Assembly: GCA_017467845.1 (NCBI GenBank)
Contig: JAFUKH010000017.1
Location: 1-64,000 of the forward strand
DNA from: Lachnospiraceae bacterium
Lineage (GTDB): Bacteria > Bacillota > Clostridia > Lachnospirales > Lachnospiraceae
Length of the DNA stretch: 64,000 nt
Direction of reading: 5' to 3'
Shown here in pieces: positions 1 to 64,000 of this stretch (position 1 is the stretch's first letter; each line of letters opens with the position of its first letter). Made by a program: the position numbers and the translations under genes. The notes under the pieces are model-generated. The model was not told the origin of the DNA. It worked only from the letters and a program-made list of their open reading frames with translations, and searched no databases.

Positions 1-765
1 GAGCTTTGCGGGGAAAGACAGGATGGCATTTTGGACTGTGCAGATAAAATGCTTCGTCCGGGTGGAAGACTTGTGTACTCCACCTGTACCTTTGCACCTA
101 TTGAGAACGAAGGAAGCGTCAGCCGCTTTTTGCAAAGACACCAGGAGTATTCCATTCTGCCGGTAGAAAAGCCGGAGACCTTTGCACCGGGTAGAGAAAA
201 GTGGTGTGACCATGTGACAGAAGGTATCGAGCATACCATGCGTATCTGGCCACATATGACGGATGGAGAAGGTCACTATCTGGCAGTACTGCAAAAGAGG
301 GGCGAGGCAGATGGAGAGGTTCGCAGCCTCTATGGACTTGAGAAAAGTGTAAATCCCAAGGAGCTTACCGAGTATAAGGAGTTTGCCAAGGAATGTCTGA
401 AGTTAGAGCTTAAGGGTGTGTATATTAAGTATGGTGACCAGCTTTATTTAGGACCGGAAAATATGCCATCCCTATATAAATTAAAGGTACTGCGTCCCGG
501 ACTTCATCTGGGAACATTGAAGAAGAATCGTTTTGAGCCATCCCATGCGCTGGCGCTTGCACTTAAGAAGTCTGATGTGAATTATAGCTATGAGCTGTCT
601 GTGGAGGATGGCAGTGCCCTGCGTTTCTTAGGCGGACAGACCTTTAATATAGAGCAGGGAAAAGGCTGGCATTTGATATGTGTGGACGGTTATTCTTTAG
701 GCTGGGGAAAGGCTGCGGGAGGAATTATGAAAAATCACTATCCAAAGGGTTTAAGAAAGTTGTAA
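1..765 (+). CDS. 16S rRNA m5C methyltransferase, RsmF/RsmB-NOP2 family (5' truncated)
   Basis: The reading frame is open from base 1, so the gene starts before the window; only the last 254 codons are present. The visible part begins near the end of the SAM-dependent methyltransferase fold. It shows the family motif PGGRLVYSTCTF with the TC cysteine used in m5C chemistry, followed by the ENE segment of motif VI. After about residue 100 comes a C-terminal domain like the RNA-binding tail of RsmF-type enzymes. It should methylate a cytosine of 16S rRNA in the cytoplasm. The exact target (RsmF versus RsmB) cannot be decided from this fragment. The family call is firm. Confidence 0.85.
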   Translation, partial: ELCGERQDGILDCADKMLRPGGRLVYSTCTFAPIENEGSVSRFLQRHQEYSILPVEKPETFAPGREKWCDHVTEGIEHTMRIWPHMTDGEGHYLAVLQKRGEADGEVRSLYGLEKSVNPKELTEYKEFAKECLKLELKGVYIKYGDQLYLGPENMPSLYKLKVLRPGLHLGTLKKNRFEPSHALALALKKSDVNYSYELSVEDGSALRFLGGQTFNIEQGKGWHLICVDGYSLGWGKAAGGIMKNHYPKGLRKL

Positions 766-788
766 AATTGTTAAATTTGTGGTAGTAT
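760..788 (+). promoter_or_regulatory. Probable sigma-A promoter of trpS
   Basis: TTGTAA (760-765) and TAGTAT (783-788) are separated by 17 bases, about 45 bases before the trpS start. The -35 overlaps the stop codon of the upstream gene. No T-box-sized leader exists, so trpS here does not look T-box controlled. Confidence 0.45.
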
Positions 789-832
789 AGTCAATATATT
801 GGGCGAAAGACCCAGGTGGAGGAAGTTTTATT

Positions 833-1921
833 ATGAAAAAAATTATTTTAACAGGTGACAGACCTACCGGAAGATTGCATGTGGGTCATTACGTTGGCTC
901 TCTCAGAAGACGAGTAGAGCTCCAGAATTCCGGTGAGTTTGATAAGATTAATATAATGATTGCGGATGCCCAGGCACTTACCGATAACTTTGACAATCCG
1001 GAGAAGGTACGTCAGAACATTATCGAGGTTGCGCTGGATTATCTTGCCTGCGGACTTGATCCGAAGAAGTCCACACTTTTCATCCAGTCCCATGTAGCTG
1101 AGCTCACAGAGTTTACCTTTTACTACATGAATCTTGTTACAGTAGCCAGATTACAGAGAAATCCTACTGTTAAGAATGAGATTCAGATGAGAAACTTTGA
1201 GCAGAGTATTCCGGTGGGATTCTTTAATTATCCAATCAGTCAGGCGGCAGATATTACTGCATTTAAGGCCAATGTCGTACCGGTTGGTGAATACCAGATT
1301 CCTATGATTGAGCAGACCAGAGAGATTGTACATAAGTTCAATACTGTTTATGCTCCGGTGCTTGTAGAGCCAAAGGCACTTCTTCCTGAGAATGATGCTT
1401 GTGGAAGATTGCCGGGTATCGATGGTAAGGCGAAGATGAGTAAGTCTCTTGGTAATTGTATCTATCTTGCGGATAGTGCAGATGATGTAAAGAAGAAAAT
1501 TATGAGTATGTATACAGACCCGACTCATTTACTTGTTTCCGATCCGGGTCATTTAGAAGGCAACACTGTATTTACTTATCTGGATGCTTTCTGTAAGGAC
1601 GAGCATTTCGAGAGATATTTACCGGAATATGCAAACCTTGATGAACTGAAAGGTCACTATACCAGAGGTGGTCTTGGTGACGTGAAGGTTAAGAAGTTCC
1701 TTAACAATGTAATGCAGGAGGAATTAGAGCCAATCAGAACTCGCAGAAAAGAGTTTGAGAAGGATATTCCTGAAATCTATAATATCTTAAAAGCAGGTAG
1801 TGAGGATGCGAGAAATACTGCAGCCAAGACCTTGTCTGAAGTTAAGAGTGCAATGCGTATTAACTACTTTGAAGATGAAGAACTGATTAAGGCTCAGGCA
1901 GAGAAATATGAAGCAGAATAA
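833..1921 (+). CDS. trpS: Tryptophanyl-tRNA synthetase
   Basis: Charges tRNA-Trp with tryptophan using ATP in the cytosol. It is a class I synthetase: the N-terminal [16 protein letters not shown] contains the HIGH-type signature (HVGH), and [11 protein letters not shown] is the KMSKS loop near residue 200. At 362 residues it is slightly longer than the usual 330-340. The start ATG follows GGAGGAAG with good spacing. The last 14 bases overlap the next gene, so the two are probably translationally coupled. The family is unmistakable. Confidence 0.97.
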
Positions 1922-2411
1922 TAATGGTTATAAAAGTGAACAGACGGATTTCGGTGCGATTTTTATCGGTGCTATAGCATGTATTATCTTTGTGGTGGTA
2001 TTTTGCTTTGTTGTATGGAATGTGACTCATAGTGAGCAGGGACCTATTCAGGCAGATACTCCGGTAAGTAGTATTCAAGATGTGGTGGAGCCGGTGAAGA
2101 CAACGGAACCTACTGCCTCGCCGGAGCCTACATCATCACCGACTCCGGAACCGGCATCAAATGATTTGGGTATGAATTTTGAACCGGTGTCCGATTATGT
2201 TACTGCGAAGAATAAGACCAATCTTCGTAGTGAGCCAAGTACCGGTCAGGGAGATGCAACCGTTGTTGTAAAACTGAATAACGGAGATGCGATTCCTCGA
2301 GTAGGTATTTGTGAGGAAACCGGCTGGTCAAAGATGCTGTATAACGGTCAGTATGTATATGCTGTAACCAGTTATATGGAGGAAGTGGATGTTCCGACCC
2401 AGCAGGAGTAG
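1908..2411 (+). CDS. Membrane-anchored SH3-domain protein
   Basis: 167 residues. One membrane segment lies at about residues 15-37 ([20 protein letters not shown]). A Pro/Thr/Ser/Glu-rich linker with PEP and PTPEP repeats follows, then a C-terminal bacterial SH3 (SH3b) module from about residue 95 ([18 protein letters not shown] through [11 protein letters not shown]). The protein should hold an extracytoplasmic SH3b domain near the wall, where such domains bind peptidoglycan or mediate protein contacts. The start lies inside the end of trpS (14-base overlap) with no good Shine-Dalgarno of its own, suggesting coupled translation. Specific role unknown. Confidence 0.75.
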
Positions 2412-2423
2412 GAATATATAAAG

Positions 2424-2823
2424 GGCTGTTGTAAAATACAAAAGTTGATTATGGCGGAATACTGTACGGGGAATACCACCCCTACGTTTGCATGGCTTAG
2501 AAAAAATGCGTAGTAATTTCCAAAGCTGCCTTTGCGTTCAAGTTGTGTTATTTCCACGCGTTAGACACTCTGCGTATCTGTCTCGCATAGGGCGGATTCC
2601 TTAAGTAACCCAAGCGAAAGCCGGTTATAAAGTTCTTCTATGGGAATCCGCCTAATATGCGGACCGATTGCAGAGCGTCTAACCTTGGAAAAACACAACA
2701 AATCAAGGAACGTAAAAGGCAGCTTTGTGAAATTCCAGCATTTTTGAACAGTCTACAAACGTAGGGGTGGTATTCCCCGTACAGCATTCCGCCATAATCA
2801 CTCCTTATATTTTACAACAGCCC
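2424..2823. repeat. Long composite palindromic element, copy 1
   Basis: About 400 bases with no credible gene. The outer arms are inverted copies: GGGCTGTTGTAAAATA near 2424 and TATTTTACAACAGCCCC near 2808. Just inside, CGGGGAATACCACCCCTACG near 2477 is mirrored by CGTAGGGGTGGTATTCCCCG near 2760. Further inside, segments around AGCTGCCTTTGCG and CGTAAAAGGCAGCT also pair, so almost the whole stretch can fold into one long interrupted hairpin. The right-hand half (from about GCCGGTTATAAAGTTCTTC to TTTTTGAACAGTCT) recurs at 33090-33224. No clear target-site duplication is visible. It could be a non-autonomous mobile element or a structured RNA. Confidence 0.75.
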
Positions 2824-2887
2824 CTCTTGTATGCATGGAATTTAAGAAATCGGTTACCCTAAAAAGAAAAAAGGAGTAACTGAAAGT

Positions 2888-3904
2888 ATGCAGATGATTG
2901 GTAAGGCAAGTGTGGCCTATGATAAAGTAATTTACTTACAGGGAGCTGCCAGTGTGGTAGGACAAAAGGAAAGTGAGGGGCCTCTTGGAAAGTATTTTGA
3001 TGAGATATGTCCGGATGAGAGGGTAGGAGGTACAAGCTGGGAAGAAGCAGAAAGTAATTTGCAGATTAAGGCGGTGGGAAAGGTACTGGAAAAGACCGGT
3101 GTAAAGGGGGATGATGTACGCTATATGCTGGGGGGAGACCTTTTGGGACAGTGTATGGCTACCTCCTTCGGAATTGCTGACTACCAGCTCCCCTTTTTGG
3201 GGCTTTACGGTGCATGCTCTACTTGTGGTGAAGGCCTTCTGGTAGGTAGTATGCTGGTAGCCGGCGGTATGGCAGAGAGAGTTTTAAGTGTGACATCCAG
3301 CCATTTTTCCAGCGCGGAGAAGGAGTTTCGTTTTCCGCTGGAGTATGGCAACCAGAGGCCATTGTCCGCAACATGGACAGTGACCGGAAGCGGTGCATTT
3401 ATTATGACATCCCAGAAGGGACAAGATACCGGGGTGAAGATTACAGGGGGAACCATCGGTAAGATTACGGACTACGGTATTAAGGATTCCATGAATATGG
3501 GAGCTTGCATGGCCCCGGCGGCGGCAGATACCATCGCAAGACATTTGTGTGATTTTAACAGAAGACCCGATGATTATGACAAGATTATTACAGGTGATTT
3601 GGGATACGTGGGGCAGGAGGTGCTTCTTAAGCTTTTGGATGATAAAGGCTTTGACCTTCATGGTGTTCACACAGATTGTGGAATCTTAATTTATGACAGG
3701 GAGACTCAGGATACCCATTCCGGTGGCAGTGGTTGCGGCTGTGCAGCAGTAACATTAGCTGCTTATATTGTTCGCCAGATTGCCAGCGGAGAGTGGAAGC
3801 GTGTACTCTTTTTACCTACCGGAGCCCTTTTGAGTAAGACCAGCTTCAATGAGGGGAAGAGTGTGCCGGCCATCTGTCATGGTGTGGTGCTGGAGCGGGC
3901 GTAA
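2888..3904 (+). CDS. spoVAD: Stage V sporulation protein AD
   Basis: Thiolase-fold protein of the SpoVA channel that moves dipicolinic acid into the forespore and releases it at germination; SpoVAD binds dipicolinate. 338 residues is the usual length. Family stretches such as GGTSWEEAESNLQ, GLYGACSTCGEGL, SSHFSSAEKEFRFPLEYGNQ and the C-terminal LLPTGALLS are present. The start ATG has AAGGAG 11 bases upstream. It directly follows the long palindromic element and is not next to spoVAC; a SpoVAE-type gene lies 2.4 kb downstream. It implies a spore-forming host. Confidence 0.95.
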   Translation: MQMIGKASVAYDKVIYLQGAASVVGQKESEGPLGKYFDEICPDERVGGTSWEEAESNLQIKAVGKVLEKTGVKGDDVRYMLGGDLLGQCMATSFGIADYQLPFLGLYGACSTCGEGLLVGSMLVAGGMAERVLSVTSSHFSSAEKEFRFPLEYGNQRPLSATWTVTGSGAFIMTSQKGQDTGVKITGGTIGKITDYGIKDSMNMGACMAPAAADTIARHLCDFNRRPDDYDKIITGDLGYVGQEVLLKLLDDKGFDLHGVHTDCGILIYDRETQDTHSGGSGCGCAAVTLAAYIVRQIASGEWKRVLFLPTGALLSKTSFNEGKSVPAICHGVVLERA

Positions 3905-3976
3905 TTCCGTAATGGGTCTTGCAAACACAGGAAGATTTTAGTAGAATAAACAGTATCCGGCAAAGGAGGATGACAG

Positions 3977-4240
3977 ATGCGTAGAATGGAGTTTAAAATG
4001 GAGAGACCGGGACTTCTGACGGCAGGGGATAAGATTACTGTTACAGAGGGACTTTTACCAAGTAACTACTATTATACCATCAATCCGGCACTTGCCATGT
4101 CCGGCAATGTACCTTTCCGTTATCGTTTAAAGTCCCGTGAGGGCGTGGTAGTGGATGTTATAGAGAATCCCAGAGGCTTCTACGTGTATGTGGATTTTGA
4201 CGAGCCGGAGACAGAGCTCGAACGTATGAACAAGAAGTAG
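3977..4240 (+). CDS. Conserved small protein of unknown function
   Basis: 87 residues, no signal peptide and no membrane segment. The composition is mixed and soluble, with likely beta strands (RYRLKSREGVVVDVIENPRGFYVYVDFD) resembling a small beta-barrel or an OB-like fold; this fold guess is weak. It starts with ATG after AAAGGAGGATGACAG and ends 15 bases before ridA, so the two are probably co-transcribed. I do not recognise a named family. Confidence 0.6.
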   Translation: MRRMEFKMERPGLLTAGDKITVTEGLLPSNYYYTINPALAMSGNVPFRYRLKSREGVVVDVIENPRGFYVYVDFDEPETELERMNKK

Positions 4241-4255
4241 AACGGAGGATACATT

Positions 4256-4633
4256 ATGTTAAAGAAAATTGCAACTGATAAGGCACCGGCAGCGATCGGA
4301 CCATATTCACAGGCTATTGTAGCAGGAGATACCCTTTACAGCTCAGGACAGATTGCACTTGATCCGGCTACCGGTAATGTGGTAGGTGAGACCATCGTAG
4401 AGCAGGCTGAGCAGGTAATGAAGAATCTTGGTGCAGTTCTTGCTGAGGCAGGAGCTGATTACAGCAAGGTTGTGAAGACCACCTGTTTCCTTGCAGATAT
4501 GGGTGATTTTGCGGCATTCAATGAGGTATATGGTAAGTATTTTACAGATAAGCCTGCAAGAAGCTGTGTAGCAGTTAAGACCTTACCCAAGAATGTTCTT
4601 TGCGAAGTGGAAGTAATCGCGTATATAGGTTAA
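4256..4633 (+). CDS. ridA: RidA family reactive enamine/imine deaminase
   Basis: 125 residues, the full RidA/YjgF length. It hydrolyses reactive 2-aminoacrylate and other enamine/imine intermediates made by PLP enzymes, protecting PLP-dependent metabolism. Diagnostic features are APAAIGPYSQAI at the N terminus, LYSSGQIALDP, and the C-terminal KPARSCVAV containing the catalytic-site arginine, followed by LCEVEVIAYI. RidA is a cytosolic homotrimer. It has a strong GGAGG site and follows the small upstream gene by 15 bases. Confidence 0.93.
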   Translation: MLKKIATDKAPAAIGPYSQAIVAGDTLYSSGQIALDPATGNVVGETIVEQAEQVMKNLGAVLAEAGADYSKVVKTTCFLADMGDFAAFNEVYGKYFTDKPARSCVAVKTLPKNVLCEVEVIAYIG

Positions 4634-4639
4634 AGTCAG

Positions 4640-4855
4640 GCGGGGAGGATTCCTTCCAAGTTAGCATGTTAAGAAATGGCTCTGTGAGGAAATGATATGC
4701 CTTATGAAGACCCTTGAAAAACGTCAGCACTTAGCGAGGTATTTTCGAGCTTAGTACTGTTACGTTTTTCACGGAGCGAAAGCGTGTCTGAATAAGGCAT
4801 ATCGTTTTTGAACGGAGCCATTTCTTAACCCAATGGAATCGGAAGTATTCCCACT
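4640..4855. repeat. Long imperfect palindrome between ridA and the shikimate-kinase-like gene
   Basis: A 216-base gene-free stretch that folds on itself. TTAAGAAATGGCTCTG near 4671 pairs with CGGAGCCATTTCTTAA near 4814, and GATATGCCTTAT pairs with ATAAGGCATATC. A central stem is formed by GAAAAACGTCAGCACTTAG and CTTAGTACTGTTACGTTTTTC. The terminal TTTTTGAACGG resembles the TTTTTGAACAG end of the larger elements at 2424 and 32866. No strong promoter or U-tract is seen. Confidence 0.65.
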
Positions 4856-4873
4856 TTGTCTATGGAGGAAATT

Positions 4874-5368
4874 ATGAGAAATATCGTTTTAATTGGTATG
4901 CCCGGTGCGGGGAAAAGCACAGTAGGTGTAGTACTTGCCAAGAAAATGGGCTACCGTTTTATCGATTCGGATTTAGTGATTCAGGACACATACGGAAAGC
5001 TGCTGCATGAGCTGATTGAGGAGCATGGTGTAGAGGGCTTCTGGAAGATAGAAAATGATATCAATGCGGGAATGGACGTGGAGAAAGCAGTCATTGCTAC
5101 CGGCGGAAGTGCCATCTACGGGGAAGAGGCTATGGAGCATCTGCGTGAGATTGGCATGGTGGTGTATTTGAAGCTTTCCTATGAAGAGATTGAGGAGCGT
5201 CTGGGAGATTTAAGTGCCAGAGGAGTAACCTTAAAGCCGGGGCAGGATTTGAAGGCGTTATATCAGGAGAGAACGCCTCTGTATGAAAAATATGCACATA
5301 TAACCATTGAGTGTGATAATAAAATGTTACGAGAGATTGTAAAGGAAATTGCACAATATGAGAAATAA
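4874..5368 (+). CDS. Shikimate kinase-like P-loop kinase
   Basis: 164 residues, the usual AroK length. The P-loop GMPGAGKST is at residues 8-16, FIDSD follows at about 29-33, GG at about 78 and the C-terminal ERTPLYEKYAHITIE matches the AroK substrate/ATP region. AroK phosphorylates shikimate in aromatic amino acid synthesis. However, the shikimate-binding arginine normally found in the F-R-x-x-E motif is replaced here (GFWKIEND), so the substrate may differ. The start was set at the ATG after TATGGAGGAAATT rather than an upstream TTG. It overlaps the next gene by 11 bases. Family is sure, substrate less so. Confidence 0.75.
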   Translation: MRNIVLIGMPGAGKSTVGVVLAKKMGYRFIDSDLVIQDTYGKLLHELIEEHGVEGFWKIENDINAGMDVEKAVIATGGSAIYGEEAMEHLREIGMVVYLKLSYEEIEERLGDLSARGVTLKPGQDLKALYQERTPLYEKYAHITIECDNKMLREIVKEIAQYEK

Positions 5369-6278
5369 GACAACCAGAAATTCCTTTTTACTGTTTATTG
5401 CAGCCTTTATCTGGGGAACTGCTTTCATTGCCCAGAGTAAAGGGATGGATTACTTAAGTCCTTTCGCATTTACGGGAGTACGTAACCTGATAGGCTCCAC
5501 CTTCCTGCTGGGACTTGTGCTGGTGCGCAGACTTACGAACAAGGATGTTTATAAAAATATAAATTGGTCATTGACCATCAAGGGAGGTCTTCTGTGTGGT
5601 ATTGCACTTACCTTTTCCAGTATGCTGCAGCAGTATGGAATGGTATATACTACCGTGGGTAAAGCGGGATTTTTGACTACGCTCTATGTAATCTTTGTAC
5701 CCATTGCCGGAATCCTTTTCCATAAAAAGGTGGAGTGGCAGGTGTGGCTGGCAGCCGCTATGGGAGCCGTGGGAATTTATCTTCTCTGCATGACGGAAAG
5801 TTTTTCTCTAAGCTTCGGCGATACTCTGGTTCTTCTGTGCGCAGTAGGATTTACGGTACATATTATGGTGATTGACCATTTCTCTCCTCAGACGGATGGA
5901 GTGCTTTTATCTTTTATCCAGTTTTTATTCTGCGGTGTGTTGTGCAGCATTTTGTCCCTGTTCTTCGGAGCACCTACGATGGAAACGGTGAAAGGAGCAC
6001 TGGGCTCCCTGCTTTATGCCGGAGTAATGTCCAGCGGTGTGGCATTCACACTGCAGATTATTGCCCAGAAGGATTTGAATCCTACCATTGCGGCCCTTTT
6101 GATGAGTCTGGAATCGGTAATTGCAACTATCGGCGGATTTGTAGCTTATAAGGTGGGATTTTTGAAAGATGATCAAACCATGACGGCAAGGCAGATTGTG
6201 GGTTGCGTAATTGTATTTACGGCGGTGATTTTAGTACAGCTGCCTACTGAGTGGTTCCATAAAAAGAAAAACGTATAA
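5358..6278 (+). CDS. DMT superfamily (EamA) transporter
   Basis: 306 residues with about ten hydrophobic segments and an internal duplication, the normal layout of EamA/DMT permeases that move metabolites or amino acids across the cytoplasmic membrane. N-terminal FIWGTAFIAQSKG and the second-half SLESVIATIGGFVAYK are typical. The ATG start is preceded by AAAGGAAA and overlaps the kinase gene by 11 bases, so the pair is co-translated. Substrate cannot be read from sequence. A hairpin with seven T residues follows directly. Confidence 0.88.
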   Translation: MRNKTTRNSFLLFIAAFIWGTAFIAQSKGMDYLSPFAFTGVRNLIGSTFLLGLVLVRRLTNKDVYKNINWSLTIKGGLLCGIALTFSSMLQQYGMVYTTVGKAGFLTTLYVIFVPIAGILFHKKVEWQVWLAAAMGAVGIYLLCMTESFSLSFGDTLVLLCAVGFTVHIMVIDHFSPQTDGVLLSFIQFLFCGVLCSILSLFFGAPTMETVKGALGSLLYAGVMSSGVAFTLQIIAQKDLNPTIAALLMSLESVIATIGGFVAYKVGFLKDDQTMTARQIVGCVIVFTAVILVQLPTEWFHKKKNV

Positions 6279-6287
6279 AAATAAAGA

Positions 6288-6331
6288 CCTCTTCACAAAC
6301 TATGAAAAATAGAAGATGAAGAGGTTTTTTT
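6288..6331 (+). terminator. Intrinsic terminator whose 3' arm is the spoVAE ribosome site
   Basis: CCTCTTCA (6288-6295) pairs with TGAAGAGG (6317-6324), followed by seven T (6325-6331) and then immediately the ATG at 6332. The GAAGAGG of the 3' arm is the only Shine-Dalgarno-like sequence for spoVAE. Confidence 0.75.
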
Positions 6332-6688
6332 ATGGATTATGTAAAGTCATTTATTGTAGGTGGAATTATTTGTATGCTGGTACAGCTGCTGATGGAAAAG
6401 ACGAAGCTCCTTCCGGGCAGAATTATGGTGCTTTTGGTAGTGACCGGTGCTGTCCTTAGCTTTATCGGTATATACCAGCCCTTTGTGGATTTCGCAGGGG
6501 CGGGAGCTAGTGTACCTCTCCTTGGCTTTGGAAATGTGCTCATGAAGGGGGTAAAGGAAGCGGTGGATGAGCAGGGCTTCCTTGGGCTCTTTGCAGGAGG
6601 CTTTAAAGCAGGAGCGGTTGGTACTGGAGCTGCATTAATCTTTGGTTATATCGCCAGCTGGTTCTTTAAGTCTCATTCAAGACAGTAG
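6332..6688 (+). CDS. spoVAE: SpoVAC/SpoVAEb family sporulation membrane protein
   Basis: 118 residues with about three to four membrane segments, matching SpoVAEb rather than the longer SpoVAC. Family stretches include FIVGGIICMLVQLL, PLLGFGNVLMKG and the glycine-rich GLFAGGFKAGAVGTGAALIFGY. SpoVA proteins form the forespore inner-membrane channel for dipicolinic acid. It is normally adjacent to spoVAD; here four genes separate them. Its ribosome site lies in the 3' arm of the preceding terminator, so translation depends on that hairpin being open. It ends 2 bases before the convergent gene at 6690. Confidence 0.85.
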   Translation: MDYVKSFIVGGIICMLVQLLMEKTKLLPGRIMVLLVVTGAVLSFIGIYQPFVDFAGAGASVPLLGFGNVLMKGVKEAVDEQGFLGLFAGGFKAGAVGTGAALIFGYIASWFFKSHSRQ

Positions 6689-6689
6689 C

Positions 6690-7184
6690 CTACAGCAGCT
6701 CAAACTCAATTCCTTCTTTAGACAAGAACTGGGTAATTGCCTTATCCCAGATGATATCCGGTTCCTTGTTCATCACAAAGGTATGAAAGGCTGTGCCGGT
6801 GGTTAAAACGGCACTGCCACCATCGTATTTGATGGTCAGAACCAGAGCCTTTACCTGTTCGGCAGGGATGCTGCAGCCAGCGGCAGCCAGAAGTTTACTC
6901 ACCATCTCCGGCTTAAAATGTAGGACAAATTTGAAATATAAAGGAGTTCTTTTTCCCTTAATCAGGTTAAACATAAGGCTTTTCATTTCTGCCCATGTAG
7001 CGAAGTCGTAAGGAAGGGAAACGGTATCGTCCCCGTTATAAAATTCTTTATTAATATGGCCATCGATAGTGTAGGTATTGGCAGTGGAAATAGTGCCTTC
7101 TGCTAATAAGAAATTATCGAAAGCGGTACCTGCCAGCAGATGATTCATGAAGGATTTCATGGAAGAAACTTTCAGTGCCTGCAT
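6690..7184 (-). CDS. DUF5721-type conserved protein
   Basis: 164 residues with no signal or membrane segment. The start MQALKVSSMKSFMNHLLAGTA and later FLLAEGTISTANTYTIDGHIN match, from memory, the DUF5721 family found in Lachnospiraceae. Function is unknown. It is expressed from a near-consensus promoter at 7216-7244 that carries an inverted repeat. It is convergent with the SpoVAE-type gene, with only 1 base between the stop codons. The family name is moderately sure; that it is a real gene is very likely. Confidence 0.7.
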   Translation of the reverse strand: MQALKVSSMKSFMNHLLAGTAFDNFLLAEGTISTANTYTIDGHINKEFYNGDDTVSLPYDFATWAEMKSLMFNLIKGKRTPLYFKFVLHFKPEMVSKLLAAAGCSIPAEQVKALVLTIKYDGGSAVLTTGTAFHTFVMNKEPDIIWDKAITQFLSKEGIEFELL

Positions 7185-7212
7185 GGAATATTCTCCTTAA
7201 AAATACTTTAGG

Positions 7213-7244
7213 TCGAGTATACAACAAGATACTCGAGGTGTCAA
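7213..7244 (-). promoter_or_regulatory. Near-consensus promoter with operator-like inverted repeat
   Basis: On the minus strand TTGACA (7244-7239) and TATACT (7221-7216) are spaced by exactly 17. An 8-bp perfect inverted repeat, TCGAGTAT (7213-7220) and ATACTCGA (7229-7236), covers the -10 and most of the spacer, as a repressor site would. Confidence 0.75.
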
Positions 7245-7260
7245 AAAGTTGTTGTTTGTC

Positions 7261-7289
7261 TTTACGCTGGAATGTTCCTGTGCTAGAAT
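7261..7289 (+). promoter_or_regulatory. Probable extended -10 promoter of degV
   Basis: TGC-TAGAAT (TAGAAT at 7284-7289) is an extended -10. The -35 is the weak TTTACG (7261-7266) with a 17-base spacer. It lies about 65 bases before degV. Confidence 0.45.
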
Positions 7290-7355
7290 TAACGTAGTAA
7301 TGATAACCGCATGGCGCAGCCTGCGGATGAGAAATAAGAATTGGAGACCGGATAT

Positions 7356-8192
7356 ATGAGTTATAAGATTGTTGTAGACAGCTGTTGTGAGCTACCTGAG
7401 GAGTTTAAGAAGGATTCTCGTTTTGAAAGAGTACCCTTAGGCCTGGAGGTTGGTGATTATCACATCCTGGATGATGATGATTTTAATCAGAAGTCTTTTT
7501 TGGCAAAGGTTGCGGCATGTCCCACCTGTCCCAAGTCCTCCTGTCCGTCACCGGAACGTTTTATGAATGCCTACAATGCTGATGTGGACAATATTTATGT
7601 GGTAACATTGTCTGCCAAGCTCAGTGGAAGTTATAACAGTGCAGTTCTGGGAGCCAATCTATATCACGAACAGTTCGGAGAGAAGAATATTCACGTATTT
7701 GATTCTGAGTCCGCAAGCTGCGGGGAAACGCAGATTGCGCTTAAGGTAATGGAGCTGGAGGAGGCAGGCTTGTCCTTTGAAGAGGTCGTAGAGCAAGGGG
7801 AAAAGTATCGTGATGAGATGCACACCTACTTTGTGCTTGATAATCTGGAGACTCTTCGAAAGAACGGAAGATTATCCAATGTAAAAGCTTTGGTAGCTTC
7901 CACCCTTAGTATTAAACCAATTATGATAAGTGATGGAGGGCAGATAGCCCAGCAGGGACAGTGTATTGGCATGAAGAAGGCTTTGGCCAAGCTGGCAGAG
8001 TATCTTGTAGCTGAGGTGCCGGATTTACAGGCAAAGCGCTTAATGATTACTCATTGCAATGCACCGGAGAGGGCAGAGCATATGAAGGCTCTTCTGGAGA
8101 AAAAGGCTACGTTTAAGGATGTTATTATTTTAGATACCGCAGGAATCAGTAGCATGTATGCCAATGATGGGGGAATTATTGTTACGTGTTAA
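7356..8192 (+). CDS. DegV family fatty-acid-binding protein
   Basis: 278 residues, standard DegV length. DegV/FakB proteins bind a fatty acid between two domains and present it to the FakA kinase for phosphorylation and entry into phospholipid synthesis. Signature parts are YKIVVDSCCELPEE at the N terminus, VVTLSAKLSGSYNSA, the lipid-contact region, and LDNLETLRKNGRLSN. The C terminus is short and hydrophobic. Start chosen at the ATG after GGAGACCGGATAT. A LacI-type regulator follows 34 bases later and may be co-transcribed. Confidence 0.93.
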   Translation: MSYKIVVDSCCELPEEFKKDSRFERVPLGLEVGDYHILDDDDFNQKSFLAKVAACPTCPKSSCPSPERFMNAYNADVDNIYVVTLSAKLSGSYNSAVLGANLYHEQFGEKNIHVFDSESASCGETQIALKVMELEEAGLSFEEVVEQGEKYRDEMHTYFVLDNLETLRKNGRLSNVKALVASTLSIKPIMISDGGQIAQQGQCIGMKKALAKLAEYLVAEVPDLQAKRLMITHCNAPERAEHMKALLEKKATFKDVIILDTAGISSMYANDGGIIVTC

Positions 8193-8226
8193 GAAGAATC
8201 CTGAAGATTAGGCGGAGGCAGCGGCT

Positions 8227-9237
8227 ATGGAAGAACAGCGTGTAAGGATTAGTGATATTGCCGAGGAATTGGGATTAAGCACTGCAACAGTTTCCAATGT
8301 TATTCATGGAAAAACGAAGAAGATTTCTGATGAAACAGTAAAGCGTGTTATGGAGCTGATTGAAGAACGTCAGTATATCCCCAATATAGCAGGTATCCTG
8401 CTGGCGCAAAATTCATCTAAAATTATAGGTGTCTTTGTAAATGACCATGAGAAGTATGAGGGGCATACCTTGGATGACTTTTTTATTTCGTCTTCTCTCA
8501 ATTTTCTTTCCACAGAAATTGAAAGCAGTGGCCAGTTTATGATGGTTAAAAAAGCGAAGTGTGCGGACGAAATCATCAAATTCGCCTCTATGTGGAACAT
8601 GGATGGAATCGTGGTAATCGGTTTCTGTGACCAGGATTATATGTACCTGCGAAACCACATGAGAATTCCATTTGTGGTTTATGATGGCTTTTGCGAAAAT
8701 CCGGAGAGGATTTTGAATATCACCATAGACAATTACGATGGTGGATATCAAGTCGGATGCTATTTCAGAGAGATAGGACATAGAAGAGCCTTATGTATTT
8801 CTGACAATGAGATTTGTGTTGACCTGGAACGGCGCAAGGGATTTTATGAAGGCTTTTCTCCCGGTATAATTGATTTTCTGTTGATTCCCATGCAAAAGGA
8901 TGAACGTTGGCAGTTTTATCAGCAGAATCTGGATTCTATCCAAAAGGTATCCGCTATATTTGCTGTTTCAGATTATTATGCAATGGATTTGATTTGTTTT
9001 CTGAATGAACAGGGAATATCCGTTCCGGAGGATATTTCTGTTGCCGGATTTGATGACATCCCTATGTGTCAGATGATTTGTCCCACCCTGACAACAGTAA
9101 AACAGGATGGTGCCCTTCGTGCTAAGCTGGCAGTAGAGAAGCTGAGGGAATTGAGGGAAAAGAAAAGTATAGATTCGGAGATTACTTTGCCTGTTTCTTT
9201 AGTAGTGCGAAACAGTACAAAGGAATTTTATACATAA
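8227..9237 (+). CDS. LacI family transcriptional regulator
   Basis: 336 residues. The N-terminal helix-turn-helix is clear (ISDIAEELGLSTATVSNVIHG), followed by the hinge helix and a periplasmic-binding-like sensor domain with ILLAQNSSKIIGVFV and the C-terminal VPEDISVAGFDDIPMC. It should bind an operator as a dimer and respond to a small ligand. No sugar transport or catabolic genes lie next to it. The nearest downstream genes are a MATE pump and an acetyltransferase behind a terminator, so its target is uncertain. Confidence 0.92.
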   Translation: MEEQRVRISDIAEELGLSTATVSNVIHGKTKKISDETVKRVMELIEERQYIPNIAGILLAQNSSKIIGVFVNDHEKYEGHTLDDFFISSSLNFLSTEIESSGQFMMVKKAKCADEIIKFASMWNMDGIVVIGFCDQDYMYLRNHMRIPFVVYDGFCENPERILNITIDNYDGGYQVGCYFREIGHRRALCISDNEICVDLERRKGFYEGFSPGIIDFLLIPMQKDERWQFYQQNLDSIQKVSAIFAVSDYYAMDLICFLNEQGISVPEDISVAGFDDIPMCQMICPTLTTVKQDGALRAKLAVEKLRELREKKSIDSEITLPVSLVVRNSTKEFYT

Positions 9238-9285
9238 TAAGGAGCTGTGTTTGGTAATTTTGCACAAATGCAGCCCCTTATTTTT
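9238..9285 (+). terminator. Intrinsic terminator after the LacI-type gene
   Basis: TAAGGAGCTG (9238-9247) pairs with CAGCCCCTTA (9271-9280) with one mismatch, followed by TTTTT. A weak palindromic GTTACGC-GTTTAAC sits just downstream near 9293 and could be an operator; support for that is thin. Confidence 0.7.
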
Positions 9286-9366
9286 GTGCGGGGTTACGCG
9301 TTTAACCTTTGAAATGGAACAGGGCGGGAGCTAAAATGGGAGTATGAAAAAGCAGGAGGTTCTCAT

Positions 9367-10716
9367 ATGGAAAGTAAGAATAGTTTTTTTAAAATGGTAT
9401 GTAATCTTGCGATTCCTGTAACATTACAATCTATGCTTCAATCTTCCTTTAGTATTGTTGACCAAATTATGATCGGTCAATTGGGTAGTGTCAGTGTAGC
9501 CGGTGTGGGACTGGCAGGTAAATTTGCATCCATATACTCGGTTGTTATCTCTGCTATTGGCGCTGTTGCGGGGATTATGATTTCACAATATCTGGGACAG
9601 AAAAATGCACATGAAGTTAGGCGGAGTTTCTATACAAATCTATTGATTAGCGTTGGAATTGCAGGTATTTTTACTGCCCTTTGTATACTGTTTCCGGGAA
9701 AAATTATGGGACTTTACACCAAGGATTTGGCAACTCAGCAGGCAGCAGCCGCCTATCTTCTGTTCATTGCAGGCACGTTTATCCCCTTAGCGGGAGCAAC
9801 ATTGTTTTCGACCCTGCTGCGCTGCACTGATAAACCGCAATTACCTTTATATGCAAGTATTGCATCTGCCGTACTGAACACAGGGCTAAACTACATTCTT
9901 ATCTTCGGAAAATTTGGCATTGCACCGATGGGGGCACAGGGGGCTGCTATTGCTACAGTTATTTCCCAGTGGGTCAATTTCCTTTTGATGGTTATGATGA
10001 TGCCCAAAAAGGATTCTTGTCTGGCTAAGTCGGATGGAGCCTCAAATGTTAGAGCAAATCTCAATTGGAAGCAGTACCTTTCCATGCTACTCCCGATTCT
10101 CGTGTGCGAGGTTGGTTGGAGCTTGGGCGAGAATGTATATGCTGCAATTTACGGGCATATGGGAACGGATGCCAGTGCAGCTATGACATTGATTAATCCC
10201 ATACAAGGTTTATTGATTGGTGCGCTTTGCGGATTATCTCAAGCAGCAAGTGTAATCATTGGCAAAAAGTTAGGAAATGAGGAATATGAGGATGCGTATG
10301 TTTCATCCAAAAAGCTGATTCTTTATGGAGGGGTGGGAGCGGCACTGCTTTCTATGGTGGTGATTTTGACCAGCGCCCTTTATGTTGAGATTTACCGGGT
10401 GGAAGAAATCGTAAAAGAATTGACCAGACAGATTTTGGTTGCATATGCATTGGTGGCACCATTTAAGGTGCTGAATATGATTTTAGGAGGGGGGATTATC
10501 CGAAGCGGTGGACGGACAAAATACGTTATGTTCATTGACTTGATTGGTACATGGTGTTTCGGTGTGCCGCTGGGACTGTTGGCAGCATTTGTTTTAAAGC
10601 TGTCCATCCCTTATGTTTATTTCATTCTGTCTCTGGAAGAATGTATTCGCTTTGGTATATCCTTGGTGGTATTCCGAAATAAGAAATGGATGAATCGTCT
10701 GGAAGCAGGCGTATAG
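9367..10716 (+). CDS. MATE family efflux transporter
   Basis: 449 residues with about 12 membrane segments and the MATE N-terminal pattern (PVTLQSMLQSSFSIVDQIMIGQLG). It should export drugs or metabolites in exchange for Na+ or H+ at the cytoplasmic membrane. It has a good AGGAGG site and its stop lies 23 bases before an AAC(3)-type gene, so both are probably one transcript. Substrate unknown. Confidence 0.93.
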   Translation: MESKNSFFKMVCNLAIPVTLQSMLQSSFSIVDQIMIGQLGSVSVAGVGLAGKFASIYSVVISAIGAVAGIMISQYLGQKNAHEVRRSFYTNLLISVGIAGIFTALCILFPGKIMGLYTKDLATQQAAAAYLLFIAGTFIPLAGATLFSTLLRCTDKPQLPLYASIASAVLNTGLNYILIFGKFGIAPMGAQGAAIATVISQWVNFLLMVMMMPKKDSCLAKSDGASNVRANLNWKQYLSMLLPILVCEVGWSLGENVYAAIYGHMGTDASAAMTLINPIQGLLIGALCGLSQAASVIIGKKLGNEEYEDAYVSSKKLILYGGVGAALLSMVVILTSALYVEIYRVEEIVKELTRQILVAYALVAPFKVLNMILGGGIIRSGGRTKYVMFIDLIGTWCFGVPLGLLAAFVLKLSIPYVYFILSLEECIRFGISLVVFRNKKWMNRLEAGV

Positions 10717-10739
10717 AAATTGAATGGAGGATATATGTA

Positions 10740-11528
10740 ATGGAAAGAAAAATTGTATTAAAACAGGATATTCTTGAAGCACTTACGAAGGCAGGTGTGG
10801 GAAAAGGTCAGACAATTATGGTGCACACCTCTCTTAGCAGTCTTGGTTTTGTCTGTGGTGGAGCACAGGTGGTAATTGAGGCTCTGTTGGAAAGTGTGGG
10901 TACAGACGGAACCATTATGATGCCGACGCAGTCGTGGAAAAATCTCGATCCAACTACGGGGGTACATTGGGAGGAACCGGAAGAATGGTGGCAAATGATT
11001 CGAGATAACTGGCCGGCATATAACAAGGATATTACCCCGACAAATACGATGGGAGCGGTTGCAGAAATGTTTCGCAAATGGCCGGGAACCTTGCGCAGTA
11101 ATCACCCGGCTCGCTCTGTTGCAGCCAAAGGTAAATTTGCAGAATACCTTACAATGGAGCATGATCTTTCCAATATTTTTGGAGAAGGATCTCCCATCGG
11201 TAAACTGTATGAATTAGATGGATATGTCCTGCTGATTGGAGTTGGATATGATAAAAATACTTCTCTGCACCTTGCTGATGTAAGGGCAGAATACCCCGGA
11301 AAGCATGACTGCACAGAATACAGCGCAATCATGGAGAACGGGAATCGGGTGTGGAAAGGATATAACACCCTCTTTGTAGATGGCGAGGACTTTAATGAAA
11401 TCGGAGATGCTTTTGAAAAAGAATGCTCCGTGAAAAAGGTGTCTTTAGGAAACGGAACCATAACTTTTATGAAACAGAGAGAGCTTGTGGACTTTGCAGT
11501 AAAATGGATTGAAGGGAATCGTGTTTAG
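10740..11528 (+). CDS. AAC(3)-family N-acetyltransferase
   Basis: 262 residues, normal length for the aminoglycoside 3-N-acetyltransferase/YokD family. Characteristic segments are MVHTSLSSLG, GTIMMPTQSW, the FRKWPGTLRSNHPARSVAA loop and the later LYELDGYVLLIGVGYDKNTSLHLAD. It would move acetyl from acetyl-CoA to an amino group; many chromosomal members do not act on aminoglycosides. The start is the ATG after GGAGGATATATGTA. The link to a MATE pump upstream suggests a detoxification pair. Its stop lies 8 bases from the stop of the convergent LytTR gene. Confidence 0.88.
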   Translation: MERKIVLKQDILEALTKAGVGKGQTIMVHTSLSSLGFVCGGAQVVIEALLESVGTDGTIMMPTQSWKNLDPTTGVHWEEPEEWWQMIRDNWPAYNKDITPTNTMGAVAEMFRKWPGTLRSNHPARSVAAKGKFAEYLTMEHDLSNIFGEGSPIGKLYELDGYVLLIGVGYDKNTSLHLADVRAEYPGKHDCTEYSAIMENGNRVWKGYNTLFVDGEDFNEIGDAFEKECSVKKVSLGNGTITFMKQRELVDFAVKWIEGNRV

Positions 11529-11536
11529 CTCCTCGG

Positions 11537-12259
11537 TCAGTTTTCTTTTTTCAGTACGTATTTTTCGTACATTGCTTTCGCATACGGTTTTACATTAAAA
11601 GGAAGGCGGAAAGATCTTCCGTCAGTCATTGTCAGTTTCATAAGAGATAACGATTTGATGTATCGTCCATTGAGCAGTACATGCTCCGTAGGCGCAAAGA
11701 AGGTCTCATAATGCTCCCACTGGCTGAACAGATTCAGTACGTTATCGCGGATGCGGATGTTGCGCCCGTCCCTTAGGACTACATCAACATATCTTCCTTC
11801 CTGCATGGCATAGAGGATATCTTCTTCCGTTACATAGACGGTATCCTTTTCCTCACGGAGTTCAATCAGAGGCGTTGAAGAAGCTTTGTATTGTTGAGCA
11901 TCATCTAATGAGGCCGCAAGTTCAGCGGCCTTAATAGCTTTATTCAAGTATTTCACCTGCTCGGGCAGTCCGGCAGTGCGATAGTCAATATCGGAAACAC
12001 ACATATAAATAGGAACCACAACTCCCAGAGAAAGCAGATTTTTCGCCACATCTACACCGGTTGTGCCCGGTGTCTTGCACATATCAATATAGAAAACATC
12101 ATAGAGCATGGGGTGCGAGAGGACTGCCTTCTCATTGCCGTAAGAATCAATAAAAAGGCTTTCTCCGGTTTCCTTTAGTCTCTTATCAGACTCCCTATGC
12201 AGAAGTCGTTCCATCTGTTTTCTGTCCGCTACATTATCATCACATACTGCTACGTGCAT
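11537..12259 (-). CDS. LytTR family response regulator (orphan)
   Basis: 240 residues. The N-terminal receiver domain is divergent (AVCDDNVADRKQMERLL, with the acceptor aspartate probably in VFYIDMCKTPG). A C-terminal LytTR DNA-binding domain starts at about residue 135 (EEDILYAMQEGRYVDVVLRDG through LNGRYIKSLSLMKLTMTDG). Relatives such as AgrA/LytR control surface proteins, bacteriocins or competence. No histidine kinase is next to it, so its partner is elsewhere or it acts without phosphorylation. It follows DUF1294 and argG on the same strand. Confidence 0.85.
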   Translation of the reverse strand: MHVAVCDDNVADRKQMERLLHRESDKRLKETGESLFIDSYGNEKAVLSHPMLYDVFYIDMCKTPGTTGVDVAKNLLSLGVVVPIYMCVSDIDYRTAGLPEQVKYLNKAIKAAELAASLDDAQQYKASSTPLIELREEKDTVYVTEEDILYAMQEGRYVDVVLRDGRNIRIRDNVLNLFSQWEHYETFFAPTEHVLLNGRYIKSLSLMKLTMTDGRSFRLPFNVKPYAKAMYEKYVLKKEN

Positions 12260-12314
12260 TGCGTTCCTCCGTAAAATTGTACCAATTAAATATCTATATA
12301 ATAATCTTTACATT

Positions 12315-12602
12315 TTACCAAACAAAAGTCAAGAGTAAGTAAAAGAGCAAGCCATATTCAACAATGGCAATCAGGGGCATACCGAACTTAAAGTACCAAT
12401 GCTTTGTTTTGTGACGGAAGACGTTCATTCCAAGGGTGGTTCCGATACCACCACCCACAAAGGCGAAGAGAAAGAGGGTAGCTTCTGGAATGCGCCAGGC
12501 ACCTCGTTTGGCCTTGCCTTTGTCCACACCCATGACTATGAAACCCACAATATTGATGATAAGTAAATAAATTGCGATGATGATTAATAATATTCTAAGC
12601 AT
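12315..12602 (-). CDS. DUF1294 membrane protein
   Basis: 95 residues with three to four membrane segments. The family core VMGVDKGKAKRGAWRIPE, then FAFVGGGIGTTLGMNVFRHKTKHW, is clear. DUF1294 proteins are small inner-membrane proteins of unknown function. The start was set to the ATG four bases after GGAGG on the minus strand. It lies between argG (upstream, with a terminator between) and the LytTR gene. Confidence 0.87.
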   Translation of the reverse strand: MLRILLIIIAIYLLIINIVGFIVMGVDKGKAKRGAWRIPEATLFLFAFVGGGIGTTLGMNVFRHKTKHWYFKFGMPLIAIVEYGLLFYLLLTFVW

Positions 12603-12613
12603 AGAACCTCCGA

Positions 12614-12650
12614 CGAAAAACAAGGGCTGGCGCTTGCTGCGACAGCCCTG
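12614..12650 (-). terminator. Intrinsic terminator after argG
   Basis: On the minus strand AGGGCTG and CAGCCCT (pairing 12649-12643 with 12629-12623) enclose a 13-base loop and are followed by TGTTTTT. It would end most argG transcripts before DUF1294. Confidence 0.75.
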
Positions 12651-12663
12651 TATGATGTGCTAC

Positions 12664-13887
12664 TTATTTGTTGTTCTTCTCAACCTCAGCCATCTTCATT
12701 GCACGAACCTTGCAAGAAAGACCGAATAAGTTAATGAAGCCTGCTGCATCATGATGATCGTATAAATCACCTGTAGTGAAGGATGCGATGCTTTCATTAT
12801 ATAAAGAATATGGAGAAGTAGTACCTGCCTTGATGATGTTGCCCTTGTAAAGCTTGAACTTAACTTCACCGGTTACATATTCCTGAGTCTTCTCAATGAA
12901 TGCCTGAATAGCTTCACGCTTAGGAGTGAACCACTTACCTTCGTATACAACGTCAGCAAGCTTGTTGCCCATTTCCTTCTTTAAGGTGTAAGTGTCACGG
13001 TCAAGGATTAATTCCTCAAGCTGCTGATGAGCTTCCATAAGGATGGTTCCACCGGGAGTCTCATAAACACCACGGGACTTCATACCAACTACACGATTCT
13101 CAACAATATCAACGATACCGACGCCGTGCTTTCCACCAAGCTCATTTAACTTGCGGATGATATCAGAGACCTTCATCTTCTCGCCGTTTACGGTAGTAGG
13201 AATACCCTTTTCAAAGGTCATGGTTACGTACTCGCCCTCTTCAGGAGCCTTTTCAGGAGTGGTACCTAAGACTAATAAGTGATCGAAGTTCGGCTCGTTT
13301 GCAGGATCCTCAAGCTCTAAGCCCTCATGGCTGATGTGCCAGATGTTACGGTCACGGCTGTAAGAGGTGTCTGCTGAGAAAGGAAGGTCAATGCCATGTG
13401 CCTTGCAGTATTCGATTTCAGACTCACGGGAATCCATGGTCCACTTGTCATCACGCCATGCAGCAATAATCTTGATGTCAGGAGCAAGTGCTTTGATACC
13501 AAGCTCGAAACGGATCTGGTCATTACCCTTACCGGTAGCACCATGGCAGATTGCAACAGCGCCTTCTTTACGAGCGATTTCTACTAATTTCTTAGCGATT
13601 AACGGACGTGCCATGGAAGTACCTAATAAGTACTTGTTCTCGTAGATTGCGTTAGCCTGTACACAAGGAACGATGTATTCGTCACAGAATTCATCGATAA
13701 CGTCTAAGATGTATAACTTCTCAGCACCACAGAATTTTGCTCTTTCCTCAAGTCCGTCTAATTCCTCTGCCTGACCACAGTCAATGCAGACACAAACTAC
13801 TTCATAGTCATAGTTCTCCTTTAACCAAGGAATGATTGCGGTGGTATCAAGACCACCTGAGTAAGCTAAGATAACTTTTTCTTTCAT
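12664..13887 (-). CDS. argG: Argininosuccinate synthase
   Basis: Joins citrulline and aspartate with ATP to make argininosuccinate, the next-to-last step of arginine synthesis. 407 residues. The N-terminal VILAYSGGLDTT is the ATP pyrophosphatase P-loop; GATGKGNDQIRFE and SRDRNIWHISHEG are substrate-binding signatures. Start ATG has AAAGGAG upstream. argH and argF are not in the window. It is divergent from argC, sharing a 275-base control region with ARG-box-like sequence. Confidence 0.97.
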   Translation of the reverse strand: MKEKVILAYSGGLDTTAIIPWLKENYDYEVVCVCIDCGQAEELDGLEERAKFCGAEKLYILDVIDEFCDEYIVPCVQANAIYENKYLLGTSMARPLIAKKLVEIARKEGAVAICHGATGKGNDQIRFELGIKALAPDIKIIAAWRDDKWTMDSRESEIEYCKAHGIDLPFSADTSYSRDRNIWHISHEGLELEDPANEPNFDHLLVLGTTPEKAPEEGEYVTMTFEKGIPTTVNGEKMKVSDIIRKLNELGGKHGVGIVDIVENRVVGMKSRGVYETPGGTILMEAHQQLEELILDRDTYTLKKEMGNKLADVVYEGKWFTPKREAIQAFIEKTQEYVTGEVKFKLYKGNIIKAGTTSPYSLYNESIASFTTGDLYDHHDAAGFINLFGLSCKVRAMKMAEVEKNNK

Positions 13888-13938
13888 AATTATGTATCTC
13901 CTTTGAATATAAAGTGTTTTTGTTTTCAATCTTTCTCG

Positions 13939-13967
13939 ATTGTACACCATCTATATGCATAATGCAA
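13939..13967 (-). promoter_or_regulatory. argG promoter with ARG-box-like dyads
   Basis: On the minus strand TTGCAT (13967-13962) and TACAAT (13944-13939) are spaced by 17. TGCATAATGCA and GCATAAATATTGC dyads at about 13955-13983 overlap and flank the -35, fitting ArgR repression, though they match the consensus only partly. Confidence 0.55.
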
Positions 13968-14049
13968 GCATAAATATTGCATAAAAACAAAAGTAAAATC
14001 CAATATCACTGTATAAAAATTACTAAAAATGCATTTTATACTGTATAAT

Positions 14050-14102
14050 TATGCATAAATATTCAAAATTTGCTTGACGGAAGCGTTTTTGTGTTGTATC
14101 TT
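14050..14102 (+). promoter_or_regulatory. ARG box and argC promoter
   Basis: TATGCATAAATATTCAAA (14050-14067) fits every position of the Gram-positive ARG-box consensus (TGMAT, four A/T, ATKCA). Right after it come TTGACG (14074-14079) and TATCTT (14097-14102) with 17-base spacing. Arginine-dependent ArgR control of both arg transcripts is the natural reading. Confidence 0.7.
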
Positions 14103-14162
14103 ATCTTGAAAAGAGGTAGACTATTGTATAGAATAAGATGGAATAATTTGGAGGAAATAGTC

Positions 14163-15221
14163 ATGATTAAGGTTGGTATTATTGGCGCTACCGGTTATGC
14201 CGGAGGAGAACTGGTTCGTATTCTGATGAATCATAAAGATGTAGAAATCAAGTGGTACGGTTCCAGAAGTTATATAGATAAGAAGTATTTCCAGGTTTAC
14301 AGAAACATGTTCGAAATCGTAGAGGATGTATGCAAGGATGATAATATTAATGAGCTTGCGGATCAGGTGGATGTGATCTTCACCGCTACACCACAGGGCT
14401 TCCTTGCAGGTATTCTTACCGAGGAGATTTTAAATAAGGTAAAGATTGTAGATTTATCCGCAGATTATCGTATTAAAGATGTGGCAGTTTATGAGAAGTG
14501 GTACGGTATCGAGCATAAGTCGCCACAGTTTATCGAAGAGGCTGTATACGGTCTTTGTGAAATCAACCGTGGCAAGATAAATGAGAAGACCAGACTTGTG
14601 GCAAATCCGGGCTGCTATACTACCTGTTCGATTTTAACCGCATATCCTCTTGTGAAGGAAGGGCTTATTGATGCATCTACTTTAATTGTTGATGCAAAGT
14701 CCGGTACTTCCGGAGCAGGTCGTGGTGCTAAGGTTCCTAACCTGTACTGCGAAGTAAATGAGAACATCAAGGCATACGGCGTAGCAAGTCACAGACATAC
14801 TCCGGAAATCGAGGAGCAGCTGGGTTACGCAGGCGGTAAGGAAGTGGTTCTGAACTTCACTCCGCACCTGGTTCCTATGAACAGAGGTATCCTGGTTACC
14901 GAGTATGCAACTTTAGTAAAGAAGGCAGACGGAAGTCTTCCTACCTATGAAGAGATTAAGGCGGCATACGATAAGTATTATGCAAATGAGAAATTTGTCC
15001 GCGTACTGGAGAAGGGTGAGTGCCCTGAAACCAAGTGGGTGGAAGGCAGTAATTATGTAGATGTGAATTTTGTGATTGATGAGCGTACCGGAAGAATTAT
15101 TATGATGGGTGCACTTGATAATCTGGTAAAGGGAGCAGCAGGTCAGGCTGTTCAGAATATGAACATTCTCTTTGGATTAGATGAGGCAGCAGGCCTTGAT
15201 TTAATTCCTTGCTTCCCTTAA
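14163..15221 (+). CDS. argC: N-acetyl-gamma-glutamyl-phosphate reductase
   Basis: NADPH-dependent reduction of N-acetylglutamyl phosphate to the semialdehyde, third step of arginine synthesis. 352 residues. KVGIIGATGYAGGELVRIL is the nucleotide-binding loop, NPGCYTT holds the active-site cysteine, and SHRHTPEIEEQ the conserved histidine region. The start is the ATG after GGAGGAAATAGTC. It is first gene of the argC-GNAT-argJ-argB-argD run. Confidence 0.97.
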   Translation: MIKVGIIGATGYAGGELVRILMNHKDVEIKWYGSRSYIDKKYFQVYRNMFEIVEDVCKDDNINELADQVDVIFTATPQGFLAGILTEEILNKVKIVDLSADYRIKDVAVYEKWYGIEHKSPQFIEEAVYGLCEINRGKINEKTRLVANPGCYTTCSILTAYPLVKEGLIDASTLIVDAKSGTSGAGRGAKVPNLYCEVNENIKAYGVASHRHTPEIEEQLGYAGGKEVVLNFTPHLVPMNRGILVTEYATLVKKADGSLPTYEEIKAAYDKYYANEKFVRVLEKGECPETKWVEGSNYVDVNFVIDERTGRIIMMGALDNLVKGAAGQAVQNMNILFGLDEAAGLDLIPCFP

Positions 15222-15223
15222 AA

Positions 15224-15316
15224 CTGTGAAAAGAAATTCTAAGTCAGCAAAATACGCAGACCAAGAATTTCTAAGTTTCACAGAGGAATTTGTGGCGCGT
15301 GGCGCCCCAAAGTTCC
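15224..15316 (+). repeat. Two-hairpin intercistronic element (argC/GNAT)
   Basis: Hairpin 1: CTGTGAAA and AGAAATTCT pair with AGAATTTCT and TTTCACAG. Hairpin 2: GGAATTTG plus GGCGC pairs with GGCGCC plus CAAAGTTCC. GGAGAATGGAG follows. The second hairpin shares AATTTG...CAAAGTTC and the following GGAGAA with the element before hom at 61712-61759. Confidence 0.6.
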
Positions 15317-15334
15317 GGAGAATGGAGATATATT

Positions 15335-15793
15335 ATGAAAACATATGAAATAAAAACCATGACAGCTGAGGATTACGACGGGCTGTATAAATTGTGGATG
15401 ACCATTCACGGCTTCGGCATCCGAAGCATTGATGACTCCAAAGAAGGCGTGGAAATGTTTCTTCGAAGAAACCCCACTACCAGTGTGGTAGCGGTGGCGG
15501 AGAATGGTGATATCGTAGGAGGAATCTTGTGCGGACATGACGGCAGACGCGGATGTCTGTATCATGTGTGCGTAAGAGAGGATTATCGAAGACTGGGTAT
15601 TGGTAAAGCCATGGTGGTGCATTGTATGAATGCACTGAGAGCAGAGAAGATCAACAAGGTGAGTCTGATTGCTTTTTCGATAAATGATATCGGTAATAAG
15701 TTCTGGAGAGCGGCAGGCTGGACCAAGCGTGAAGATTTGAACTATTACGATTTTACCTTGAATGAGAAAAATATAACGGAGTTTAATAAATAA
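15335..15793 (+). CDS. GNAT family N-acetyltransferase
   Basis: 152 residues. Acetyl-CoA fold with the core motif A seen in HVCVREDYRRLGIGKAMV (Q/R-x-x-G-x-G/A type loop RRLGIGKA), and motif B in FWRAAGWTKREDL. Its place inside the arginine operon between argC and argJ could suggest a link to glutamate or ornithine acetylation, but argJ already supplies the acetyl cycle and the substrate cannot be read. Start ATG after GGAGATATATT. Confidence 0.85.
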   Translation: MKTYEIKTMTAEDYDGLYKLWMTIHGFGIRSIDDSKEGVEMFLRRNPTTSVVAVAENGDIVGGILCGHDGRRGCLYHVCVREDYRRLGIGKAMVVHCMNALRAEKINKVSLIAFSINDIGNKFWRAAGWTKREDLNYYDFTLNEKNITEFNK

Positions 15794-15808
15794 TTTGGAG
15801 GATAAATT

Positions 15809-15866
15809 GAAAAATCCATAAATGCAAGATTTTTCAATTGGCAAATTTGGCTTGCGCCTAATTTGC
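15809..15866 (+). repeat. Two-hairpin intercistronic element (GNAT/argJ)
   Basis: Hairpin 1: GAAAAATC (15809-15816) pairs with GATTTTTC (15828-15835). Hairpin 2: GCAAATTTGGC pairs with GCCTAATTTGC. TTTTTAGAAAGGCGGAG follows and leads into the argJ ribosome site. The loop of hairpin 1 (CATAAATGCAA) closely matches that of the element after argD (CATAGACGCAA). Confidence 0.6.
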
Positions 15867-15893
15867 ATGTTTTTAGAAAGGCGGAGATTTAGT

Positions 15894-17120
15894 ATGATGA
15901 AGCAGATTGCAGGCGGCGTAACGGCAGCCAAGGGTTTTGAAGCAGCATCAGCACAGGCTGAGATTAAATATAAAAACAGAACAGATATGGCACTTGTTTA
16001 CAGTCAGGTGCCCTGTACCGTAGCAGGTACTTTTACCAAGAACGTGGTAAAGGCAGCTCCTGTTATGTGGGATAAGAAGATTGTATCCGAGGTGGGCGTG
16101 GCGCAGGCAGTTGTAGTGAACTCAGGTATTGCCAATGCTTGTACCGGTAAGCCGGGTATGGACTGCTGTCAGGCAGAGGCAGAGCATGCAGGTAAATTAC
16201 TTGGAATTCCTGCGGAGAGCGTACTGGTAGGTTCTACCGGTGTTATCGGAATGCAGATGCCGGTGGACCGTTTAAAGGCCGGTATCGAAAAATTGGTTGT
16301 AGCTAAGGAAGGTACATTAGAAGCAGGTCTTGCAGCAGCCAAGGCAATTATGACCACCGATACCGTACATAAAGAGATTGCATTTGAGTTTGAAGTGGGT
16401 GGTAAGACAGCTACCATCGGTGGTATGTGTAAGGGCTCCGGCATGATTCACCCCAATATGTGTACCATGCTGGGTTATGTAACTACCGACGTTAAGATTT
16501 CGAAGGAGATGTTGCAGAGGGCACTTTCCGCAGATATTGAGGATACCTTCAATATGGTATCTGTAGATGGCGATACTTCTACCAACGATACCTTACTTGT
16601 TCTGGCGAACGGTCTTGCAGGTAATGAAGAAATTGTGGCAGAAGGACCTGATTATGAAGCATTCTGCGAAGCATTACATGCAGTGAATACTTATATGTCC
16701 AAGAAGATGGCAGGTGACGGAGAAGGTGCGACAGCTCTCTTCATGACTAAGGTTATCGGTGCTGATACGAAAGAAAATGCAAGAACTCTTGCAAAATCAG
16801 TTATTTGTTCGTCCTTGACCAAGGCAGCTATTTTTGGTCATGATGCCAACTGGGGTCGTATTTTATGCGCACTTGGATACTCCGGAGTACAGTTTGACCC
16901 GGAAAATGTAGATTTGTATTTTGAAGGAAAATCCGGCAAAATCCATATCTTCGGTAACGGCATCGCTCAGGACTACAGCGAGGAGGAAGCTTCTGCAATC
17001 TTAGCAGAGGAAGAGGTTACCGCGCTGGTGGATATGCATATGGGCAGCGCAGAAGCTACTGCATATGGTTGTGATTTAAGTTATGATTATGTTAAAATAA
17101 ACGCGGATTATCGTTCTTAG
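15894..17120 (+). CDS. argJ: Bifunctional glutamate N-acetyltransferase / amino-acid acetyltransferase
   Basis: Recycles the acetyl group from N-acetylornithine to glutamate and, if bifunctional, also makes N-acetylglutamate from acetyl-CoA. 408 residues; the precursor self-cleaves before the threonine in [10 protein letters not shown], which is intact at about residue 190-290 of the chain. GGVTAAKGF at the N terminus and [14 protein letters not shown] near the C terminus are family hallmarks. The start was set to the first of two adjacent ATGs, 7 bases after GGAG. It is followed 20 bases later by argB. Confidence 0.96.
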
Positions 17121-17140
17121 GAGGAAGCAAGGAGATTATT

Positions 17141-18022
17141 ATGGAAAAAGATATGGAAAAGGTACTCCACAAAGCGGAGGTTCTTATCGAGGCATTACCT
17201 TATATTCAGAAATTCAATCGTAAGATTATTGTTGTAAAGTACGGCGGAAGCGCCATGAGTAACGAAGAGCTTCAGAGGAATGTTATTAAGGATGTAACCT
17301 TACTTAAACTGGTTGGCTTCAAGCCTATCATCGTTCATGGCGGTGGTAAGGAAATCAGCCGTTGGGTAGGTAAGGTTGGTAAGGAAGCCAAGTTTGTAAA
17401 CGGTCTTCGTGTGACCGACGCAGAAACCATGGAAATTGCAGAAATGGTTCTGAATAAGGTAAATAAGCAGCTGGTTTCTATGGTAGAGGAGCTGGGTGTA
17501 AATGCGATCGGTATCAGTGGTAAAGATGGCGGACTTTTAAAGGTAGAGAAGAAGTATTCAAACGGTGAAGATATCGGATTCGTTGGTGAGATTACCGAGG
17601 TTAATCCGAAGATTCTCTTCGATATGCTGGAGAAGGATTTCCTTCCTATCGTAGCACCGATTGGTATGGATGATAAGTTCCAGACCTACAATATCAATGC
17701 AGATGATGCTGCCTGCGCTATTGCAAAGGCTGTTGAGGCCGAGAAGCTGGCATTCTTAACGGATATCGAGGGATTATATAAGGATATTAACGATAAGTCA
17801 TCCTTTATCTCCAGAATCACTGCATCTGAGGCAGAGGAACTGATTAACAGCGGATTCATCGGCGGTGGCATGCTTCCGAAGTTAAATAACTGTACCTCAG
17901 CTATTAAGAACGGCGTAAACAAGGTACATATTTTGGATGGACGTATTTTACATTGCCTGCTTCTGGAAATTTTCACCAATTCAGGCGTTGGCACCGCAAT
18001 TGTAGCTGACGAAGAGGTGTAA
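17141..18022 (+). CDS. argB: Acetylglutamate kinase
   Basis: Phosphorylates N-acetylglutamate, usually the arginine-feedback-controlled step. 293 residues. [10 protein letters not shown] and [10 protein letters not shown] are the amino acid kinase phosphate loops; [12 protein letters not shown]-type C-terminal part ([13 protein letters not shown]) and [10 protein letters not shown] are present. An N-terminal helix of about 20 residues, typical of arginine-sensitive hexameric forms, precedes the core. Start ATG after AAGGAGATTATT. The stop TAA overlaps the argD ATG by one base. Confidence 0.97.
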
Positions 18023-19212
18023 TGGTTATGATGAAAGAATATATTGAAGAGGCAGAGAAAGCTCTGCTTCATACCTACAATCGTTTTCAGGTAGTTTTGG
18101 ATAAGGGTGAGGGTGTACGCCTTTACGATATCGAGGGGAAGGAATATTTGGACTTTTGTTCCGGTATTGCCGTATTCGCTCTCGGTTATAATGACAAGAG
18201 ATATAACGATGCCGTGAAGGCACAGGTGGATAAGCTTCTTCACACCTCTAATTATTATTATAATATACCTGCTATTGAGGCAGCAAAGAAGATTAAGAAA
18301 GTATCCCAGATGGACCGTGTATTCTTCACCAATTCTGGTGCGGAGGCCATTGAAGGTGCCATCAAGGCAGCTCGTAAGTATGCTTACAATAAGGATGGGC
18401 AGACCGACCATGAGATTATCGCTTTAGAGCATTCCTTCCACGGAAGAACCATGGGTGCTTTATCCGTAACCGGCAATCCGAAGTATCGTGAGGCTTTCCA
18501 GCCTATGATTGGTCATATCAAGTTTGCACAGATGAATGACTTTGAGAGCATTGCATCTCAGGTAACCGATAAGACCTGTGCAATTATCATGGAAACTGTA
18601 CAGGGTGAGGGCGGTATTTTCCCGGCAGAGGAAGAGTTCTTGAAGAAAGTTCGTGCCCTTTGTGATGAAAAAGATATTTTATTAATCTTAGATGAAATCC
18701 AGTGTGGTATGGGTCGTACCGGATATATGTATGCATGGCAGAAGTATGGAGTGAAGCCGGATATTATGACTACTGCTAAGGCCCTGGGCTGCGGCGTTCC
18801 GGTAGGTGCATTCTTGATGACACAGAAGGTTGCTGATAATTCTCTGGTTGCAGGTGACCATGGCACCACCTATGGTGGTAATCCACTTGCATGTGCTGCC
18901 ATAAGTAAGGTGTTGGATATTTACGAAGAAGATGGTATATTAGAACATGTAAAGGAAACAGCTCCTTATCTGGAGAAGCGTCTGGATGAGTTATGTGCAA
19001 AGCATGACTGCATTACTACCAGACGTGGAGTAGGCTTTATGCAGGGACTTGTCTTTGATAAGCCGGTTGGCGATGTGATTAACAAAGCGCTGGAAAAGGG
19101 GTTAATCTTAATCAATGCAGGAGCGAATATTATCCGTTTTGTACCACCTCTTGTGATTACAAAGGAAAATATTGATGAGATGGTGGAGATTCTAGACTCT
19201 TGCATACTGTAA
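18022..19212 (+). CDS. argD: Acetylornithine aminotransferase
   Basis: PLP enzyme converting N-acetylglutamate semialdehyde and glutamate to N-acetylornithine. 396 residues, class III aminotransferase. FTNSGAEAIEGAIKAARKY, the LILDEIQCGMGRTG aspartate motif and TTAKALGCGVPVGAF with the PLP lysine are all seen. Three possible ATGs lie within 10 bases of the start; the first overlaps argB's stop and has GAGGTG just upstream. Last gene of the arg operon. Confidence 0.96.
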   Translation: MVMMKEYIEEAEKALLHTYNRFQVVLDKGEGVRLYDIEGKEYLDFCSGIAVFALGYNDKRYNDAVKAQVDKLLHTSNYYYNIPAIEAAKKIKKVSQMDRVFFTNSGAEAIEGAIKAARKYAYNKDGQTDHEIIALEHSFHGRTMGALSVTGNPKYREAFQPMIGHIKFAQMNDFESIASQVTDKTCAIIMETVQGEGGIFPAEEEFLKKVRALCDEKDILLILDEIQCGMGRTGYMYAWQKYGVKPDIMTTAKALGCGVPVGAFLMTQKVADNSLVAGDHGTTYGGNPLACAAISKVLDIYEEDGILEHVKETAPYLEKRLDELCAKHDCITTRRGVGFMQGLVFDKPVGDVINKALEKGLILINAGANIIRFVPPLVITKENIDEMVEILDSCIL

Positions 19213-19288
19213 AAAATCCATAGACGCAAGATTTTTTACAGGGCAAATTTGTGCCTGCGAAGGATGCTAAAGCATCTGCCAAGTTTGC
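19208..19288 (+). repeat. Two-hairpin intercistronic element (after argD)
   Basis: Hairpin 1: TGTAAAAAATC (19208-19218) pairs perfectly with GATTTTTTACA (19230-19240) and overlaps the argD stop codon. Hairpin 2: GCAAATTTG and CAAGTTTGC flank an inner GATGC/GCATC stem. ACTTTTTGAAAGGC follows. It is related to the element before argJ. Confidence 0.6.
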
Positions 19289-19314
19289 GACTTTTTGAAA
19301 GGCTAGGGTATTAC

Positions 19315-20613
19315 ATGCATCGAAGAGTAAAGTTATTTAGTATATTGGCACTTGCCGGCATCACTGCCGGCTTGTTTGCGTATAATGGTTTTCTGGAAAA
19401 TCTTTCGGAAGACGAGGAAATCAGTGAAATTCCGGGTGTATTCGGTAAGGAGACCATTCGTTTTTGGTATGCGGATGAGAGTCTGTCCGACTACATTAAC
19501 AGTGCAGCAGTTGCTTTTGGTGAGGCTGCGGATATTCGTGTGATTCCGGAGCTGGTTTCGGAGAGTGAATATTTAGAGGCTATCAATAATGCCACAGTGC
19601 GGGAGGATGTTTTCCCGGATATGTATCTGATTAGCAATGATTCACTGGAAAAGGCATATTTGTCCGGTCTGGCTACAGAGATTCAGGATACCAAGGGCGT
19701 AGTAAGTGAGGACAATTTCTCACAGGCGGCGCTTTCCGCAGTGACCTATCAGGGAGAATATGTGGGATATCCCATGTATTATGAGACCACAGCCCTTTTA
19801 TACAATGAGACCTATCTTCAGGAGTGGGCAGCCCAGCAGGAGACGCCTACAGAGGCAACTGTACCGGCGAACTTTGATGAACTTCTGACCATGGCAGATA
19901 CCTTTGATCCCCCTGAATCAGTAGAATCCATTTTTACCTGGGATGTGTCGGATATTTTCTACAATTACTATCTGATTGGTAACTATATCAATGTGGGTGG
20001 TGAGGCCGGAGATGACAGAGAGCAGATTAATCTTTACAATAACGAGGCTGTGCTTTGTCTGCAGAAGTATCAGGCACTGAACCAGTTCTTTTCTATTGAT
20101 TCGGCTACAGTAGATTACGAAAGTATACTTCAGGATTTTGTGGATGGTAAGGTGGTATTTACTGTTGCAACAACCGATGCCGCTGCTAAGCTTGCTCAGG
20201 CCAAGGAAGAGGGGGCATTTACCGGAGATTATGGCTTTGCTATGATGCCGGATGTCACTGCAGACCTAAAGAGCCGTTCTTTATCGATAACCGGCTGCCT
20301 TGCTATCAGTAGTTATTCGGAGAAAAAGGAAGAAGCGAATGAATTTGCTACTTTCCTTGTGACAGAGTATGCGGACGAGCTCTATGGCAGAACCGGGAAA
20401 ATGTCTGCCAATAAGGGGATGGATACAGATAACGGTGCAGCAATGATTTTCCAGGCAGAGTATGGGGAGAGTATTCCGCTTAGTAAGATGATTGATACCA
20501 GTAATCTCTGGATTCAGCTGGAGGTGCTGTTCTCTAAAGTATGGAATAGTGGGGATGCAGATGCCCTTCTTCAGGAGACAGCAAACCAGGTGAGCACTCA
20601 GGTAGTGAAATAA
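19315..20613 (+). CDS. Extracellular solute-binding protein (family 1 type), membrane anchored
   Basis: 432 residues. The N-terminal hydrophobic segment (KLFSILALAGITAGLFAY) has no lipobox cysteine, so it looks anchored by an uncleaved signal. The rest has the family 1 binding-protein pattern: IRFWYADESLSDYI, a central FDELLTMADTF, and GDYGFAMMPDV near the C terminus. Such proteins catch sugars or peptides for ABC importers, but no permease or ATPase is adjacent, so it may serve a remote transporter or a sensor. It follows argD through a two-hairpin element and may be partly co-transcribed. Confidence 0.82.
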   Translation: MHRRVKLFSILALAGITAGLFAYNGFLENLSEDEEISEIPGVFGKETIRFWYADESLSDYINSAAVAFGEAADIRVIPELVSESEYLEAINNATVREDVFPDMYLISNDSLEKAYLSGLATEIQDTKGVVSEDNFSQAALSAVTYQGEYVGYPMYYETTALLYNETYLQEWAAQQETPTEATVPANFDELLTMADTFDPPESVESIFTWDVSDIFYNYYLIGNYINVGGEAGDDREQINLYNNEAVLCLQKYQALNQFFSIDSATVDYESILQDFVDGKVVFTVATTDAAAKLAQAKEEGAFTGDYGFAMMPDVTADLKSRSLSITGCLAISSYSEKKEEANEFATFLVTEYADELYGRTGKMSANKGMDTDNGAAMIFQAEYGESIPLSKMIDTSNLWIQLEVLFSKVWNSGDADALLQETANQVSTQVVK

Positions 20614-20674
20614 AAGAATAATTTACCAATCATATGGACATCCTAGTGGTATTAAGTATATTAGGAGGCTTTAT

Positions 20675-21106
20675 ATGATTGGTATTTTTATTGCATTACT
20701 TTCCGGGGCACTTATGAGTGTGCAGGGAGTATTTAATTCTCAGGTGACGAAGGCATCGGGGATCTGGGCAGCCAGTGCGTTTGTACAGGTTACGGCCTTT
20801 GCCGTATGTATGGCTGCGTGGTTTCTAACAGAGAGAGGTAGTCTCTTGGCACCCCTCAAAGTGGAACCCAAATATATGTTGCTGGGTGGTGCTATAGGGG
20901 CATTTATTACCTATACTGTTATTAAAAGCATGGAAATGCTTGGCCCTGCCAAGGCGGTAATGTTTATTGTAATCTGTCAGATTATTGTTGCTTATCTCAT
21001 TGAGCTTTTCGGATGGTTCGGAGTAGAAAAAGCAGAATTTTCCTGGAGAAAAATGTTGGGTATGGCAATTGCTATTGTAGGCGTTTGTATTTTTAAGTGG
21101 AAGTGA
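20675..21106 (+). CDS. Small DMT-type membrane protein (YdcZ/DUF606 family)
   Basis: 143 residues with five hydrophobic segments, the half-size DMT unit of the DUF606 family. Family features: IGIFIALLSGALMSVQGVFNSQV at the N terminus and MEMLGPAKAVMFIVICQI in the middle. Proteins of this size usually act as dimers. Substrate unknown. AGGAGG precedes the ATG at a good distance. Confidence 0.87.
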   Translation: MIGIFIALLSGALMSVQGVFNSQVTKASGIWAASAFVQVTAFAVCMAAWFLTERGSLLAPLKVEPKYMLLGGAIGAFITYTVIKSMEMLGPAKAVMFIVICQIIVAYLIELFGWFGVEKAEFSWRKMLGMAIAIVGVCIFKWK

Positions 21107-21212
21107 AATTTAAGTCTTTCTTAAGGAATACGCCCTTGTAAAATTGTTACGAATATTTTACAATTAGATTATCGCATCTTAAGGCATTCCGCTTCCGAAA
21201 GGGAGAGGAAGG

Positions 21213-21782
21213 ATGAAGATATTTAAGAGAATCATTATTGTAGTGTTATGGATAAGCTGTGTGTTGCTCAGCGGATGTGGAGAGCAGGAGGAATTACTTT
21301 TGCTACAACCCGGGGACTCTGTAGGTATGGAAGCTTCCGTAGTAGTAACGGAGCCGCCCAGGCAGATTGCTGTGTATGTGTGCGGTCAAGTACTGTATCC
21401 GGGAGTTGTATATCTGGATGAGGATGCCAGAGCGGTAGATGCAGTGGAGGCGGCCGGTGGGCTGACAGAGGCCGCGGATGCAGAGTATATTAATCTTGCC
21501 GCCCGCGTATCGGATGGCGAGAAGTTGTACATTCCGGATGTGCAGGAGGGACAGGAGCTTAGAGAACGTGAGGCAGAGGCTGCTTCCGACCTTGTGAATA
21601 TCAATACTGCGGACCGGGAGAGGTTGATGACCTTGCCGGGGATCGGTGAAAGCAAGGCGCAGGATATTATTGCTTATCGGGAAGAATGCGGTGAGTTTGC
21701 AAGTATTGAAGAGCTGATGAATATTTCCGGAATAAAGGAAAGTCTTTTTGAGAAGATAAGAGACAAAATTGTTGTAGAATAA
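21213..21782 (+). CDS. comEA: ComEA-type DNA-binding lipoprotein with SLBB and helix-hairpin-helix
   Basis: 189 residues. A lipobox ends the signal peptide (CVLLSGCGEQ, Cys at about residue 23). An SLBB domain follows (IAVYVCGQVLYPGVVYL), then a C-terminal helix-hairpin-helix pair (VNINTADRERLMTLPGIGES and FASIEELMNISGIKES). ComEA binds incoming double-stranded DNA on the outside of the membrane and hands it to ComEC, which is encoded 3 kb downstream. Most ComEA proteins have a plain membrane anchor; lipid anchoring is a variation. Confidence 0.88.
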   Translation: MKIFKRIIIVVLWISCVLLSGCGEQEELLLLQPGDSVGMEASVVVTEPPRQIAVYVCGQVLYPGVVYLDEDARAVDAVEAAGGLTEAADAEYINLAARVSDGEKLYIPDVQEGQELREREAEAASDLVNINTADRERLMTLPGIGESKAQDIIAYREECGEFASIEELMNISGIKESLFEKIRDKIVVE

Positions 21783-21799
21783 AATCGAGGGGACGAATA

Positions 21800-22495
21800 A
21801 TGGCTATTAAGAGAGCACTTGTGGTTGATGATGAGAAGTTAATTGTAAAGGGAATTCGCTTTAGCTTAGAGCAGGATGACATTGAAGTGGATTGTGCATA
21901 TGATGGTGAAGAAGCACTGGATTATGCCAGAACAAATGAATATGACATTATTTTTCTGGATGTAATGCTTCCTAAGCTTACCGGATTTGAAGTATGTCAG
22001 CAGATTCGTGAATTTTCCAATGTCCCTATCATCATGCTTACTGCTAAGGGTGATGATATGGATAAGATATTAGGTTTGGAATATGGTGCAGATGATTATA
22101 TTACCAAGCCCTTCAATATCCTAGAGGTAAAGGCACGTATGAAGGCCATTATGCGTCGTACCGATTCTAAGAAAGCGGTGCCGCAGGCAAACAAAGAAAT
22201 TGTCAGTGGTGAAGTGCGTCTGGATTTGGAGAGCAGGCGATGCTATATCGAGGGTAAGGAAATCAGCCTTACCGCCAAGGAATTTGAAGTATTTGAGCTT
22301 TTGATTTTAAATCCCAATAAGGTTTACAGCAGAGATGGACTCCTTAAGATTATCTGGGGGGCTGATTACCCGGGAGATGTGCGTACTGTGGACGTACATA
22401 TTCGTAGACTTCGTGAGAAGATTGAGAAGAACCCCAGTGAGCCGAAGTATGTACATACTAAGTGGGGCGTAGGATATTATTTCTTTAATGCATAA
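21800..22495 (+). CDS. OmpR/PhoB family response regulator
   Basis: 231 residues. Receiver domain with the acidic pair in VVDDE, phosphoacceptor Asp54 in IIFLDVMLP, the switch threonine in IIMLTAKGDD, and the lysine in ITKPF. The winged-helix DNA-binding domain starts at about residue 130 (RLDLESRRCYIEGKEISLTAKEFE through VDVHIRRLREKIEKNPSEP). It is followed 20 bases later by its histidine kinase. Comparable to WalR/MtrA-type cell-envelope regulators. Confidence 0.95.
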   Translation: MAIKRALVVDDEKLIVKGIRFSLEQDDIEVDCAYDGEEALDYARTNEYDIIFLDVMLPKLTGFEVCQQIREFSNVPIIMLTAKGDDMDKILGLEYGADDYITKPFNILEVKARMKAIMRRTDSKKAVPQANKEIVSGEVRLDLESRRCYIEGKEISLTAKEFEVFELLILNPNKVYSRDGLLKIIWGADYPGDVRTVDVHIRRLREKIEKNPSEPKYVHTKWGVGYYFFNA

Positions 22496-22515
22496 TCCAA
22501 AGGGATGCTTAAATC

Positions 22516-23973
22516 ATGTTGCAAAAGGTTAAAGAGCTATTAAAGCAATTCATAAATTTTCGAAGCCTGAGAGTCAGGTTGTTCTTTATCATTTTAATTG
22601 TTGGAATTGTACCCAGCGCCATTATGCGTCATAGTGTTTTGCAAAGCTATGAGCAGCGTGCGGTAGAGCAGAGAACACAGGTGGTCCAGAACCAGCTTAG
22701 AGTGCTGGCGGACCACCTTGTAAATGATGATTATTTAAGTCGTCCTTACTCTACGGTGGTAAATGCGGAGCTGGAGATGCTTTCCAATCTGTATGATGGC
22801 CGAGTGCTTATCATCAACAGTAATTTCAAGATTGCCAAGGATACATATGGACTGAGCGAGGGAAAGACAATTATTTCCGAAGAAGTGGTTAAATGCTTCA
22901 AGGGGGAGAGTCTTTCTAATTATGATGCAGAAATCGGTTATATTGAGATGACCACACCTATCATAGATAATAGAAACAGCGAGCATCCTTCTAAGATTAT
23001 CGGTGTAATGCTGACCAGTATTTCCAGCGATTATATCAGCAGTACCATGGAGATTCTTAATCGTAAGGCATTTATCATGGAAGTAATCATGAATCTGATT
23101 ATCATTACACTGGCACTTGTGCTGTCGGCGGTACTCAGTAAGCCCTTCGGGCGGGTTACCAAGGCGATTAATGATGTACGTGCGGGCTACAGTACAGAAC
23201 TTTTGTCCGTACCGGATATGGCTGAGACCATACACATCGTGGATGCCTTCAACGAGCTTCTTGCCCAGCGTAAGGCACTGGATGATTCCCGTCAGGAGTT
23301 CGTGGCCAATGTGTCTCATGAGCTGAAAACCCCCATTACCTCTATGAAGGTTCTGGCAGATTCCCTTCTTATGCAAGAGAATGTTCCTGCGGAACTTTAC
23401 CGGGAGTTTTTGGAGGATATTGTATCGGAGATTGACCGTGAGAATCAGATTATTACGGATCTTCTGGCACTTGTTAAAATGGATAAAACCGCTTCTCAGA
23501 TGAATATAGCGTCCATCAATATCAATGATTTGACGGAACTAATTCTGAAGCGTCTCCGACCTATTGCCCGCAAAAAGGACGTAGAGGTGGTATTCGAAAG
23601 CGAGAGAACGGTTATTGCGGAAGTGGATGAAGTAAAGATGACACTGATTATGACCAATCTGGTGGAGAATGCCATTAAGTATAATCATGACCATGGTTGG
23701 GTAAAGGTAGTGTTGGATGCAGATCATCAGTATTTTACCTTTAAGGTAAGCGATTCCGGAATCGGTATTCCGGAGGAAGCACTGCCACAAATTTATGAGC
23801 GTTTTTATCGAGTGGACAAATCCCATTCCAGAGAAATCGGTGGAACCGGACTTGGCCTTGCGATTACCAAAAATGCAGTGCTGATGCATCGTGGTTCCAT
23901 TACGGTATCCAGTTCGGAGGAGGAGGGATCTACCTTCCTTGTAAAGATTCCGTTAACCTATATTGCACAATAA
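22516..23973 (+). CDS. Sensor histidine kinase
   Basis: 485 residues. Two membrane segments (about 22-40 and 180-205) bracket an extracellular sensor region of about 140 residues. A HAMP-like linker leads to the HisKA domain with His268 in FVANVSHELKTPITS and an ATPase domain with N box (MTNLVENAIKYN), G1 (VSDSGIGIPEEAL), F (IYERFYRVDKSHSRE) and G2 (GGTGLGLAI). It should phosphorylate the upstream regulator. A GerMN lipoprotein follows, so the three genes may form one envelope-sensing unit. Confidence 0.94.
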   Translation: MLQKVKELLKQFINFRSLRVRLFFIILIVGIVPSAIMRHSVLQSYEQRAVEQRTQVVQNQLRVLADHLVNDDYLSRPYSTVVNAELEMLSNLYDGRVLIINSNFKIAKDTYGLSEGKTIISEEVVKCFKGESLSNYDAEIGYIEMTTPIIDNRNSEHPSKIIGVMLTSISSDYISSTMEILNRKAFIMEVIMNLIIITLALVLSAVLSKPFGRVTKAINDVRAGYSTELLSVPDMAETIHIVDAFNELLAQRKALDDSRQEFVANVSHELKTPITSMKVLADSLLMQENVPAELYREFLEDIVSEIDRENQIITDLLALVKMDKTASQMNIASININDLTELILKRLRPIARKKDVEVVFESERTVIAEVDEVKMTLIMTNLVENAIKYNHDHGWVKVVLDADHQYFTFKVSDSGIGIPEEALPQIYERFYRVDKSHSREIGGTGLGLAITKNAVLMHRGSITVSSSEEEGSTFLVKIPLTYIAQ

Positions 23974-23991
23974 GAGGAGCCGGAAAGCCCT

Positions 23992-24912
23992 ATGAAAAAA
24001 AGAATGATACAGATTTGTATGCTGCTTTTGGCATTCCTTCTATGCGCATGTGGCGGAGAGGAGGAGCCGAAGGGCACCACATATCCGATTTACTTTGTAA
24101 GTAATTCGGAGACGAAAATTGAAAAAAGAGAAGTAAATGTGAATGATGTTGCGTATGAGGAGCAGCTGGAATATGTACTTGGAGCACTGAGTATTATGCC
24201 GGATAAGCTGGATTATAAAGCTCCGCTTCGCATGGGCTTTTCACTGCTGGACTATGAGGTGGAGGATGGTAAGATTACGCTGAATGTGTCCAAGGATTAT
24301 TTGAAACTGTCTGTAACTACGGAAGTACTGGTACGTGGTGCCATTGTAAAGACGTTGACCGGTATGCCCCATATCAACTTTGTGTGTATTACAGTGGAAG
24401 ATGAACCCCTGCGTGACAGTCTGGGGACCCTGGTGGGCTAGATGAATGCAGATCAGTTTATTGAGAATGATGGCAGTGAGTTTAACAGCTACGAGGAAGT
24501 TCGTTTGAAGCTTTATTTTGCCAATGAGGCGGGAGATGCACTGATTGCCACCACCCGTACCAAGGAATACAATACCAACATCGCGGTGGAGAAGCTGATT
24601 ATCGAAGAATTGATTAAGGGCCCCAACGCAGAAGGAGTGTATCCTACAATCAATCCGGATACCAAGGTTGCAAGTGTGGCGGTAAAGGATGGTGTCTGCT
24701 ATGTGAATTTGGATGAGTCTTTTCTGATTCAGCCCAATAACGTAACACCGGAGGTTACCATTTACTCTATTGCCAACTCTCTGATTGAAATGAATAATGT
24801 TAATAAAGTACAGATTTCTGTCAATGGAGATACTTCCATTCTTTACAGAGAGAAGTATAGTCTGACTACTTACTTTGAGAGAAATCTGGATATGATGGCA
24901 AGTACGAATTAG
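23992..24912 (+). pseudogene. GerMN-domain lipoprotein interrupted by an in-frame amber codon
   Basis: The first open part (23992-24441, 149 codons) has a lipoprotein signal (LLLAFLLCACGG) and one GerMN domain. A TAG at 24439-24441 stops it. Without any frame change, an ATG at 24442 opens the second part (24442-24912, 156 codons) holding a second GerMN domain and the C-terminal tail. Two tandem GerMN domains in one lipoprotein is the usual form, so the amber codon splits one gene. The ATG touching the stop could allow re-initiation, but the second product would lack a signal peptide. Could be a true mutation, readthrough or a sequencing error. Confidence 0.75.
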
Positions 24913-24924
24913 AAAGGCGTGTGT

Positions 24925-27078
24925 ATGCGTAGACCACTTTTGTTTGGCTGTGTCTGTGTGGTTGCTGTCATATATCTGTATATGTGTATGTTTAACCCTC
25001 CGCCCTGGGATGCATCAGGCCTTCCGGCGGAGGAAGAATATGTGACAGTCACTGGGCAAATCTATAAAAAAGAAAGCCGTGAATCCTACGGCAAAAAGCA
25101 AATCATTTATTATCTCCAAGATATCTCCTTCCATGGTCTGGATGAGGAACCATTATCTCCGAAAAAAATCAGATGTGAATTACAGCAGAATACAGATATT
25201 CCTTTGGGTACGAAGGTAATTGTGCAGGGATGCTTCAGAAGCTATCAGCAAGCCACCAATCCCGGGGAATTCGACGCGGCAACATATTATGGTGTGCAGA
25301 ATATTGTTGGTAGAATTACTGGAGCAGAAGTGACCCATGTGGGGCAGGATTATTGGCGGCTTCGTGAGGCATTGTATGAGCTGAAGGAGCTTTTTGCATC
25401 GCGACTTGTGAATGGCTTTGGAGAAGAGGATGGGGGCATTTTGGTTAAGATGCTTCTGGGGGACGGAAGTCTTTTGGACAGCGAGATTAAGACCTTGTAT
25501 CAGGAGAACGGAATTGTGCATATCTTAAGTATCTCCGGAATGCATATATCCATGCTGGGAATGGGAGTCTATTCCCTTCTAAGGAGGTGTCACTCAGGAA
25601 TTTATGTCAGTGCTATTATAGGGGCAGTGTTTATTTTACTTTACGGTACCATGATTGGTTTCGATTTATCCGCTACCAGAGCCATCGGTATGTACCTGCT
25701 TCATATGATTGCCGTAATCTGGGGAAAAAGCTATGATATGCTCACCGCCATGGGTGTGATACTGTTAACCATGGTGCTGGAGAATCCCAAGGTACTGTTT
25801 CACTCGGGCTTTTTATTATCCTTCGGAAGTGTGTGTGCTTTGGGGCTTTTACTTCCAAAGCTACAGGAATATATTCCACATTTTTCATCTCTTATCGTCA
25901 GTCTGTCGGTGACGATTTTTACATTACCTATTCAGTTCTATTATTTCTACAAAATCCCTTTGTATAGTGCGTTTTTGAACCTTTTAATACTTCCATTCCT
26001 CGGTATAGTTATGGTGATTGGAATTATAGTGATGACTCTTCCGATGTTACATAGAATCAGCCTGATTGGTAGTTTAGTGCTTCGTTGGTACGAGCTTCTT
26101 TGCCATCTTTTTGAGTTGCTTCCTGTTGACACTTTGTATGTGGGATGTCCCGCTGTTTGGAAGGTTGTCATTTATTATGCAGGATTGTTTGCTTTTATTT
26201 GCTATAAGTCTCCCCAGAAGAAAAAATGGCTTTTGATAGTGCCCACCCTGTTGATTGTATTTTTGTGTGTGCAGATAAGGCCACCTCTTAGAATCGTTAT
26301 GATGGATGTGGGGCAGGGGGATGGAATTTTGCTTCAGACCGGGAATCGGTCGGTGCTGGTTGATGGGGGAAGTAGTAGTAAAAGTGATGTAGGGAAATAT
26401 CAGATAGCCCCATGTCTTGCATATTATGGAGTGGACTATCTGGATGCGGTGATTATTACGCACCCGGACGGTGACCATATGAATGGACTGGTAGGGCTTT
26501 TAGAAAATGGATATGGGGAGAGGATAGGGCAGATTCTTTTGCCGGCTATTGATGAAGGGATGCGGGAGAAGGAGTTTGCAGATATATATGAATTGCTGGA
26601 GCCATATGGTATTCCTGTGAGCTATATGTCTGCGGGGGACGCAGTACTGCTGGGAGATGTGCGGATGGAATGTCTGCACCCTGAGGAGGGAGCGGATATT
26701 ATGGACAGCAATGCCTATTCCCAAGTGTATTACCTGACCTATAGTGAGTTCTCCATGCTGCTGACCGGGGATGTGGAGGCGGAAGGGGAGGAGCTTTTGC
26801 TGGAGGAGCTAAGCCGCCGGGGGATTTGTGATGTGACTATGCTTAAAGTTGCCCATCATGGTTCGAGATATTCCACGGGAGAGGAGTTTCTAGAGCAGGT
26901 GTCCCCTGAGATTGCATTGATTTCCTGCGGGGCAGACAATTCTTATGGACATCCCCATGAGGAAACGCTGGAACGGCTAGAAACTGTTGGGAGCCGGATA
27001 TTGACTACTCCGGAATATGGAGCAATTGTTATTGAGGTTGGGGAGGAGGTACGAGTGCAATGCTGGAAAACGCAGTAA
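24925..27078 (+). CDS. comEC: ComEC/Rec2 DNA-uptake channel
   Basis: 717 residues. N-terminal membrane-anchored OB-type domain (DUF4131, about 20-160), then the Competence domain with about ten membrane segments (core ILSISGMHISMLGMGVYSLL), then a C-terminal metallo-beta-lactamase domain from about residue 450 with DVGQGDGILL, THPDGDHMNGL, LTGDVEAEGE and VAHHGSRYST. It forms the channel that takes single-stranded DNA into the cytoplasm. ATG chosen over a GTG six bases upstream because AAAGG is then properly spaced. Confidence 0.94.
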   Translation: MRRPLLFGCVCVVAVIYLYMCMFNPPPWDASGLPAEEEYVTVTGQIYKKESRESYGKKQIIYYLQDISFHGLDEEPLSPKKIRCELQQNTDIPLGTKVIVQGCFRSYQQATNPGEFDAATYYGVQNIVGRITGAEVTHVGQDYWRLREALYELKELFASRLVNGFGEEDGGILVKMLLGDGSLLDSEIKTLYQENGIVHILSISGMHISMLGMGVYSLLRRCHSGIYVSAIIGAVFILLYGTMIGFDLSATRAIGMYLLHMIAVIWGKSYDMLTAMGVILLTMVLENPKVLFHSGFLLSFGSVCALGLLLPKLQEYIPHFSSLIVSLSVTIFTLPIQFYYFYKIPLYSAFLNLLILPFLGIVMVIGIIVMTLPMLHRISLIGSLVLRWYELLCHLFELLPVDTLYVGCPAVWKVVIYYAGLFAFICYKSPQKKKWLLIVPTLLIVFLCVQIRPPLRIVMMDVGQGDGILLQTGNRSVLVDGGSSSKSDVGKYQIAPCLAYYGVDYLDAVIITHPDGDHMNGLVGLLENGYGERIGQILLPAIDEGMREKEFADIYELLEPYGIPVSYMSAGDAVLLGDVRMECLHPEEGADIMDSNAYSQVYYLTYSEFSMLLTGDVEAEGEELLLEELSRRGICDVTMLKVAHHGSRYSTGEEFLEQVSPEIALISCGADNSYGHPHEETLERLETVGSRILTTPEYGAIVIEVGEEVRVQCWKTQ

Positions 27079-27159
27079 ATGGCGAAGTAGTGCTTCTTTT
27101 TGTTAAGAACCGGAGACGAAATGCAGTGTAACCGGACCAAAGCGCGAGATATATGGTGT

Positions 27160-27253
27160 CGGTCGGGGAAAAAGAAGAGGTCTCCCCGACCGGGAAGAGG
27201 TATATTTGGAGTATTTTGGGATGCTGGATGGGCGAGAAGATTTCTTCTCGCCC
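27160..27253. terminator. Two strong hairpins between convergent genes
   Basis: CGGTCGGGGA (27160-27169) pairs with TCCCCGACCG (27183-27192). GGGCGAGAAGA (27230-27240) pairs with TCTTCTCGCCC (27243-27253). They fill the gap between comEC and the convergent GH79-like gene. Neither has a good U-tract, so they may act as mRNA 3' ends or processing barriers rather than classic terminators. Confidence 0.5.
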
Positions 27254-27269
27254 AAATCATTTCTACAAA

Positions 27270-28784
27270 TTACACAACATAGAATGCGCAAGCACCTGCC
27301 GGAAGCTCGGTAGTACCGGCTTTCATATCCACAGGGAGAAGCTCCGGTAATTCATTATTCTCATCGAGAGCTAAGGGCTTGCCGTTTAAGAGCATTACGC
27401 GTGAGCGAAGCTTGCCGTCGCCGGTGAGAACATAAGCCTTAGCATCCTTGGGAAGCTCAACGGTAGTAGTCTCAGAGGAGTTGTTGATTACCAGATAGGT
27501 GTAGCCTGCTTCGCCATCCTTGCGGGAGTGTGCATATACATGAGCGCCTTCAGAAACACTACCACAATCATAAACAGTCTGACCCATCAGGCGGTTCCAC
27601 AAAAGTACGGCAAAGTAATTGGGTCTTGGATCAAAGGTGCCGTGCTTTAAGTAGCCATAGTCTGAGGAAGCCAAAGTGTTGTGGAAAATAATACCATCTG
27701 TTACGGTGGTGTAGTCACCAAGTTCATTTAAGGTACGTGGTACATCTGCATAAGTGGATGCCCAGGTGTTGCCACCACAGCCTGCATCACCGGATTCAGT
27801 TACCCAAATCTGACCACCCGGACAATATTTATCGCGGAGAGTAGTATAGTAGCGGGCACACTGACCGGCCATAGCAAGGTAATTCTCAGAAAGAATTAAG
27901 TTAAATGGCCAATGACCACCCATAGCAGCGCCACGCTCGGAAACACCATTGTAATAGTGGTAGCTGAATACATCAATTTTCTCAGTACAATCACCAATCA
28001 ATTCATCGGTAGTTACCATCTTAAGGGCAGAAGCGATACCGCCGCCGGTATTGCCCTCTTTGCCGCCGCCCCAGTTCTCTAACACTTCTTTGGGCATATC
28101 GCCGCAGGTACAAGGCCCCACAATCATGGTTCCCGGATAGTTTGATCTGACAAATTTAACAAAGATATCATGGTCACGGGCATGGTCATCAGCGGTGTAG
28201 CCTTGGGGAAGACCGCTCATGGCCATCATATTCGGTTCATTGGTGAACTCTACAGCATCGATAGGGACGCCGTGTTCAATACTGGTATCAAACAAAAGCT
28301 TTGCCTGGTCTGTATTCCAAGGCTCGTCTGCACTGTGGTTACCGGGGCAGTTTGCAAAGGAAACCAAAAGCTTACCGCCCACTGCTTTTACAAAGTCAAG
28401 AAGACTGATCCACTGATCCTTAGTTAAAAGGTTCTGGTAACCCTCGGGAACCTGTCCACCGGTGTGACCGTCGAAGTCATAGTAGGTCTTATTTGCCCAG
28501 GTGCCGGATACACGAACCCAGGCAGGACCAAGCTCCTTGGTAAGCTTAATCAGCTTTTCGTTGCGGGTATCAATAGGGTCATACCACTGCTGGAGATTGC
28601 CCATATTGTGCCAGTCTGTAATAACAGGAAATTCTTCCGTGCCATCCACCTGCTCAGGTGTGTAAGCTTTCCAGAAGGTTCCGCCGGTTACTTCCGTCAT
28701 TTCCACATTGTAGGATACCAGACGCTCGTCTATGGAGCGAAGCTCCTTCAAGCCATTTGCTGAAAGTGTTACAGTTTTTGCCAT
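27270..28784 (-). CDS. Glycoside hydrolase, GH79/heparanase-like clan A enzyme
   Basis: 504 residues, no signal peptide, so cytoplasmic. A TIM-barrel glycosidase: the acid/base glutamate is likely in AVEFTNEPNMMA and the nucleophile in IWVTESGDAGCGG. The N-terminal DERLVSYNVEMTEVTGG, and WVRVSGTWANKTYY after it, resemble heparanase and beta-glucuronidase (GH79) proteins. A C-terminal beta domain (VYAHSRKDGEAGYTYLVINN) follows. A role in degrading imported uronic-acid-containing sugars is plausible. Start ATG after GGAGGTATTTT. No transporter lies next to it. Family is inferred from motifs only. Confidence 0.72.
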   Translation of the reverse strand: MAKTVTLSANGLKELRSIDERLVSYNVEMTEVTGGTFWKAYTPEQVDGTEEFPVITDWHNMGNLQQWYDPIDTRNEKLIKLTKELGPAWVRVSGTWANKTYYDFDGHTGGQVPEGYQNLLTKDQWISLLDFVKAVGGKLLVSFANCPGNHSADEPWNTDQAKLLFDTSIEHGVPIDAVEFTNEPNMMAMSGLPQGYTADDHARDHDIFVKFVRSNYPGTMIVGPCTCGDMPKEVLENWGGGKEGNTGGGIASALKMVTTDELIGDCTEKIDVFSYHYYNGVSERGAAMGGHWPFNLILSENYLAMAGQCARYYTTLRDKYCPGGQIWVTESGDAGCGGNTWASTYADVPRTLNELGDYTTVTDGIIFHNTLASSDYGYLKHGTFDPRPNYFAVLLWNRLMGQTVYDCGSVSEGAHVYAHSRKDGEAGYTYLVINNSSETTTVELPKDAKAYVLTGDGKLRSRVMLLNGKPLALDENNELPELLPVDMKAGTTELPAGACAFYVV

Positions 28785-29016
28785 AAAATACCTCCTTGTA
28801 TTGAGAGTAAAATATTGGTTTGTTAGTGAATTATCTGAAAGTAATATAGGAATATTGTACCATGAAAAAGACAATAATGGGATAGGGGAGAGTGTTATTT
28901 AATGGAATTTTAAGAGTAGTGAAATAGTTTGAAAATTTGTCGACTTAAAATTGTTGAATGGAGACAAGTTTTTCCCTACAATGCATATATTTCCACAGAA
29001 GGGAGTGAAGAGGATT

Positions 29017-30315
29017 ATGCTGAAATTTATGAAGAGGTTGTCACCGGCAAGAATAATTGCGCTGGGATTTGCCTCTGTGATTTTACTGGGCTCAGTACTG
29101 CTGATGCTTCCGTGCAGTGTGAAGGATGGTGTCAGCTTAAAGTACATAGATTCCTTATATACTTCCACCAGTGCAGTCTGCGTAACGGGACTCATTGCGG
29201 TGGATGCGGGAGATACGTTTACGCCCTTGGGGCAGCTTTTTCTGGCAATGCTGATTCAGATAGGTGGTCTGGGAGTGACCGCAGTGGGAGCAGGTATCAT
29301 TCTACTTGTTGGAAGAAAAGTAGACTTAAAGGGACGTAATGTGGTGCAGGAGGCAATGAATCTGGCTTCCGGCAAGGGGATTATCATCTTTGTAAAAAAC
29401 ATTTTTATGACCACTCTTGTGTTTGAAGGAATTGGAGCCCTGCTGAGCTTCTTGGTATTCGTGCAGGATTACCCCATACAGAAGGCGATTGGTATCAGCC
29501 TTTTTCATTCGGTTGCGGCATTCAATAACTCAGGCTTTGATATCCTGGGGAATCTACAAAATCTGATTCCTTATCAGGATGATGTAGTACTAAATTTGGT
29601 AACCTGTGGACTGATTTTCTTTGGCGGTATCGGCTTTTTGGTCATTCGGGAGGTGCCGGAAAAAAGATTTCGCTGGAGGAAATACTCCATGCATACCAAA
29701 GTGGTACTTACTATGAGTGTAATTTTAATTGTGGCAGGAACGATACTGATAAAGCTTACAGAGAATATCAGCTGGCTGGGAGCATTCTTCACAAGCATAT
29801 CTGCACGAACGGCAGGCTTTTCTACATTTCCGCTGGGGGAGTTTTCCACAGCAGGTCTTCTGATAGTGACAGCATTGATGTTTATCGGTGCATCTCCGGG
29901 ATCTACCGGTGGCGGTATAAAGACCAGCACCTTCTTTGCACTATTGCAGGGAATAAAGTCTGCGGCAACCGGAAGGTCGGAAAAAGCATTTCGCTATGCC
30001 ATGCCGAGAGAGGCTTTCCGAAAGGCGGCGGTGATCGCCCTGCTGGCAGCAGGTGTGGTTTTCGTGGGGACCTTCGTGATGACGCTTATGGAGCCCCAGC
30101 TCCCACTGGAGGATATATTATTTGAAGTGACCAGTGCCTTCGGTACGGTGGGCCTTTCTACGGGAATCACCACCGGCTTGGGAACCGACAGTAAGCTTTT
30201 GTCCATATTGATTATGTATATCGGAAGACTGGGACCGTTGACTGTGGCATCTCTTTGGTATTTTTCCAGAGGAGAACGGGTGAAATTCCCGGATGGCAAT
30301 ATCGCCATTGGATAG
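29017..30315 (+). CDS. ktrB: TrkH/KtrB family potassium channel subunit
   Basis: 432 residues with eight or more membrane segments and four selectivity-loop repeats (STSAVCVTGL, FHSVAAFNNSGFD, TSISARTAGFST, TSAFGTVGLSTG), each with the conserved glycine. It forms the potassium pore of a Ktr/Trk system. AGGSPGSTGGGIKT-type loop (GASPGSTGGGIKTST) is intact. The partner KtrA/TrkA gene begins 11 bases later. Start ATG after GGGAGTGAAGAGG. Confidence 0.94.
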   Translation: MLKFMKRLSPARIIALGFASVILLGSVLLMLPCSVKDGVSLKYIDSLYTSTSAVCVTGLIAVDAGDTFTPLGQLFLAMLIQIGGLGVTAVGAGIILLVGRKVDLKGRNVVQEAMNLASGKGIIIFVKNIFMTTLVFEGIGALLSFLVFVQDYPIQKAIGISLFHSVAAFNNSGFDILGNLQNLIPYQDDVVLNLVTCGLIFFGGIGFLVIREVPEKRFRWRKYSMHTKVVLTMSVILIVAGTILIKLTENISWLGAFFTSISARTAGFSTFPLGEFSTAGLLIVTALMFIGASPGSTGGGIKTSTFFALLQGIKSAATGRSEKAFRYAMPREAFRKAAVIALLAAGVVFVGTFVMTLMEPQLPLEDILFEVTSAFGTVGLSTGITTGLGTDSKLLSILIMYIGRLGPLTVASLWYFSRGERVKFPDGNIAIG

Positions 30316-30326
30316 AGAGGAATGAA

Positions 30327-31004
30327 ATGTTTAAAAAGAGTAATGTAGATGATCTGACGTATGGTATTGTGGGGCTTGGAAGGTTTGGCTACGCTCTTGC
30401 CATGGAGCTTGCCCAGGCAGATGCAGATTTAATTGTGCTGGATGAGAATGAAGAGAAGATTCGTGAGCTTCGGGAAATGACGGAGAATGCTTTTGTGGTG
30501 AAAAACCTGGATAAAAAGACCCTGTGCGAAACCGGAATCCAGAATTGTGATGTGGCGGTAGTGTGTATCGGAGAACATATGGATACCTCTATTTTGACCG
30601 TGCTAAATCTGGTTTCTATGAATATCCCTAAAGTAATTGCCAAGGCCACCAGCGCGGAGCATGGAATTATTTTGGAGAAGCTGGGAGCAGAGGTGGTCTA
30701 TCCGGAAAGAGATATGGCTGTACGCCTTGCCAATCGTTTAGAGGCAGCGAGAGTTCTGGATTTTGTACAGCTTAGTGAGAAGATTAATGTATCGAAGATG
30801 CAAATTCCTCAGAAGCTGGAAGGAAAAACAGTTGTAGAACTGAATCTTCGCTCCAAGTTCGGGCTGAATATTATTGCGATTGAAAACAGCGGAACAGTAA
30901 CAGAGATTATCAGTCCGGCGTACACTTTCCGAAAGAATGATATTTTATATTTGGTGGGAAGCAAAGAGGGACTGTTTAAGTTTAACCAGTGGATAGAAAA
31001 ATAG
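30327..31004 (+). CDS. ktrA: TrkA/KtrA family potassium uptake regulator
   Basis: 225 residues. RCK N domain with the Rossmann loop IVGLGRFGYALAMELA and the acidic residue VLDENEEK, then a TrkA-C domain (from about residue 140; LRSKFGLNIIAIEN and ILYLVGSKEGL). It binds ATP/ADP or NAD(H) and gates the KtrB pore from the cytoplasm. Co-transcribed with ktrB. Confidence 0.94.
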   Translation: MFKKSNVDDLTYGIVGLGRFGYALAMELAQADADLIVLDENEEKIRELREMTENAFVVKNLDKKTLCETGIQNCDVAVVCIGEHMDTSILTVLNLVSMNIPKVIAKATSAEHGIILEKLGAEVVYPERDMAVRLANRLEAARVLDFVQLSEKINVSKMQIPQKLEGKTVVELNLRSKFGLNIIAIENSGTVTEIISPAYTFRKNDILYLVGSKEGLFKFNQWIEK

Positions 31005-31016
31005 AATAAAAAGTTG

Positions 31017-31052
31017 TTGACTCTTACGTTACGTCATGGTTTAGCATATACT
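31017..31052 (+). promoter_or_regulatory. MerR-type promoter with long spacer
   Basis: TTGACT (31017-31022) is followed by the dyad TTACGTTACGTCA and a -10 candidate TAGCAT (31042-31047, spacer 19). Over-long spacers containing a dyad are typical of promoters twisted open by MerR activators, so self-activation is likely. Confidence 0.55.
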
Positions 31053-31072
31053 TACACGAGGAGGTCAGCAAT

Positions 31073-31803
31073 ATGAGAACAGTGAATGAAGTAAGTAAAT
31101 TGACAGGAGTGAGCATACGCACCTTGCATTATTACGATGAAATCGGGCTGCTGCAGCCCACAGAGGTAACCGATGCAGGCTACCGGTTGTATGACGATAC
31201 AGCACTGGAGAGACTGCAGCATATCATGCTGTATCGGGAGCTGGAATTTCCGCTAAAAGATATTAGGGATATTGTGAACGGTTCCAATTTTGACCGAAAC
31301 AGAGCATTAGAGCAGCAGATTCAGCTACTGACACTGAAGAAGGAGCATATTGAAAATCTGATAACCTTTGCTCGTGGAATACAGGGAATAGGAGTGAAGA
31401 ATATGGATTTTTCAGCATTTGATGCAAAGAAGATGGATGAGTATGCAGCACAGGCGAAAGCAACCTGGGGCAAGACAGATACGTATAAGGAGTATGAGCA
31501 GAAGACGGCAGATTTGACAGAGGAGGAAAAGAAGCAGCTTGGCGATAGGCTGATGGTTCTGTTTACGGAATTGGCCGGATGATGGATAAGGAACCGGGAG
31601 ATGAGGCAGTGCAGAAGCAGGTTGAGAAATTGCAGAATTATATTACGGACAATTTCTATACCTGTACATACAAGATCCTTGCTTATCTTGGTAAAATGTA
31701 TGCCGGTGGGGGCAGCATGACGGAGAACGTTGATAAAGCCGGAGGAAAGGGTACGGCGGAGTTTGTGGAGAAAGCGATTGAGATTTACTGCACCGGAAAA
31801 TAA
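31073..31803 (+). pseudogene. MerR-TipAS regulator split by a frameshift
   Basis: 31073-31582 encodes an N-terminal MerR helix-turn-helix (VNEVSKLTGVSIRTLHYYDE) and the start of a TipAS drug-binding domain. It then stops at TGA. 31579-31803, in the -1 frame and overlapping by ATGA, encodes the rest of the same domain (KLQNYITDNFYTCTYKILAY through GGKGTAEFVEKAIEIYC). Together they rebuild a full-length TipA-type regulator of about 243 residues. Either the gene is broken, the sequence has an indel error, or two coupled chains assemble. Confidence 0.75.
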
Positions 31804-31878
31804 TTTTGTTTCGCCTCTTTTGTGATATACTACTTTGTGGTAAATTAGTATAGGATAAAAGAAGAGGTGAAATGGTTC

Positions 31879-32856
31879 ATGCAACGAATCAACAATGATA
31901 TTAAAAGCGGACAATTTAAGCCGGTGTATTTGCTTTTTGGAGAAGAGCGATACTTGCGCAGGCAGTACAGGGATAAGCTGAAAAATGCCCTGTGCTCACC
32001 GGATGACAATATGAACAATCATTTCTACGATGGGAAGGGGATTTCTGTAGGAGAGATTATCGATTTAGCGGAGACTATGCCTTTTCTGGCTGAGAGAAGA
32101 GTGATTTTTATTGATAATAGTGGACTTTTCAAGTCCGGTGGTGAGCAGCTGGCAGAGTATCTGGGTGGTCAGAACGATACCACAGTATTTGTATTTACAG
32201 AGTCCGAGGTGGATAAGCGAAGTAAGCTTTTTAAGGCAGCATCCGCAAATGGCTGTGTAGTGGACTTTGCGGTACAGGATGAGAATACCTTAAAGCGCTG
32301 GGTTGCGGGAATGCTGGGCAGAGAAGGTAAGAAGATTACTGAGAATAGCGTGCAGTTTTTCTTAACCAAGACAGGCACAGATATGGAGAATATCCATATG
32401 GAGCTGGAGAAGCTAATCTGCTATTGTATGGACAAAGAAGTAGTGGAAGCCGGGGATATCGAAGCTATCTGTACTACCAAGGTGTCCAACCACATCTTCG
32501 ACATGGTAGATGCGGTGGCGGACAAGAGGACCAGTCAGGCTCTTTCCCTTTACTATGATTTGATCACCTTGAAGGAGCCTCCCATGCGTATTCTGTTCCT
32601 AATTGCCAGACATTGTAACATCCTGTTACAGATTAAACAGATGAAGAACAAGGGATATGCGGCCAAGGACATGGCATCTACTATAGGAGTACCGCCCTTT
32701 GCGGTAAATAAATATCTGGGACAGGCCCAGAAGTTTAAAACGGAGATTCTTCGTAGTGCAGTAGAGAAATGCGTGGAAGCGGAAGAGGCGGTGAAGACCG
32801 GTCGAATGAACGACGTTATGAGCGTGGAATTATTATTACTTAGCGTATTTTCTTGA
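31879..32856 (+). CDS. holA: DNA polymerase III delta subunit
   Basis: 325 residues. Opens the beta clamp as part of the clamp loader. N-terminal PVYLLFGEERYLRRQYRDKL, then FLAERRVIFIDNSGLF and the C-terminal helical domain (KEPPMRILFLIARHCNILLQIKQ) are typical. ATG at 31879 chosen because GAGGTG lies 11 bases upstream; a GTG at 31867 overlaps that site. The copy-2 palindromic element follows immediately. Confidence 0.92.
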   Translation: MQRINNDIKSGQFKPVYLLFGEERYLRRQYRDKLKNALCSPDDNMNNHFYDGKGISVGEIIDLAETMPFLAERRVIFIDNSGLFKSGGEQLAEYLGGQNDTTVFVFTESEVDKRSKLFKAASANGCVVDFAVQDENTLKRWVAGMLGREGKKITENSVQFFLTKTGTDMENIHMELEKLICYCMDKEVVEAGDIEAICTTKVSNHIFDMVDAVADKRTSQALSLYYDLITLKEPPMRILFLIARHCNILLQIKQMKNKGYAAKDMASTIGVPPFAVNKYLGQAQKFKTEILRSAVEKCVEAEEAVKTGRMNDVMSVELLLLSVFS

Positions 32857-32865
32857 AAGGAAGGC

Positions 32866-33225
32866 GGTTACAAAATGTGAGCGATAGGAAGGAGAATGTT
32901 GTGCGGGGAATACCTCCCCTACGAGCTGTTCACCTGTGTGGAGATACTTGTATCTCCCACAGTGTGTACAGCTCTTTCTTTGTGTCGAAGACGTGTCCCG
33001 ACATGAACGGTCACGCAGACCGTCACTTTGGAAATTTCTACGCACTTTCTCTAAGCTTACAAATACAGAGACAAAATCCCAAACATGAGCCGGCTATAAA
33101 GTTCTTCCATGGGAATCCGCCTAATATGCGGACTGATAGCAGAGTGTCTAACCTTGGAAAAACACAACAAATCAAGGAACGCAATGGTAGCTTTGTGAAA
33201 TTACAGCATTTTTGAACAGTCTCGG
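32866..33225. repeat. Long composite palindromic element, copy 2
   Basis: About 360 gene-free bases. The left end has CGGGGAATACCTCCCCTACG as in copy 1 at 2424. A near-perfect 24-bp hairpin follows (GAGCTGTTCACCTGTG and its mirror CACAGTGTGTACAGCTC, with GGAGATA/TATCTCC at the tip). The last 135 bases (33090-33224) closely match copy 1. The stretch CTTTGGAAATTTCTACGCA (33029 on) appears inverted in copy 1. The mirrored right outer arm of copy 1 is missing. Confidence 0.7.
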
Positions 33226-33256
33226 CCTTTTTTTATGTAAAAAAATAAAATGTTGC

Positions 33257-33287
33257 TGTAACCAATGGTGGGGGAAATGTATCTAAT
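33257..33287 (+). promoter_or_regulatory. ECF-type promoter, probable autoregulation
   Basis: TGTAACC (33257-33263), 16 bases, then TATCTAAT (33280-33287) resembles ECF sigma promoters with an AAC-type -35. It lies 46 bases before the sigma gene. Confidence 0.5.
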
Positions 33288-33332
33288 TAGTGTAAGACAA
33301 AACCCATGGGAAATTACAAGGAGGAATAAAGC

Positions 33333-33794
33333 GTGACAAATGAAGAGTTTGTGCGTCTGGTGTCGGATGCGGAGAGGAGTTTGTACCGGGTGGCAAAATC
33401 CATCCTAAGGAATGATGAGGATTGTGCGGATGCTATCCAAAGTGCGATTTTGAACGCATTTGATAAGCTTGATACATTAAAGCAAAAGAAATATTTTACT
33501 ACCTGGCTGACCAGGATATTGATAAATGAGTGCTATCAAATTATTCGCAGCCGCAGGGAGCAGGTGTCCTACGAGGACTATATGGAGAAGCAGGAAAGTC
33601 CCCAAGAGAATGGTGAAGTATATGAGGCAGTGATGGAGCTAGAGGAGATATATCGCATGCCGGTGGTACTGTATTATATCGAGGGATATTCTGTAAAAGA
33701 AGTGGCATCCATTTTAGAAATCAGTGTCAGTAATGTAAAGGTGAGATTGTCCAGAGCAAGGAATATGCTGAGGGACATTCTGAAAGGAGTGTAA
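33333..33794 (+). CDS. ECF-type RNA polymerase sigma factor
   Basis: 153 residues. Region 2 (LYRVAKSILRNDEDCADAIQ, then YFTTWLTRILINECYQIIRS) and region 4 with its helix-turn-helix (YSVKEVASILEISVSNVKVRL SRARN) are complete; region 1 and 3 are absent as in ECF factors. GTG start after GGAGGAATAAAGC. The next gene, 2 bases downstream, encodes a membrane protein that may be its anti-sigma factor. Confidence 0.92.
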   Translation: MTNEEFVRLVSDAERSLYRVAKSILRNDEDCADAIQSAILNAFDKLDTLKQKKYFTTWLTRILINECYQIIRSRREQVSYEDYMEKQESPQENGEVYEAVMELEEIYRMPVVLYYIEGYSVKEVASILEISVSNVKVRLSRARNMLRDILKGV

Positions 33795-33796
33795 TC

Positions 33797-35305
33797 ATGG
33801 GAAATAAAAGAATAGAAGATACGAATTGGGAACAGGAATTTCCGCAGGTACCGGAGTGCGTGCATGATGCTGTGGAAAGCGCATGTCGGGAGATTTTACA
33901 GAAAGAGAGTAAAAAGGTGAGAAGAATGTCTAAAAAGGGCATATTGCTTTTGGCAGCCTGCCTGACACTTTTCTCCGGCATGACTGTACTTGCGGCAACC
34001 AGTCTGTGGCAGCAGCGTATGGAGGCTATGAATCAGGAGGAGATAGAGGCATATTTCTTAAGTATTGCTGAGAGCGGTGCTCCGGCATTCCGTTATAGTC
34101 GCCCCATGAATGCAGAAGAAAGTGATTTATTCGGGCAGCTTACCGTAGCTTATGAAGAAGGGGGGATCTTCCCGGAGAGCTGTGTGACAATTCTCTCTAT
34201 AGATGAGGAATATAGAGGAAAGGGTGTAGGTTATGATATTATCAGCGGAACCTTTTTCTTACCGGAGGAGCTTAGCGAGGAAGAGCTTTTGCAGATTATT
34301 GATTTCTATCATAAGGCAGACTATGCTGTGCAGAAGGTGGCAGCTCAGGTAGAGACCGAGGCAACCGAGATGCCTCAGCAGGAAGAAGCAGTGGAGGAAA
34401 TTGTGGAAGCTGTTGAAGTTGTGAAAGAACCGGTAGTTATGCAGGACTTTGAAGCTTTGAATGAGGCGGTAGAGTACTATCAGTTTATGGTGCCTTCGGA
34501 AGAGTTTGCACTGAAAATTGCAACGGGTACGGAGTATCTGTATATTGGTAAAAAGCAGGAAATCCTGCGTCTGCCACTGGGTGAGGAAACTGCCGAAAGC
34601 ATCTATACATTACCGGAGAATCAGTTTTTATTTGCCCTGGATGCAGACAAGGAGAACAATATCTATGTGTCCATTCGTGAATATCTTCCGGAGACGGATA
34701 CGAACATCAACAAAGTGGTAAAGCTAAATGCAGAGGGAGAGCTTCTAACAGAGTATGATGTAAAAGATGCAGTTCTCAGTGCGGAGAGAAATCTGGATAT
34801 TGCCATGGCGGTAAAGATGCTGGCCGGTGAGGATGGAAGATTGTATGTGAAGTCCATGTGGGAAGTAGGTCTTTTGCTTTATGTATTCGATGAAAACGGA
34901 GCGTTTCTGGAGACTATTGTAGACGATAATGTGGTAATGCATCCTTCGGGAAGCATGTGCTTTGGCGAGGATGGGCTGCTGTATGCGCTGGGGCAGGACG
35001 TGATTGCCAAGGTAGATACTGAGAGTAAGACAGTGGTAGCGACTTATGATTATGTAGCACCGGAGATGGTGGCGGCAGTGGATTTACTCTATCCTATGGA
35101 TGAGGACACTTTCTACATGCTGAGCTACGACGGAATCTTTGTAACGACCCTTGGAGAGGGTACCAGCAAGCAGATTGTGGCACCCTATGAAAGTGATGTA
35201 TTCGCGGAGGGCTGCAGGCGCTACGCGGTGTCCAAGGATATGATGGTTACCGTAAATTTCATGCAACCGGATTTGAAGGTGACGTATCTGCGAATAAAAG
35301 AGTAA
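33797..35305 (+). CDS. Membrane protein with large extracellular domain, probable anti-sigma partner
   Basis: 502 residues. A 40-residue cytoplasmic N terminus, one membrane segment at about 45-65 (GILLLAACLTLFSGMTVLAA), an outer region, an acidic Glu-rich linker at about 185-215, and a C-terminal repeat region with blade-like strands (TEYLYIGKKQEILRLPLG, NNIYVSIREYLPE, DGRLYVKSMWEVGLLLYV, DGLLYALGQDVIAKV) resembling a beta-propeller. The position right after the sigma gene and the small cytoplasmic tail fit an anti-sigma role; I see no zinc (ZAS) motif. This is inference. Confidence 0.65.
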   Translation: MGNKRIEDTNWEQEFPQVPECVHDAVESACREILQKESKKVRRMSKKGILLLAACLTLFSGMTVLAATSLWQQRMEAMNQEEIEAYFLSIAESGAPAFRYSRPMNAEESDLFGQLTVAYEEGGIFPESCVTILSIDEEYRGKGVGYDIISGTFFLPEELSEEELLQIIDFYHKADYAVQKVAAQVETEATEMPQQEEAVEEIVEAVEVVKEPVVMQDFEALNEAVEYYQFMVPSEEFALKIATGTEYLYIGKKQEILRLPLGEETAESIYTLPENQFLFALDADKENNIYVSIREYLPETDTNINKVVKLNAEGELLTEYDVKDAVLSAERNLDIAMAVKMLAGEDGRLYVKSMWEVGLLLYVFDENGAFLETIVDDNVVMHPSGSMCFGEDGLLYALGQDVIAKVDTESKTVVATYDYVAPEMVAAVDLLYPMDEDTFYMLSYDGIFVTTLGEGTSKQIVAPYESDVFAEGCRRYAVSKDMMVTVNFMQPDLKVTYLRIKE

Positions 35306-35420
35306 TTTCATACCATAATTTCAGGGAAATAGTACAAAAGCACTAAGGTTTTGCCTTCAAGAAGCCGATTATATCTTTGTGTGGTCTATTATTGGCTATC
35401 GATTTGGAGGTGTGTTGTGC

Positions 35421-38315
35421 ATGGAAGCGCAAGGTAAGGGACAAAAGAGATTTTTGCATGGAAGCATCTTAGTAATACTATTTTTGCTGTTTATTCTTGT
35501 ACTGGGGAAGGATGTTTATGCTACCCAGAATCGACATGTTAAGGTAGCCTTTTTCCCGATGGATGGATACCACATTCAGAATGTAGACGGAAGCCACGGC
35601 GGAATGGACGTGGAGTATTTAAATGCCTTAAGCGAGTATGTGAACTGGGAACTAGAGTATGTTACATGCGACAGCTGGGAGGACGCTCTTGCTAAACTGG
35701 AAGCTCAGGAAGTGGATATTGTGGGCTCAGCCCAGTATTCCCAGGAGCGAGCGGAGAAGTATCAGTTTGCAGACCTTTCCAGCGGCTATACCTTCGGTGT
35801 CATTGCCACGACGCCGGGCAGTAATATTGCGTACGAAGATTTTGAACAGATGAGGGATATTACCTTCGGTATGGTAGAGAACTATGTGCGCCAGAGTGAA
35901 TTTCTACAGTATATGTATGACAACGGAATCGAAGAGCCTGTGATAGTGGAGTATAAGAGTACTGCAGAAATGCAGGCAGCACTTTCTTCCGGTGAGATTG
36001 ATGCCTTTGTGCATACATTTACGGAAGTAAAGGATGGACAGAGACTGATTGGTCGATTTGCACCGAGACCCTTTTATTATATTACTTATAAGGGAAATGA
36101 TGATGTACTGCGGGAACTCAATGAAGCCATTGTAGATTTAAAGATTAGTCAGCCGGAGCTGGAAACTGAGCTGATGAACGAATTCTTCTACAGCAAATTT
36201 GATAAGGCAGTTCTCTTAACCACGGAAGAGAAAAAGTATATTCAGGAAAATGATACATTGGTTGTAGGATATGTGGATGGATATTATCCGTTTTCTTATA
36301 ATGAGGACGGAGAATTCAAGGGACTTACCAAGGAAATCATTGAAAGTGGACTTGGAGTGGCCGGATTTAATTTGGATTTTCGGATGCTGTCAAATCGTCT
36401 AAAGGCATATGAAGCAGTTCAGAATGGTGAGATTGATATTTTTGCATATTCCACGGATGCAGCAGAGACTTTGGCGGAGTATGGGCTGAAGGAGGTTGCA
36501 GAGTATGCGGAGGTTCCACTGGTCCTGGTAATGAACGAAGCCGGTAGTAGTACAGATGTGGAAACTCTGGCAACGGTACCATTTCTGGAAGATTATGCCA
36601 GAAGGGCACTGTATAACGATGATTTAGATATTCTGACATATGAGACTCAGCAGGAGTGTATTGATGCGGTAACCAATAGCGTGGTGGATGCAGTACTTTG
36701 TAATGGTTACATTGCGGAGCATTTGATGCGAACAGAAGTTGCCTATGCGAATCTACAGGTTAAGAACGTTTTCAGTGGTGCCTACTCCATTGCCATGGCG
36801 GTGAAGGATGAGGATAAGGTTCTTGCCAGTATTCTGAAAAAGACTATTTCCCCCAGTGACTACAAAATGGTCAATGAGTATACGCTGAGAGAGAATACCT
36901 ATCCGCTGGTAAGTTTTACCGATTTTATTAAAAATAACAGCTTAGCCATCATTGGAGGCTTGATTTTGCTACTGATATTAGTGTGTGTAGTGGTAACCCA
37001 CATGCTGAATGACAGTAAGAAGATTCAGAAGCTGATGTATAAGGATTCCAAGATTGATATTTGGAATATGAATTATTTCACTTTCTGGGGTGAGCATAGA
37101 TTATTGCCGGAGAGAAGATTGGAATATGCGGTGGTCTATGTGAATCTGGCACAGTTCAGACGTTACAATGTAGTTTATGGCTGGAATGCCGGAGAAAGGC
37201 TGCTGGAGCAGGTGGCATCGGTGCTGATTAAGAACGTGGATGCTGACTTGGAAATCTGTGCAAGAAATCAGGGTGACCGTTTTATCATGCTTCTGAGCTA
37301 TCAGGATAAGAATGCATTGATGAACCGTATCCTTCGCATTAAAGAAAATGTGGAGAACCAAATCTATAAGGAAACAGAGAACCGTATGGCACTGCTGATG
37401 GGTATCTATCATATCCCTGAGGATAGCAGTGAACTTCGCGGAGCGATTAGTAAGGCAAATCAGGCACTTGATTTTGCCGGTACCGGTAAGGATAATGATA
37501 TCCAGATTTATGATGAGAATCTGGAGGTACTGATTAAAGAGCGTCACGAGCGTGAGAAGCTTCTGGAGGCTGTGGACATCAACAAGGATTTTGTAGCCTT
37601 CTATCAGCCGAAGGTGGATATCCGTACAAATGCTATCGTAGGTGCAGAAGCACTGGTGCGTTTCAAGGATCCCAGTGATGGTGGAAAAATCAAGGCACCG
37701 GGATACTTTGTACCCTACTATGAGCAGACCGGTAGAATCACCGAGATTGACTTCTTTGTGTGTGAATCCGTGTGCAAGATGCTTCGCAAGCGTATGGATG
37801 CAGGACTTCCGGTGGTGACGGTATCTTGTAACTTCTCCAGAATGCACTTCGTGAAGGATGGCTTCGTTGAGCGATTTGAAGCACTTCTTAAGAAATATAA
37901 GATTGATAAAGAACTGATCGAAGTAGAAATCACAGAGACGCTGGTTGTGGAAGAGCTGCAGCAGAATAAGGTTAAGGAAACCATTGATATGCTGAAGGGC
38001 AAGGGAATCCGTATCTCAATCGATGACTTCGGTGCAGGATATTCTTCTCTCGGAGTATTCGAACAGATTCCGGCATCTGTGGTTAAGATGGATAGAGCCT
38101 TCTTCCTGAATAAAGAAAACCACAGCCGTCAGGTGAAGATTATGCGCGGTATCGTAAAGCTTACAGAAGATTTGGATGCACAGATTGTCTGCGAAGGTGT
38201 AGAAACCGAGGACGACATCCACCTGATGGAAGAAATCGGCGCATACGTGGCACAGGGCTACTACTACTCCAAGCCCGTGGCAGAGGATATCTTTGAGGAG
38301 ATGCTGGCAGGCTAA
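35421..38315 (+). CDS. Dual solute-sensing GGDEF/EAL protein (c-di-GMP phosphodiesterase)
   Basis: 964 residues. Signal/anchor segment, then two tandem family-3 solute-binding domains (HVKVAFFPMDGYHIQN at about 45 and LVVGYVDGYYPFSYN at about 280). A membrane segment (LAIIGGLILLLILVCVVVTHM) is followed by a GGDEF domain whose signature is degenerate (ARNQGDRF) and a C-terminal EAL domain. The EAL residues look intact: GAEALVRF, EVEITET, ISIDDFGAGYSS, KMDRAFF, CEGVET. It should degrade c-di-GMP in response to external amino acids or similar ligands. Start ATG after TTTGGAGGTGTGTTGTGC. Confidence 0.93.
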   Translation: MEAQGKGQKRFLHGSILVILFLLFILVLGKDVYATQNRHVKVAFFPMDGYHIQNVDGSHGGMDVEYLNALSEYVNWELEYVTCDSWEDALAKLEAQEVDIVGSAQYSQERAEKYQFADLSSGYTFGVIATTPGSNIAYEDFEQMRDITFGMVENYVRQSEFLQYMYDNGIEEPVIVEYKSTAEMQAALSSGEIDAFVHTFTEVKDGQRLIGRFAPRPFYYITYKGNDDVLRELNEAIVDLKISQPELETELMNEFFYSKFDKAVLLTTEEKKYIQENDTLVVGYVDGYYPFSYNEDGEFKGLTKEIIESGLGVAGFNLDFRMLSNRLKAYEAVQNGEIDIFAYSTDAAETLAEYGLKEVAEYAEVPLVLVMNEAGSSTDVETLATVPFLEDYARRALYNDDLDILTYETQQECIDAVTNSVVDAVLCNGYIAEHLMRTEVAYANLQVKNVFSGAYSIAMAVKDEDKVLASILKKTISPSDYKMVNEYTLRENTYPLVSFTDFIKNNSLAIIGGLILLLILVCVVVTHMLNDSKKIQKLMYKDSKIDIWNMNYFTFWGEHRLLPERRLEYAVVYVNLAQFRRYNVVYGWNAGERLLEQVASVLIKNVDADLEICARNQGDRFIMLLSYQDKNALMNRILRIKENVENQIYKETENRMALLMGIYHIPEDSSELRGAISKANQALDFAGTGKDNDIQIYDENLEVLIKERHEREKLLEAVDINKDFVAFYQPKVDIRTNAIVGAEALVRFKDPSDGGKIKAPGYFVPYYEQTGRITEIDFFVCESVCKMLRKRMDAGLPVVTVSCNFSRMHFVKDGFVERFEALLKKYKIDKELIEVEITETLVVEELQQNKVKETIDMLKGKGIRISIDDFGAGYSSLGVFEQIPASVVKMDRAFFLNKENHSRQVKIMRGIVKLTEDLDAQIVCEGVETEDDIHLMEEIGAYVAQGYYYSKPVAEDIFEEMLAG

Positions 38316-38333
38316 ATTGAATAATGTATGTTG

Positions 38334-38363
38334 GAACCTTGGTCGAAAGACCAAGGTTCTTTT
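38334..38363 (+). terminator. Strong intrinsic terminator
   Basis: GAACCTTGGTC and GACCAAGGTTC form a perfect 11-bp stem with a GAAA tetraloop, followed by TTTT. It closes the GGDEF/EAL transcript. Confidence 0.85.
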
Positions 38364-38442
38364 GCGTTTAGGCACTCATTTATATGTGTGGCGGGCGGTA
38401 GGAGGCAGTGGAGCGTCGGAGCTGGGAGGGAGCCCGACCCTG

Positions 38443-38566
38443 GGGAAGAGAAAAAGGTGTATGGATGATAGGGATTAGGGGGCGAAAAAGTGTATAGGTA
38501 GAGCGAATTTAGGGGCGAAAAAGTGTATAGATAGAGCAAAAGATGGGGCGAAAAAATGTAAATCAG
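38443..38566. repeat. 33-bp direct repeats
   Basis: Units beginning GGGGCGAAAAAGTGTATAG start at 38479, 38512 and 38545 (period 33; the last unit is partial and less exact). A degenerate fourth unit of 36 bases starts near 38443 (GGGGAAGAGAAAAAGGTG). No gene is seen from 38364 to 38671. Confidence 0.7.
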
Positions 38567-38588
38567 GGAAAAATCGCGAAATTTACAA

Positions 38589-38664
38589 CTCCTTTTACGG
38601 CAGCAGTGCTGCGACTAAAAAAGTCCTTGTCTGCACGTAGCGTGCAGATTTAGGCTAAAAGGAG
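38589..38664 (+). promoter_or_regulatory. MerR promoter/operator and ribosome-site stem-loop
   Basis: TTGTCT (38627-38632) and TAGGCT (38651-38656) are spaced by 18. The dyad CTGCACG-TAG-CGTGCAG lies between them, as in the promoter at 47399. In addition CTCCTTTTA (38589-38597) is complementary to TAAAAGGAG (38656-38664), which contains the ribosome site of the next gene. Smaller hairpins lie inside. Confidence 0.6.
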
Positions 38665-38671
38665 GAAATAT

Positions 38672-39016
38672 ATGGAAAACTGTAAAACATTGCACGAGAT
38701 TTGTGATGCGGTGGGTGTAACCAGGCGGGCTGTACAGGGCTACGAGAAAGCAGGGCTGGTCTGTGCATCAGGTAGAAACAAGTATGGACATCTACTTTAC
38801 GATGAAGAATCTCAAAAACGAATGGAACAAATTAAGTTGTATCAGCAGCTTGGATTCAGGGTCAGGGAGATTAAGGAATTCATCGATGCACCGGGAGCAG
38901 TGGTGAAGGCTGCCCTGGAGAAACAGGTCTTACGTCTGAAGGAGGAACGTAAACAGATGGATGAGGTAATCGAGAGGGCGTATGAACTGATAGAGGCTAT
39001 TGAGGGGGAAGTATAG
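38672..39016 (+). CDS. MerR family regulator without effector domain
   Basis: 114 residues. N-terminal MerR winged helix (TLHEICDAVGVTRRAVQGYEKAGL, then GRNKYGHLLYDEESQ) and the start of a coiled-coil dimer helix; no ligand domain follows. Its DNA-binding part is clearly related to that of the MerR protein at 47452 (shared RNKYGHLLYD), and both genes carry the same promoter dyad. It may compete with or balance the longer regulator. AAGGAGG precedes the ATG. Confidence 0.85.
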   Translation: MENCKTLHEICDAVGVTRRAVQGYEKAGLVCASGRNKYGHLLYDEESQKRMEQIKLYQQLGFRVREIKEFIDAPGAVVKAALEKQVLRLKEERKQMDEVIERAYELIEAIEGEV

Positions 39017-39240
39017 GGACGAAAAGGAGTAAAGAAGGGCACCTCCGCCGGTGGATATCGGCGGGGGGTTGTTGCAGGGGGGGAAGAGAAAGGGACATGC
39101 AGGAGTGGTTAGGAAATGTGACTATGTGGTTAAAATTGTATGTACAATAGTACTTTGGGGTGATATAATTGGAAGTATATGAATAGGAGTAAAATGGTTA
39201 CTAGTACTATGCGAAGTGGAACTATGATAAATGGTTATGA

Positions 39241-39330
39241 TATGCACTTGCTTTAAGAGATATTAATGGGACTACGAATAGTTATAATGGTCTTATAGAT
39301 AACTTATTTGGTAAGCAGAGAAATCGTTAA
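39241..39330 (+). pseudogene. Possible coding remnant
   Basis: Between the MerR gene and the lipoprotein toxin (39017-39387) no intact gene is seen. A 29-codon open tail (ALALRDINGTTNSYNGLID, ending FGKQRNR and stop) reads like a protein C terminus, with in-frame stops just upstream. It may be the stump of a lost gene at the island edge. Weak evidence. Confidence 0.25.
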
Positions 39331-39387
39331 CAAAATGGTATACAAAAAGTATGATGGTGGAGGCTCGACGGAGGTGGCGAGATATTG

Positions 39388-40797
39388 ATGAAGAAGCTAA
39401 GGAAAATAATTGCTTTTCTCTTAATTGTTTCAATTATGATTTCGTTGGTGGGTTGTTCTGGTTCAGCACCGAATCCGACATTGTCCGATCCAAATTCTCA
39501 AATTGTTAGTGAGAATATTGAAACAGAGGATATTATTACGGAGAACATACTGACTGAGTTTATTACCAGTGAAATCTATCTTGAAGAAATCGTTATTGCT
39601 GAAAATAAGATTTCGGAACTGCTACTTGAAGAGGAAACAATCACAGAAGTTATTTTATGTAAAACAATTTATGTTCCGCAAGATAATATAGAGGAATTTG
39701 CCGAAAACAGCCAGACAGCCCAGTTGTTTGGTGATGATGTTGATATTGGGCCATTGCTAACAAAGGTCGCAGTGGGAACAGGAGTCATCGTTACGCTTAC
39801 TGTTTTGAAGAAAGTGGGATTTCCAGACCAACTCGCAAGTATCGTAGTTGCGGCGGCAGATGAATCGTTGAAATTCGCAGGAACAGGTGCGGCAATAGGT
39901 TCCTTGTTTGGAGGACTCACTGGTGCAACAGATGAATTAGATGAGACTGGAAGAACATCAGCGGTTATTGGATTTGCGACAGCAACAGTGGGTTTAATAC
40001 TTTCTGCCGTGTCATTGGTAGCGGCAATTCCATCTGGAGGAAGCACCACCATAACTGCGGCAGCGGGAATAAAGCTAATTATTGCTGGAGTTGGAATAGT
40101 AGGTGCGACAGCAGGAACTACACATGCAGGTTATCAAGCAATAAAGACTTTTGAATCCACTGATGCTACAGATATAGATTGGGACAACATTGACTGGAAT
40201 AATGTCGGAGTTGCTTCTGCTGAAAAGGCAATAGAAAATGCGGCTGCTGGCTATATGTGGGGCTCTATTATTGGGGCAGTGCATGGCGGTGCAGAGGGGT
40301 ATGATTATTACCAAAAGTATAACACACCATACAGTACCGAGAAGGCACGAATTGACCGAACACCGACAGGAGAGAATCGTGGACATTGGTCTGGAAAGAG
40401 AGGAGAATCCGATTTTATTCTTGATGAACCAATACAACTTGCTGATGGTATAAAAGTGACCAAAATAACTTACAAGAATGGTGTTCCGGATTTTTCTCCT
40501 TATCAGAAAGCGCAAGTTAAAATTGGAAGCATGACAAATAACAGAGATTCAAATTTTAGTCAGGCTGATAAGGTTCTTGCAGAATACTGGACTAAAATAA
40601 AGCATGGCGGGAAATCATGGACATATCGAGAAGTAGCTACATATCGTTCAGAGAATAAACTTACGTGGCATGAGATGAACAATATGGAATCAATGCAATT
40701 AGTTCCATTTGAAGTGAATAGGACATTTGGCCATCTTGGTGGAGTAGGAGAATACAACGCAATGATAGGAGAGGAAGGAGTGTTGGATTTTGATTAA
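39388..40797 (+). CDS. Lipid-anchored polymorphic toxin with WHH-like HNH nuclease tail
   Basis: 469 residues. Lipobox signal (ISLVGCSGS), an acidic Ile/Glu-rich stretch (about 35-95), a long Gly/Ala-rich hydrophobic region (about 125-245) that could insert into membranes, a pre-toxin module (TDIDWDNIDWNNVG and GYMWGSIIGAVHGG), then a C-terminal toxin domain from about 322 (RGHWSGKRGESDF). The end has LTWHEMNNMESMQLVPFEV and TFGHLGG, the layout of HNH/endonuclease VII-fold toxins (WHH, LHH group), with Glu replacing the second His. It would cut nucleic acid in rival cells. The next gene overlaps and is the likely immunity gene. ATG after GGAGGTGGCG. Confidence 0.75.
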   Translation: MKKLRKIIAFLLIVSIMISLVGCSGSAPNPTLSDPNSQIVSENIETEDIITENILTEFITSEIYLEEIVIAENKISELLLEEETITEVILCKTIYVPQDNIEEFAENSQTAQLFGDDVDIGPLLTKVAVGTGVIVTLTVLKKVGFPDQLASIVVAAADESLKFAGTGAAIGSLFGGLTGATDELDETGRTSAVIGFATATVGLILSAVSLVAAIPSGGSTTITAAAGIKLIIAGVGIVGATAGTTHAGYQAIKTFESTDATDIDWDNIDWNNVGVASAEKAIENAAAGYMWGSIIGAVHGGAEGYDYYQKYNTPYSTEKARIDRTPTGENRGHWSGKRGESDFILDEPIQLADGIKVTKITYKNGVPDFSPYQKAQVKIGSMTNNRDSNFSQADKVLAEYWTKIKHGGKSWTYREVATYRSENKLTWHEMNNMESMQLVPFEVNRTFGHLGGVGEYNAMIGEEGVLDFD

Positions 40798-41170
40798 AAT
40801 AATGAATATCATCTTATGGGATAGAGCATTTTCGCTTGAAGTACGGTATGACTGTTATGAGGGAGAAAACATTATACCGGAACAGATTAAAATTGTGGAA
40901 GATTTTGAATCGCATCTGGAATGGTTGCAAAAAGCACGAAAACAGGTTGAAATATATTGCAAAAGAGATGTAGAAGCAGACGATAAAAATTACAAAAAGG
41001 ATAATATATTCAGTTATATTAAACCAGAGTATCTTTTTGTAAAACATGATGAAGTACACCCACGAGTAGCACTAATGTGTAAATATCGCTATGATTTGGA
41101 ACATGGGTTAGCTATAGTTTTTTCAGCAGATGGTGATGTTTCTGTGGGGATTCAAGATATAATTTTGTAA
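40790..41170 (+). CDS. Probable immunity protein for the upstream toxin
   Basis: 126 residues, no signal, acidic, cytoplasmic. It overlaps the toxin stop codon by 8 bases and has AAGGAG nine bases before the TTG start; a nearby ATG at 40802 is poorly spaced. The sequence (LWDRAFSLEVRYDCYEGENI, ending ADGDVSVGIQDI) resembles small proteins of the DUF6985/DUF2004 type that often sit behind toxins, recalled without a search. Position and size make immunity the best guess. Confidence 0.6.
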   Translation: MIKIMNIILWDRAFSLEVRYDCYEGENIIPEQIKIVEDFESHLEWLQKARKQVEIYCKRDVEADDKNYKKDNIFSYIKPEYLFVKHDEVHPRVALMCKYRYDLEHGLAIVFSADGDVSVGIQDIIL

Positions 41171-41236
41171 AATGCGTGATTGGTAATATCACATAAGCAA
41201 TAAATAAAATACTTTATGGACAAGGAGATCTTTATA

Positions 41237-41773
41237 ATGAAAAAAAGCAATAAAACACTCGTATTACTGATTGCAACAATACTTACATTACTGATTATAG
41301 CAATACTTATCATGACTTTGTTTATAGGACGCGGAGAAGTTGAATATAAGGCAGATTCTGGATTTTTCTATAGTGCAGATAAAGGTCATAGCTATGGTGA
41401 TGGAACCAAAGAGTATGAAATCGGTGAAAACGTATATATGAAAGTTAAATTCAAGGTTACATCAAACCAGAAAAAGACCTCTAAGGTTAAGGTTGTGCTT
41501 TCAATTCCTAATGTTGAGAACGTCGATGCAAAATATATGGACGGACAGGTAATCACACCTAATTTTGATGCAGTCAATAATGTGACAACTTATGAGTTTA
41601 CTGCAAATGCATCCAAAGAATCCAATGAATACGAGTGCGTTATCCAGTTTGTACCAAATGCTGTTGGCTCAGTAAAAATGACACTCATATACGATGACAA
41701 TGTAGATCCCTCATATGATATTCAGAGTACATTGGAATTTGTTGAGGTGCAGGAAGAAGTTACGGAGGAATAA
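41237..41773 (+). CDS. Membrane-anchored Ig-like extracellular protein
   Basis: 178 residues. Short basic cytoplasmic tail, one membrane helix (about 8-32, LVLLIATILTLLIIAILIM), then an extracellular beta-rich domain of 140 residues (YEIGENVYMKVKFKVTSNQK through VGSVKMTLIYDDNV) like CARDB/DUF11-type Ig folds. It is 2 bases before the first ABC permease gene, so it is probably an external partner of that transporter. The ATG after AAGGAGATCTTTATA is used rather than an earlier ATG. Confidence 0.65.
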   Translation: MKKSNKTLVLLIATILTLLIIAILIMTLFIGRGEVEYKADSGFFYSADKGHSYGDGTKEYEIGENVYMKVKFKVTSNQKKTSKVKVVLSIPNVENVDAKYMDGQVITPNFDAVNNVTTYEFTANASKESNEYECVIQFVPNAVGSVKMTLIYDDNVDPSYDIQSTLEFVEVQEEVTEE

Positions 41774-41775
41774 GT

Positions 41776-42933
41776 ATGGGTGGTTATTGGGTTCGACACA
41801 GATTGTTTTTAACGGTAGTTCTGTGTATTGTTACCGCTACGATAACTGGTCTTTTGTTTGCTTTCCCATATGTTAATCAGCAAGCAAATGATTATAATTC
41901 ACAGAGCATATATAAAAACACGGATATAGACTTTATTGTACCGGAGCCATCTTTTGAACAGGTAGATGAGCTTACCGGAGAATATGGGATTGATAAGGTG
42001 TTTCCATATTTTTTGACTAAGACGCAAGTAAACGTAAACGGAAAGTCACGCACAACAACAGTGTTATTGAGCGACCAGATGCAGAACATTGATATTACAA
42101 TGTATAATACGGAGCGTCTTATTGAAAAAGCAGATATGGAATATGATAATCCGATTCTTGTTGATTGGCAGTTTTGTCATGACACATCGGCTAACATAGG
42201 TGATACTGTATTGCTCAACATTTCTGGGAATGTTGCAGAATACAACATATATGCTATATATGAAACGAATAGCATATATGATGGTGGCGCAATATTGGCA
42301 GTCATGAGTGATGAACAAAAGGAATCTATAAATCAAGCTTCAAAAAATAATGGCTACTCTGGTATGTACATATCAGCAAATGATTATAATGCGTGTCAGG
42401 CATTTTTGACGACAGATTATAGACCGCTTGCTAGATTGAAAAATCGTGAACTGTTTGACAGCGAGGAACAGTATCAGGTTCATTACGATGCAATAATGTC
42501 TTCTGGGTATGCGAATGAAATTACAGATTTTCGCATTAGGGAGAATGGTCTTGACACAAAGGGAAATTTATGGATGCTCTTAATTGGAGCTGGTTTGGCG
42601 GCTACATCGATGATTATATTTAACATTGTCATGGGTAAACGAGGCTGTGAAAAGAATTACTTTACGAAGCATTGTATACCTAAGGGGCAAGAAGTTAGAC
42701 CATATTATAGCGTATCATTCTGCATGGAAATGGTATTGTTTTGTGTTTTCTATGCGGGGGTTCTTGTGGCACAAATTCTTTTCTCTGATGAGTTTATTCC
42801 ACAGACCGTTTTAGATGCTAAATTGCTTATAATCCCAGTAGCGGTACTTGCCGCAGGTTTTGTAAATGTATTTATGAATTACTCTATGGTTACAGAAATT
42901 ACAAAGAGGGTAAAGGTAAAGTCAAAAGAGTAG
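41776..42933 (+). CDS. MacB/FtsX-like ABC permease 1
   Basis: 385 residues. One membrane helix near the N terminus (about 10-30), a large extracellular domain of about 225 residues, and three membrane helices at the C terminus (about 257-275, 310-330, 345-365). This is the topology of type VII ABC permeases (MacB, FtsX, LolC/E, BceB), which use external domains to move or pull on substrates outside the membrane. Start ATG after ACGGAGGAATAAGT. Sequence is divergent; the call rests on topology and the neighbouring ATPase. Confidence 0.7.
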   Translation: MGGYWVRHRLFLTVVLCIVTATITGLLFAFPYVNQQANDYNSQSIYKNTDIDFIVPEPSFEQVDELTGEYGIDKVFPYFLTKTQVNVNGKSRTTTVLLSDQMQNIDITMYNTERLIEKADMEYDNPILVDWQFCHDTSANIGDTVLLNISGNVAEYNIYAIYETNSIYDGGAILAVMSDEQKESINQASKNNGYSGMYISANDYNACQAFLTTDYRPLARLKNRELFDSEEQYQVHYDAIMSSGYANEITDFRIRENGLDTKGNLWMLLIGAGLAATSMIIFNIVMGKRGCEKNYFTKHCIPKGQEVRPYYSVSFCMEMVLFCVFYAGVLVAQILFSDEFIPQTVLDAKLLIIPVAVLAAGFVNVFMNYSMVTEITKRVKVKSKE

Positions 42934-42970
42934 GACCAAAAGCCTTTGCATTGATGGAGTAGAATGAAAG

Positions 42971-43981
42971 TTGGGTGAATTTATATTGAAGAAAGCAGGC
43001 TTAAATCTTCATATAGACCGGAAAAGGACACTGTTAGTAATAGTGTTTTTTTCCGTAATCTCAATTTTGCTAAGTGTTATTACTTCAGTATCGACAAATA
43101 AAGATTTTATACAATTAAATTCATTGATGCATTCGGATTATGAGTATACTGCAATTATGCAAAAGCCTATTGACCAAGATAACTATTATCAGTTTAATGC
43201 TGGAGTTTACTTTGCAGTTTCTCCACATGCTGAAAAGCGTTTAAATGTGGAAATTTTGATGCAGGCTATTGAGGTGGAATATACGGATTTAGTTTATTGG
43301 AATGCAGAGGAATTGGGCACTTATGATGTTGCTATTTCACAGAGTATTGCTGATGATAATGGTTTGGAGATAGGCGACAAACTTTATTCAAAGCATATTG
43401 TTGATGGAACAGTGTATGAATATTCCGTTGTTGAAATTTTGCCGGACGTAGCTAATGTAAGGGTTTCAGAAGAGAAGAATTATAGTGCTGGTATTATCAT
43501 AATGGGTTTTGATAAGCAATATGTGGACAATATCACACATCACAGTCTTGTATTTACAAGAGAACCTGTGGACGTATTGGCTTCTCAATATTCTGATATG
43601 CCTGAAAGTATACGATATCGAACAGATGAAATCCTGGCCATTTCTAAAGAACTTTTACCTTATCTGATTCTGTTCGTAGTATTGTCTGCTTTAAACATGG
43701 CAGGATTGGTTTTCTTCATCACGAAAGAAATAACTACTAATTATAGAAGACTGATAATGCTTGGATTTGAGAAAAAAATGCTGAATGAGTCTTATAAAAG
43801 ATTAGTGATAGGAAAAGGTATTTTGGCATTGATAATCACGATTTCTACTTCAGTGGTTGTATCCAGCATTGTAGGTTTTGAACCAACTAGGATAGTGTTT
43901 TTGATGATTGTGATGTTCATGGAATTTATAACACTTTTGTGGATGTCTGCTATTTTAAACAGAAGGTTATGGAGGGCTTGA
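42971..43981 (+). CDS. MacB/FtsX-like ABC permease 2
   Basis: 336 residues with the same layout as the preceding protein: an N-terminal helix (about 22-42), an external domain of about 180 residues, and three C-terminal helices (about 233-255, 280-300, 308-328). The two permeases could form a heterodimer like LolC-LolE. TTG start 11 bases after GGAG. It ends 2 bases before the ATPase gene. Confidence 0.7.
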   Translation: MGEFILKKAGLNLHIDRKRTLLVIVFFSVISILLSVITSVSTNKDFIQLNSLMHSDYEYTAIMQKPIDQDNYYQFNAGVYFAVSPHAEKRLNVEILMQAIEVEYTDLVYWNAEELGTYDVAISQSIADDNGLEIGDKLYSKHIVDGTVYEYSVVEILPDVANVRVSEEKNYSAGIIIMGFDKQYVDNITHHSLVFTREPVDVLASQYSDMPESIRYRTDEILAISKELLPYLILFVVLSALNMAGLVFFITKEITTNYRRLIMLGFEKKMLNESYKRLVIGKGILALIITISTSVVVSSIVGFEPTRIVFLMIVMFMEFITLLWMSAILNRRLWRA

Positions 43982-43983
43982 TA

Positions 43984-44751
43984 ATGGAAAATATATTAAG
44001 CATAAAAAATTTGTCGGTAGAATTAAGAGACCGTACTCTGGTAAAAAATATCTCCTTCAATATTGATGAAGGAGATGTTGTATTGCTATCTGGAGCCAAT
44101 GGCATGGGAAAGAGTACAATATTAAAAAGTATTCTGCGCTTAGAAACAGAAGGGAAAAGGATAAGTGGCGAGGTTATCAATCATAGCTTTGGAAATATTC
44201 TTACATTAAATGCCACAGATCTACAAAGGTATCGCGCGGGCATAGCATACATTCAGCAAAAGGATGAATATGCAGAAATGGGAAATATTCAAGTGAGAGA
44301 TATTATCAGTGAAATCCGAGAGGCACATGCAGGAAGAAGGTTGAGTTATTCAGAAGTAAATGATCTGATCGATGAATGGATACCAAGGCGGAGTGATGGA
44401 AGTCGTGTATTTGATGCGAAATCAAAGCCTGCGAAATTCAGTGGTGGAGAGCAGAGGTTATTGTCGGTATTGTCGGTTATTGCTACGCGTCCACAGGCAG
44501 AGCTTATGATAATTGATGAACCATTGAATAACCTTGATTTTATAAATGCAAGAAATATCAGTAATCTGATTAACAAAGTTGTTAAAGAGAATCCTAAGAT
44601 GGCAGTGTTGATGATTAGCCATTGTCGGATTTTCCCGTTTATCACACGAGAGATTAAATTATCATCCGATGGTATTTCTGAGGTTGCTGAGCCATATGTT
44701 TGTCATAGCTGTTTTGGAGAGCCCGATGAAAATGGTTTTTACATACAATAA
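43984..44751 (+). CDS. ABC transporter ATP-binding protein
   Basis: 255 residues. Walker A GANGMGKST, Q-loop region IAYIQQKDEYAEM, signature FSGGEQRL, Walker B LMIIDEP and the switch histidine in MISHCR are all intact. A short C-terminal extension has two cysteines (CHSCFGEPDENG). It powers the two permeases upstream; the four genes from 41237 form a tight unit. Start ATG after GGAGGGCTTGATA. Confidence 0.88.
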   Translation: MENILSIKNLSVELRDRTLVKNISFNIDEGDVVLLSGANGMGKSTILKSILRLETEGKRISGEVINHSFGNILTLNATDLQRYRAGIAYIQQKDEYAEMGNIQVRDIISEIREAHAGRRLSYSEVNDLIDEWIPRRSDGSRVFDAKSKPAKFSGGEQRLLSVLSVIATRPQAELMIIDEPLNNLDFINARNISNLINKVVKENPKMAVLMISHCRIFPFITREIKLSSDGISEVAEPYVCHSCFGEPDENGFYIQ

Positions 44752-44767
44752 TGAAATCGCATTAGTA

Positions 44768-44796
44768 TTGATACTTAGTAAAACTATCTCAATATT
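44768..44796 (+). promoter_or_regulatory. Possible promoter of the 790-residue protein gene
   Basis: TTGATA (44768-44773), 17 bases, AATATT (44791-44796). It lies about 80 bases before the likely TTG start. Confidence 0.4.
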
Positions 44797-44875
44797 TTTT
44801 TGTGTTTGAAACATGAAAATCTCTTCAAAACTGTGTTTAAGTAAGAGTTTTAGATATGAAAGGACGGTGCATAAG

Positions 44876-47248
44876 TTGAGTACTGAATTGCAAATTAAAC
44901 TTCTTTCAGATGAAAAGTACATAGCAGCAGGAACGGATTTTGAGAGACATATTTATGATCTGGACGCGCAGATTGATATGCTTTCTAGTCATGCAGATAA
45001 ATTGGATTATCTGGTGGCAATAGCATCTGGATTGCTTTGCGGTATGATGGATATTCTGCTGGTGGGTGAATTTGACTTAGCCAGAGGTCGTGATATTGCC
45101 GATGCGAAAGTAAATGAGTTTGTTCAGAAGACAGCAGAGAAACTAGGTTGCAAGGATAGAGATATTAAATCATCAGTGGCATTCTTAGAAAAGATGTTTC
45201 CAATACCAAGTGATGGTAATACACCTGATTTTGGTGGTGGATTGCAGCATCATTTGAGAGACTTTGCACATCATCCAACTATGGTAGGGCTAATGTTCTC
45301 TTTGCTTACTCAGTTTGCTGAGAAGTCCTATGGCACGGATACAATGGGAAACTTCTTGATTGTACCGGTTCCGGAGAAGAGCAGGATATTTATCGGAGAA
45401 GATGTTCCGGATAAGATTGTGAAAGGTACAATAGTATGGTTCTTCCATTTGATTAGTGACATTGCAGGTTCAAGTAGCACTGCCGGATTAGGTGGGGGAA
45501 CGGGTATTCCCGGGCCAATCTTGTCAATGGCAAAAGAATTAGCGACTTTACCGTTATTTAAGGATATGCAGGTGCAGGGAGAATCTGTTTCTGTGGTGCT
45601 TTCTAAATTGTTTAATGGTACTTTGTTTGCCAAAAAGGATAGCAATGGAAAGATCATCAAAGAGACAGTGGTTAAGTTTGATTTCCGTGGGGAATTGGGG
45701 GCATTGGCAGAGTTGGGACGCCAGGCATTACCGGTACTTGCCAATGAATGTATTGTCAGAGTATTCTTCTTTCTTAGAAGATTTGCAATGCAAATAAAAC
45801 AGCATAAGATCGAACATCTTTCGGATTTGAGTAAATTAAATTGGAATGGAATTAAGCCAATCAATAATCCGACATTGACGAGAATGCTTACAATTGCAAC
45901 AGGAGTATTTACAGCAGTCGACATTACGGAAGCTGTGGTTACTCAAAAGTATTGGGTATCTGTAAACTATGTAGGTGTAGGAAGATTTGCAGTGGCAGTA
46001 GGAGCGGAGACCGTTAATTTCCTTAAAATACGTGATGTTCAAAAAATTAAGGATATGTATGAGGAAATCGGAAGAAATACTCATACGGCTACGGATAGTA
46101 GAATCTATGAGAGGATTGGCGATGGTATGAATTACGAAAAGCTTGGACTGACATTAGAACAGACTGAGATTTTATATAATTTGGAATATCTAAAGACAGT
46201 AAATGATGTTCATGCGACGAATATTCCGATTGGAAAAGAAAAGGTTAAGTCTTTGAAATGGGAATGGATTCATGAGTGGAAGTCCTACATGGAAAGTGGT
46301 TTCGAAGGATTTACACAGGTTCCCGGAGCGAAGCTGCATTGGTATAGCAAAGAGGAGCTGATAAAGCGTGTTGAAGCGAATGAACCGTATGGAACATGGC
46401 TTAGATTAGTACTGTTGGAAACCATGCTTTTTGAACCATATTATGCTTTGAGCACAGAAAAAAATGAGGATGGAAAGGATGTTCCGAGTAAGAAATATGA
46501 TAGCCTTCACTCTCCTGCAAGTGGCTACAAGGAAGCTACAGGAGATGCATTCTTAGAAACTTTCTTTACCGGTGATTACTATACATCAGGATATATCAAG
46601 CGTTTGAGAAAATGCCACAGTAAGGTATTGAGAGAACTGAATGAAGTTCTAAAGACGGCTCTGACAAGTTTAGCGGTGAGTGCAGGTATCGCAATTGCAG
46701 CGATTATTACAGCAGGTGCCTTCGCACCGGCGATAGCAGTTGCATTGGTTGGATCTAATTTTGCAGGATTGAGTGGAGCTGCGTTGACAAGTGCTTGCCT
46801 GGCATATCTTGGTGGTGGAGCGATAGCTGCAGGAGGTCTTGGCATGGCAGGTGGTACAATGGCAATTATTGGTGGAGGAGCTGTTTTAGGATTGGGTGTA
46901 GGAGCCGGAGTTGGCGGCGTGGTCGGTGCAGCAGGAATGATGGGTAAAAAGGGGACTATCCTTCAATCGGCAAAGCTTCTGGTATCAGTAAGAGAGATAT
47001 TCTTAAATGATGAGCATGATCTCGAATATTCGGATACGATCTTTGAGCAGTATGTGAATAATATTGCAGAGATTGAAAAAGGGATTGTAGAATTGAGATT
47101 AAAGTCAGATATTGCCAGTAAGGAAGAAAAGAAGCAACTGATACTGGAAATTAAGAATGCAGAGGATTCTGTAAATGCAATGAAGATTGCAATGAAGAGT
47201 ATGAATAAGTATAAGAGTGCATTTGCGATTGGAATGGATGTGCAGTAG
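44876..47248 (+). CDS. Large protein of unknown function with Gly-rich hydrophobic region
   Basis: 790 residues from a TTG start 10 bases after GAAAGGAC; an ATG at 44813 has no ribosome site. There is no signal peptide. The N-terminal two thirds are mixed alpha (EFDLARGRDIADAKVNEF, FHLISDIAGSSSTAG, GGGTGIPGPILSMAKELA). From about 600 to 690 comes a Gly/Ala-rich hydrophobic block (LGGGAIAAGGLGMAGG, GLGVGAGVGGVVGAAG) able to enter or line a membrane. A charged coiled-coil tail ends the protein. Such Gly-rich blocks occur in several conflict-type proteins, but I know no function for this family. It forms its own unit inside the island. Confidence 0.8.
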   Translation: MSTELQIKLLSDEKYIAAGTDFERHIYDLDAQIDMLSSHADKLDYLVAIASGLLCGMMDILLVGEFDLARGRDIADAKVNEFVQKTAEKLGCKDRDIKSSVAFLEKMFPIPSDGNTPDFGGGLQHHLRDFAHHPTMVGLMFSLLTQFAEKSYGTDTMGNFLIVPVPEKSRIFIGEDVPDKIVKGTIVWFFHLISDIAGSSSTAGLGGGTGIPGPILSMAKELATLPLFKDMQVQGESVSVVLSKLFNGTLFAKKDSNGKIIKETVVKFDFRGELGALAELGRQALPVLANECIVRVFFFLRRFAMQIKQHKIEHLSDLSKLNWNGIKPINNPTLTRMLTIATGVFTAVDITEAVVTQKYWVSVNYVGVGRFAVAVGAETVNFLKIRDVQKIKDMYEEIGRNTHTATDSRIYERIGDGMNYEKLGLTLEQTEILYNLEYLKTVNDVHATNIPIGKEKVKSLKWEWIHEWKSYMESGFEGFTQVPGAKLHWYSKEELIKRVEANEPYGTWLRLVLLETMLFEPYYALSTEKNEDGKDVPSKKYDSLHSPASGYKEATGDAFLETFFTGDYYTSGYIKRLRKCHSKVLRELNEVLKTALTSLAVSAGIAIAAIITAGAFAPAIAVALVGSNFAGLSGAALTSACLAYLGGGAIAAGGLGMAGGTMAIIGGGAVLGLGVGAGVGGVVGAAGMMGKKGTILQSAKLLVSVREIFLNDEHDLEYSDTIFEQYVNNIAEIEKGIVELRLKSDIASKEEKKQLILEIKNAEDSVNAMKIAMKSMNKYKSAFAIGMDVQ

Positions 47249-47255
47249 TAGAATG

Positions 47256-47288
47256 GACCGTGGAGAAATCTGCGGTCTATTTTATTGC
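47256..47288 (+). terminator. Intrinsic terminator
   Basis: GACCG (47256-47260) pairs with CGGTC (47273-47277), with wobble pairing inside, followed by TATTTTATT. It ends the 790-residue gene. Confidence 0.5.
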
Positions 47289-47398
47289 GTGCTTAGTGGA
47301 ATATCTTTCTAACGGGGGCAAGTACTGAAGCAGTTCTAGTGGATTTTAGAATATTGATAAGCTGTCGTTAAGGGCGCTTTATAAAAATATATTTGGTA

Positions 47399-47428
47399 TT
47401 GACTGCACAAGTTGTGCAGCTTTACGAT
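47399..47428 (+). promoter_or_regulatory. MerR promoter with the shared CTGCAC dyad
   Basis: TTGACT (47399-47404) and TACGAT (47423-47428), spacer 18, with CTGCAC-AAGTT-GTGCAG between. Spacing and dyad are the same as upstream of the MerR gene at 38672. Confidence 0.65.
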
Positions 47429-47451
47429 ATCGTTGTAAGGAGGAACAAACA

Positions 47452-48510
47452 ATGAAAACTTTAAAAGAAGTTGTTGACATAGTAGGGTTGAATAGACGTG
47501 CTATACAGGAATATGAAGATGCAGAATTGGCAAAAAAACCTACGGAAAGGAACAAATATGGTCATTTGCTATATGATTCACAGGCAATCGAAAGGTTGTG
47601 GCAACTTAGATTTTATAAAGAATTAGGTTATAACAGAACACAAATCAAATCCATTTTGGAGGATGAGTCATATAATGAGCAGAAGGAAATGGAAAATGTT
47701 CTAAAAGCTCTTGAAGAAAAACGAGATAAACTGAATGACTTGATATCTATAGCTCAAATGATGGAGGAGACAGGATTAAGTTTTAACTCACTCAAAAATG
47801 GTGTTGTAGGATTTGAAAATGCTAAATCTGACAACGTATTCAGTATTTTGGCATCGAGTATTAATATATTTAATATACCGGGAACTATAGAGAACGCATT
47901 TGAATCCATTTTTGCTGATGAAGATTATGGTGTCATACTTGATGCGAAAGATAAAATAATAGGGCTGTTTGAAATGGGGGAGAGTGTTGATGCAGATGAG
48001 GTGCAGGAAGGCATAAAAGGCATGCATAAAATTATGGCCAAGGCATTATCGGAGTCAATTATTATATTCCAATCTACTTTATTATTGTTATCGCCGGAAA
48101 CAGGAATTGCAAAAGAACTTATAGAAGATGTAGGAGAAAATAATTACAACGATTTGCGTGAAGCATTACAGATTTATTGTGAAATCAATAAAGATAATGC
48201 TATGGACAAAGCATTTATAGAGGCAGTGGAGAATGTTGAAAAATATGGAAGAAAGAAATATACAACTAAATCTGATGAGGTACAAACCGAAGTGGCAAGA
48301 ATGCATGACTATTTCAAACAAATACCAATACTGTCAGAGGATGCTCAATTAGAGGTAGTTAGAAGGTTGGGGCAGGCGTTTGGAAGTAAGGCATACAAGG
48401 ATGTGATTGACAACGGGGCTAAGAGAGGGATTGCGTGGTTTATATCAAGGGCAATAGAAGTATATTGCGATAATTTAAACAAATCATTTGGAACGGAGGC
48501 GTGTCAATGA
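47452..48510 (+). CDS. MerR family regulator with TipAS-like ligand domain
   Basis: 352 residues. MerR winged helix (LKEVVDIVGLNRRAIQEYED, RNKYGHLLYDSQ), a dimerisation helix to about 110, then about 240 residues of ligand domain. The end (YKDVIDNGAKRGIAWFISRAIEVYC) matches the pattern of TipAS drug-binding domains, which enclose peptide antibiotics. It probably activates its own promoter and may control the island. AAGGAGG before ATG; the stop overlaps the next start as ATGA. Confidence 0.85.
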   Translation: MKTLKEVVDIVGLNRRAIQEYEDAELAKKPTERNKYGHLLYDSQAIERLWQLRFYKELGYNRTQIKSILEDESYNEQKEMENVLKALEEKRDKLNDLISIAQMMEETGLSFNSLKNGVVGFENAKSDNVFSILASSINIFNIPGTIENAFESIFADEDYGVILDAKDKIIGLFEMGESVDADEVQEGIKGMHKIMAKALSESIIIFQSTLLLLSPETGIAKELIEDVGENNYNDLREALQIYCEINKDNAMDKAFIEAVENVEKYGRKKYTTKSDEVQTEVARMHDYFKQIPILSEDAQLEVVRRLGQAFGSKAYKDVIDNGAKRGIAWFISRAIEVYCDNLNKSFGTEACQ

Positions 48511-48905
48511 ATAATTTAGCAGAAAGAATAATGTACATAACAGAACAGCTTAAGGGAAAGTCAGCTGACTATATTACACATGCATTGAAAATGATTGATG
48601 GAGGAGAGAATGGCACCATGGCTGGCGGCATACAGAGAATTGTAAGTGTGTTAAATGCAGAAAAAAATATGGCTGTTGCCGATACAAAGTTAAAATATGG
48701 TATTGGAGGAGCCGCAATTGGCGTTGCATCTGCAGGACTTTTACTTGGAGGCGCATGGTTGCATTCTTCTAGCAAAAATAGAAAGTTGCACGAAAAAGAG
48801 TGTCAAGAGATTGTCGAAGCTTTTGAAGCCGAACTTGAGCAGGCAAGGAAAGAAAGTGTCATGCCTCAAGTAGAACAACAAGAAACTGTAGTAGAAGCTG
48901 TATAG
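48507..48905 (+). CDS. Small protein with one membrane helix
   Basis: 132 residues. Soluble N-terminal 65 residues, a glycine-rich membrane helix at about 66-86 (GIGGAAIGVASAGLLLGGAW), then a charged helix (HEKECQEIVEAFEAELEQAR). It overlaps the MerR stop by four bases (ATGA), so it is translationally coupled. Function unknown. Confidence 0.65.
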   Translation: MNNLAERIMYITEQLKGKSADYITHALKMIDGGENGTMAGGIQRIVSVLNAEKNMAVADTKLKYGIGGAAIGVASAGLLLGGAWLHSSSKNRKLHEKECQEIVEAFEAELEQARKESVMPQVEQQETVVEAV

Positions 48906-48916
48906 GAGGTTTGAAG

Positions 48917-49099
48917 ATGGGTAGAAACAAATTAGATGCGGTTAATTTTTGTAAAATCATGGATATGTTTGGTGAAGAGGCTGCAAAAGATACTTTGAAA
49001 GATGTTAATGAAGGACGTATAAAAGAGAGTACGCTTGAAAAGTATTTATATGATGATGAAACTAAAGAAGAATATGCAGAAAGACTCAGGAGGAAATAA
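48917..49099 (+). CDS. Small charged protein of unknown function
   Basis: 60 residues, helical and charged (LDAVNFCKIMDMFGEEAAKD through DDETKEEYAERLRRK), no signal. AGGAGG lies 6 bases before the ATG and it follows the previous gene by 11 bases, so it is the last gene of the MerR unit. Confidence 0.55.
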   Translation: MGRNKLDAVNFCKIMDMFGEEAAKDTLKDVNEGRIKESTLEKYLYDDETKEEYAERLRRK

Positions 49100-49100
49100 A

Positions 49101-49670
49101 ATGAGTAACTACTTACCAGCATCCAGATGGTCGCAAGCCTTAAACTTCACCGAGCCGGAGCTCAACGCTTATCTTGAAGAACTCGGCTACCAAACACGTA
49201 TCACATCCGGCGGGAAGTCCGCATGGAGGATAACCGCTCGCGGGGCGCGGCATGGGAGGATGTCGCGGAATCTGTTTTGCCGGGTGCCTTTGTGGGACTT
49301 TCAGGCGTTCTTTGAGGCGGTGAAGTTGCGGGGCAGGAAGACGGGACAGTATTACTATTGCGAGGCGTGCGGAGATTATCTCAGCGACCAGTATGGGTTT
49401 GAGTTCTCCATGAAGAAATGGGTATGTAAGAAGTGTGGTGAGGTGAATGAGTTGAGCTACACGTCGCCGGCGGGCAGCGGAAGTGATGTGGCGAAGTGCA
49501 CCGAGCTACAGGTCAGTCAGACCTGCCCGGTATGTGGGAAGAGGGCAGATGGGATGGATGAGATGATTGCAGTATTCGGATTTGAGAAGGACATTAGCGG
49601 TCATATCGTTCCCAAGGAGGTATGCAAGAGTTGCCGCGGAAAGGAGCTTTTCAGTTATGGGAAGAAATAG
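49101..49670 (+). CDS. Zinc-ribbon protein of unknown function
   Basis: 189 residues. The N-terminal part (LNAYLEELGYQTRITSGGKS AWRITARG) looks like a small DNA- or RNA-binding unit. Three CxxC-type pairs follow (YCEACGDYL, CKKCGEVNE, CPVCGKRAD, CKSCRGKE), enough for two zinc ribbons. Start after AGGAGGAAATAAA. Base composition becomes clearly GC-richer here than in the island before it, suggesting a boundary near 49.1 kb. Confidence 0.65.
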   Translation: MSNYLPASRWSQALNFTEPELNAYLEELGYQTRITSGGKSAWRITARGARHGRMSRNLFCRVPLWDFQAFFEAVKLRGRKTGQYYYCEACGDYLSDQYGFEFSMKKWVCKKCGEVNELSYTSPAGSGSDVAKCTELQVSQTCPVCGKRADGMDEMIAVFGFEKDISGHIVPKEVCKSCRGKELFSYGKK

Positions 49671-49896
49671 AGGCACGGCCGGGAAATCCTATGAGGTGAC
49701 ATACCCTGCACCCGGGGAGGCAGCAGTGACTTATACATATCGGTGCCCCTACTGTGGAGAGGATACTACGGTAGAGAAGGTGTATTCTGCCGGGCTGGAT
49801 ATCCTGGAGAAGGGCATGTTTTATGAGCCCCTTGCCTGCGGGCATTGCGGTGAGGTGGCGGATGTCAGGTATTTGCCGCATAAGAGAGTTTGGTGA
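49657..49896 (+). CDS. Small zinc-ribbon protein
   Basis: 79 residues with CPYCGED and CGHCGEV, one four-cysteine zinc site. It overlaps the preceding gene by 14 bases and has AAGGAG 11 bases before its ATG. Function unknown. Confidence 0.6.
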   Translation: MGRNRGTAGKSYEVTYPAPGEAAVTYTYRCPYCGEDTTVEKVYSAGLDILEKGMFYEPLACGHCGEVADVRYLPHKRVW

Positions 49897-49910
49897 TAAG
49901 ATGGTGTATG

Positions 49911-49941
49911 AGGTGTCATGTGAAAGCATGGCACCTTTTTT
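49911..49941 (+). terminator. Intrinsic terminator
   Basis: AGGTGTCATG (49911-49920) pairs with CATGGCACCT (49927-49936) around a 6-base loop, followed by TTTTTT. Confidence 0.85.
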
Positions 49942-49945
49942 GAGG

Positions 49946-49974
49946 TTGACACATTTTATATCTTTGGATAAAAT
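49946..49974 (+). promoter_or_regulatory. Sigma-A promoter of the transposase-family gene
   Basis: TTGACA (49946-49951), 17 bases, TAAAAT (49969-49974). It gives a leader of about 100 bases. Confidence 0.7.
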
Positions 49975-50081
49975 ACAGATGTATGAGATACTAGAGGATA
50001 CGGAATACGATTGGATAGTGAGGAACGAGGCTTTCCCAGAATGTGTGAGTACACTGTTAAGTAGGAGGGAGAGTTGGTCGT

Positions 50082-50867
50082 ATGGAATTAACCAATGAAG
50101 AGAAACGGGAAAAAGTAAGGGATTTTAGGCCCATAGATGATGTATTCTTTGAGGTTCTTGCGCAGAATCCGAAGGTATGCGAGGAGATGCTGCGGACGCT
50201 TCTGGAGGATGAAAGTCTTGAGGTAATAAGCGTCATTACGCAGTCGGATGAGCGGAATATATATGGACGTTCGGTGAGGCTGGATGCGCTGTGTATTCTT
50301 GGGAATGGCTCGAAGGTGAATGTGGAGGTGCAGCGTTCGGACAATGACAACCATCTGAAACGCGCTAGGTTTAATGCATCGAGCATTACGGTAAGGGACT
50401 CTAATCCGGGAACGAGATTTGAAGAGGTAATAGAGCTTTACATTGTATATATTTCGGAGTTTGATTTCTTAAAAGGGGACAAGACGATATATCATGTGGA
50501 GAAGGTCCTGCGTGAGACGGGAGAGGTGATTGACGATGGCCTGCATGAGATTTTTGTGAATACGGTCATTGATGATGGTACGGATATAGCGGAGCTTATG
50601 GCGTGCTTTATGAAGAAGGAAGTGAAGAGTCCGAAGTTCCCTGTTTTATCAGCGGAAGTTCAGAGATTGAAGGAGACCGAGGGAGGTGTACGAGTCGTGT
50701 GTGAGGTGATGCAGAGGTATGAGAAGCTTGCTGTAGAAGAGGCAATGCAGAAAGACCATGTCGAGAAGATTAAGAAGCTGCTTCAAAAAGGCTGTTCCAA
50801 GGAATTTATTCTTGACCTGGATTACACCGAGGATGAGTACACAGAAGCGGTGAGGGAATTACGTTAG
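50082..50867 (+). CDS. PD-(D/E)XK nuclease family transposase (Rpn-like)
   Basis: 261 residues. The N terminus (RDFRPIDDVFFEVLAQNPKVCEEMLRTLL) and nuclease core (VRLDALCILGNGSKVNVEVQR, giving D...E-V-Q) match the PD-(D/E)XK family transposases common in gut Firmicutes. The C terminus has a helical tail ending in LDYTEDEYTEAVREL. Such proteins may promote recombination or act as defence nucleases. It has its own promoter and a stand-alone position. Confidence 0.88.
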   Translation: MELTNEEKREKVRDFRPIDDVFFEVLAQNPKVCEEMLRTLLEDESLEVISVITQSDERNIYGRSVRLDALCILGNGSKVNVEVQRSDNDNHLKRARFNASSITVRDSNPGTRFEEVIELYIVYISEFDFLKGDKTIYHVEKVLRETGEVIDDGLHEIFVNTVIDDGTDIAELMACFMKKEVKSPKFPVLSAEVQRLKETEGGVRVVCEVMQRYEKLAVEEAMQKDHVEKIKKLLQKGCSKEFILDLDYTEDEYTEAVRELR

Positions 50868-50882
50868 CAGGAGTGCGATAAT

Positions 50883-50931
50883 AAATTATACCACAAGTAT
50901 AATTTACAAACTAAACTTTCCATGCTATGAT
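50883..50931 (+). promoter_or_regulatory. rtcB operon promoter with operator-like palindrome
   Basis: AAATTATAC (50883-50891) and GTATAATTT (50897-50905) form a perfect 9-bp inverted repeat. Its right arm overlaps the -35 TTTACA (50903-50908). After 17 bases comes the extended -10 TGC-TATGAT (TATGAT 50926-50931). The XRE protein of the same operon is a candidate binder. Confidence 0.7.
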
Positions 50932-50937
50932 GACGAT

Positions 50938-51210
50938 GTAATTAAGAGAAAAGCGGAACGACATAGGTTCCGGAAAGGAAAAGACATGACTACAATGAAT
51001 CGTATATATTGCTTCTATAGTGAAAGTTACAGGTCAGCACATCTCGATAAATACGAGCTGGGCTTATGTGTCATGCACTCATCTTTAGATAAGCATAAAC
51101 GAGGAAATTGTGTTTTGGATACCCGGTTGCGGTGATAGGACTGCAGGGATGGAGATAAACATGTTTTTAGCGTACCGCTTACCTTGATGATGGGTAGGCG
51201 GTATTTTTTT
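50938..51210 (+). promoter_or_regulatory. rtcB leader with attenuator-type terminator
   Basis: From the likely start near 50938 the leader runs about 270 nt and ends in an intrinsic terminator: TACCGCTTACC (51173-51183) pairs with GGTAGGCGGTA (51193-51203), then seven T. It lies 30 bases before rtcB, so it must be read through for rtcB expression. GGTTGCGGT (51125-51133) can pair with the terminator's left arm (ACCGC and ACC) as an antiterminator. Other stems: CGGAAC/GTTCCG (50954-50972) and GCTTAT/ATAAGC (51062-51094). I recognise no known riboswitch or T-box. Confidence 0.7.
50986..51135 (+). CDS. 49-codon leader ORF upstream of rtcB
   Basis: ATG at 50986 after GGAAAGGAAAAGAC, TGA at 51133-51135. 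It encodes 49 residues beginning MTTMNRIYCFYSESYRS, with Tyr at codons 8, 11, 15 and 23. There is no signal peptide. The stop codon lies in the putative antiterminator strand, so a ribosome finishing the ORF would cover it, while one stalled on the Tyr codons would not. This is the layout of a leader peptide in transcription attenuation. Alternatively the region is purely a structured RNA. Confidence 0.5.
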   Translation: MTTMNRIYCFYSESYRSAHLDKYELGLCVMHSSLDKHKRGNCVLDTRLR

Positions 51211-51239
51211 GTGAAGTTTAGGAGGAAGGGAGAAACACT

Positions 51240-52445
51240 ATGTTAGAGATCAAGGGAAAAGTAAATACAGCCATTTGCTATGCCACCGTAATCGAGGATG
51301 AGGCAATCGAGCAGATTCGCAGGATGTGCGACTATGAATTTACTGCCGGTTCCAAGGTTCGAATTATGCCGGACGTTCATGCGGGTAAAGGCTGCACCAT
51401 AGGAACAACGATGACAGTGATTGACAAGGCAGTTCCGAACGTAGTCGGCGTGGATATCGGATGCGGTATGTATACAGTGAACCTTGGCAATATCGAGATA
51501 GATTTTGAGAAGCTGGATGAGGCCTGTCATTTTGTTCCTTCGGGAATGAATGTGTGGCAGGGAAGACAGGAGCATTTTGACCTGCAGCAGCTCCGTTGTT
51601 TCAGGGAATTGAAGGACAGCAAGAGATTAGAGCGAAGCTTAGGTACTCTGGGCGGCGGAAATCATTTCATCGAGGTAGATAAGGCTACGGACGGCACCAA
51701 GTATCTTGTGATTCATACCGGAAGCCGTAACCTGGGCAAACAGGTGGCTGAGATATACCAGAGACTTGCGGTGGATTTGAATCGCGGCATGGAGGATTAC
51801 TTTGCGCAGAGAGATGAGATTATTCGCACCTATAAGGAGCAGGGAAGACGAGGTGAAATCCAGGCGGCATTAAAGGAAATCGCGTGGAAGAAGGCAAACG
51901 GACCTGCGTCAATGCCGGAGGATCTTTGCTATCTTTACGGCAAGTATTTTGAGGACTACTTGGCAGACGTGGAAATCTGCCAGCAGTTTGCGAAGAGAAA
52001 TCGTGAGCTGATTGCAGAAGTAATCCTTGGCAGGTGTGGCTTAACAGCGGTAGACACATTTCATACCATTCATAATTATATTGATACAGGTGAAATGATA
52101 TTGCGAAAGGGCGCAATTGCGGCCCATAAAGGAGAGAAAGTGCTGATTCCGATTAATATGAGAGATGGAAGCGTGCTTGCTGTTGGAAAGGGTAACCCGG
52201 AGTGGAACTATTCTGCGCCCCATGGTGCCGGAAGAGTGATGTCCAGAGCCGGAGCACGTCAGCGACTGTCGCTGGAGGAGTACAAGAAGGAAATGGAGGG
52301 GATTTATACCACCTCCGTCAATGAAGATACCTTGGATGAGGCTCCTATGGCATACAAGTCTCTGAGTGACATCATCGATGTCATTGGGGAGACCGTAGAA
52401 GTGATTGAAGTATTGAAACCTATTTATAACTTTAAGGCAAACTGA
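51240..52445 (+). CDS. rtcB: RNA-splicing ligase RtcB
   Basis: 401 residues. Joins RNA 2',3'-cyclic phosphate or 3'-phosphate ends to 5'-OH ends using GTP and Mn2+. Metal and guanylate residues are visible: VVGVDIGCGMYT, LGTLGGGNHFIEV, VIHTGSRNLGKQV, FHTIHNYID and the guanylylated-histidine motif APHGAGRVMSR. In bacteria RtcB repairs tRNAs and rRNA cut by toxins or stress. It is followed by an XRE gene and a tRNA-Tyr. AGGAGG before ATG. No RtcA, RtcR or archease gene is next to it. Confidence 0.96.
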   Translation: MLEIKGKVNTAICYATVIEDEAIEQIRRMCDYEFTAGSKVRIMPDVHAGKGCTIGTTMTVIDKAVPNVVGVDIGCGMYTVNLGNIEIDFEKLDEACHFVPSGMNVWQGRQEHFDLQQLRCFRELKDSKRLERSLGTLGGGNHFIEVDKATDGTKYLVIHTGSRNLGKQVAEIYQRLAVDLNRGMEDYFAQRDEIIRTYKEQGRRGEIQAALKEIAWKKANGPASMPEDLCYLYGKYFEDYLADVEICQQFAKRNRELIAEVILGRCGLTAVDTFHTIHNYIDTGEMILRKGAIAAHKGEKVLIPINMRDGSVLAVGKGNPEWNYSAPHGAGRVMSRAGARQRLSLEEYKKEMEGIYTTSVNEDTLDEAPMAYKSLSDIIDVIGETVEVIEVLKPIYNFKAN

Positions 52446-52463
52446 GTCGAGATTATGGCAAGG

Positions 52464-52499
52464 CTTCTCCTTGCCCGGCTCAGGCCGGGAAGGAGGAAG
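52464..52499 (+). promoter_or_regulatory. Hairpin covering the ribosome site of the XRE gene
   Basis: CTTCTCCTT-G-CCCGGC (52464-52479), loop TCAG, then GCCGGG-AAGGAGGAAG (52484-52499). The stem locks AAGGAGG, the Shine-Dalgarno of the XRE gene at 52502. No U-tract follows, so this is a translation-control hairpin rather than a terminator. Confidence 0.7.
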
Positions 52500-52501
52500 A
52501 C

Positions 52502-52750
52502 ATGGCTATTCCAACCATAGACATGGTAAGAACAGGCCAGAATATCAATAGATTGCGAAAGCTTGCAGGAGTATCCGTAAAGGATTTGCAGGATGTATTC
52601 GGCTTTGCCACACCGCAGGCGATTTACAAGTGGCAGCACGGAACTGCTTTACCGACTATCGACAATCTGGTTGTGTTGGCGTCGGTGTTAGGCGTCAGAG
52701 TTGATGATATTTTGGTTTTGACAGATGCAAAGATTTCTATCTCTGCATGA
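52502..52750 (+). CDS. XRE family helix-turn-helix regulator
   Basis: 82 residues with one HTH_3 domain (GQNINRLRKLAGVSVKDLQD, then FATPQAIYKWQHGTALPTID). It should bind DNA as a dimer. Between rtcB (56 bases upstream) and a tRNA gene (35 bases downstream) it appears to be part of the RNA-repair operon and may bind the palindrome at 50883-50905. Its ribosome site is inside a strong hairpin. Confidence 0.88.
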   Translation: MAIPTIDMVRTGQNINRLRKLAGVSVKDLQDVFGFATPQAIYKWQHGTALPTIDNLVVLASVLGVRVDDILVLTDAKISISA

Positions 52751-52785
52751 AAATGAATAACGCGAGTCTGTGATGGCTCGCATAA

Positions 52786-52870
52786 GGGTAGGTAAACCGT
52801 AATTGGTAGCGGGCCAGACTGTAAATCTGGTGCCTCAGGGCTTCTGTTGGTTCAAGTCCAATCCTGCCCA
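52786..52870 (+). tRNA. tRNA-Tyr (GTA), atypical D arm
   Basis: 85 nt. Acceptor GGGTAGG/CCTGCCC; anticodon stem CCAGA/TCTGG with loop CTGTAAA (anticodon GTA at 52821-52823); a long variable arm (GCC/GGC stem) as in class II tRNA-Tyr; T arm GTTGG-TTCAAGT-CCAAT. The normal D-stem positions (AACC against GGG) pair poorly; a CCG/CGG stem shifted two bases inward is the best D stem. CCA is not encoded. No promoter of its own is seen, so it is probably processed from the rtcB-XRE transcript. Confidence 0.85.
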
Positions 52871-52954
52871 CTTTTGTTTGCAGTGTCCGTGTTAACTTTA
52901 AAATTATTTTATTGATAAATTTAATGAAATTAGATAGAATAATTGTGTAAAATA

Positions 52955-52981
52955 ATTTGTGTCACCACTGGTGACACAAAT
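52955..52981. repeat. 27-bp perfect palindrome, also present inside the next gene
   Basis: ATTTGTGTCACCA, centre C, and the exact mirror image. The inner 24 bases recur identically at 53275-53298 within the DUF1016 coding region. It sits 18 bases before the likely GTG start, where a repressor site or mRNA hairpin would act. Confidence 0.8.
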
Positions 52982-52999
52982 GGAAAGTCGGGATATGGT

Positions 53000-53986
53000 G
53001 TGAACACTGAAATTTCAATTGCTACAAATTTAATAAAAATTATAAATCAATCAAGACAGAATGCATTAAGAAAAGTTAACGAAGAGCTTATTCATATGTA
53101 TTGGCAGATTGGCGAGTTTCTAAGTAAGGAATCAGAAAAGGCTTCCTTTGGAGACTCATATATTGATACGATTGCAAATGAAATACAAACTGCATTTCCA
53201 GGAATAAAGGGATTTAATAGAAGAGGTCTTTATAGGATGAAGCAGTTCTATGAGACGTATAGGGATAATGAAAATGTGTCACCACTGGTGACACAAATTA
53301 GCTGGACAAATCATTTACTTATTTTGTCAGGATGTAAATCTGATACAGAACGAGAGTTTTATATGCGTTTATGTATAAAAGAAAATTATTCAAAACGGCA
53401 ACTTGAACGTCAGTTGGATAGTGGATATTATGAGCGATATATGTTGTCAAAGAAAAGGATTTTGCCTGAAACGGTGAAAAAGTTGGGAGAAAACCCTTTT
53501 CTAGACTCATATGTTATGGAGTTCTTGGATTTGCCGAATGAGTTTCGTGAAAATGATTTGCGAAAAGCTTTAATAAGAAATATGAAAGATTTTATACTAG
53601 AACTTGGAAAGGATTTTACTTATATTGACGAGGAGTATAAAGTTCAAGTAGGAGGCGACGATTTTAGAATTGATTTATTATTTTATCATCGTGGCTTGCA
53701 ATGTCTAGTGGCAATCGAATTAAAAATTGGAAAGTTTAAGCCGGAATATATTTCTAAATTGGATTTTTATTTGGAAACACTTGACAGACAGGTAAAAAGA
53801 GAGAATGAGAATCCGAGTGTTGGGTTGCTGTTATGTGCGTCGAAAAATGATGAAGTAGTGGAATATTCAATGAGCAGAACGATGTCTCCTTTAATGGTGG
53901 CCGAATATCAGTTGCAGTTGCCAGATAAAAGTATATTGCAGAGGAAACTGCAAGAACTAATCAATATACCTCAGATAGGAGATTGA
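53000..53986 (+). CDS. DUF1016/YhcG family PD-(D/E)XK nuclease-like protein
   Basis: 328 residues from a GTG at 53000; the ribosome site is weak and the start uncertain. The N-terminal DUF1016 domain (VNEELIHMYWQIGEFLS, then FNRRGLYRMKQFYETY) is followed by the nuclease-like C-terminal domain (DDFRIDLLFYHRGLQCLVAIELKIGKF, with D...E-L-K). These proteins are often found in mobile or defence loci and with restriction genes. AT-rich composition and no operon partners suggest transfer. Confidence 0.88.
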   Translation: MNTEISIATNLIKIINQSRQNALRKVNEELIHMYWQIGEFLSKESEKASFGDSYIDTIANEIQTAFPGIKGFNRRGLYRMKQFYETYRDNENVSPLVTQISWTNHLLILSGCKSDTEREFYMRLCIKENYSKRQLERQLDSGYYERYMLSKKRILPETVKKLGENPFLDSYVMEFLDLPNEFRENDLRKALIRNMKDFILELGKDFTYIDEEYKVQVGGDDFRIDLLFYHRGLQCLVAIELKIGKFKPEYISKLDFYLETLDRQVKRENENPSVGLLLCASKNDEVVEYSMSRTMSPLMVAEYQLQLPDKSILQRKLQELINIPQIGD

Positions 53987-54006
53987 ATTAACGAATGTTT
54001 TTGAAT

Positions 54007-54054
54007 TCCTACCTAAAACTGTACACAGCATGCAGTTTTAGGTGGGAAGTAGGA
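54007..54054. terminator. Strong hairpin after the DUF1016 gene
   Basis: ACCTAAAACTG (54011-54021) pairs with CAGTTTTAGGT (54033-54043); TCCT and AGGA extend the stem. No U-tract follows. It could be an mRNA 3' end or part of a mobile-element edge. Confidence 0.45.
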
Positions 54055-54130
54055 GATATAAGGAAAAGTCAGAAAAAAGCGCATGAAATAAAAAATAAAA
54101 AGAAAATAGTATAAATATTTTTAAAATGTA

Positions 54131-54158
54131 TTGACAAATAAAGGTTGCGTGCTATAAT
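54131..54158 (+). promoter_or_regulatory. Consensus promoter of the 54.2-kb non-coding RNA
   Basis: TTGACA (54131-54136), 16 bases, TGC-TATAAT (TATAAT 54153-54158). Both hexamers are perfect and the -10 is extended. Confidence 0.9.
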
Positions 54159-54164
54159 AAAGAC

Positions 54165-54483
54165 ATAAACAAGAGAGACAAACAACAAAAACTAAACTTC
54201 AAAGAAGTTTAAATACAAAAGAAAGAGAGGTACGGACCGCCAGAGACATAATTCTTAAACCAAACAGCTTCCATTTATGATAGATACATAGGATGAAGTA
54301 ACCGGAGAGAAGGGTTACAGTACTCGGTAGTACAAGAGATGTAGGAGAAGAAAGAGAGTGGAAGCACATCGAAAAACTTCATATAGATGATAACTAAGAA
54401 TAGTTTACGAGAAGGAGATTAAGCCATTGGAAATCATAGTTAGATAAGACGCGTCAGGGTAGAAAAAGCTGACGCGTCTTTTT
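54165..54483 (+). ncRNA. Strongly transcribed structured RNA of about 320 nt (raiA-like?)
   Basis: Starts after a consensus promoter and ends with a perfect terminator: AGACGCGTCAG (54447-54457) and CTGACGCGTCT (54469-54479), then TTTTT. No ORF of note lies between. Visible stems: AAACTTC/GAAGTTT, GTAACC/GGTTAC around a GGAGAGAAG loop, GTACT/AGTAC, and a long-range GCTTCCA/TGGAAGC. Purine-rich single strands (GAGAGGTACGGACCGCCAG, GAGAAGGAGATTAAGCCAT) look conserved-motif-like. Not RNase P, tmRNA or 6S by their signatures. The raiA class is a possible match, recalled but unchecked. Confidence 0.7.
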
Positions 54484-54629
54484 ATGCTTTTTGAGGGACA
54501 TAAATGGTACAACCCATCATATACAATTACCCATGTAAAGGAAAACAACCTAGTTCCTTTCAACCCACGGATTATGGCAGTATTGCAAGCAAGCTTGCAA
54601 TATGCATGAATAAGGAGGATATGGGAAGA

Positions 54630-55001
54630 ATGAAATTAAGAAAAGGATTTGTATTTGTGGTAGTGACCATGTTGTTAATCATGGGGCTTGCGCTGGGGAT
54701 GGCCAGTACGGTGTCCAGTCAGTCAGAAGAGAATGTAAGCGTTTCGGAAGAGTCTTATGTTACATTGGAGAGTGAGTATGTGCAGAAGCTTCGCACCATT
54801 TTAAACGAAGAAGGCTATGAGAACTGTGGAATCAACCTGACCCGAGTAGTGGATGGTGAGGGTGTGCGTGCTTACAGTATTGTTCTTCATCATAAGTATC
54901 TGGACAAGCTGGGCGAGGAAGAATTGCAGGAGCTTTTTGGCGAGCTGGCAGGCAGTGCTTTCCATTTTTCCAACTGTAGCTTTGCATTTATGGTGGATTA
55001 A
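54630..55001 (+). CDS. Small secreted or membrane-anchored protein of unknown function
   Basis: 123 residues. Basic start and a hydrophobic segment (FVFVVVTMLLIMGLALGMAS, about 7-26) and then an acidic, soluble domain (VTLESEYVQKLRTILNEEGY through FHFSNCSFAFMVD). The ATG at 54630 has AAGGAGG 11 bases upstream; an ATG at 54621 is too close to that site. Upstream, TATTGCAAG/CTTGCAATA (54581-54602) forms a 9-bp hairpin. I do not recognise the family. Confidence 0.6.
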   Translation: MKLRKGFVFVVVTMLLIMGLALGMASTVSSQSEENVSVSEESYVTLESEYVQKLRTILNEEGYENCGINLTRVVDGEGVRAYSIVLHHKYLDKLGEEELQELFGELAGSAFHFSNCSFAFMVD

Positions 55002-55044
55002 GCGAAACTTTATAAAACCTTAATCTTTTGTAAGGATTTAGGAC

Positions 55045-55073
55045 ATGACAAGTTCTTTGCATACAGTTATAAT
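55045..55073 (+). promoter_or_regulatory. Probable promoter of the DUF1653 gene
   Basis: ATGACA (55045-55050), 17 bases, TATAAT (55068-55073), 35 bases before the start codon. Confidence 0.6.
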
Positions 55074-55107
55074 ATACATATTAATGCTAAGAAAGGACGA
55101 TACACAT

Positions 55108-55707
55108 ATGTCATTTATTCCAAAGGCCCAGCAGATTTATAAGCATTTTAAAGGGAACTTATATCAGATAGTGGCGGTGGCAACCCATACGGAGACGGAG
55201 GAGCAGATGGTAATCTATCAGGCATTGTATGGTGATTTTAAGATTTATGCCAGACCGCTTCACATGTTTACGAGTAAGGTGGACAAGGAAAAGTATCCGG
55301 ATGTATTGCAGGAGTATCGTTTTGAATTGCAGGGATGCGCCGGGGCATGCGGCGATGTTGCCATAGAAACTGAAGAAAAAAAGACGCCGGAATCGTTGCA
55401 GATACAGGGAGTCAAAGTGGAAAAGGAAGAGCCTCTCAAGGCAGAACCCCAGCCTGCAGCTATTGCACAGAGCAAGGAGGAAGCTCAGATTGATCCCTTG
55501 GTGCTGGAATTCTTAGATGCGGGAAGTCATGAGGAGCGTTTGAATATTCTGGCGGCACTTCATCATCGTATCACCGATGCCATGCTTTTTACTATGGCTA
55601 TCGCTTCGGATATTGAGCTTTCGGAAGGCTCTACAGAAGAGAAGTATGAGGAGTTGAAGAATTGTCTGCTTACCTTGGACAGATATGAGATACAGCGTAT
55701 AAAGTAA
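55108..55707 (+). CDS. DUF1653 domain protein
   Basis: 199 residues. DUF1653 is clear at the N terminus (IYKHFKGNLYQIVAVATHTETEEQMVIYQALYG and ARPLHMFTSKVD). An acidic linker (about 80-130) leads to a helical C-terminal part (LNILAALHHRITDAMLFTMAIASD). Function of the family is unknown; it is common in Firmicutes. ATG after AAAGGACGATACACAT. sfsA starts 1 base after its stop. Confidence 0.88.
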   Translation: MSFIPKAQQIYKHFKGNLYQIVAVATHTETEEQMVIYQALYGDFKIYARPLHMFTSKVDKEKYPDVLQEYRFELQGCAGACGDVAIETEEKKTPESLQIQGVKVEKEEPLKAEPQPAAIAQSKEEAQIDPLVLEFLDAGSHEERLNILAALHHRITDAMLFTMAIASDIELSEGSTEEKYEELKNCLLTLDRYEIQRIK

Positions 55708-55708
55708 T

Positions 55709-56389
55709 ATGAGATATAAAAAGATTGTAGAAGGAACTTTTATAGACCGACCCAATCGTTTCATTGCCCATGTGAATATAGATGGTCAGATGGAGACCGT
55801 ACATGTGAAAAATACCGGAAGATGCCGGGAACTGCTTCAGCCGGGAGTCAGGGTATATCTGGAGGAGAGCGACAATCCTTCCCGTAAGACAAGATATGAT
55901 TTGGTAAAGGTTTGGAAGGGTGACAGGCTTGTAAATATGGATTCTCAAGCACCCAATAAGGTGGTGCAGGAGTTTTTAGAGCAGGGAAGGCTTTTCAAAG
56001 ATGTGACAAAGATTCGTCCGGAAACTACATACGGAAAGTCTCGTTTCGACTTTTATGTGGAGGCCGGTGGTGAAAAGATTTTCATAGAAGTGAAGGGCGT
56101 GACTCTGGAAGAGGATGGTGTGGTACGCTTTCCGGATGCTCCCTCAGAGCGTGCGGTAAAGCATGTGGAGGAGCTGGTGGAAGCCGGGAAGGACGGATAT
56201 CAGGTCTATGTACTTTTCGTCATCCAGATGGAGAGGGTAAGCTACTTTACTCCCAATGACAGAACCCACAAAGCTTTTGGAGATGCACTGCGCAAGGCGG
56301 CAGAGGAAGGCGTGAAGGTTCTTGCCTATGAGTGCCTTGTCACCGTAGATGGTCTGGAAATCAGTAAGGAAGTCGAGGTCAGGTTATAG
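55709..56389 (+). CDS. sfsA: SfsA family protein (sugar fermentation stimulation homolog)
   Basis: 226 residues. OB-like N-terminal part (VEGTFIDRPNRFIAHVNIDG, VHVKNTGRCRELL) and a PD-(D/E)XK-like core (YGKSRFDFYVEAGGEKIFIEVKGVTL) ending FPDAPSERAVKHVEEL. The fold suggests nucleic-acid binding or cleavage; the biological role is unclear. Its stop overlaps the mutY GTG by one base. Confidence 0.94.
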   Translation: MRYKKIVEGTFIDRPNRFIAHVNIDGQMETVHVKNTGRCRELLQPGVRVYLEESDNPSRKTRYDLVKVWKGDRLVNMDSQAPNKVVQEFLEQGRLFKDVTKIRPETTYGKSRFDFYVEAGGEKIFIEVKGVTLEEDGVVRFPDAPSERAVKHVEELVEAGKDGYQVYVLFVIQMERVSYFTPNDRTHKAFGDALRKAAEEGVKVLAYECLVTVDGLEISKEVEVRL

Positions 56390-57480
56390 TGGAAAGATTA
56401 AGAGAGATAACAGAACCTTTACTTGTATGGTATGATGAGAACAGGCGGATTCTTCCATGGAGAGAGGAGCCTACGCCCTACCATGTGTGGGTGTCGGAGA
56501 TTATGCTCCAGCAGACCAGGGTGGAGGCAGTGAAGCCCTATTATAAGAGGTTTATGGAGGCTTTTCCGGATATTGAGACACTGGCTAATGCACCGGAGCA
56601 GCAGCTTCTCAAGATGTGGGAAGGGCTGGGTTACTATAGCCGGGTACGCAATTTGCAGAAGGCTGCGATTCAGATAATGGGGGAGTATGGTGGACAGATG
56701 CCGGCGGAGTATGAGCAGCTCCTTAAGCTAAAGGGAATCGGCAGCTACACCGCGGGAGCCATCAGTTCCATTGCATTTAAGAAGCCTTATCCGGCTGTGG
56801 ATGGAAATGTACTGCGTGTACTTTCACGTATCCGCATGGATGAAGAATCCATCAGTGAGGAGAGGGTGAAAAAGAGAGTCTTTGGTGAGCTTTTAGAGTT
56901 GATTCCGAGGGAGCGTCCCGGAGATTTTAATCAGGCACTTATGGATTTGGGAGCAGGCGTGTGTGTGCCTAATGGTGCTCCTCATTGTGAGGAATGTCCT
57001 CTGAAGCACATTTGTCTTGGGTTTCAGAACGGATCTCAGTCAGAGTATCCGAAGAAGGCATTAAAAAAGGCACGAACCATTGAAGAAAAAACGATTTTGA
57101 TCATACAGGATGAGAACCGGGCAGCCCTAAAGAAGCGCCCGGATAAGGGGCTTTTAGCAGGTTTATATGAATTTCCTTCCATGGAGGGTTACCATACGGC
57201 GCAGGACGTGGTAAAATACCTTGAAGAAAATGGGCTAAAGACCCTGCGTATACAGCAGCTTGCAGATAGTAAACACATTTTCAGTCACAGGGAGTGGCAT
57301 ATGATTGGTTATCAGATTCGTGTGGATGAGCTGTCACCCAAAGGGGATGGGGAGTTCACCAAGGATTTCATTTATCTTGAGCCGGAGAGAACTCAGGAGG
57401 AGTATCCGATACCATCTGCTTTTGCGGCATATGCACCATATTTAAACATTAAACTTACAAGTGAGAAATATAAAGAATAG
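56389..57480 (+). CDS. mutY: A/G-specific adenine glycosylase
   Basis: Removes adenine mispaired with 8-oxoguanine. 363 residues. Catalytic Glu in SEIMLQQTRVE, helix-hairpin-helix LLKLKGIGSYTAGAI with the Asp in AVDGNVLRV, iron-sulphur cysteines in CVPNGAPHCEECPLKHIC, and a C-terminal NUDIX-like domain that reads 8-oxoG. GTG start coupled to sfsA. Confidence 0.95.
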   Translation: MERLREITEPLLVWYDENRRILPWREEPTPYHVWVSEIMLQQTRVEAVKPYYKRFMEAFPDIETLANAPEQQLLKMWEGLGYYSRVRNLQKAAIQIMGEYGGQMPAEYEQLLKLKGIGSYTAGAISSIAFKKPYPAVDGNVLRVLSRIRMDEESISEERVKKRVFGELLELIPRERPGDFNQALMDLGAGVCVPNGAPHCEECPLKHICLGFQNGSQSEYPKKALKKARTIEEKTILIIQDENRAALKKRPDKGLLAGLYEFPSMEGYHTAQDVVKYLEENGLKTLRIQQLADSKHIFSHREWHMIGYQIRVDELSPKGDGEFTKDFIYLEPERTQEEYPIPSAFAAYAPYLNIKLTSEKYKE

Positions 57481-57504
57481 TGAAAATATTCAGGAGGAGT
57501 ACTA

Positions 57505-58533
57505 ATGAAGCTTTTATCAGTCGCAGTTCCTTGCTATAATTCAGCAGCTTATATGCGAAATTGTATTGAGTCGTTGCTGGTAGGTGGCGAGGATGTGGAG
57601 ATTATTATCGTAAACGATGGTTCCACCAAGGACAATACGGCAGAAATCGCAGATGAATATGCTGCGAAATATCCAACCATAGTAAAGGCGGTGCACAAGG
57701 AGAACGGAGGTCACGGCAGTGCGGTAAATGCGGGGCTTGCAGCGGCATCCGGTCTCTACTTTAAGGTTGTGGACAGTGATGACTGGGTAAAGGAAGAGGC
57801 CTATAAGCAGATTCTTGATCTGCTTCGTGAAATCGTAGGCGGTGATACGGTTCTGGATATGCTGATTAGCAATTATGTATACGAAAAGGAAGGGGAGAAG
57901 CGAAAGAAGATTATGCATCTGCGCCACATTCTCCCAAAGGATAAGATTTTTACGTGGGATGACTGTCGTCACTTTGTAAAGGGACATTACATTCTGATGC
58001 ATTCCGTTATTTTTCGTACAAAGCTTTTGAAGGATTGTGGAATGAAGCTGCCGGAGAGGACCTTCTATGTGGATAATCTCTTTGTATTTTATCCGTTACC
58101 ATATGTAAAGAACATGTACTATCTGGATGTGAATTTCTACCGCTATTATATCGGCCGCAGCGATCAGTCGGTAAATGAGTCGGTGATGATTTCCAGAATC
58201 GACCAGCAGCTCAGAGTAAATAAGCTGATGATTGATTTCCTTGTGGAGAAGACTCCCGAGGTAAAGAAGTGCAAGCGACTTTACCAATATATGAGAAATT
58301 ATCTGGAGATTGTTACAACTGTTTCTTCTGTGCTTTTGATTCGTGGAGAAACCCAGGAGTTTCTGGATATGAAGAAGGAATTATGGGATTACATAAAGAG
58401 TAAAGACGCGAGTCTGTATCGTTATCTGCGTCACGGCATCATGGGCGGCACCATGAACCTCCCGGGAAAAGGAGGGCGTAAGATTTCTGTGGAGGCTTAC
58501 CGGATTTGCCAGAGGATATTTAATTTTAACTAA
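57505..58533 (+). CDS. Glycosyltransferase family 2
   Basis: 342 residues. GT-A fold: LLSVAVPCYNSAAYMRNCIES, IIIVNDGSTKDNT, and the metal-binding VVDSDDWV. Transfers a sugar from a nucleotide sugar, probably to a cell-surface glycan or lipid. The acceptor is unknown. No membrane helix is seen. It ends at a nested palindrome shared with the convergent lipid kinase gene. Confidence 0.9.
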   Translation: MKLLSVAVPCYNSAAYMRNCIESLLVGGEDVEIIIVNDGSTKDNTAEIADEYAAKYPTIVKAVHKENGGHGSAVNAGLAAASGLYFKVVDSDDWVKEEAYKQILDLLREIVGGDTVLDMLISNYVYEKEGEKRKKIMHLRHILPKDKIFTWDDCRHFVKGHYILMHSVIFRTKLLKDCGMKLPERTFYVDNLFVFYPLPYVKNMYYLDVNFYRYYIGRSDQSVNESVMISRIDQQLRVNKLMIDFLVEKTPEVKKCKRLYQYMRNYLEIVTTVSSVLLIRGETQEFLDMKKELWDYIKSKDASLYRYLRHGIMGGTMNLPGKGGRKISVEAYRICQRIFNFN

Positions 58534-58535
58534 AG

Positions 58536-58633
58536 ATTCTTCAGAGACTATTCGCCATATAGATTCAAAAAAGAGCTCGATGCAAGTGAACTTGATCAGG
58601 CTCTTTTTTTGAATCTGCATGTCTCTGAAGAAT
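58536..58633. terminator. Nested bidirectional terminator
   Basis: Outer stem ATTCTTCAGAGAC (58536-58548) with GTCTCTGAAGAAT (58621-58633), 13 bp perfect. Inner stem AGATTCAAAAAAGAGC (58561-58576) with GCTCTTTTTTTGAATCT (58600-58616). The A- and T-runs make it work for both convergent genes. Confidence 0.8.
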
Positions 58634-59562
58634 TAGTATATAATCCGAATCGCCTGCTTCTTACAGGTGATTTTTAAGTTGTCGGTCTGGCCGATGACTT
58701 CACCGTCGGTGTGTACCCAAAGTGGGATGGAGGCCTGGATGGTCATGTTGCAACCGGTGTAGCCGTAGATGCCCTTGAACAGGTAGTGCTTTCCGAAGAA
58801 AGCAGTCGGTAGTGCAAAGAGAATCAATAGTCTGGAGATGCCTGCAGCTGTGCAGACGTCCATGATACCATCACAATAGTTTGCCTTAGGGCAGAAATTG
58901 AAACCGCCGCCTTCATAGCGGTGATTCATTGCGGCTAAGAAGATAAAGTCTTCCAATTCAACTTCCTGTTTGTCATCCAGAAGTACCTTACAGGTACTGG
59001 AAGGAGCAGTAAACAAATTTTTTACTGCAATTCCCAGATATGCCAGCTTACCTAAACCTATCTTATTTAAGGCACGTTTAAATGCGGAACGGTTGACCTC
59101 TTCACAAACTGCAGCGTCAAAGCCGATACCGCAGCTGACAGCAAATCGTCTGATGGTGCCGTCGGAGAGGGTTGCTTCTCCAAGATCCATGGTATGTAAG
59201 CGACCGCTTGTAAAAATCTGACGAAATGCGGAAGCAGGATCCTTGGAAATGCCTAAGTCTCTTGCAAGGTCATTGCTGGAGCCGGTAGGTACGTACCCGA
59301 TGGTAACATAGCGGAAGTCAGAGATTCCCTGAAGTGCCTCGTTGAAGGTACCGTCGCCACCGAAGAAAATCAGATTCACCGGATTGTCCGGGCCTGCATC
59401 CTTGGTAATTTCTGAGGCAAGTCTTGCGACGTCGCCCATTTTCTTTGAAAAATGGGCAGTATATTTGATATCTTGCTCCGCCAGACAGGGAACAATTAAA
59501 TCCTCCCAAAGCCTGATTCCTTTTCCGGAGCGGGATGCCGGATTAACGATAATATGGTACAT
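58633..59562 (-). CDS. Diacylglycerol kinase family lipid kinase
   Basis: 309 residues. YHIIVNPASRSGKG, the FFGGDGTFNEA catalytic loop, and PTGSSNDLARDL match the DgkB/YegS/BmrU family, which phosphorylates diacylglycerol, sphingosine-like or other lipids at the membrane face. A second domain of beta strands follows (about 140 onward). AGGAG lies before the ATG on the minus strand. Confidence 0.93.
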   Translation of the reverse strand: MYHIIVNPASRSGKGIRLWEDLIVPCLAEQDIKYTAHFSKKMGDVARLASEITKDAGPDNPVNLIFFGGDGTFNEALQGISDFRYVTIGYVPTGSSNDLARDLGISKDPASAFRQIFTSGRLHTMDLGEATLSDGTIRRFAVSCGIGFDAAVCEEVNRSAFKRALNKIGLGKLAYLGIAVKNLFTAPSSTCKVLLDDKQEVELEDFIFLAAMNHRYEGGGFNFCPKANYCDGIMDVCTAAGISRLLILFALPTAFFGKHYLFKGIYGYTGCNMTIQASIPLWVHTDGEVIGQTDNLKITCKKQAIRIIY

Positions 59563-59630
59563 TACAAAAAACTCCTTGGTTCAAAAGTCCTATTTTGCTT
59601 TTTCATCATTATAAAACATCCAACTTCTTC

Positions 59631-59765
59631 TTGCAATCTCCAAATCTTGTGTTATAATGGTGATAATTTAACGTGGTAACGTGTCAAACTCTTCGGGACC
59701 AATGCATGAGCAAAAGTAAAGTAGTGTAGCTACGTTTTGCGAATGGTTCTGAAGTGTTGGAAAAT
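59631..59765 (+). promoter_or_regulatory. glyA promoter and long leader hairpin
   Basis: TTGCAA (59631-59636), 16 bases, TGT-TATAAT (TATAAT 59653-59658). The leader then folds: AACTCTTCGGGACCAATG (59687-59704) against GAATGGTTCTGAAGTGTT (59741-59758) with wobble pairs, and inner GCAAAA/TTTTGC. I see no THF, ZTP or glycine riboswitch signature. Confidence 0.6.
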
Positions 59766-59787
59766 TTTAAATTCGGGAGGAATAGAT

Positions 59788-61026
59788 ATGTATTCATTGG
59801 AAGACGTAAAGTTAGTGGATCCTGAAATCGCCCAGGCGATTGTGGATGAGCAGAACAGACAGAACAGTCACATTGAGCTGATTGCTTCTGAGAATTGGGT
59901 AAGTAAGGCGGTTATGGCTGCTATGGGTAGCCCACTTACCAATAAATATGCGGAGGGTTATCCGGGAAAGAGGTACTATGGCGGATGCCAGTGTGTAGAC
60001 GTTGTAGAGAATCTTGCAATTGAAAGAGCAAAAGAGTTATTCGGATGCGATTATGCCAATGTTCAGCCACACTCAGGCGCACAGGCAAATCTTGCAGTTC
60101 AGTTTGCAGTATGTAAGCCCGGTGATACTATCATGGGTATGAACCTTGATCACGGCGGACATTTAACTCACGGTTCACCGGTTAATATCTCCGGTAAGTA
60201 TTTCAAAATCGTTCCTTACGGTGTAAACGATGAAGGCTTCATTGATTATGATGAGATGGAGAGAATCGCAGTAGAATGCCAGCCTAAGATGATTATCGCA
60301 GGTGCTTCTGCTTACGCTCGTACTATTGATTTCAAGAGATGCCGTGAAATCGCAGATAAGGTTGGCGCAGTTCTTATGGTAGATATGGCTCACATCGCTG
60401 GTCTTGTAGCTGCAGGTGTTCATCCAAGCCCTATTCCTTACGCTGATGTAGTTACTACTACTACTCACAAGACTCTTCGTGGACCTAGAGGCGGTCTTAT
60501 CCTTTGCAATAAGGAAGCTGCTGACAAGTTCAATTTCAACAAGGCTATCTTCCCGGGCATTCAGGGTGGTCCTTTAATGCACGTAATCGCTGCAAAGGCT
60601 GTTTGCTTCAAGGAAGCGTTATCTGATGATTTCAAGACCTATCAGCAGAATGTTGCAGCAAATGCACAGGCTCTTGCTAAGGGACTTATGGACAGAGGCA
60701 TCAAGATTGTTTCCGGTGGTACTGATAACCACTTAATGTTAGTAGATTTAACCAATTTCGGTTTAACCGGTAAGGCAGTAGAGAAGCTTTTAGATGAAGC
60801 TCACATTACTGCAAATAAGAATACTATTCCTAACGATCCTCAGAGCCCATTCGTAACCAGCGGTGTTCGTCTCGGAACCCCTGCGGTTACCTCTCGCGGT
60901 ATGAACACCGAGGATATGGACCAGATTGCAGAAGCTATCGCACTTGTAATTAAGGGCGGCGAAGAGAAGGTAGCAGAAGCTAGAGCTATCGTTCAGAAGC
61001 TGACTGATAAGTACCCATTAGTTTAA
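59788..61026 (+). CDS. glyA: Serine hydroxymethyltransferase
   Basis: Converts serine and tetrahydrofolate to glycine and 5,10-methylene-THF with PLP. 412 residues. [11 protein letters not shown] at the N terminus, [14 protein letters not shown], the PLP lysine in [16 protein letters not shown] and HNTIPNDP-type loop ([12 protein letters not shown]) are present. Start ATG after GGGAGGAATAGAT. Monocistronic, with its own promoter and terminators. Confidence 0.97.
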
Positions 61027-61046
61027 TCTGTAAGTGAAAAATTATA

Positions 61047-61158
61047 ATACCCTCCAAGAGTGACTTGCCACTGCATCGGAACTCTTGGAGGGTATTGGTA
61101 ATTTTGAACGAACTAATCAGGCAGATGTCTTTCTGACGAAAACATCTGTCTTTCTTTT
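61047..61158 (+). terminator. Two terminator hairpins after glyA
   Basis: ATACCCTCCAAGAGT (61047-61061) pairs perfectly over 15 bp with ACTCTTGGAGGGTAT (61081-61095), followed by TGGTAATTTT. A second stem, CAGATGT (61122-61128) with ACATCTG (61142-61148), is followed by TCTTTCTTTT. Confidence 0.75.
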
Positions 61159-61181
61159 GGAGAATTTTGTATATTTTGCCC

Positions 61182-61210
61182 TTGCATTCGACAATTTAGT
61201 GTGCTAAACT
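61182..61210 (+). promoter_or_regulatory. Promoter of the ACT-hom operon
   Basis: TTGCAT (61182-61187), 17 bases, TGC-TAAACT (TAAACT 61205-61210). Confidence 0.55.
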
Positions 61211-61268
61211 ATCTTTCAACGGCACACAAGTGTCCGTTTCAGAAAAACAAATGAGCGGAAAAGAGAAG

Positions 61269-61709
61269 ATGGAAAAGTCGAAATACTATGTTGTGACCAA
61301 GAAAGCCATACCGGAAGTGCTTTTAAAGGTCGTGGAAGCCAAAGAGCTTCTGGAATCAGAGAAAGTGGAAACCATACAGGACGCGGTTGATGCCGTTGGA
61401 ATCAGCCGGTCCTCATTTTATAAATATAAAGATGATATTTTCCAGTTTCGGGACAATTCTCAGGGAACAACCATTACCCTGACGTTCCGGATGGATGATG
61501 AGCCGGGGCTTTTATCGGATGTACTTAAGACAATCGCCGAGGCTCATGCAAATATTCTGACAATCCATCAGAGTATTCCCATTAACGGAATAGCATCTCT
61601 CAGCATCAGTATTCAGATTCTGCAGAATACCACGGATGTGTCCAAGATGATTGAGGAAATGGAAAATAAAAAAGGTGTTCATCACGTAAAAATACTGGCA
61701 AAGGAGTAA
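61269..61709 (+). CDS. ACT domain protein (PheB-like, UPF0735)
   Basis: 146 residues. An N-terminal helix-turn-helix-like part (TIQDAVDAVGISRSSFYKYKD) and a C-terminal ACT domain (ITLTFRMDDEPGLLSDVLKTIAEA). ACT domains bind amino acids. The next gene encodes homoserine dehydrogenase without its own ACT domain, so this protein may sense threonine or another product and regulate the pathway or the operon. The ATG at 61269 is chosen by homology; its ribosome site is weak. Confidence 0.88.
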   Translation: MEKSKYYVVTKKAIPEVLLKVVEAKELLESEKVETIQDAVDAVGISRSSFYKYKDDIFQFRDNSQGTTITLTFRMDDEPGLLSDVLKTIAEAHANILTIHQSIPINGIASLSISIQILQNTTDVSKMIEEMENKKGVHHVKILAKE

Positions 61710-61711
61710 AA

Positions 61712-61759
61712 ACGAAATCAGAGATTTCGTTACGAATTTGAGCAAAAGCTCAAAGTTCG
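61712..61759 (+). repeat. Two-hairpin intercistronic element (ACT gene/hom)
   Basis: ACGAAATC/GATTTCGT, then CGAATTTGAGC with GCTCAAAGTTCG, followed by GAGAAAGGAG. The second hairpin and following purines match the element after argC. Confidence 0.6.
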
Positions 61760-61774
61760 GAGAAAGGAGATTAT

Positions 61775-62983
61775 ATGGTCGGAGTAGCAGTTTTAGGATA
61801 CGGTACAGTAGGTAGCGGAGTTGTAGAGGTAATCGAACAGAATAATGATGTAGTTAGTGCGAGAGCAGGTGAGAAACTTTATGTAAAACATATTTTGGAT
61901 CTTCGTGAGTTCCCGGGTGACCCATATGAGAATAAAGTAGTACATGACTTTAATATTATATTAGAGGATGAGGATGTACAGATTATTTGTGAGACCATGG
62001 GTGGTGTGAAGCCGGCATATGATTTCACCAAGGCAGCACTTTTAAAGGGCAAGAGCGTATGTACCTCCAATAAGGAGCTGGTTGCAAACCACGGACCTGA
62101 GCTTCTTGCAATCGCAAAGGAAAAGAATTGTAACTACATGTTCGAAGCAAGTGTAGGTGGCGGTATTCCGATTATCAGAACCATCAACAATGCACTTACC
62201 GCAGAGAAGATTGAGGGTATTACCGGTATCTTAAACGGTACTACCAATTACATATTAACTAAGATGGACAAAGAGGGTGCGGATTTCGCAGAGGTTCTTG
62301 CCAAGGCGCAGGAGCTGGGATACGCAGAGCGTAATCCGGAAGCTGACGTGGAGGGCTACGATGCTTGCCGTAAGATTGCAATTCTTTCCTCACTTATGAC
62401 CGGTAAGAATGTAAAGTATGAGAACATCTACACAGAGGGTATCACCAAGATTACCGCAGATGATTTTGTATATGCCAAGGCAGCGGGTATGGCAGTGAAG
62501 ATTTTCGGTATGAGTAAGAACACCGAGAATGGAACCCTTGCAATGGTAGCACCTTTCATGATTTCTGCAGATTATCCTTTATATATGGTAAATGATGTAT
62601 TTAACGGTGTGTTCGTTCGCAGCAATATGCTTGGTGATTCTATGTACTACGGACGAGGCGCAGGAAAGCTTCCTACCGCAAGTGCTGTAGTTGGTGATGT
62701 GGTAGAATGTGCCAGAAATCTTGGCAACAATGTACCGGTATTCTGGGATGCAGAGGAGGCAAAGCTTGCGGACATTTCTGAAGTGTCCAGAAGCTACTTC
62801 GTACGTGCGAAGGCTGAGGCAAAGGCTGATGTGCTTGCAGCATTCCCGGGCGGTGAAGAGGTTGTTATCGAAGGCAGAAATGATTTCGGCTACTTTACTT
62901 TAGAAATGAAGGAAAAGGATTTTGCTGAGAAGTATGCTGCGTTAGGCGATAAAGTATTTATGAGAATTCGTGTAGAAAAATAA
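61775..62983 (+). CDS. hom: Homoserine dehydrogenase
   Basis: NAD(P)H reduction of aspartate semialdehyde to homoserine, for threonine and methionine. 402 residues. VAVLGYGTVGSGVVEVI is the Rossmann loop; EASVGGGIPIIRTI, ILNGTTNYILTKM and PEADVEGYDACRKIAIL hold the catalytic residues. It lacks the C-terminal ACT domain of longer forms; a separate ACT gene precedes it. AAAGGAG before ATG. Confidence 0.96.
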   Translation: MVGVAVLGYGTVGSGVVEVIEQNNDVVSARAGEKLYVKHILDLREFPGDPYENKVVHDFNIILEDEDVQIICETMGGVKPAYDFTKAALLKGKSVCTSNKELVANHGPELLAIAKEKNCNYMFEASVGGGIPIIRTINNALTAEKIEGITGILNGTTNYILTKMDKEGADFAEVLAKAQELGYAERNPEADVEGYDACRKIAILSSLMTGKNVKYENIYTEGITKITADDFVYAKAAGMAVKIFGMSKNTENGTLAMVAPFMISADYPLYMVNDVFNGVFVRSNMLGDSMYYGRGAGKLPTASAVVGDVVECARNLGNNVPVFWDAEEAKLADISEVSRSYFVRAKAEAKADVLAAFPGGEEVVIEGRNDFGYFTLEMKEKDFAEKYAALGDKVFMRIRVEK

Positions 62984-63003
62984 TCGGTTGAGGAGTTTTT
63001 GTT

Positions 63004-64000
63004 ATGAAATACGTAGTAGTGTTAGGAGATGGTATGGCAGATGAGCCTATCGAGGCCCTGGGGAATAAGACCCCACTGGCTTATGCCAATACTCCGAATA
63101 TGGATAGATTAAGTAAGCTGTCAGAGGTTGGTATGGTACATACCATTCCTGATGGAATGAAGCCGGGTTCCGATACTGCGAACCTTTCTGTAATGGGCTA
63201 CGACCCGAAGGTGTATTATTCCGGTCGCTCACCATTGGAAGCACTGAGCATCGGTGTTCCAATGAAAGATACCGATATCGCTCTCAGATGTAATATTGTT
63301 ACCCTTTCAGAGGAAGACGTACCTTTTGAAGACTTGACGATTATCGATCACAGTTCTTCCGAGATTAGCACAGAGGATTGTGCAGTTCTCTTAGAAGAGG
63401 TTGCAAAGGTGCTTGCAAATGAGACCTATCAGTTCTATGTAGGAACCAGCTACCGTCACTGTCTTATTTGGGATAAGGGGCAGGTGGTAGAGCTGACACC
63501 ACCTCACGATGTGCTGGGACAGACCATCGGCCAGTATTTACCGGAAGATGTGGTTCTCCGCGAAATGATGAAGAAGAGTTACGAAATTCTGAAAAATCAT
63601 CCCCTTAATATAGAAAGAAAGAAGCAGGGACTGAATCCTGCCAACTGCTGTTGGTTCTGGGGAGCAGGAACCAAACCGCTTTTATCTTCCTTTGAAGAGA
63701 AGACCGGTAAAAAGGGTATGATGGTATCTGCGGTAGATTTGCTTAAGGGCATCGCCGTGGGAGCAAGCATGGGTGTTGCAGAGGTTCCCGGTGCAAACGG
63801 TGGTTTGCATACCAATTATGCGGGAAAAGTGGATGCTGCAGTGAAGGCTTTGCTTGACGAGGAGTATGATTTTGCATATATTCATGTAGAGGCACCTGAT
63901 GAAATGGGGCATCAGGGCAGCGTGGAGCGTAAGGTACAGGCAATTGAGTATCTGGATGAGAAGGTTATCGGACCTGTGGTAGAAAGATTAGAGGCAGCAG
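63004..64000 (+). CDS. ApgM-like phosphomutase, possible homoserine kinase analogue (3' truncated)
   Basis: 332 codons visible, open at the window end. Alkaline-phosphatase superfamily, archaeal-type cofactor-independent phosphoglycerate mutase group: VVVLGDGMADEP, NTPNMDRLSKL, the Ser in MKPGSDTANLSVMGYDP and IHVEAPDEMGHQG. Members beside hom or thrC have been predicted to replace homoserine kinase; the place 20 bases after hom fits that. A true phosphoglycerate mutase remains possible. Confidence 0.85.
   Translation, partial: MKYVVVLGDGMADEPIEALGNKTPLAYANTPNMDRLSKLSEVGMVHTIPDGMKPGSDTANLSVMGYDPKVYYSGRSPLEALSIGVPMKDTDIALRCNIVTLSEEDVPFEDLTIIDHSSSEISTEDCAVLLEEVAKVLANETYQFYVGTSYRHCLIWDKGQVVELTPPHDVLGQTIGQYLPEDVVLREMMKKSYEILKNHPLNIERKKQGLNPANCCWFWGAGTKPLLSSFEEKTGKKGMMVSAVDLLKGIAVGASMGVAEVPGANGGLHTNYAGKVDAAVKALLDEEYDFAYIHVEAPDEMGHQGSVERKVQAIEYLDEKVIGPVVERLEAA

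What the first reader, a model, noticed from the sequence alone, without database searches (positions are those of the whole stretch)
50938..51240. Tyr-codon leader ORF and attenuator in front of the RNA ligase rtcB
Seen: a promoter, a 49-codon ORF with a ribosome site and Tyr at codons 8, 11, 15 and 23, then a perfect terminator with seven T, 30 bases before rtcB. GGTTGCGGT (51125-51133), which contains the leader stop codon's first base, can pair with the left arm of the terminator. Known: in amino-acid attenuation a ribosome stalled on leader codons frees an antiterminator. Inference: loss of charged or intact tRNA-Tyr would stall the leader ribosome and turn on the ligase that could repair it. 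The operon's own tRNA is tRNA-Tyr, which makes the match striking. I know of no described rtcB attenuator of this kind.
Basis: partly seen in the sequence, partly recalled or inferred. Interest (0 to 1): 0.85.

Follow-up and report, generated by a model that had tools for sequence, protein, structure and literature searches.

The report
tRNA-sensing attenuator for RNA-repair operons
A group of mostly gut-dwelling bacteria appears to place a tiny "test peptide" in front of RNA-repair and spare-tRNA genes, and its codons match the tRNAs encoded in the same operon, so a ribosome stalling for lack of one of those tRNAs could switch the repair kit on.

Summary
The leader described is real, and it is one member of a family. 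It precedes rtcB in 54 of 76 related loci examined, and 53 of 397 sampled genomes of the family carry it. It has the architecture of a ribosome-mediated transcription attenuator: an SD-led ORF, an early segment R1, a late segment R2 and a terminator left arm T. R1:R2 and R2:T pairings co-vary; cognate partners pair better than swapped ones. The sensor is not Tyr-specific. Across 54 non-redundant loci, 199 of 207 operon tRNA species (summed over loci) have a cognate codon in the leader ahead of R2; swapped arrays give 166.1 (sd 4.6). The match is absent in the other frames and after R2, survives within-cluster permutation, and replicated in 13 hold-out loci (34/35 versus 27.9, p=0.0012). The leader also precedes tRNA arrays without rtcB, a KptA 2'-phosphotransferase and GNAT pairs. 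Best reading: loss of any listed tRNA stalls the leader ribosome, frees R2 and switches on tRNA repair and replacement. Nothing has been tested experimentally. The mechanism is a known class; I found no description of the array-matched codon catalogue in ten searches of an open-licence library.

The parts
50887..50908 (+). Dyad TATACCACAAGTATAATTTACA touching the -35 box; candidate operator (possibly for the operon's own HTH protein)
   Evidence: Only exact match of the pattern TATACYACANGTATAATNNACA in the window's genome; a loosely defined form of the dyad found upstream of 78 of 115 leader rows, duplicates included. Binding protein is inference.
50903..50931 (+). Leader promoter: TTTACA, 17 nt, TATGAT, extended -10
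   Evidence: consensus match only
50954..50972 (+). 5' hairpin just upstream of the ribosome site
   Evidence: fold -9.0 kcal/mol
50972..50979 (+). Ribosome-binding site GGAAAGGA of the leader ORF
   Evidence: sequence; GGAAAGG in the consensus of alignments A1 and A2
50986..51135 (+). Leader ORF, 49 codons; codons before R2 are the sensor zone
50999..51028 (+). R1: early ORF segment pairing with R2 (holds Tyr codons 8 and 11 and the first base of codon 15)
   Evidence: R1:R2 -12.2 kcal/mol in the window; co-variation with R2 only in windows starting at columns 42-54 of A1, z -4.0 to -6.0, 35 leaders
51074..51103 (+). R2: late ORF segment, antiterminator 5' strand
   Evidence: R2:T -12.3 kcal/mol in the window; cognate -14.35 vs swapped -10.62, permutation sd 0.32, p=5e-5 over 55 leaders
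51118..51150 (+).
   Evidence: -11.3 kcal/mol; no co-variation with the terminator
51170..51191 (+). T: terminator left arm and loop, alternative partner of R2
51172..51210 (+). Intrinsic terminator and T run
   Evidence: terminator stem with compensatory changes in A2
51240..52445 (+). rtcB, RNA ligase
   Evidence: PF01139, 192.6 bits
52502..52750 (+). Small XRE-type HTH protein; its gene follows 91 of 103 distinct leaders with at least 2.5 kb downstream
   Evidence: PF01381 30.8 bits
52786..52871 (+). Operon tRNA-Tyr(gta), differing in sequence from the other tRNA-Tyr of the genome
   Evidence: lowest-scoring of 30 tRNA matches in the genome, 34.5 bits; other tRNA-Tyr on contig C30

Best explanation
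The leader is a ribosome-mediated transcription attenuator whose peptide is a catalogue of codons for the tRNAs the operon can replace or repair. SHOWN by comparison: a conserved leader ORF; co-varying alternative pairings R1:R2 and R2:T, plus a terminator; and an in-frame match of the codons ahead of R2 to the operon's tRNA genes. INFERRED: when all listed tRNAs are intact and charged, the ribosome runs through R2 close behind RNA polymerase, R2 is masked (or re-pairs with R1), and the terminator forms. If any listed tRNA is scarce, most plausibly because an anticodon nuclease cut it, the ribosome stalls before R2. R2 is then free to pair with T as soon as T is made, the terminator cannot form, and RtcB (which re-joins cut RNA) and spare tRNAs are made. 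In this window the array has one detected tRNA, tRNA-Tyr, and the leader carries four Tyr codons before R2.
For: R2:T swap test p=5e-5, holding at 35 and 25 less related leaders, and the R1:R2 test. Folding only the RNA ahead of the ribosome, stalls 28 to 4 codons before R2 let R2 pair with T (over 0.4 of the arm) in 82-96% of the leaders testable at each position (48 to 55 of 55); positions on or after R2 give none. tRNA-codon match 124/128 vs 107.0 sd 3.24 (32 loci); no signal in three control frames. Hold-out 35/36 vs 28.6, p=0.0017 (14 loci); without L166, found to be read in the wrong frame, 34/35 vs 27.9 sd 2.0, p=0.0012 (13 loci). Combined 199/207 vs 166.1 sd 4.6 (54 loci). Within-cluster permutations p<=0.0006 in frame, 0.32-0.98 in the two other frames; codons after R2 show no match, p=0.19-0.20, and the result is insensitive to array definition. 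Uncommon codons carry most of it: in 41 loci with at least two tRNAs, Trp 4/4 with the tRNA vs 8/37 without, His 10/11 vs 11/30, Cys 5/5 vs 13/36 (uncorrected). Effectors fit tRNA damage: rtcB, tRNA arrays, and KptA/Tpt1 in L167 (PF01885, 156.8 bits). No + strand promoter-like site between terminator and rtcB in the consensus scan.
Against: No expression, read-through or ribosome-profiling data. For the window's own sequence, equilibrium folding of the truncated leader with only a ribosome footprint masked gave almost no R2:T at any codon (0.12 of the arm at most); in the unmasked fold the left arm paired with the 5' end instead. That 5'-end pairing does not co-vary (p=0.20 and 0.23). The favourable simulation excludes RNA behind the ribosome, which makes the zeros after R2 automatic. 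One early control window was borderline in the R2:T test (p=0.010, 0.038, 0.059 at three redundancy levels); several windows between R1 and R2 paired with R2 slightly worse than swapped. In many leaders, the window included, the stop codon lies well past R2, so a ribosome at the stop does not itself cover R2. For common codons (Tyr, Glu, Ser AGY, Leu CTN, Phe) the match is uninformative one by one, and Lys(CTT) matches in only 1 of 3. 40 of 103 distinct leaders had no array tRNA detected. Misses: 8 of 207, e.g. L005 has tRNA-His but no His codon. What depletes the tRNAs is not known.
Confidence: 0.82

Rival explanations
1. The leader peptide is a general translation-stress sensor: any slow ribosome, from antibiotics, amino-acid shortage or ribosome damage, turns the operon on, and individual codons do not matter.
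For: Leaders are rich in different residues (12 to 18 distinct amino acids in 29 codons). In Anabaena a tRNA array and rtcB are repressed by TrcR until translation stress (PMC10272220, passages). 40 of 103 leaders have no detected array tRNA.
Against: It does not predict that the codon set tracks the tRNA set locus by locus, in frame and only before R2. The two are compatible: a catalogue sensor would also answer general stalls.
Confidence: 0.12
2. Nascent-peptide arrest: a conserved peptide sequence stalls the ribosome in response to a ligand, as in ErmC or TnaC leaders.
For: A recognisable peptide pattern across the family.
Against: Most positions vary. Conserved stretches include R1 and R2, where RNA pairing can explain them. 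The tRNA match is not expected.
Confidence: 0.03
3. Amino-acid starvation control of the ordinary kind, with codons reporting amino-acid supply.
For: Same architecture as trp/his/ilv attenuators (recalled textbook knowledge).
Against: The regulated genes are a ligase, a 2'-phosphotransferase and tRNA genes, not biosynthesis or transport; more tRNA does not help when the amino acid is lacking (inference).
Confidence: 0.05
4. The codon match is an accident of shared ancestry and genome codon usage.
For: Loci are related, and arrays and leaders are inherited together.
Against: Out-of-frame, reverse-strand and post-R2 controls share the same ancestry and show nothing significant; within-cluster permutation remains significant; hold-out replication.
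Confidence: 0.03

Closest known systems
Amino-acid biosynthetic leader-peptide attenuators (trp, his, ilv)
   Same: Leader ORF with regulatory codons, alternative 1:2, 2:3 and 3:4 pairings, intrinsic terminator (description of the known class is recalled)
   Different: Controls an RNA ligase and tRNA genes; the sensed set is many tRNAs and changes with the operon's own tRNA array
Salmonella rsr-yrlBA-rtcBA RNA-repair operon under RtcR (PMC7790460, abstract and passages)
   Same: rtcB is switched on by damaged tRNA
   Different: There a CARF/sigma-54 activator binds tRNA halves ('attenuat' occurs 0 times in that text); here the proposed sensor is a ribosome reading an attenuator, with no divergent rtcR just upstream of the leader
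Anabaena TrcR regulon: trn array, rtcB, GNAT genes (PMC10272220, passages)
   Same: The same trio (tRNA array, rtcB, GNAT) is derepressed without TrcR, and TrcR repression is relieved by translation stress; the 8-nt core ATACTACA resembles the dyad here (ATACYACA)
   Different: There an RHH repressor acts at the promoter ('attenuation' and 'leader' occur 0 times in that text), and the array is one long 26-gene operon on a megaplasmid
T-box riboswitches
   Same: Read-through responds to tRNA state in Firmicutes (recalled)
   Different: No Rfam family matches the leader, even at E up to 1; a translated ORF carries the signal
Bacterial tRNA array units (PMC5966550, passages)
   Same: Dense tRNA arrays; one mycobacterial group mostly carries an XRE regulator
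   Different: RtcB is not named in that text (0 occurrences); I did not search it for leaders or attenuators

Membership tests
Ribosome-mediated (leader-peptide) transcription attenuators | Translated leader ORF with ribosome site upstream of a terminator | tested here: met
   ORF with SD and terminator in 54 of 76 rtcB loci; translation itself not observed
Ribosome-mediated (leader-peptide) transcription attenuators | Mutually exclusive alternative pairings | tested here: met
   R2:T and R1:R2 swap tests; comparative evidence only. Equilibrium folding of the window did not show the switch
Ribosome-mediated (leader-peptide) transcription attenuators | Regulatory codons related to the product of the operon | tested here: met
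   199 of 207 tRNA species matched vs 166.1 expected, 54 loci
Ribosome-mediated (leader-peptide) transcription attenuators | Stall-dependent read-through | not testable with these tools
   needs reporter or RNA-seq data
T-box riboswitch | Conserved T-box structure and antiterminator sequence | tested here: not met
   no Rfam match to the leader at gathering threshold or E up to 1
RtcR-regulated RNA repair operon | Adjacent divergent rtcR (CARF and sigma-54 activator) | tested here: not met
   in the window the gene just upstream is a same-strand Rpn-type nuclease; the other loci were not checked
Arrest peptide | Conserved residues in the nascent chain required for stalling | tested here: inconclusive
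   peptide variable, conservation includes R1 and R2; no mutational test

The most novel reading that the evidence does not exclude
A modular attenuator family in Lachnospiraceae-type bacteria uses the leader peptide as an editable list of threatened tRNAs. Each time the operon gains or loses a spare tRNA gene, the leader gains or loses the matching codon. The same module drives several tRNA-rescue effectors (RtcB ligase, spare tRNA arrays, KptA, and GNAT pairs), forming an inducible defence against anticodon nucleases whose target list can be read from sequence.
Probability: 0.7. Interest if true: 0.93.

Novelty: new variant of a known kind. Interest (0 to 1): 0.9.

Why it matters
Leader-peptide attenuation is textbook for amino-acid supply. 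Here the same logic would report the integrity of individual tRNAs and answer with both a repair enzyme and replacement tRNAs. It gives the first sequence-based way I know of to read which tRNAs a bacterium expects to lose, offers a function for small bacterial tRNA arrays, and ties a bacterial RtcB to tRNA repair in an operon without an adjacent RtcR. Every step can be tested with simple reporter fusions. In the searches (an open-licence library without most subscription journals; listings, and passages of three papers) I found no description of it.

Tried and rejected
Tyr-only sensing: rejected. RNAalifold on the full alignment (50 of 55 leaders) recovered only the terminator and a 2-pair helix, not R1:R2 or R2:T, probably because R2 has indels; I therefore used swap tests. 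Whether operon tRNAs are generally degenerate is open: the window's tRNA-Tyr is the lowest of 30, but three of the seven array tRNAs of L157 (G528) score 63-71 bits and the other four fell outside a capped list. A hairpin of at least four pairs at the stop codon was predicted in 50 of 55 leaders, but I ran no shuffled control. I did not use the count of structure pairs, structure prediction or the viral collections.

Rows dropped and choices: of 80 rtcB loci (the scan kept the best 80 of 360), L033, L045, L065 and L069 were left out for short upstream sequence, leaving 76 plus the window. L006 was dropped because its ORF is deleted (the ORF found is spurious). ARAGORN was given 60 of the 80 loci. 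Alignment A2 used 50 of 55 leaders. L085, L091, L097 and L119 were left out of some tests as duplicates or truncated. Of the hits, G435 and G730 (contig ends) were not used. Of 60 regions fetched qualified as hold-out: at least one tRNA, and below 80% peptide identity to the discovery set and to each other. On checking I found that one of them, L166, had been read in the wrong frame; one search repeats the test without it. Searches were not repeated. The array gap limit was raised from 500 to 700 nt after I saw L051; one search shows the result does not depend on it (150 to 1000 nt). The codon-anticodon table is my own from recalled wobble rules; Met(CAT) was not scored.

Full report
1. The observation. 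The operon continues with an 82-aa HTH protein and a tRNA-Tyr.

2. It is a family. A scan of bacterial and archaeal genomes with the RtcB protein kept the best 80 of 360 loci. Of 76 with enough upstream sequence, 60 have a like terminator and 54 a homologous SD-led ORF of 37-54 codons. A sequence-only model built from 55 leaders, the window included, found matches at E<=2e-5 in 23 of 392 genomes sampled from the order, all in the window's own family. It hit 53 of 397 from the family at E<=1e-4 and 5 of 391 from the class at E<=1e-5, one of them (G1050) in another family. Record titles name mostly Lachnospiraceae, including Blautia glucerasea and Oribacterium strains. No Rfam family matches the leader.

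3. What follows the leader. Of 103 leaders distinct in their first 100 nt and with at least 2.5 kb downstream, 76 are followed by rtcB, 91 by the HTH gene and 63 by detected tRNA genes; only 3 by none of these. Those three are informative. L167 drives a KptA/Tpt1 RNA 2'-phosphotransferase, and L115 (a second copy in the window's own genome) and L185 drive a pair of GNAT acetyltransferases. 22 of the 103 are followed by the HTH gene but not by rtcB, 17 of these with tRNA genes; in three (L086, L094, L095) rtcB lies just upstream of the leader instead.

4. Architecture. R2 (window 51074-51103, inside the ORF) is complementary to the terminator left arm T. Across 55 leaders the cognate R2:T duplex averages -14.35 kcal/mol, against -10.62 when partners are swapped between loci (permutation sd 0.32, p=5e-5). 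The difference holds in 35 and 25 less related leaders. Windows 30, 50 and 70 columns upstream show nothing, and one early window was borderline (p 0.010, 0.038, 0.059). A scan for partners of R2 in 35 leaders finds cognate pairing better than swapped only in windows starting at columns 42-54 of the alignment, i.e. early ORF codons (z -4.0, -6.0, -4.7); several windows nearer R2 are slightly worse than swapped. This is R1, which in the window spans 50999-51028. R1:R2 (-12.2) and R2:T (-12.3 kcal/mol) are about equal in the window.

5. Switching. When only RNA ahead of the ribosome is folded, a P-site 28 to 4 codons before R2 leaves R2 free to capture more than 0.4 of T in 82-96% of leaders (the window: 0.49-0.76 of the left arm), and positions on or after R2 do not. 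The zeros after R2 follow from the assumption that RNA behind the ribosome is unavailable. A simpler fold of the window's truncated leader with only the footprint masked gave almost no R2:T, so kinetics and coupling remain inference.

6. What is sensed. While reading the leaders I saw that their codons resembled the list of tRNA genes in the same operon, and tested it. In 32 non-redundant loci with at least two tRNAs, 124 of 128 tRNA species have a cognate codon ahead of R2; random re-pairing of leaders and arrays gives 107.0 (sd 3.24, p=5e-5). In the +1, +2 and reverse-strand frames of the same bases there is no signal (p 0.19-0.82). The hypothesis came from this set, so I collected new leaders by the nucleotide model alone. 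In 14 hold-out loci, 35 of 36 match against 28.6 (sd 2.1, p=0.0017), with the other frames at p 0.12-0.95. One of the 14, L166, proved to be read in the wrong frame; without it the hold-out gives 34 of 35 against 27.9 (sd 2.0, p=0.0012) and the combined set 199 of 207 in 54 loci against 166.1 (sd 4.6, p=5e-5), other frames p 0.22-0.99. Permuting only within clusters of similar leaders still gives p<=0.0006 in frame and 0.32-0.98 in the two other frames. Codons after R2, in the same peptide, show no match (p 0.19-0.20), and dropping the four codons next to R2 leaves the signal intact. still include L166. Uncommon amino acids carry most of it: in 41 loci with at least two tRNAs, Trp 4/4 versus 8/37, His 10/11 versus 11/30, Cys 5/5 versus 13/36 (uncorrected Fisher p 0.005, 0.002, 0.011); Tyr (27/27 versus 13/14), Glu, Ser AGY and Leu CTN are in nearly every leader and say nothing singly. 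L157, with tRNAs for Phe, Ile(tat), Ser, Lys, Cys and two Gln, has a leader with five Gln, two Cys and two Ile codons ahead of R2. Misses are 8 of 207.

7. Reading for this window. The array here is reduced to tRNA-Tyr; the close relative L005 (RtcB 96% identical) has Glu, Glu, His and Tyr. The leader keeps Glu, Ser, His, Leu and Lys codons besides four Tyr codons, so stalling at other codons before R2 should also work. The operon's tRNA-Tyr is not the only one: another lies on contig C30, and the operon copy is the lowest-scoring tRNA of 30 in the genome.

8. Mechanism and function. A ligase that joins cut RNA, a 2'-phosphotransferase and spare tRNAs fit tRNA cleavage better than starvation; that step is inference. 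The closest functional parallels are Salmonella RtcR, which senses tRNA halves (PMC7790460, abstract and passages), and Anabaena TrcR, which represses a tRNA array, rtcB and other genes until translation stress, GNAT genes being derepressed in its mutant (PMC10272220, passages). Neither text mentions attenuation (word counts 0). The mechanism belongs to the leader-peptide attenuator class; I did not find the target genes and the array-matched codon list in ten searches of a library lacking most subscription journals.

9. Limits. No experiment was run. Loci are related, arrays are annotated by ARAGORN and may miss or misname degenerate tRNAs, the fetched stretches end within about 5 kb, the window's genome is 86% complete, and 40 of 103 leaders have no detected array tRNA.

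Noticed in passing
L167 (leader then ORF starting about 250 nt after the leader ATG): The same leader drives a KptA/Tpt1 RNA 2'-phosphotransferase instead of rtcB (PF01885, 156.8 bits).
   Followed up: partly
L115 (own genome, contig C50) and L185: A second leader type precedes two GNAT acetyltransferases; GNAT genes are also derepressed in the Anabaena trcR mutant with rtcB and a tRNA array.
   Followed up: partly
L036, L060, L070, L237 and others: tRNA genes of these operons carry short palindromic inserts (CGCTTCGGTCG...CACCGGAC) in the T arm or elsewhere. In G416 and G1050 a tight pattern occurs once per genome, in the operon tRNA-Lys, while looser copies sit in or beside other tRNA genes. 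Mobile element or tRNA intron not decided.
   Followed up: partly
50887-50908: The promoter dyad ATACYACAAGTATAA resembles the Anabaena TrcR site ATACTACACTTGTATTAC; the binding protein is unknown and the HTH of the operon is the obvious candidate.
   Followed up: partly
L006 (Acetivibrio ethanolgignens): A leader whose ORF and R1/R2 seem deleted while the 5' part and the terminator remain, before a 95% identical RtcB.
   Followed up: no
L056, L062, L074 upstream of rtcB: Remnant-like tRNA pieces between terminator and rtcB, and a recurrent TGTCCAATGTA after the last upstream tRNA in many loci (by eye).
   Followed up: no
52943-53986: DUF1016/YhcG nuclease (PADLOC PDC-S02, 422 bits) with the inverted repeat TGTGTCACCAGTGGTGACACA near its start (52955-52981) and inside it (53275-53295).
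   Followed up: no
44813-47248 and 50082-50867: A BnzB-like protein (150.6 bits) and an Rpn-type PD-(D/E)XK nuclease nearby may mark a defence-rich neighbourhood.
   Followed up: no
L118, reverse strand, about 6 kb after the leader: A DUF2828 protein (116 bits) lies on the same strand downstream of a leader-HTH unit.
   Followed up: no
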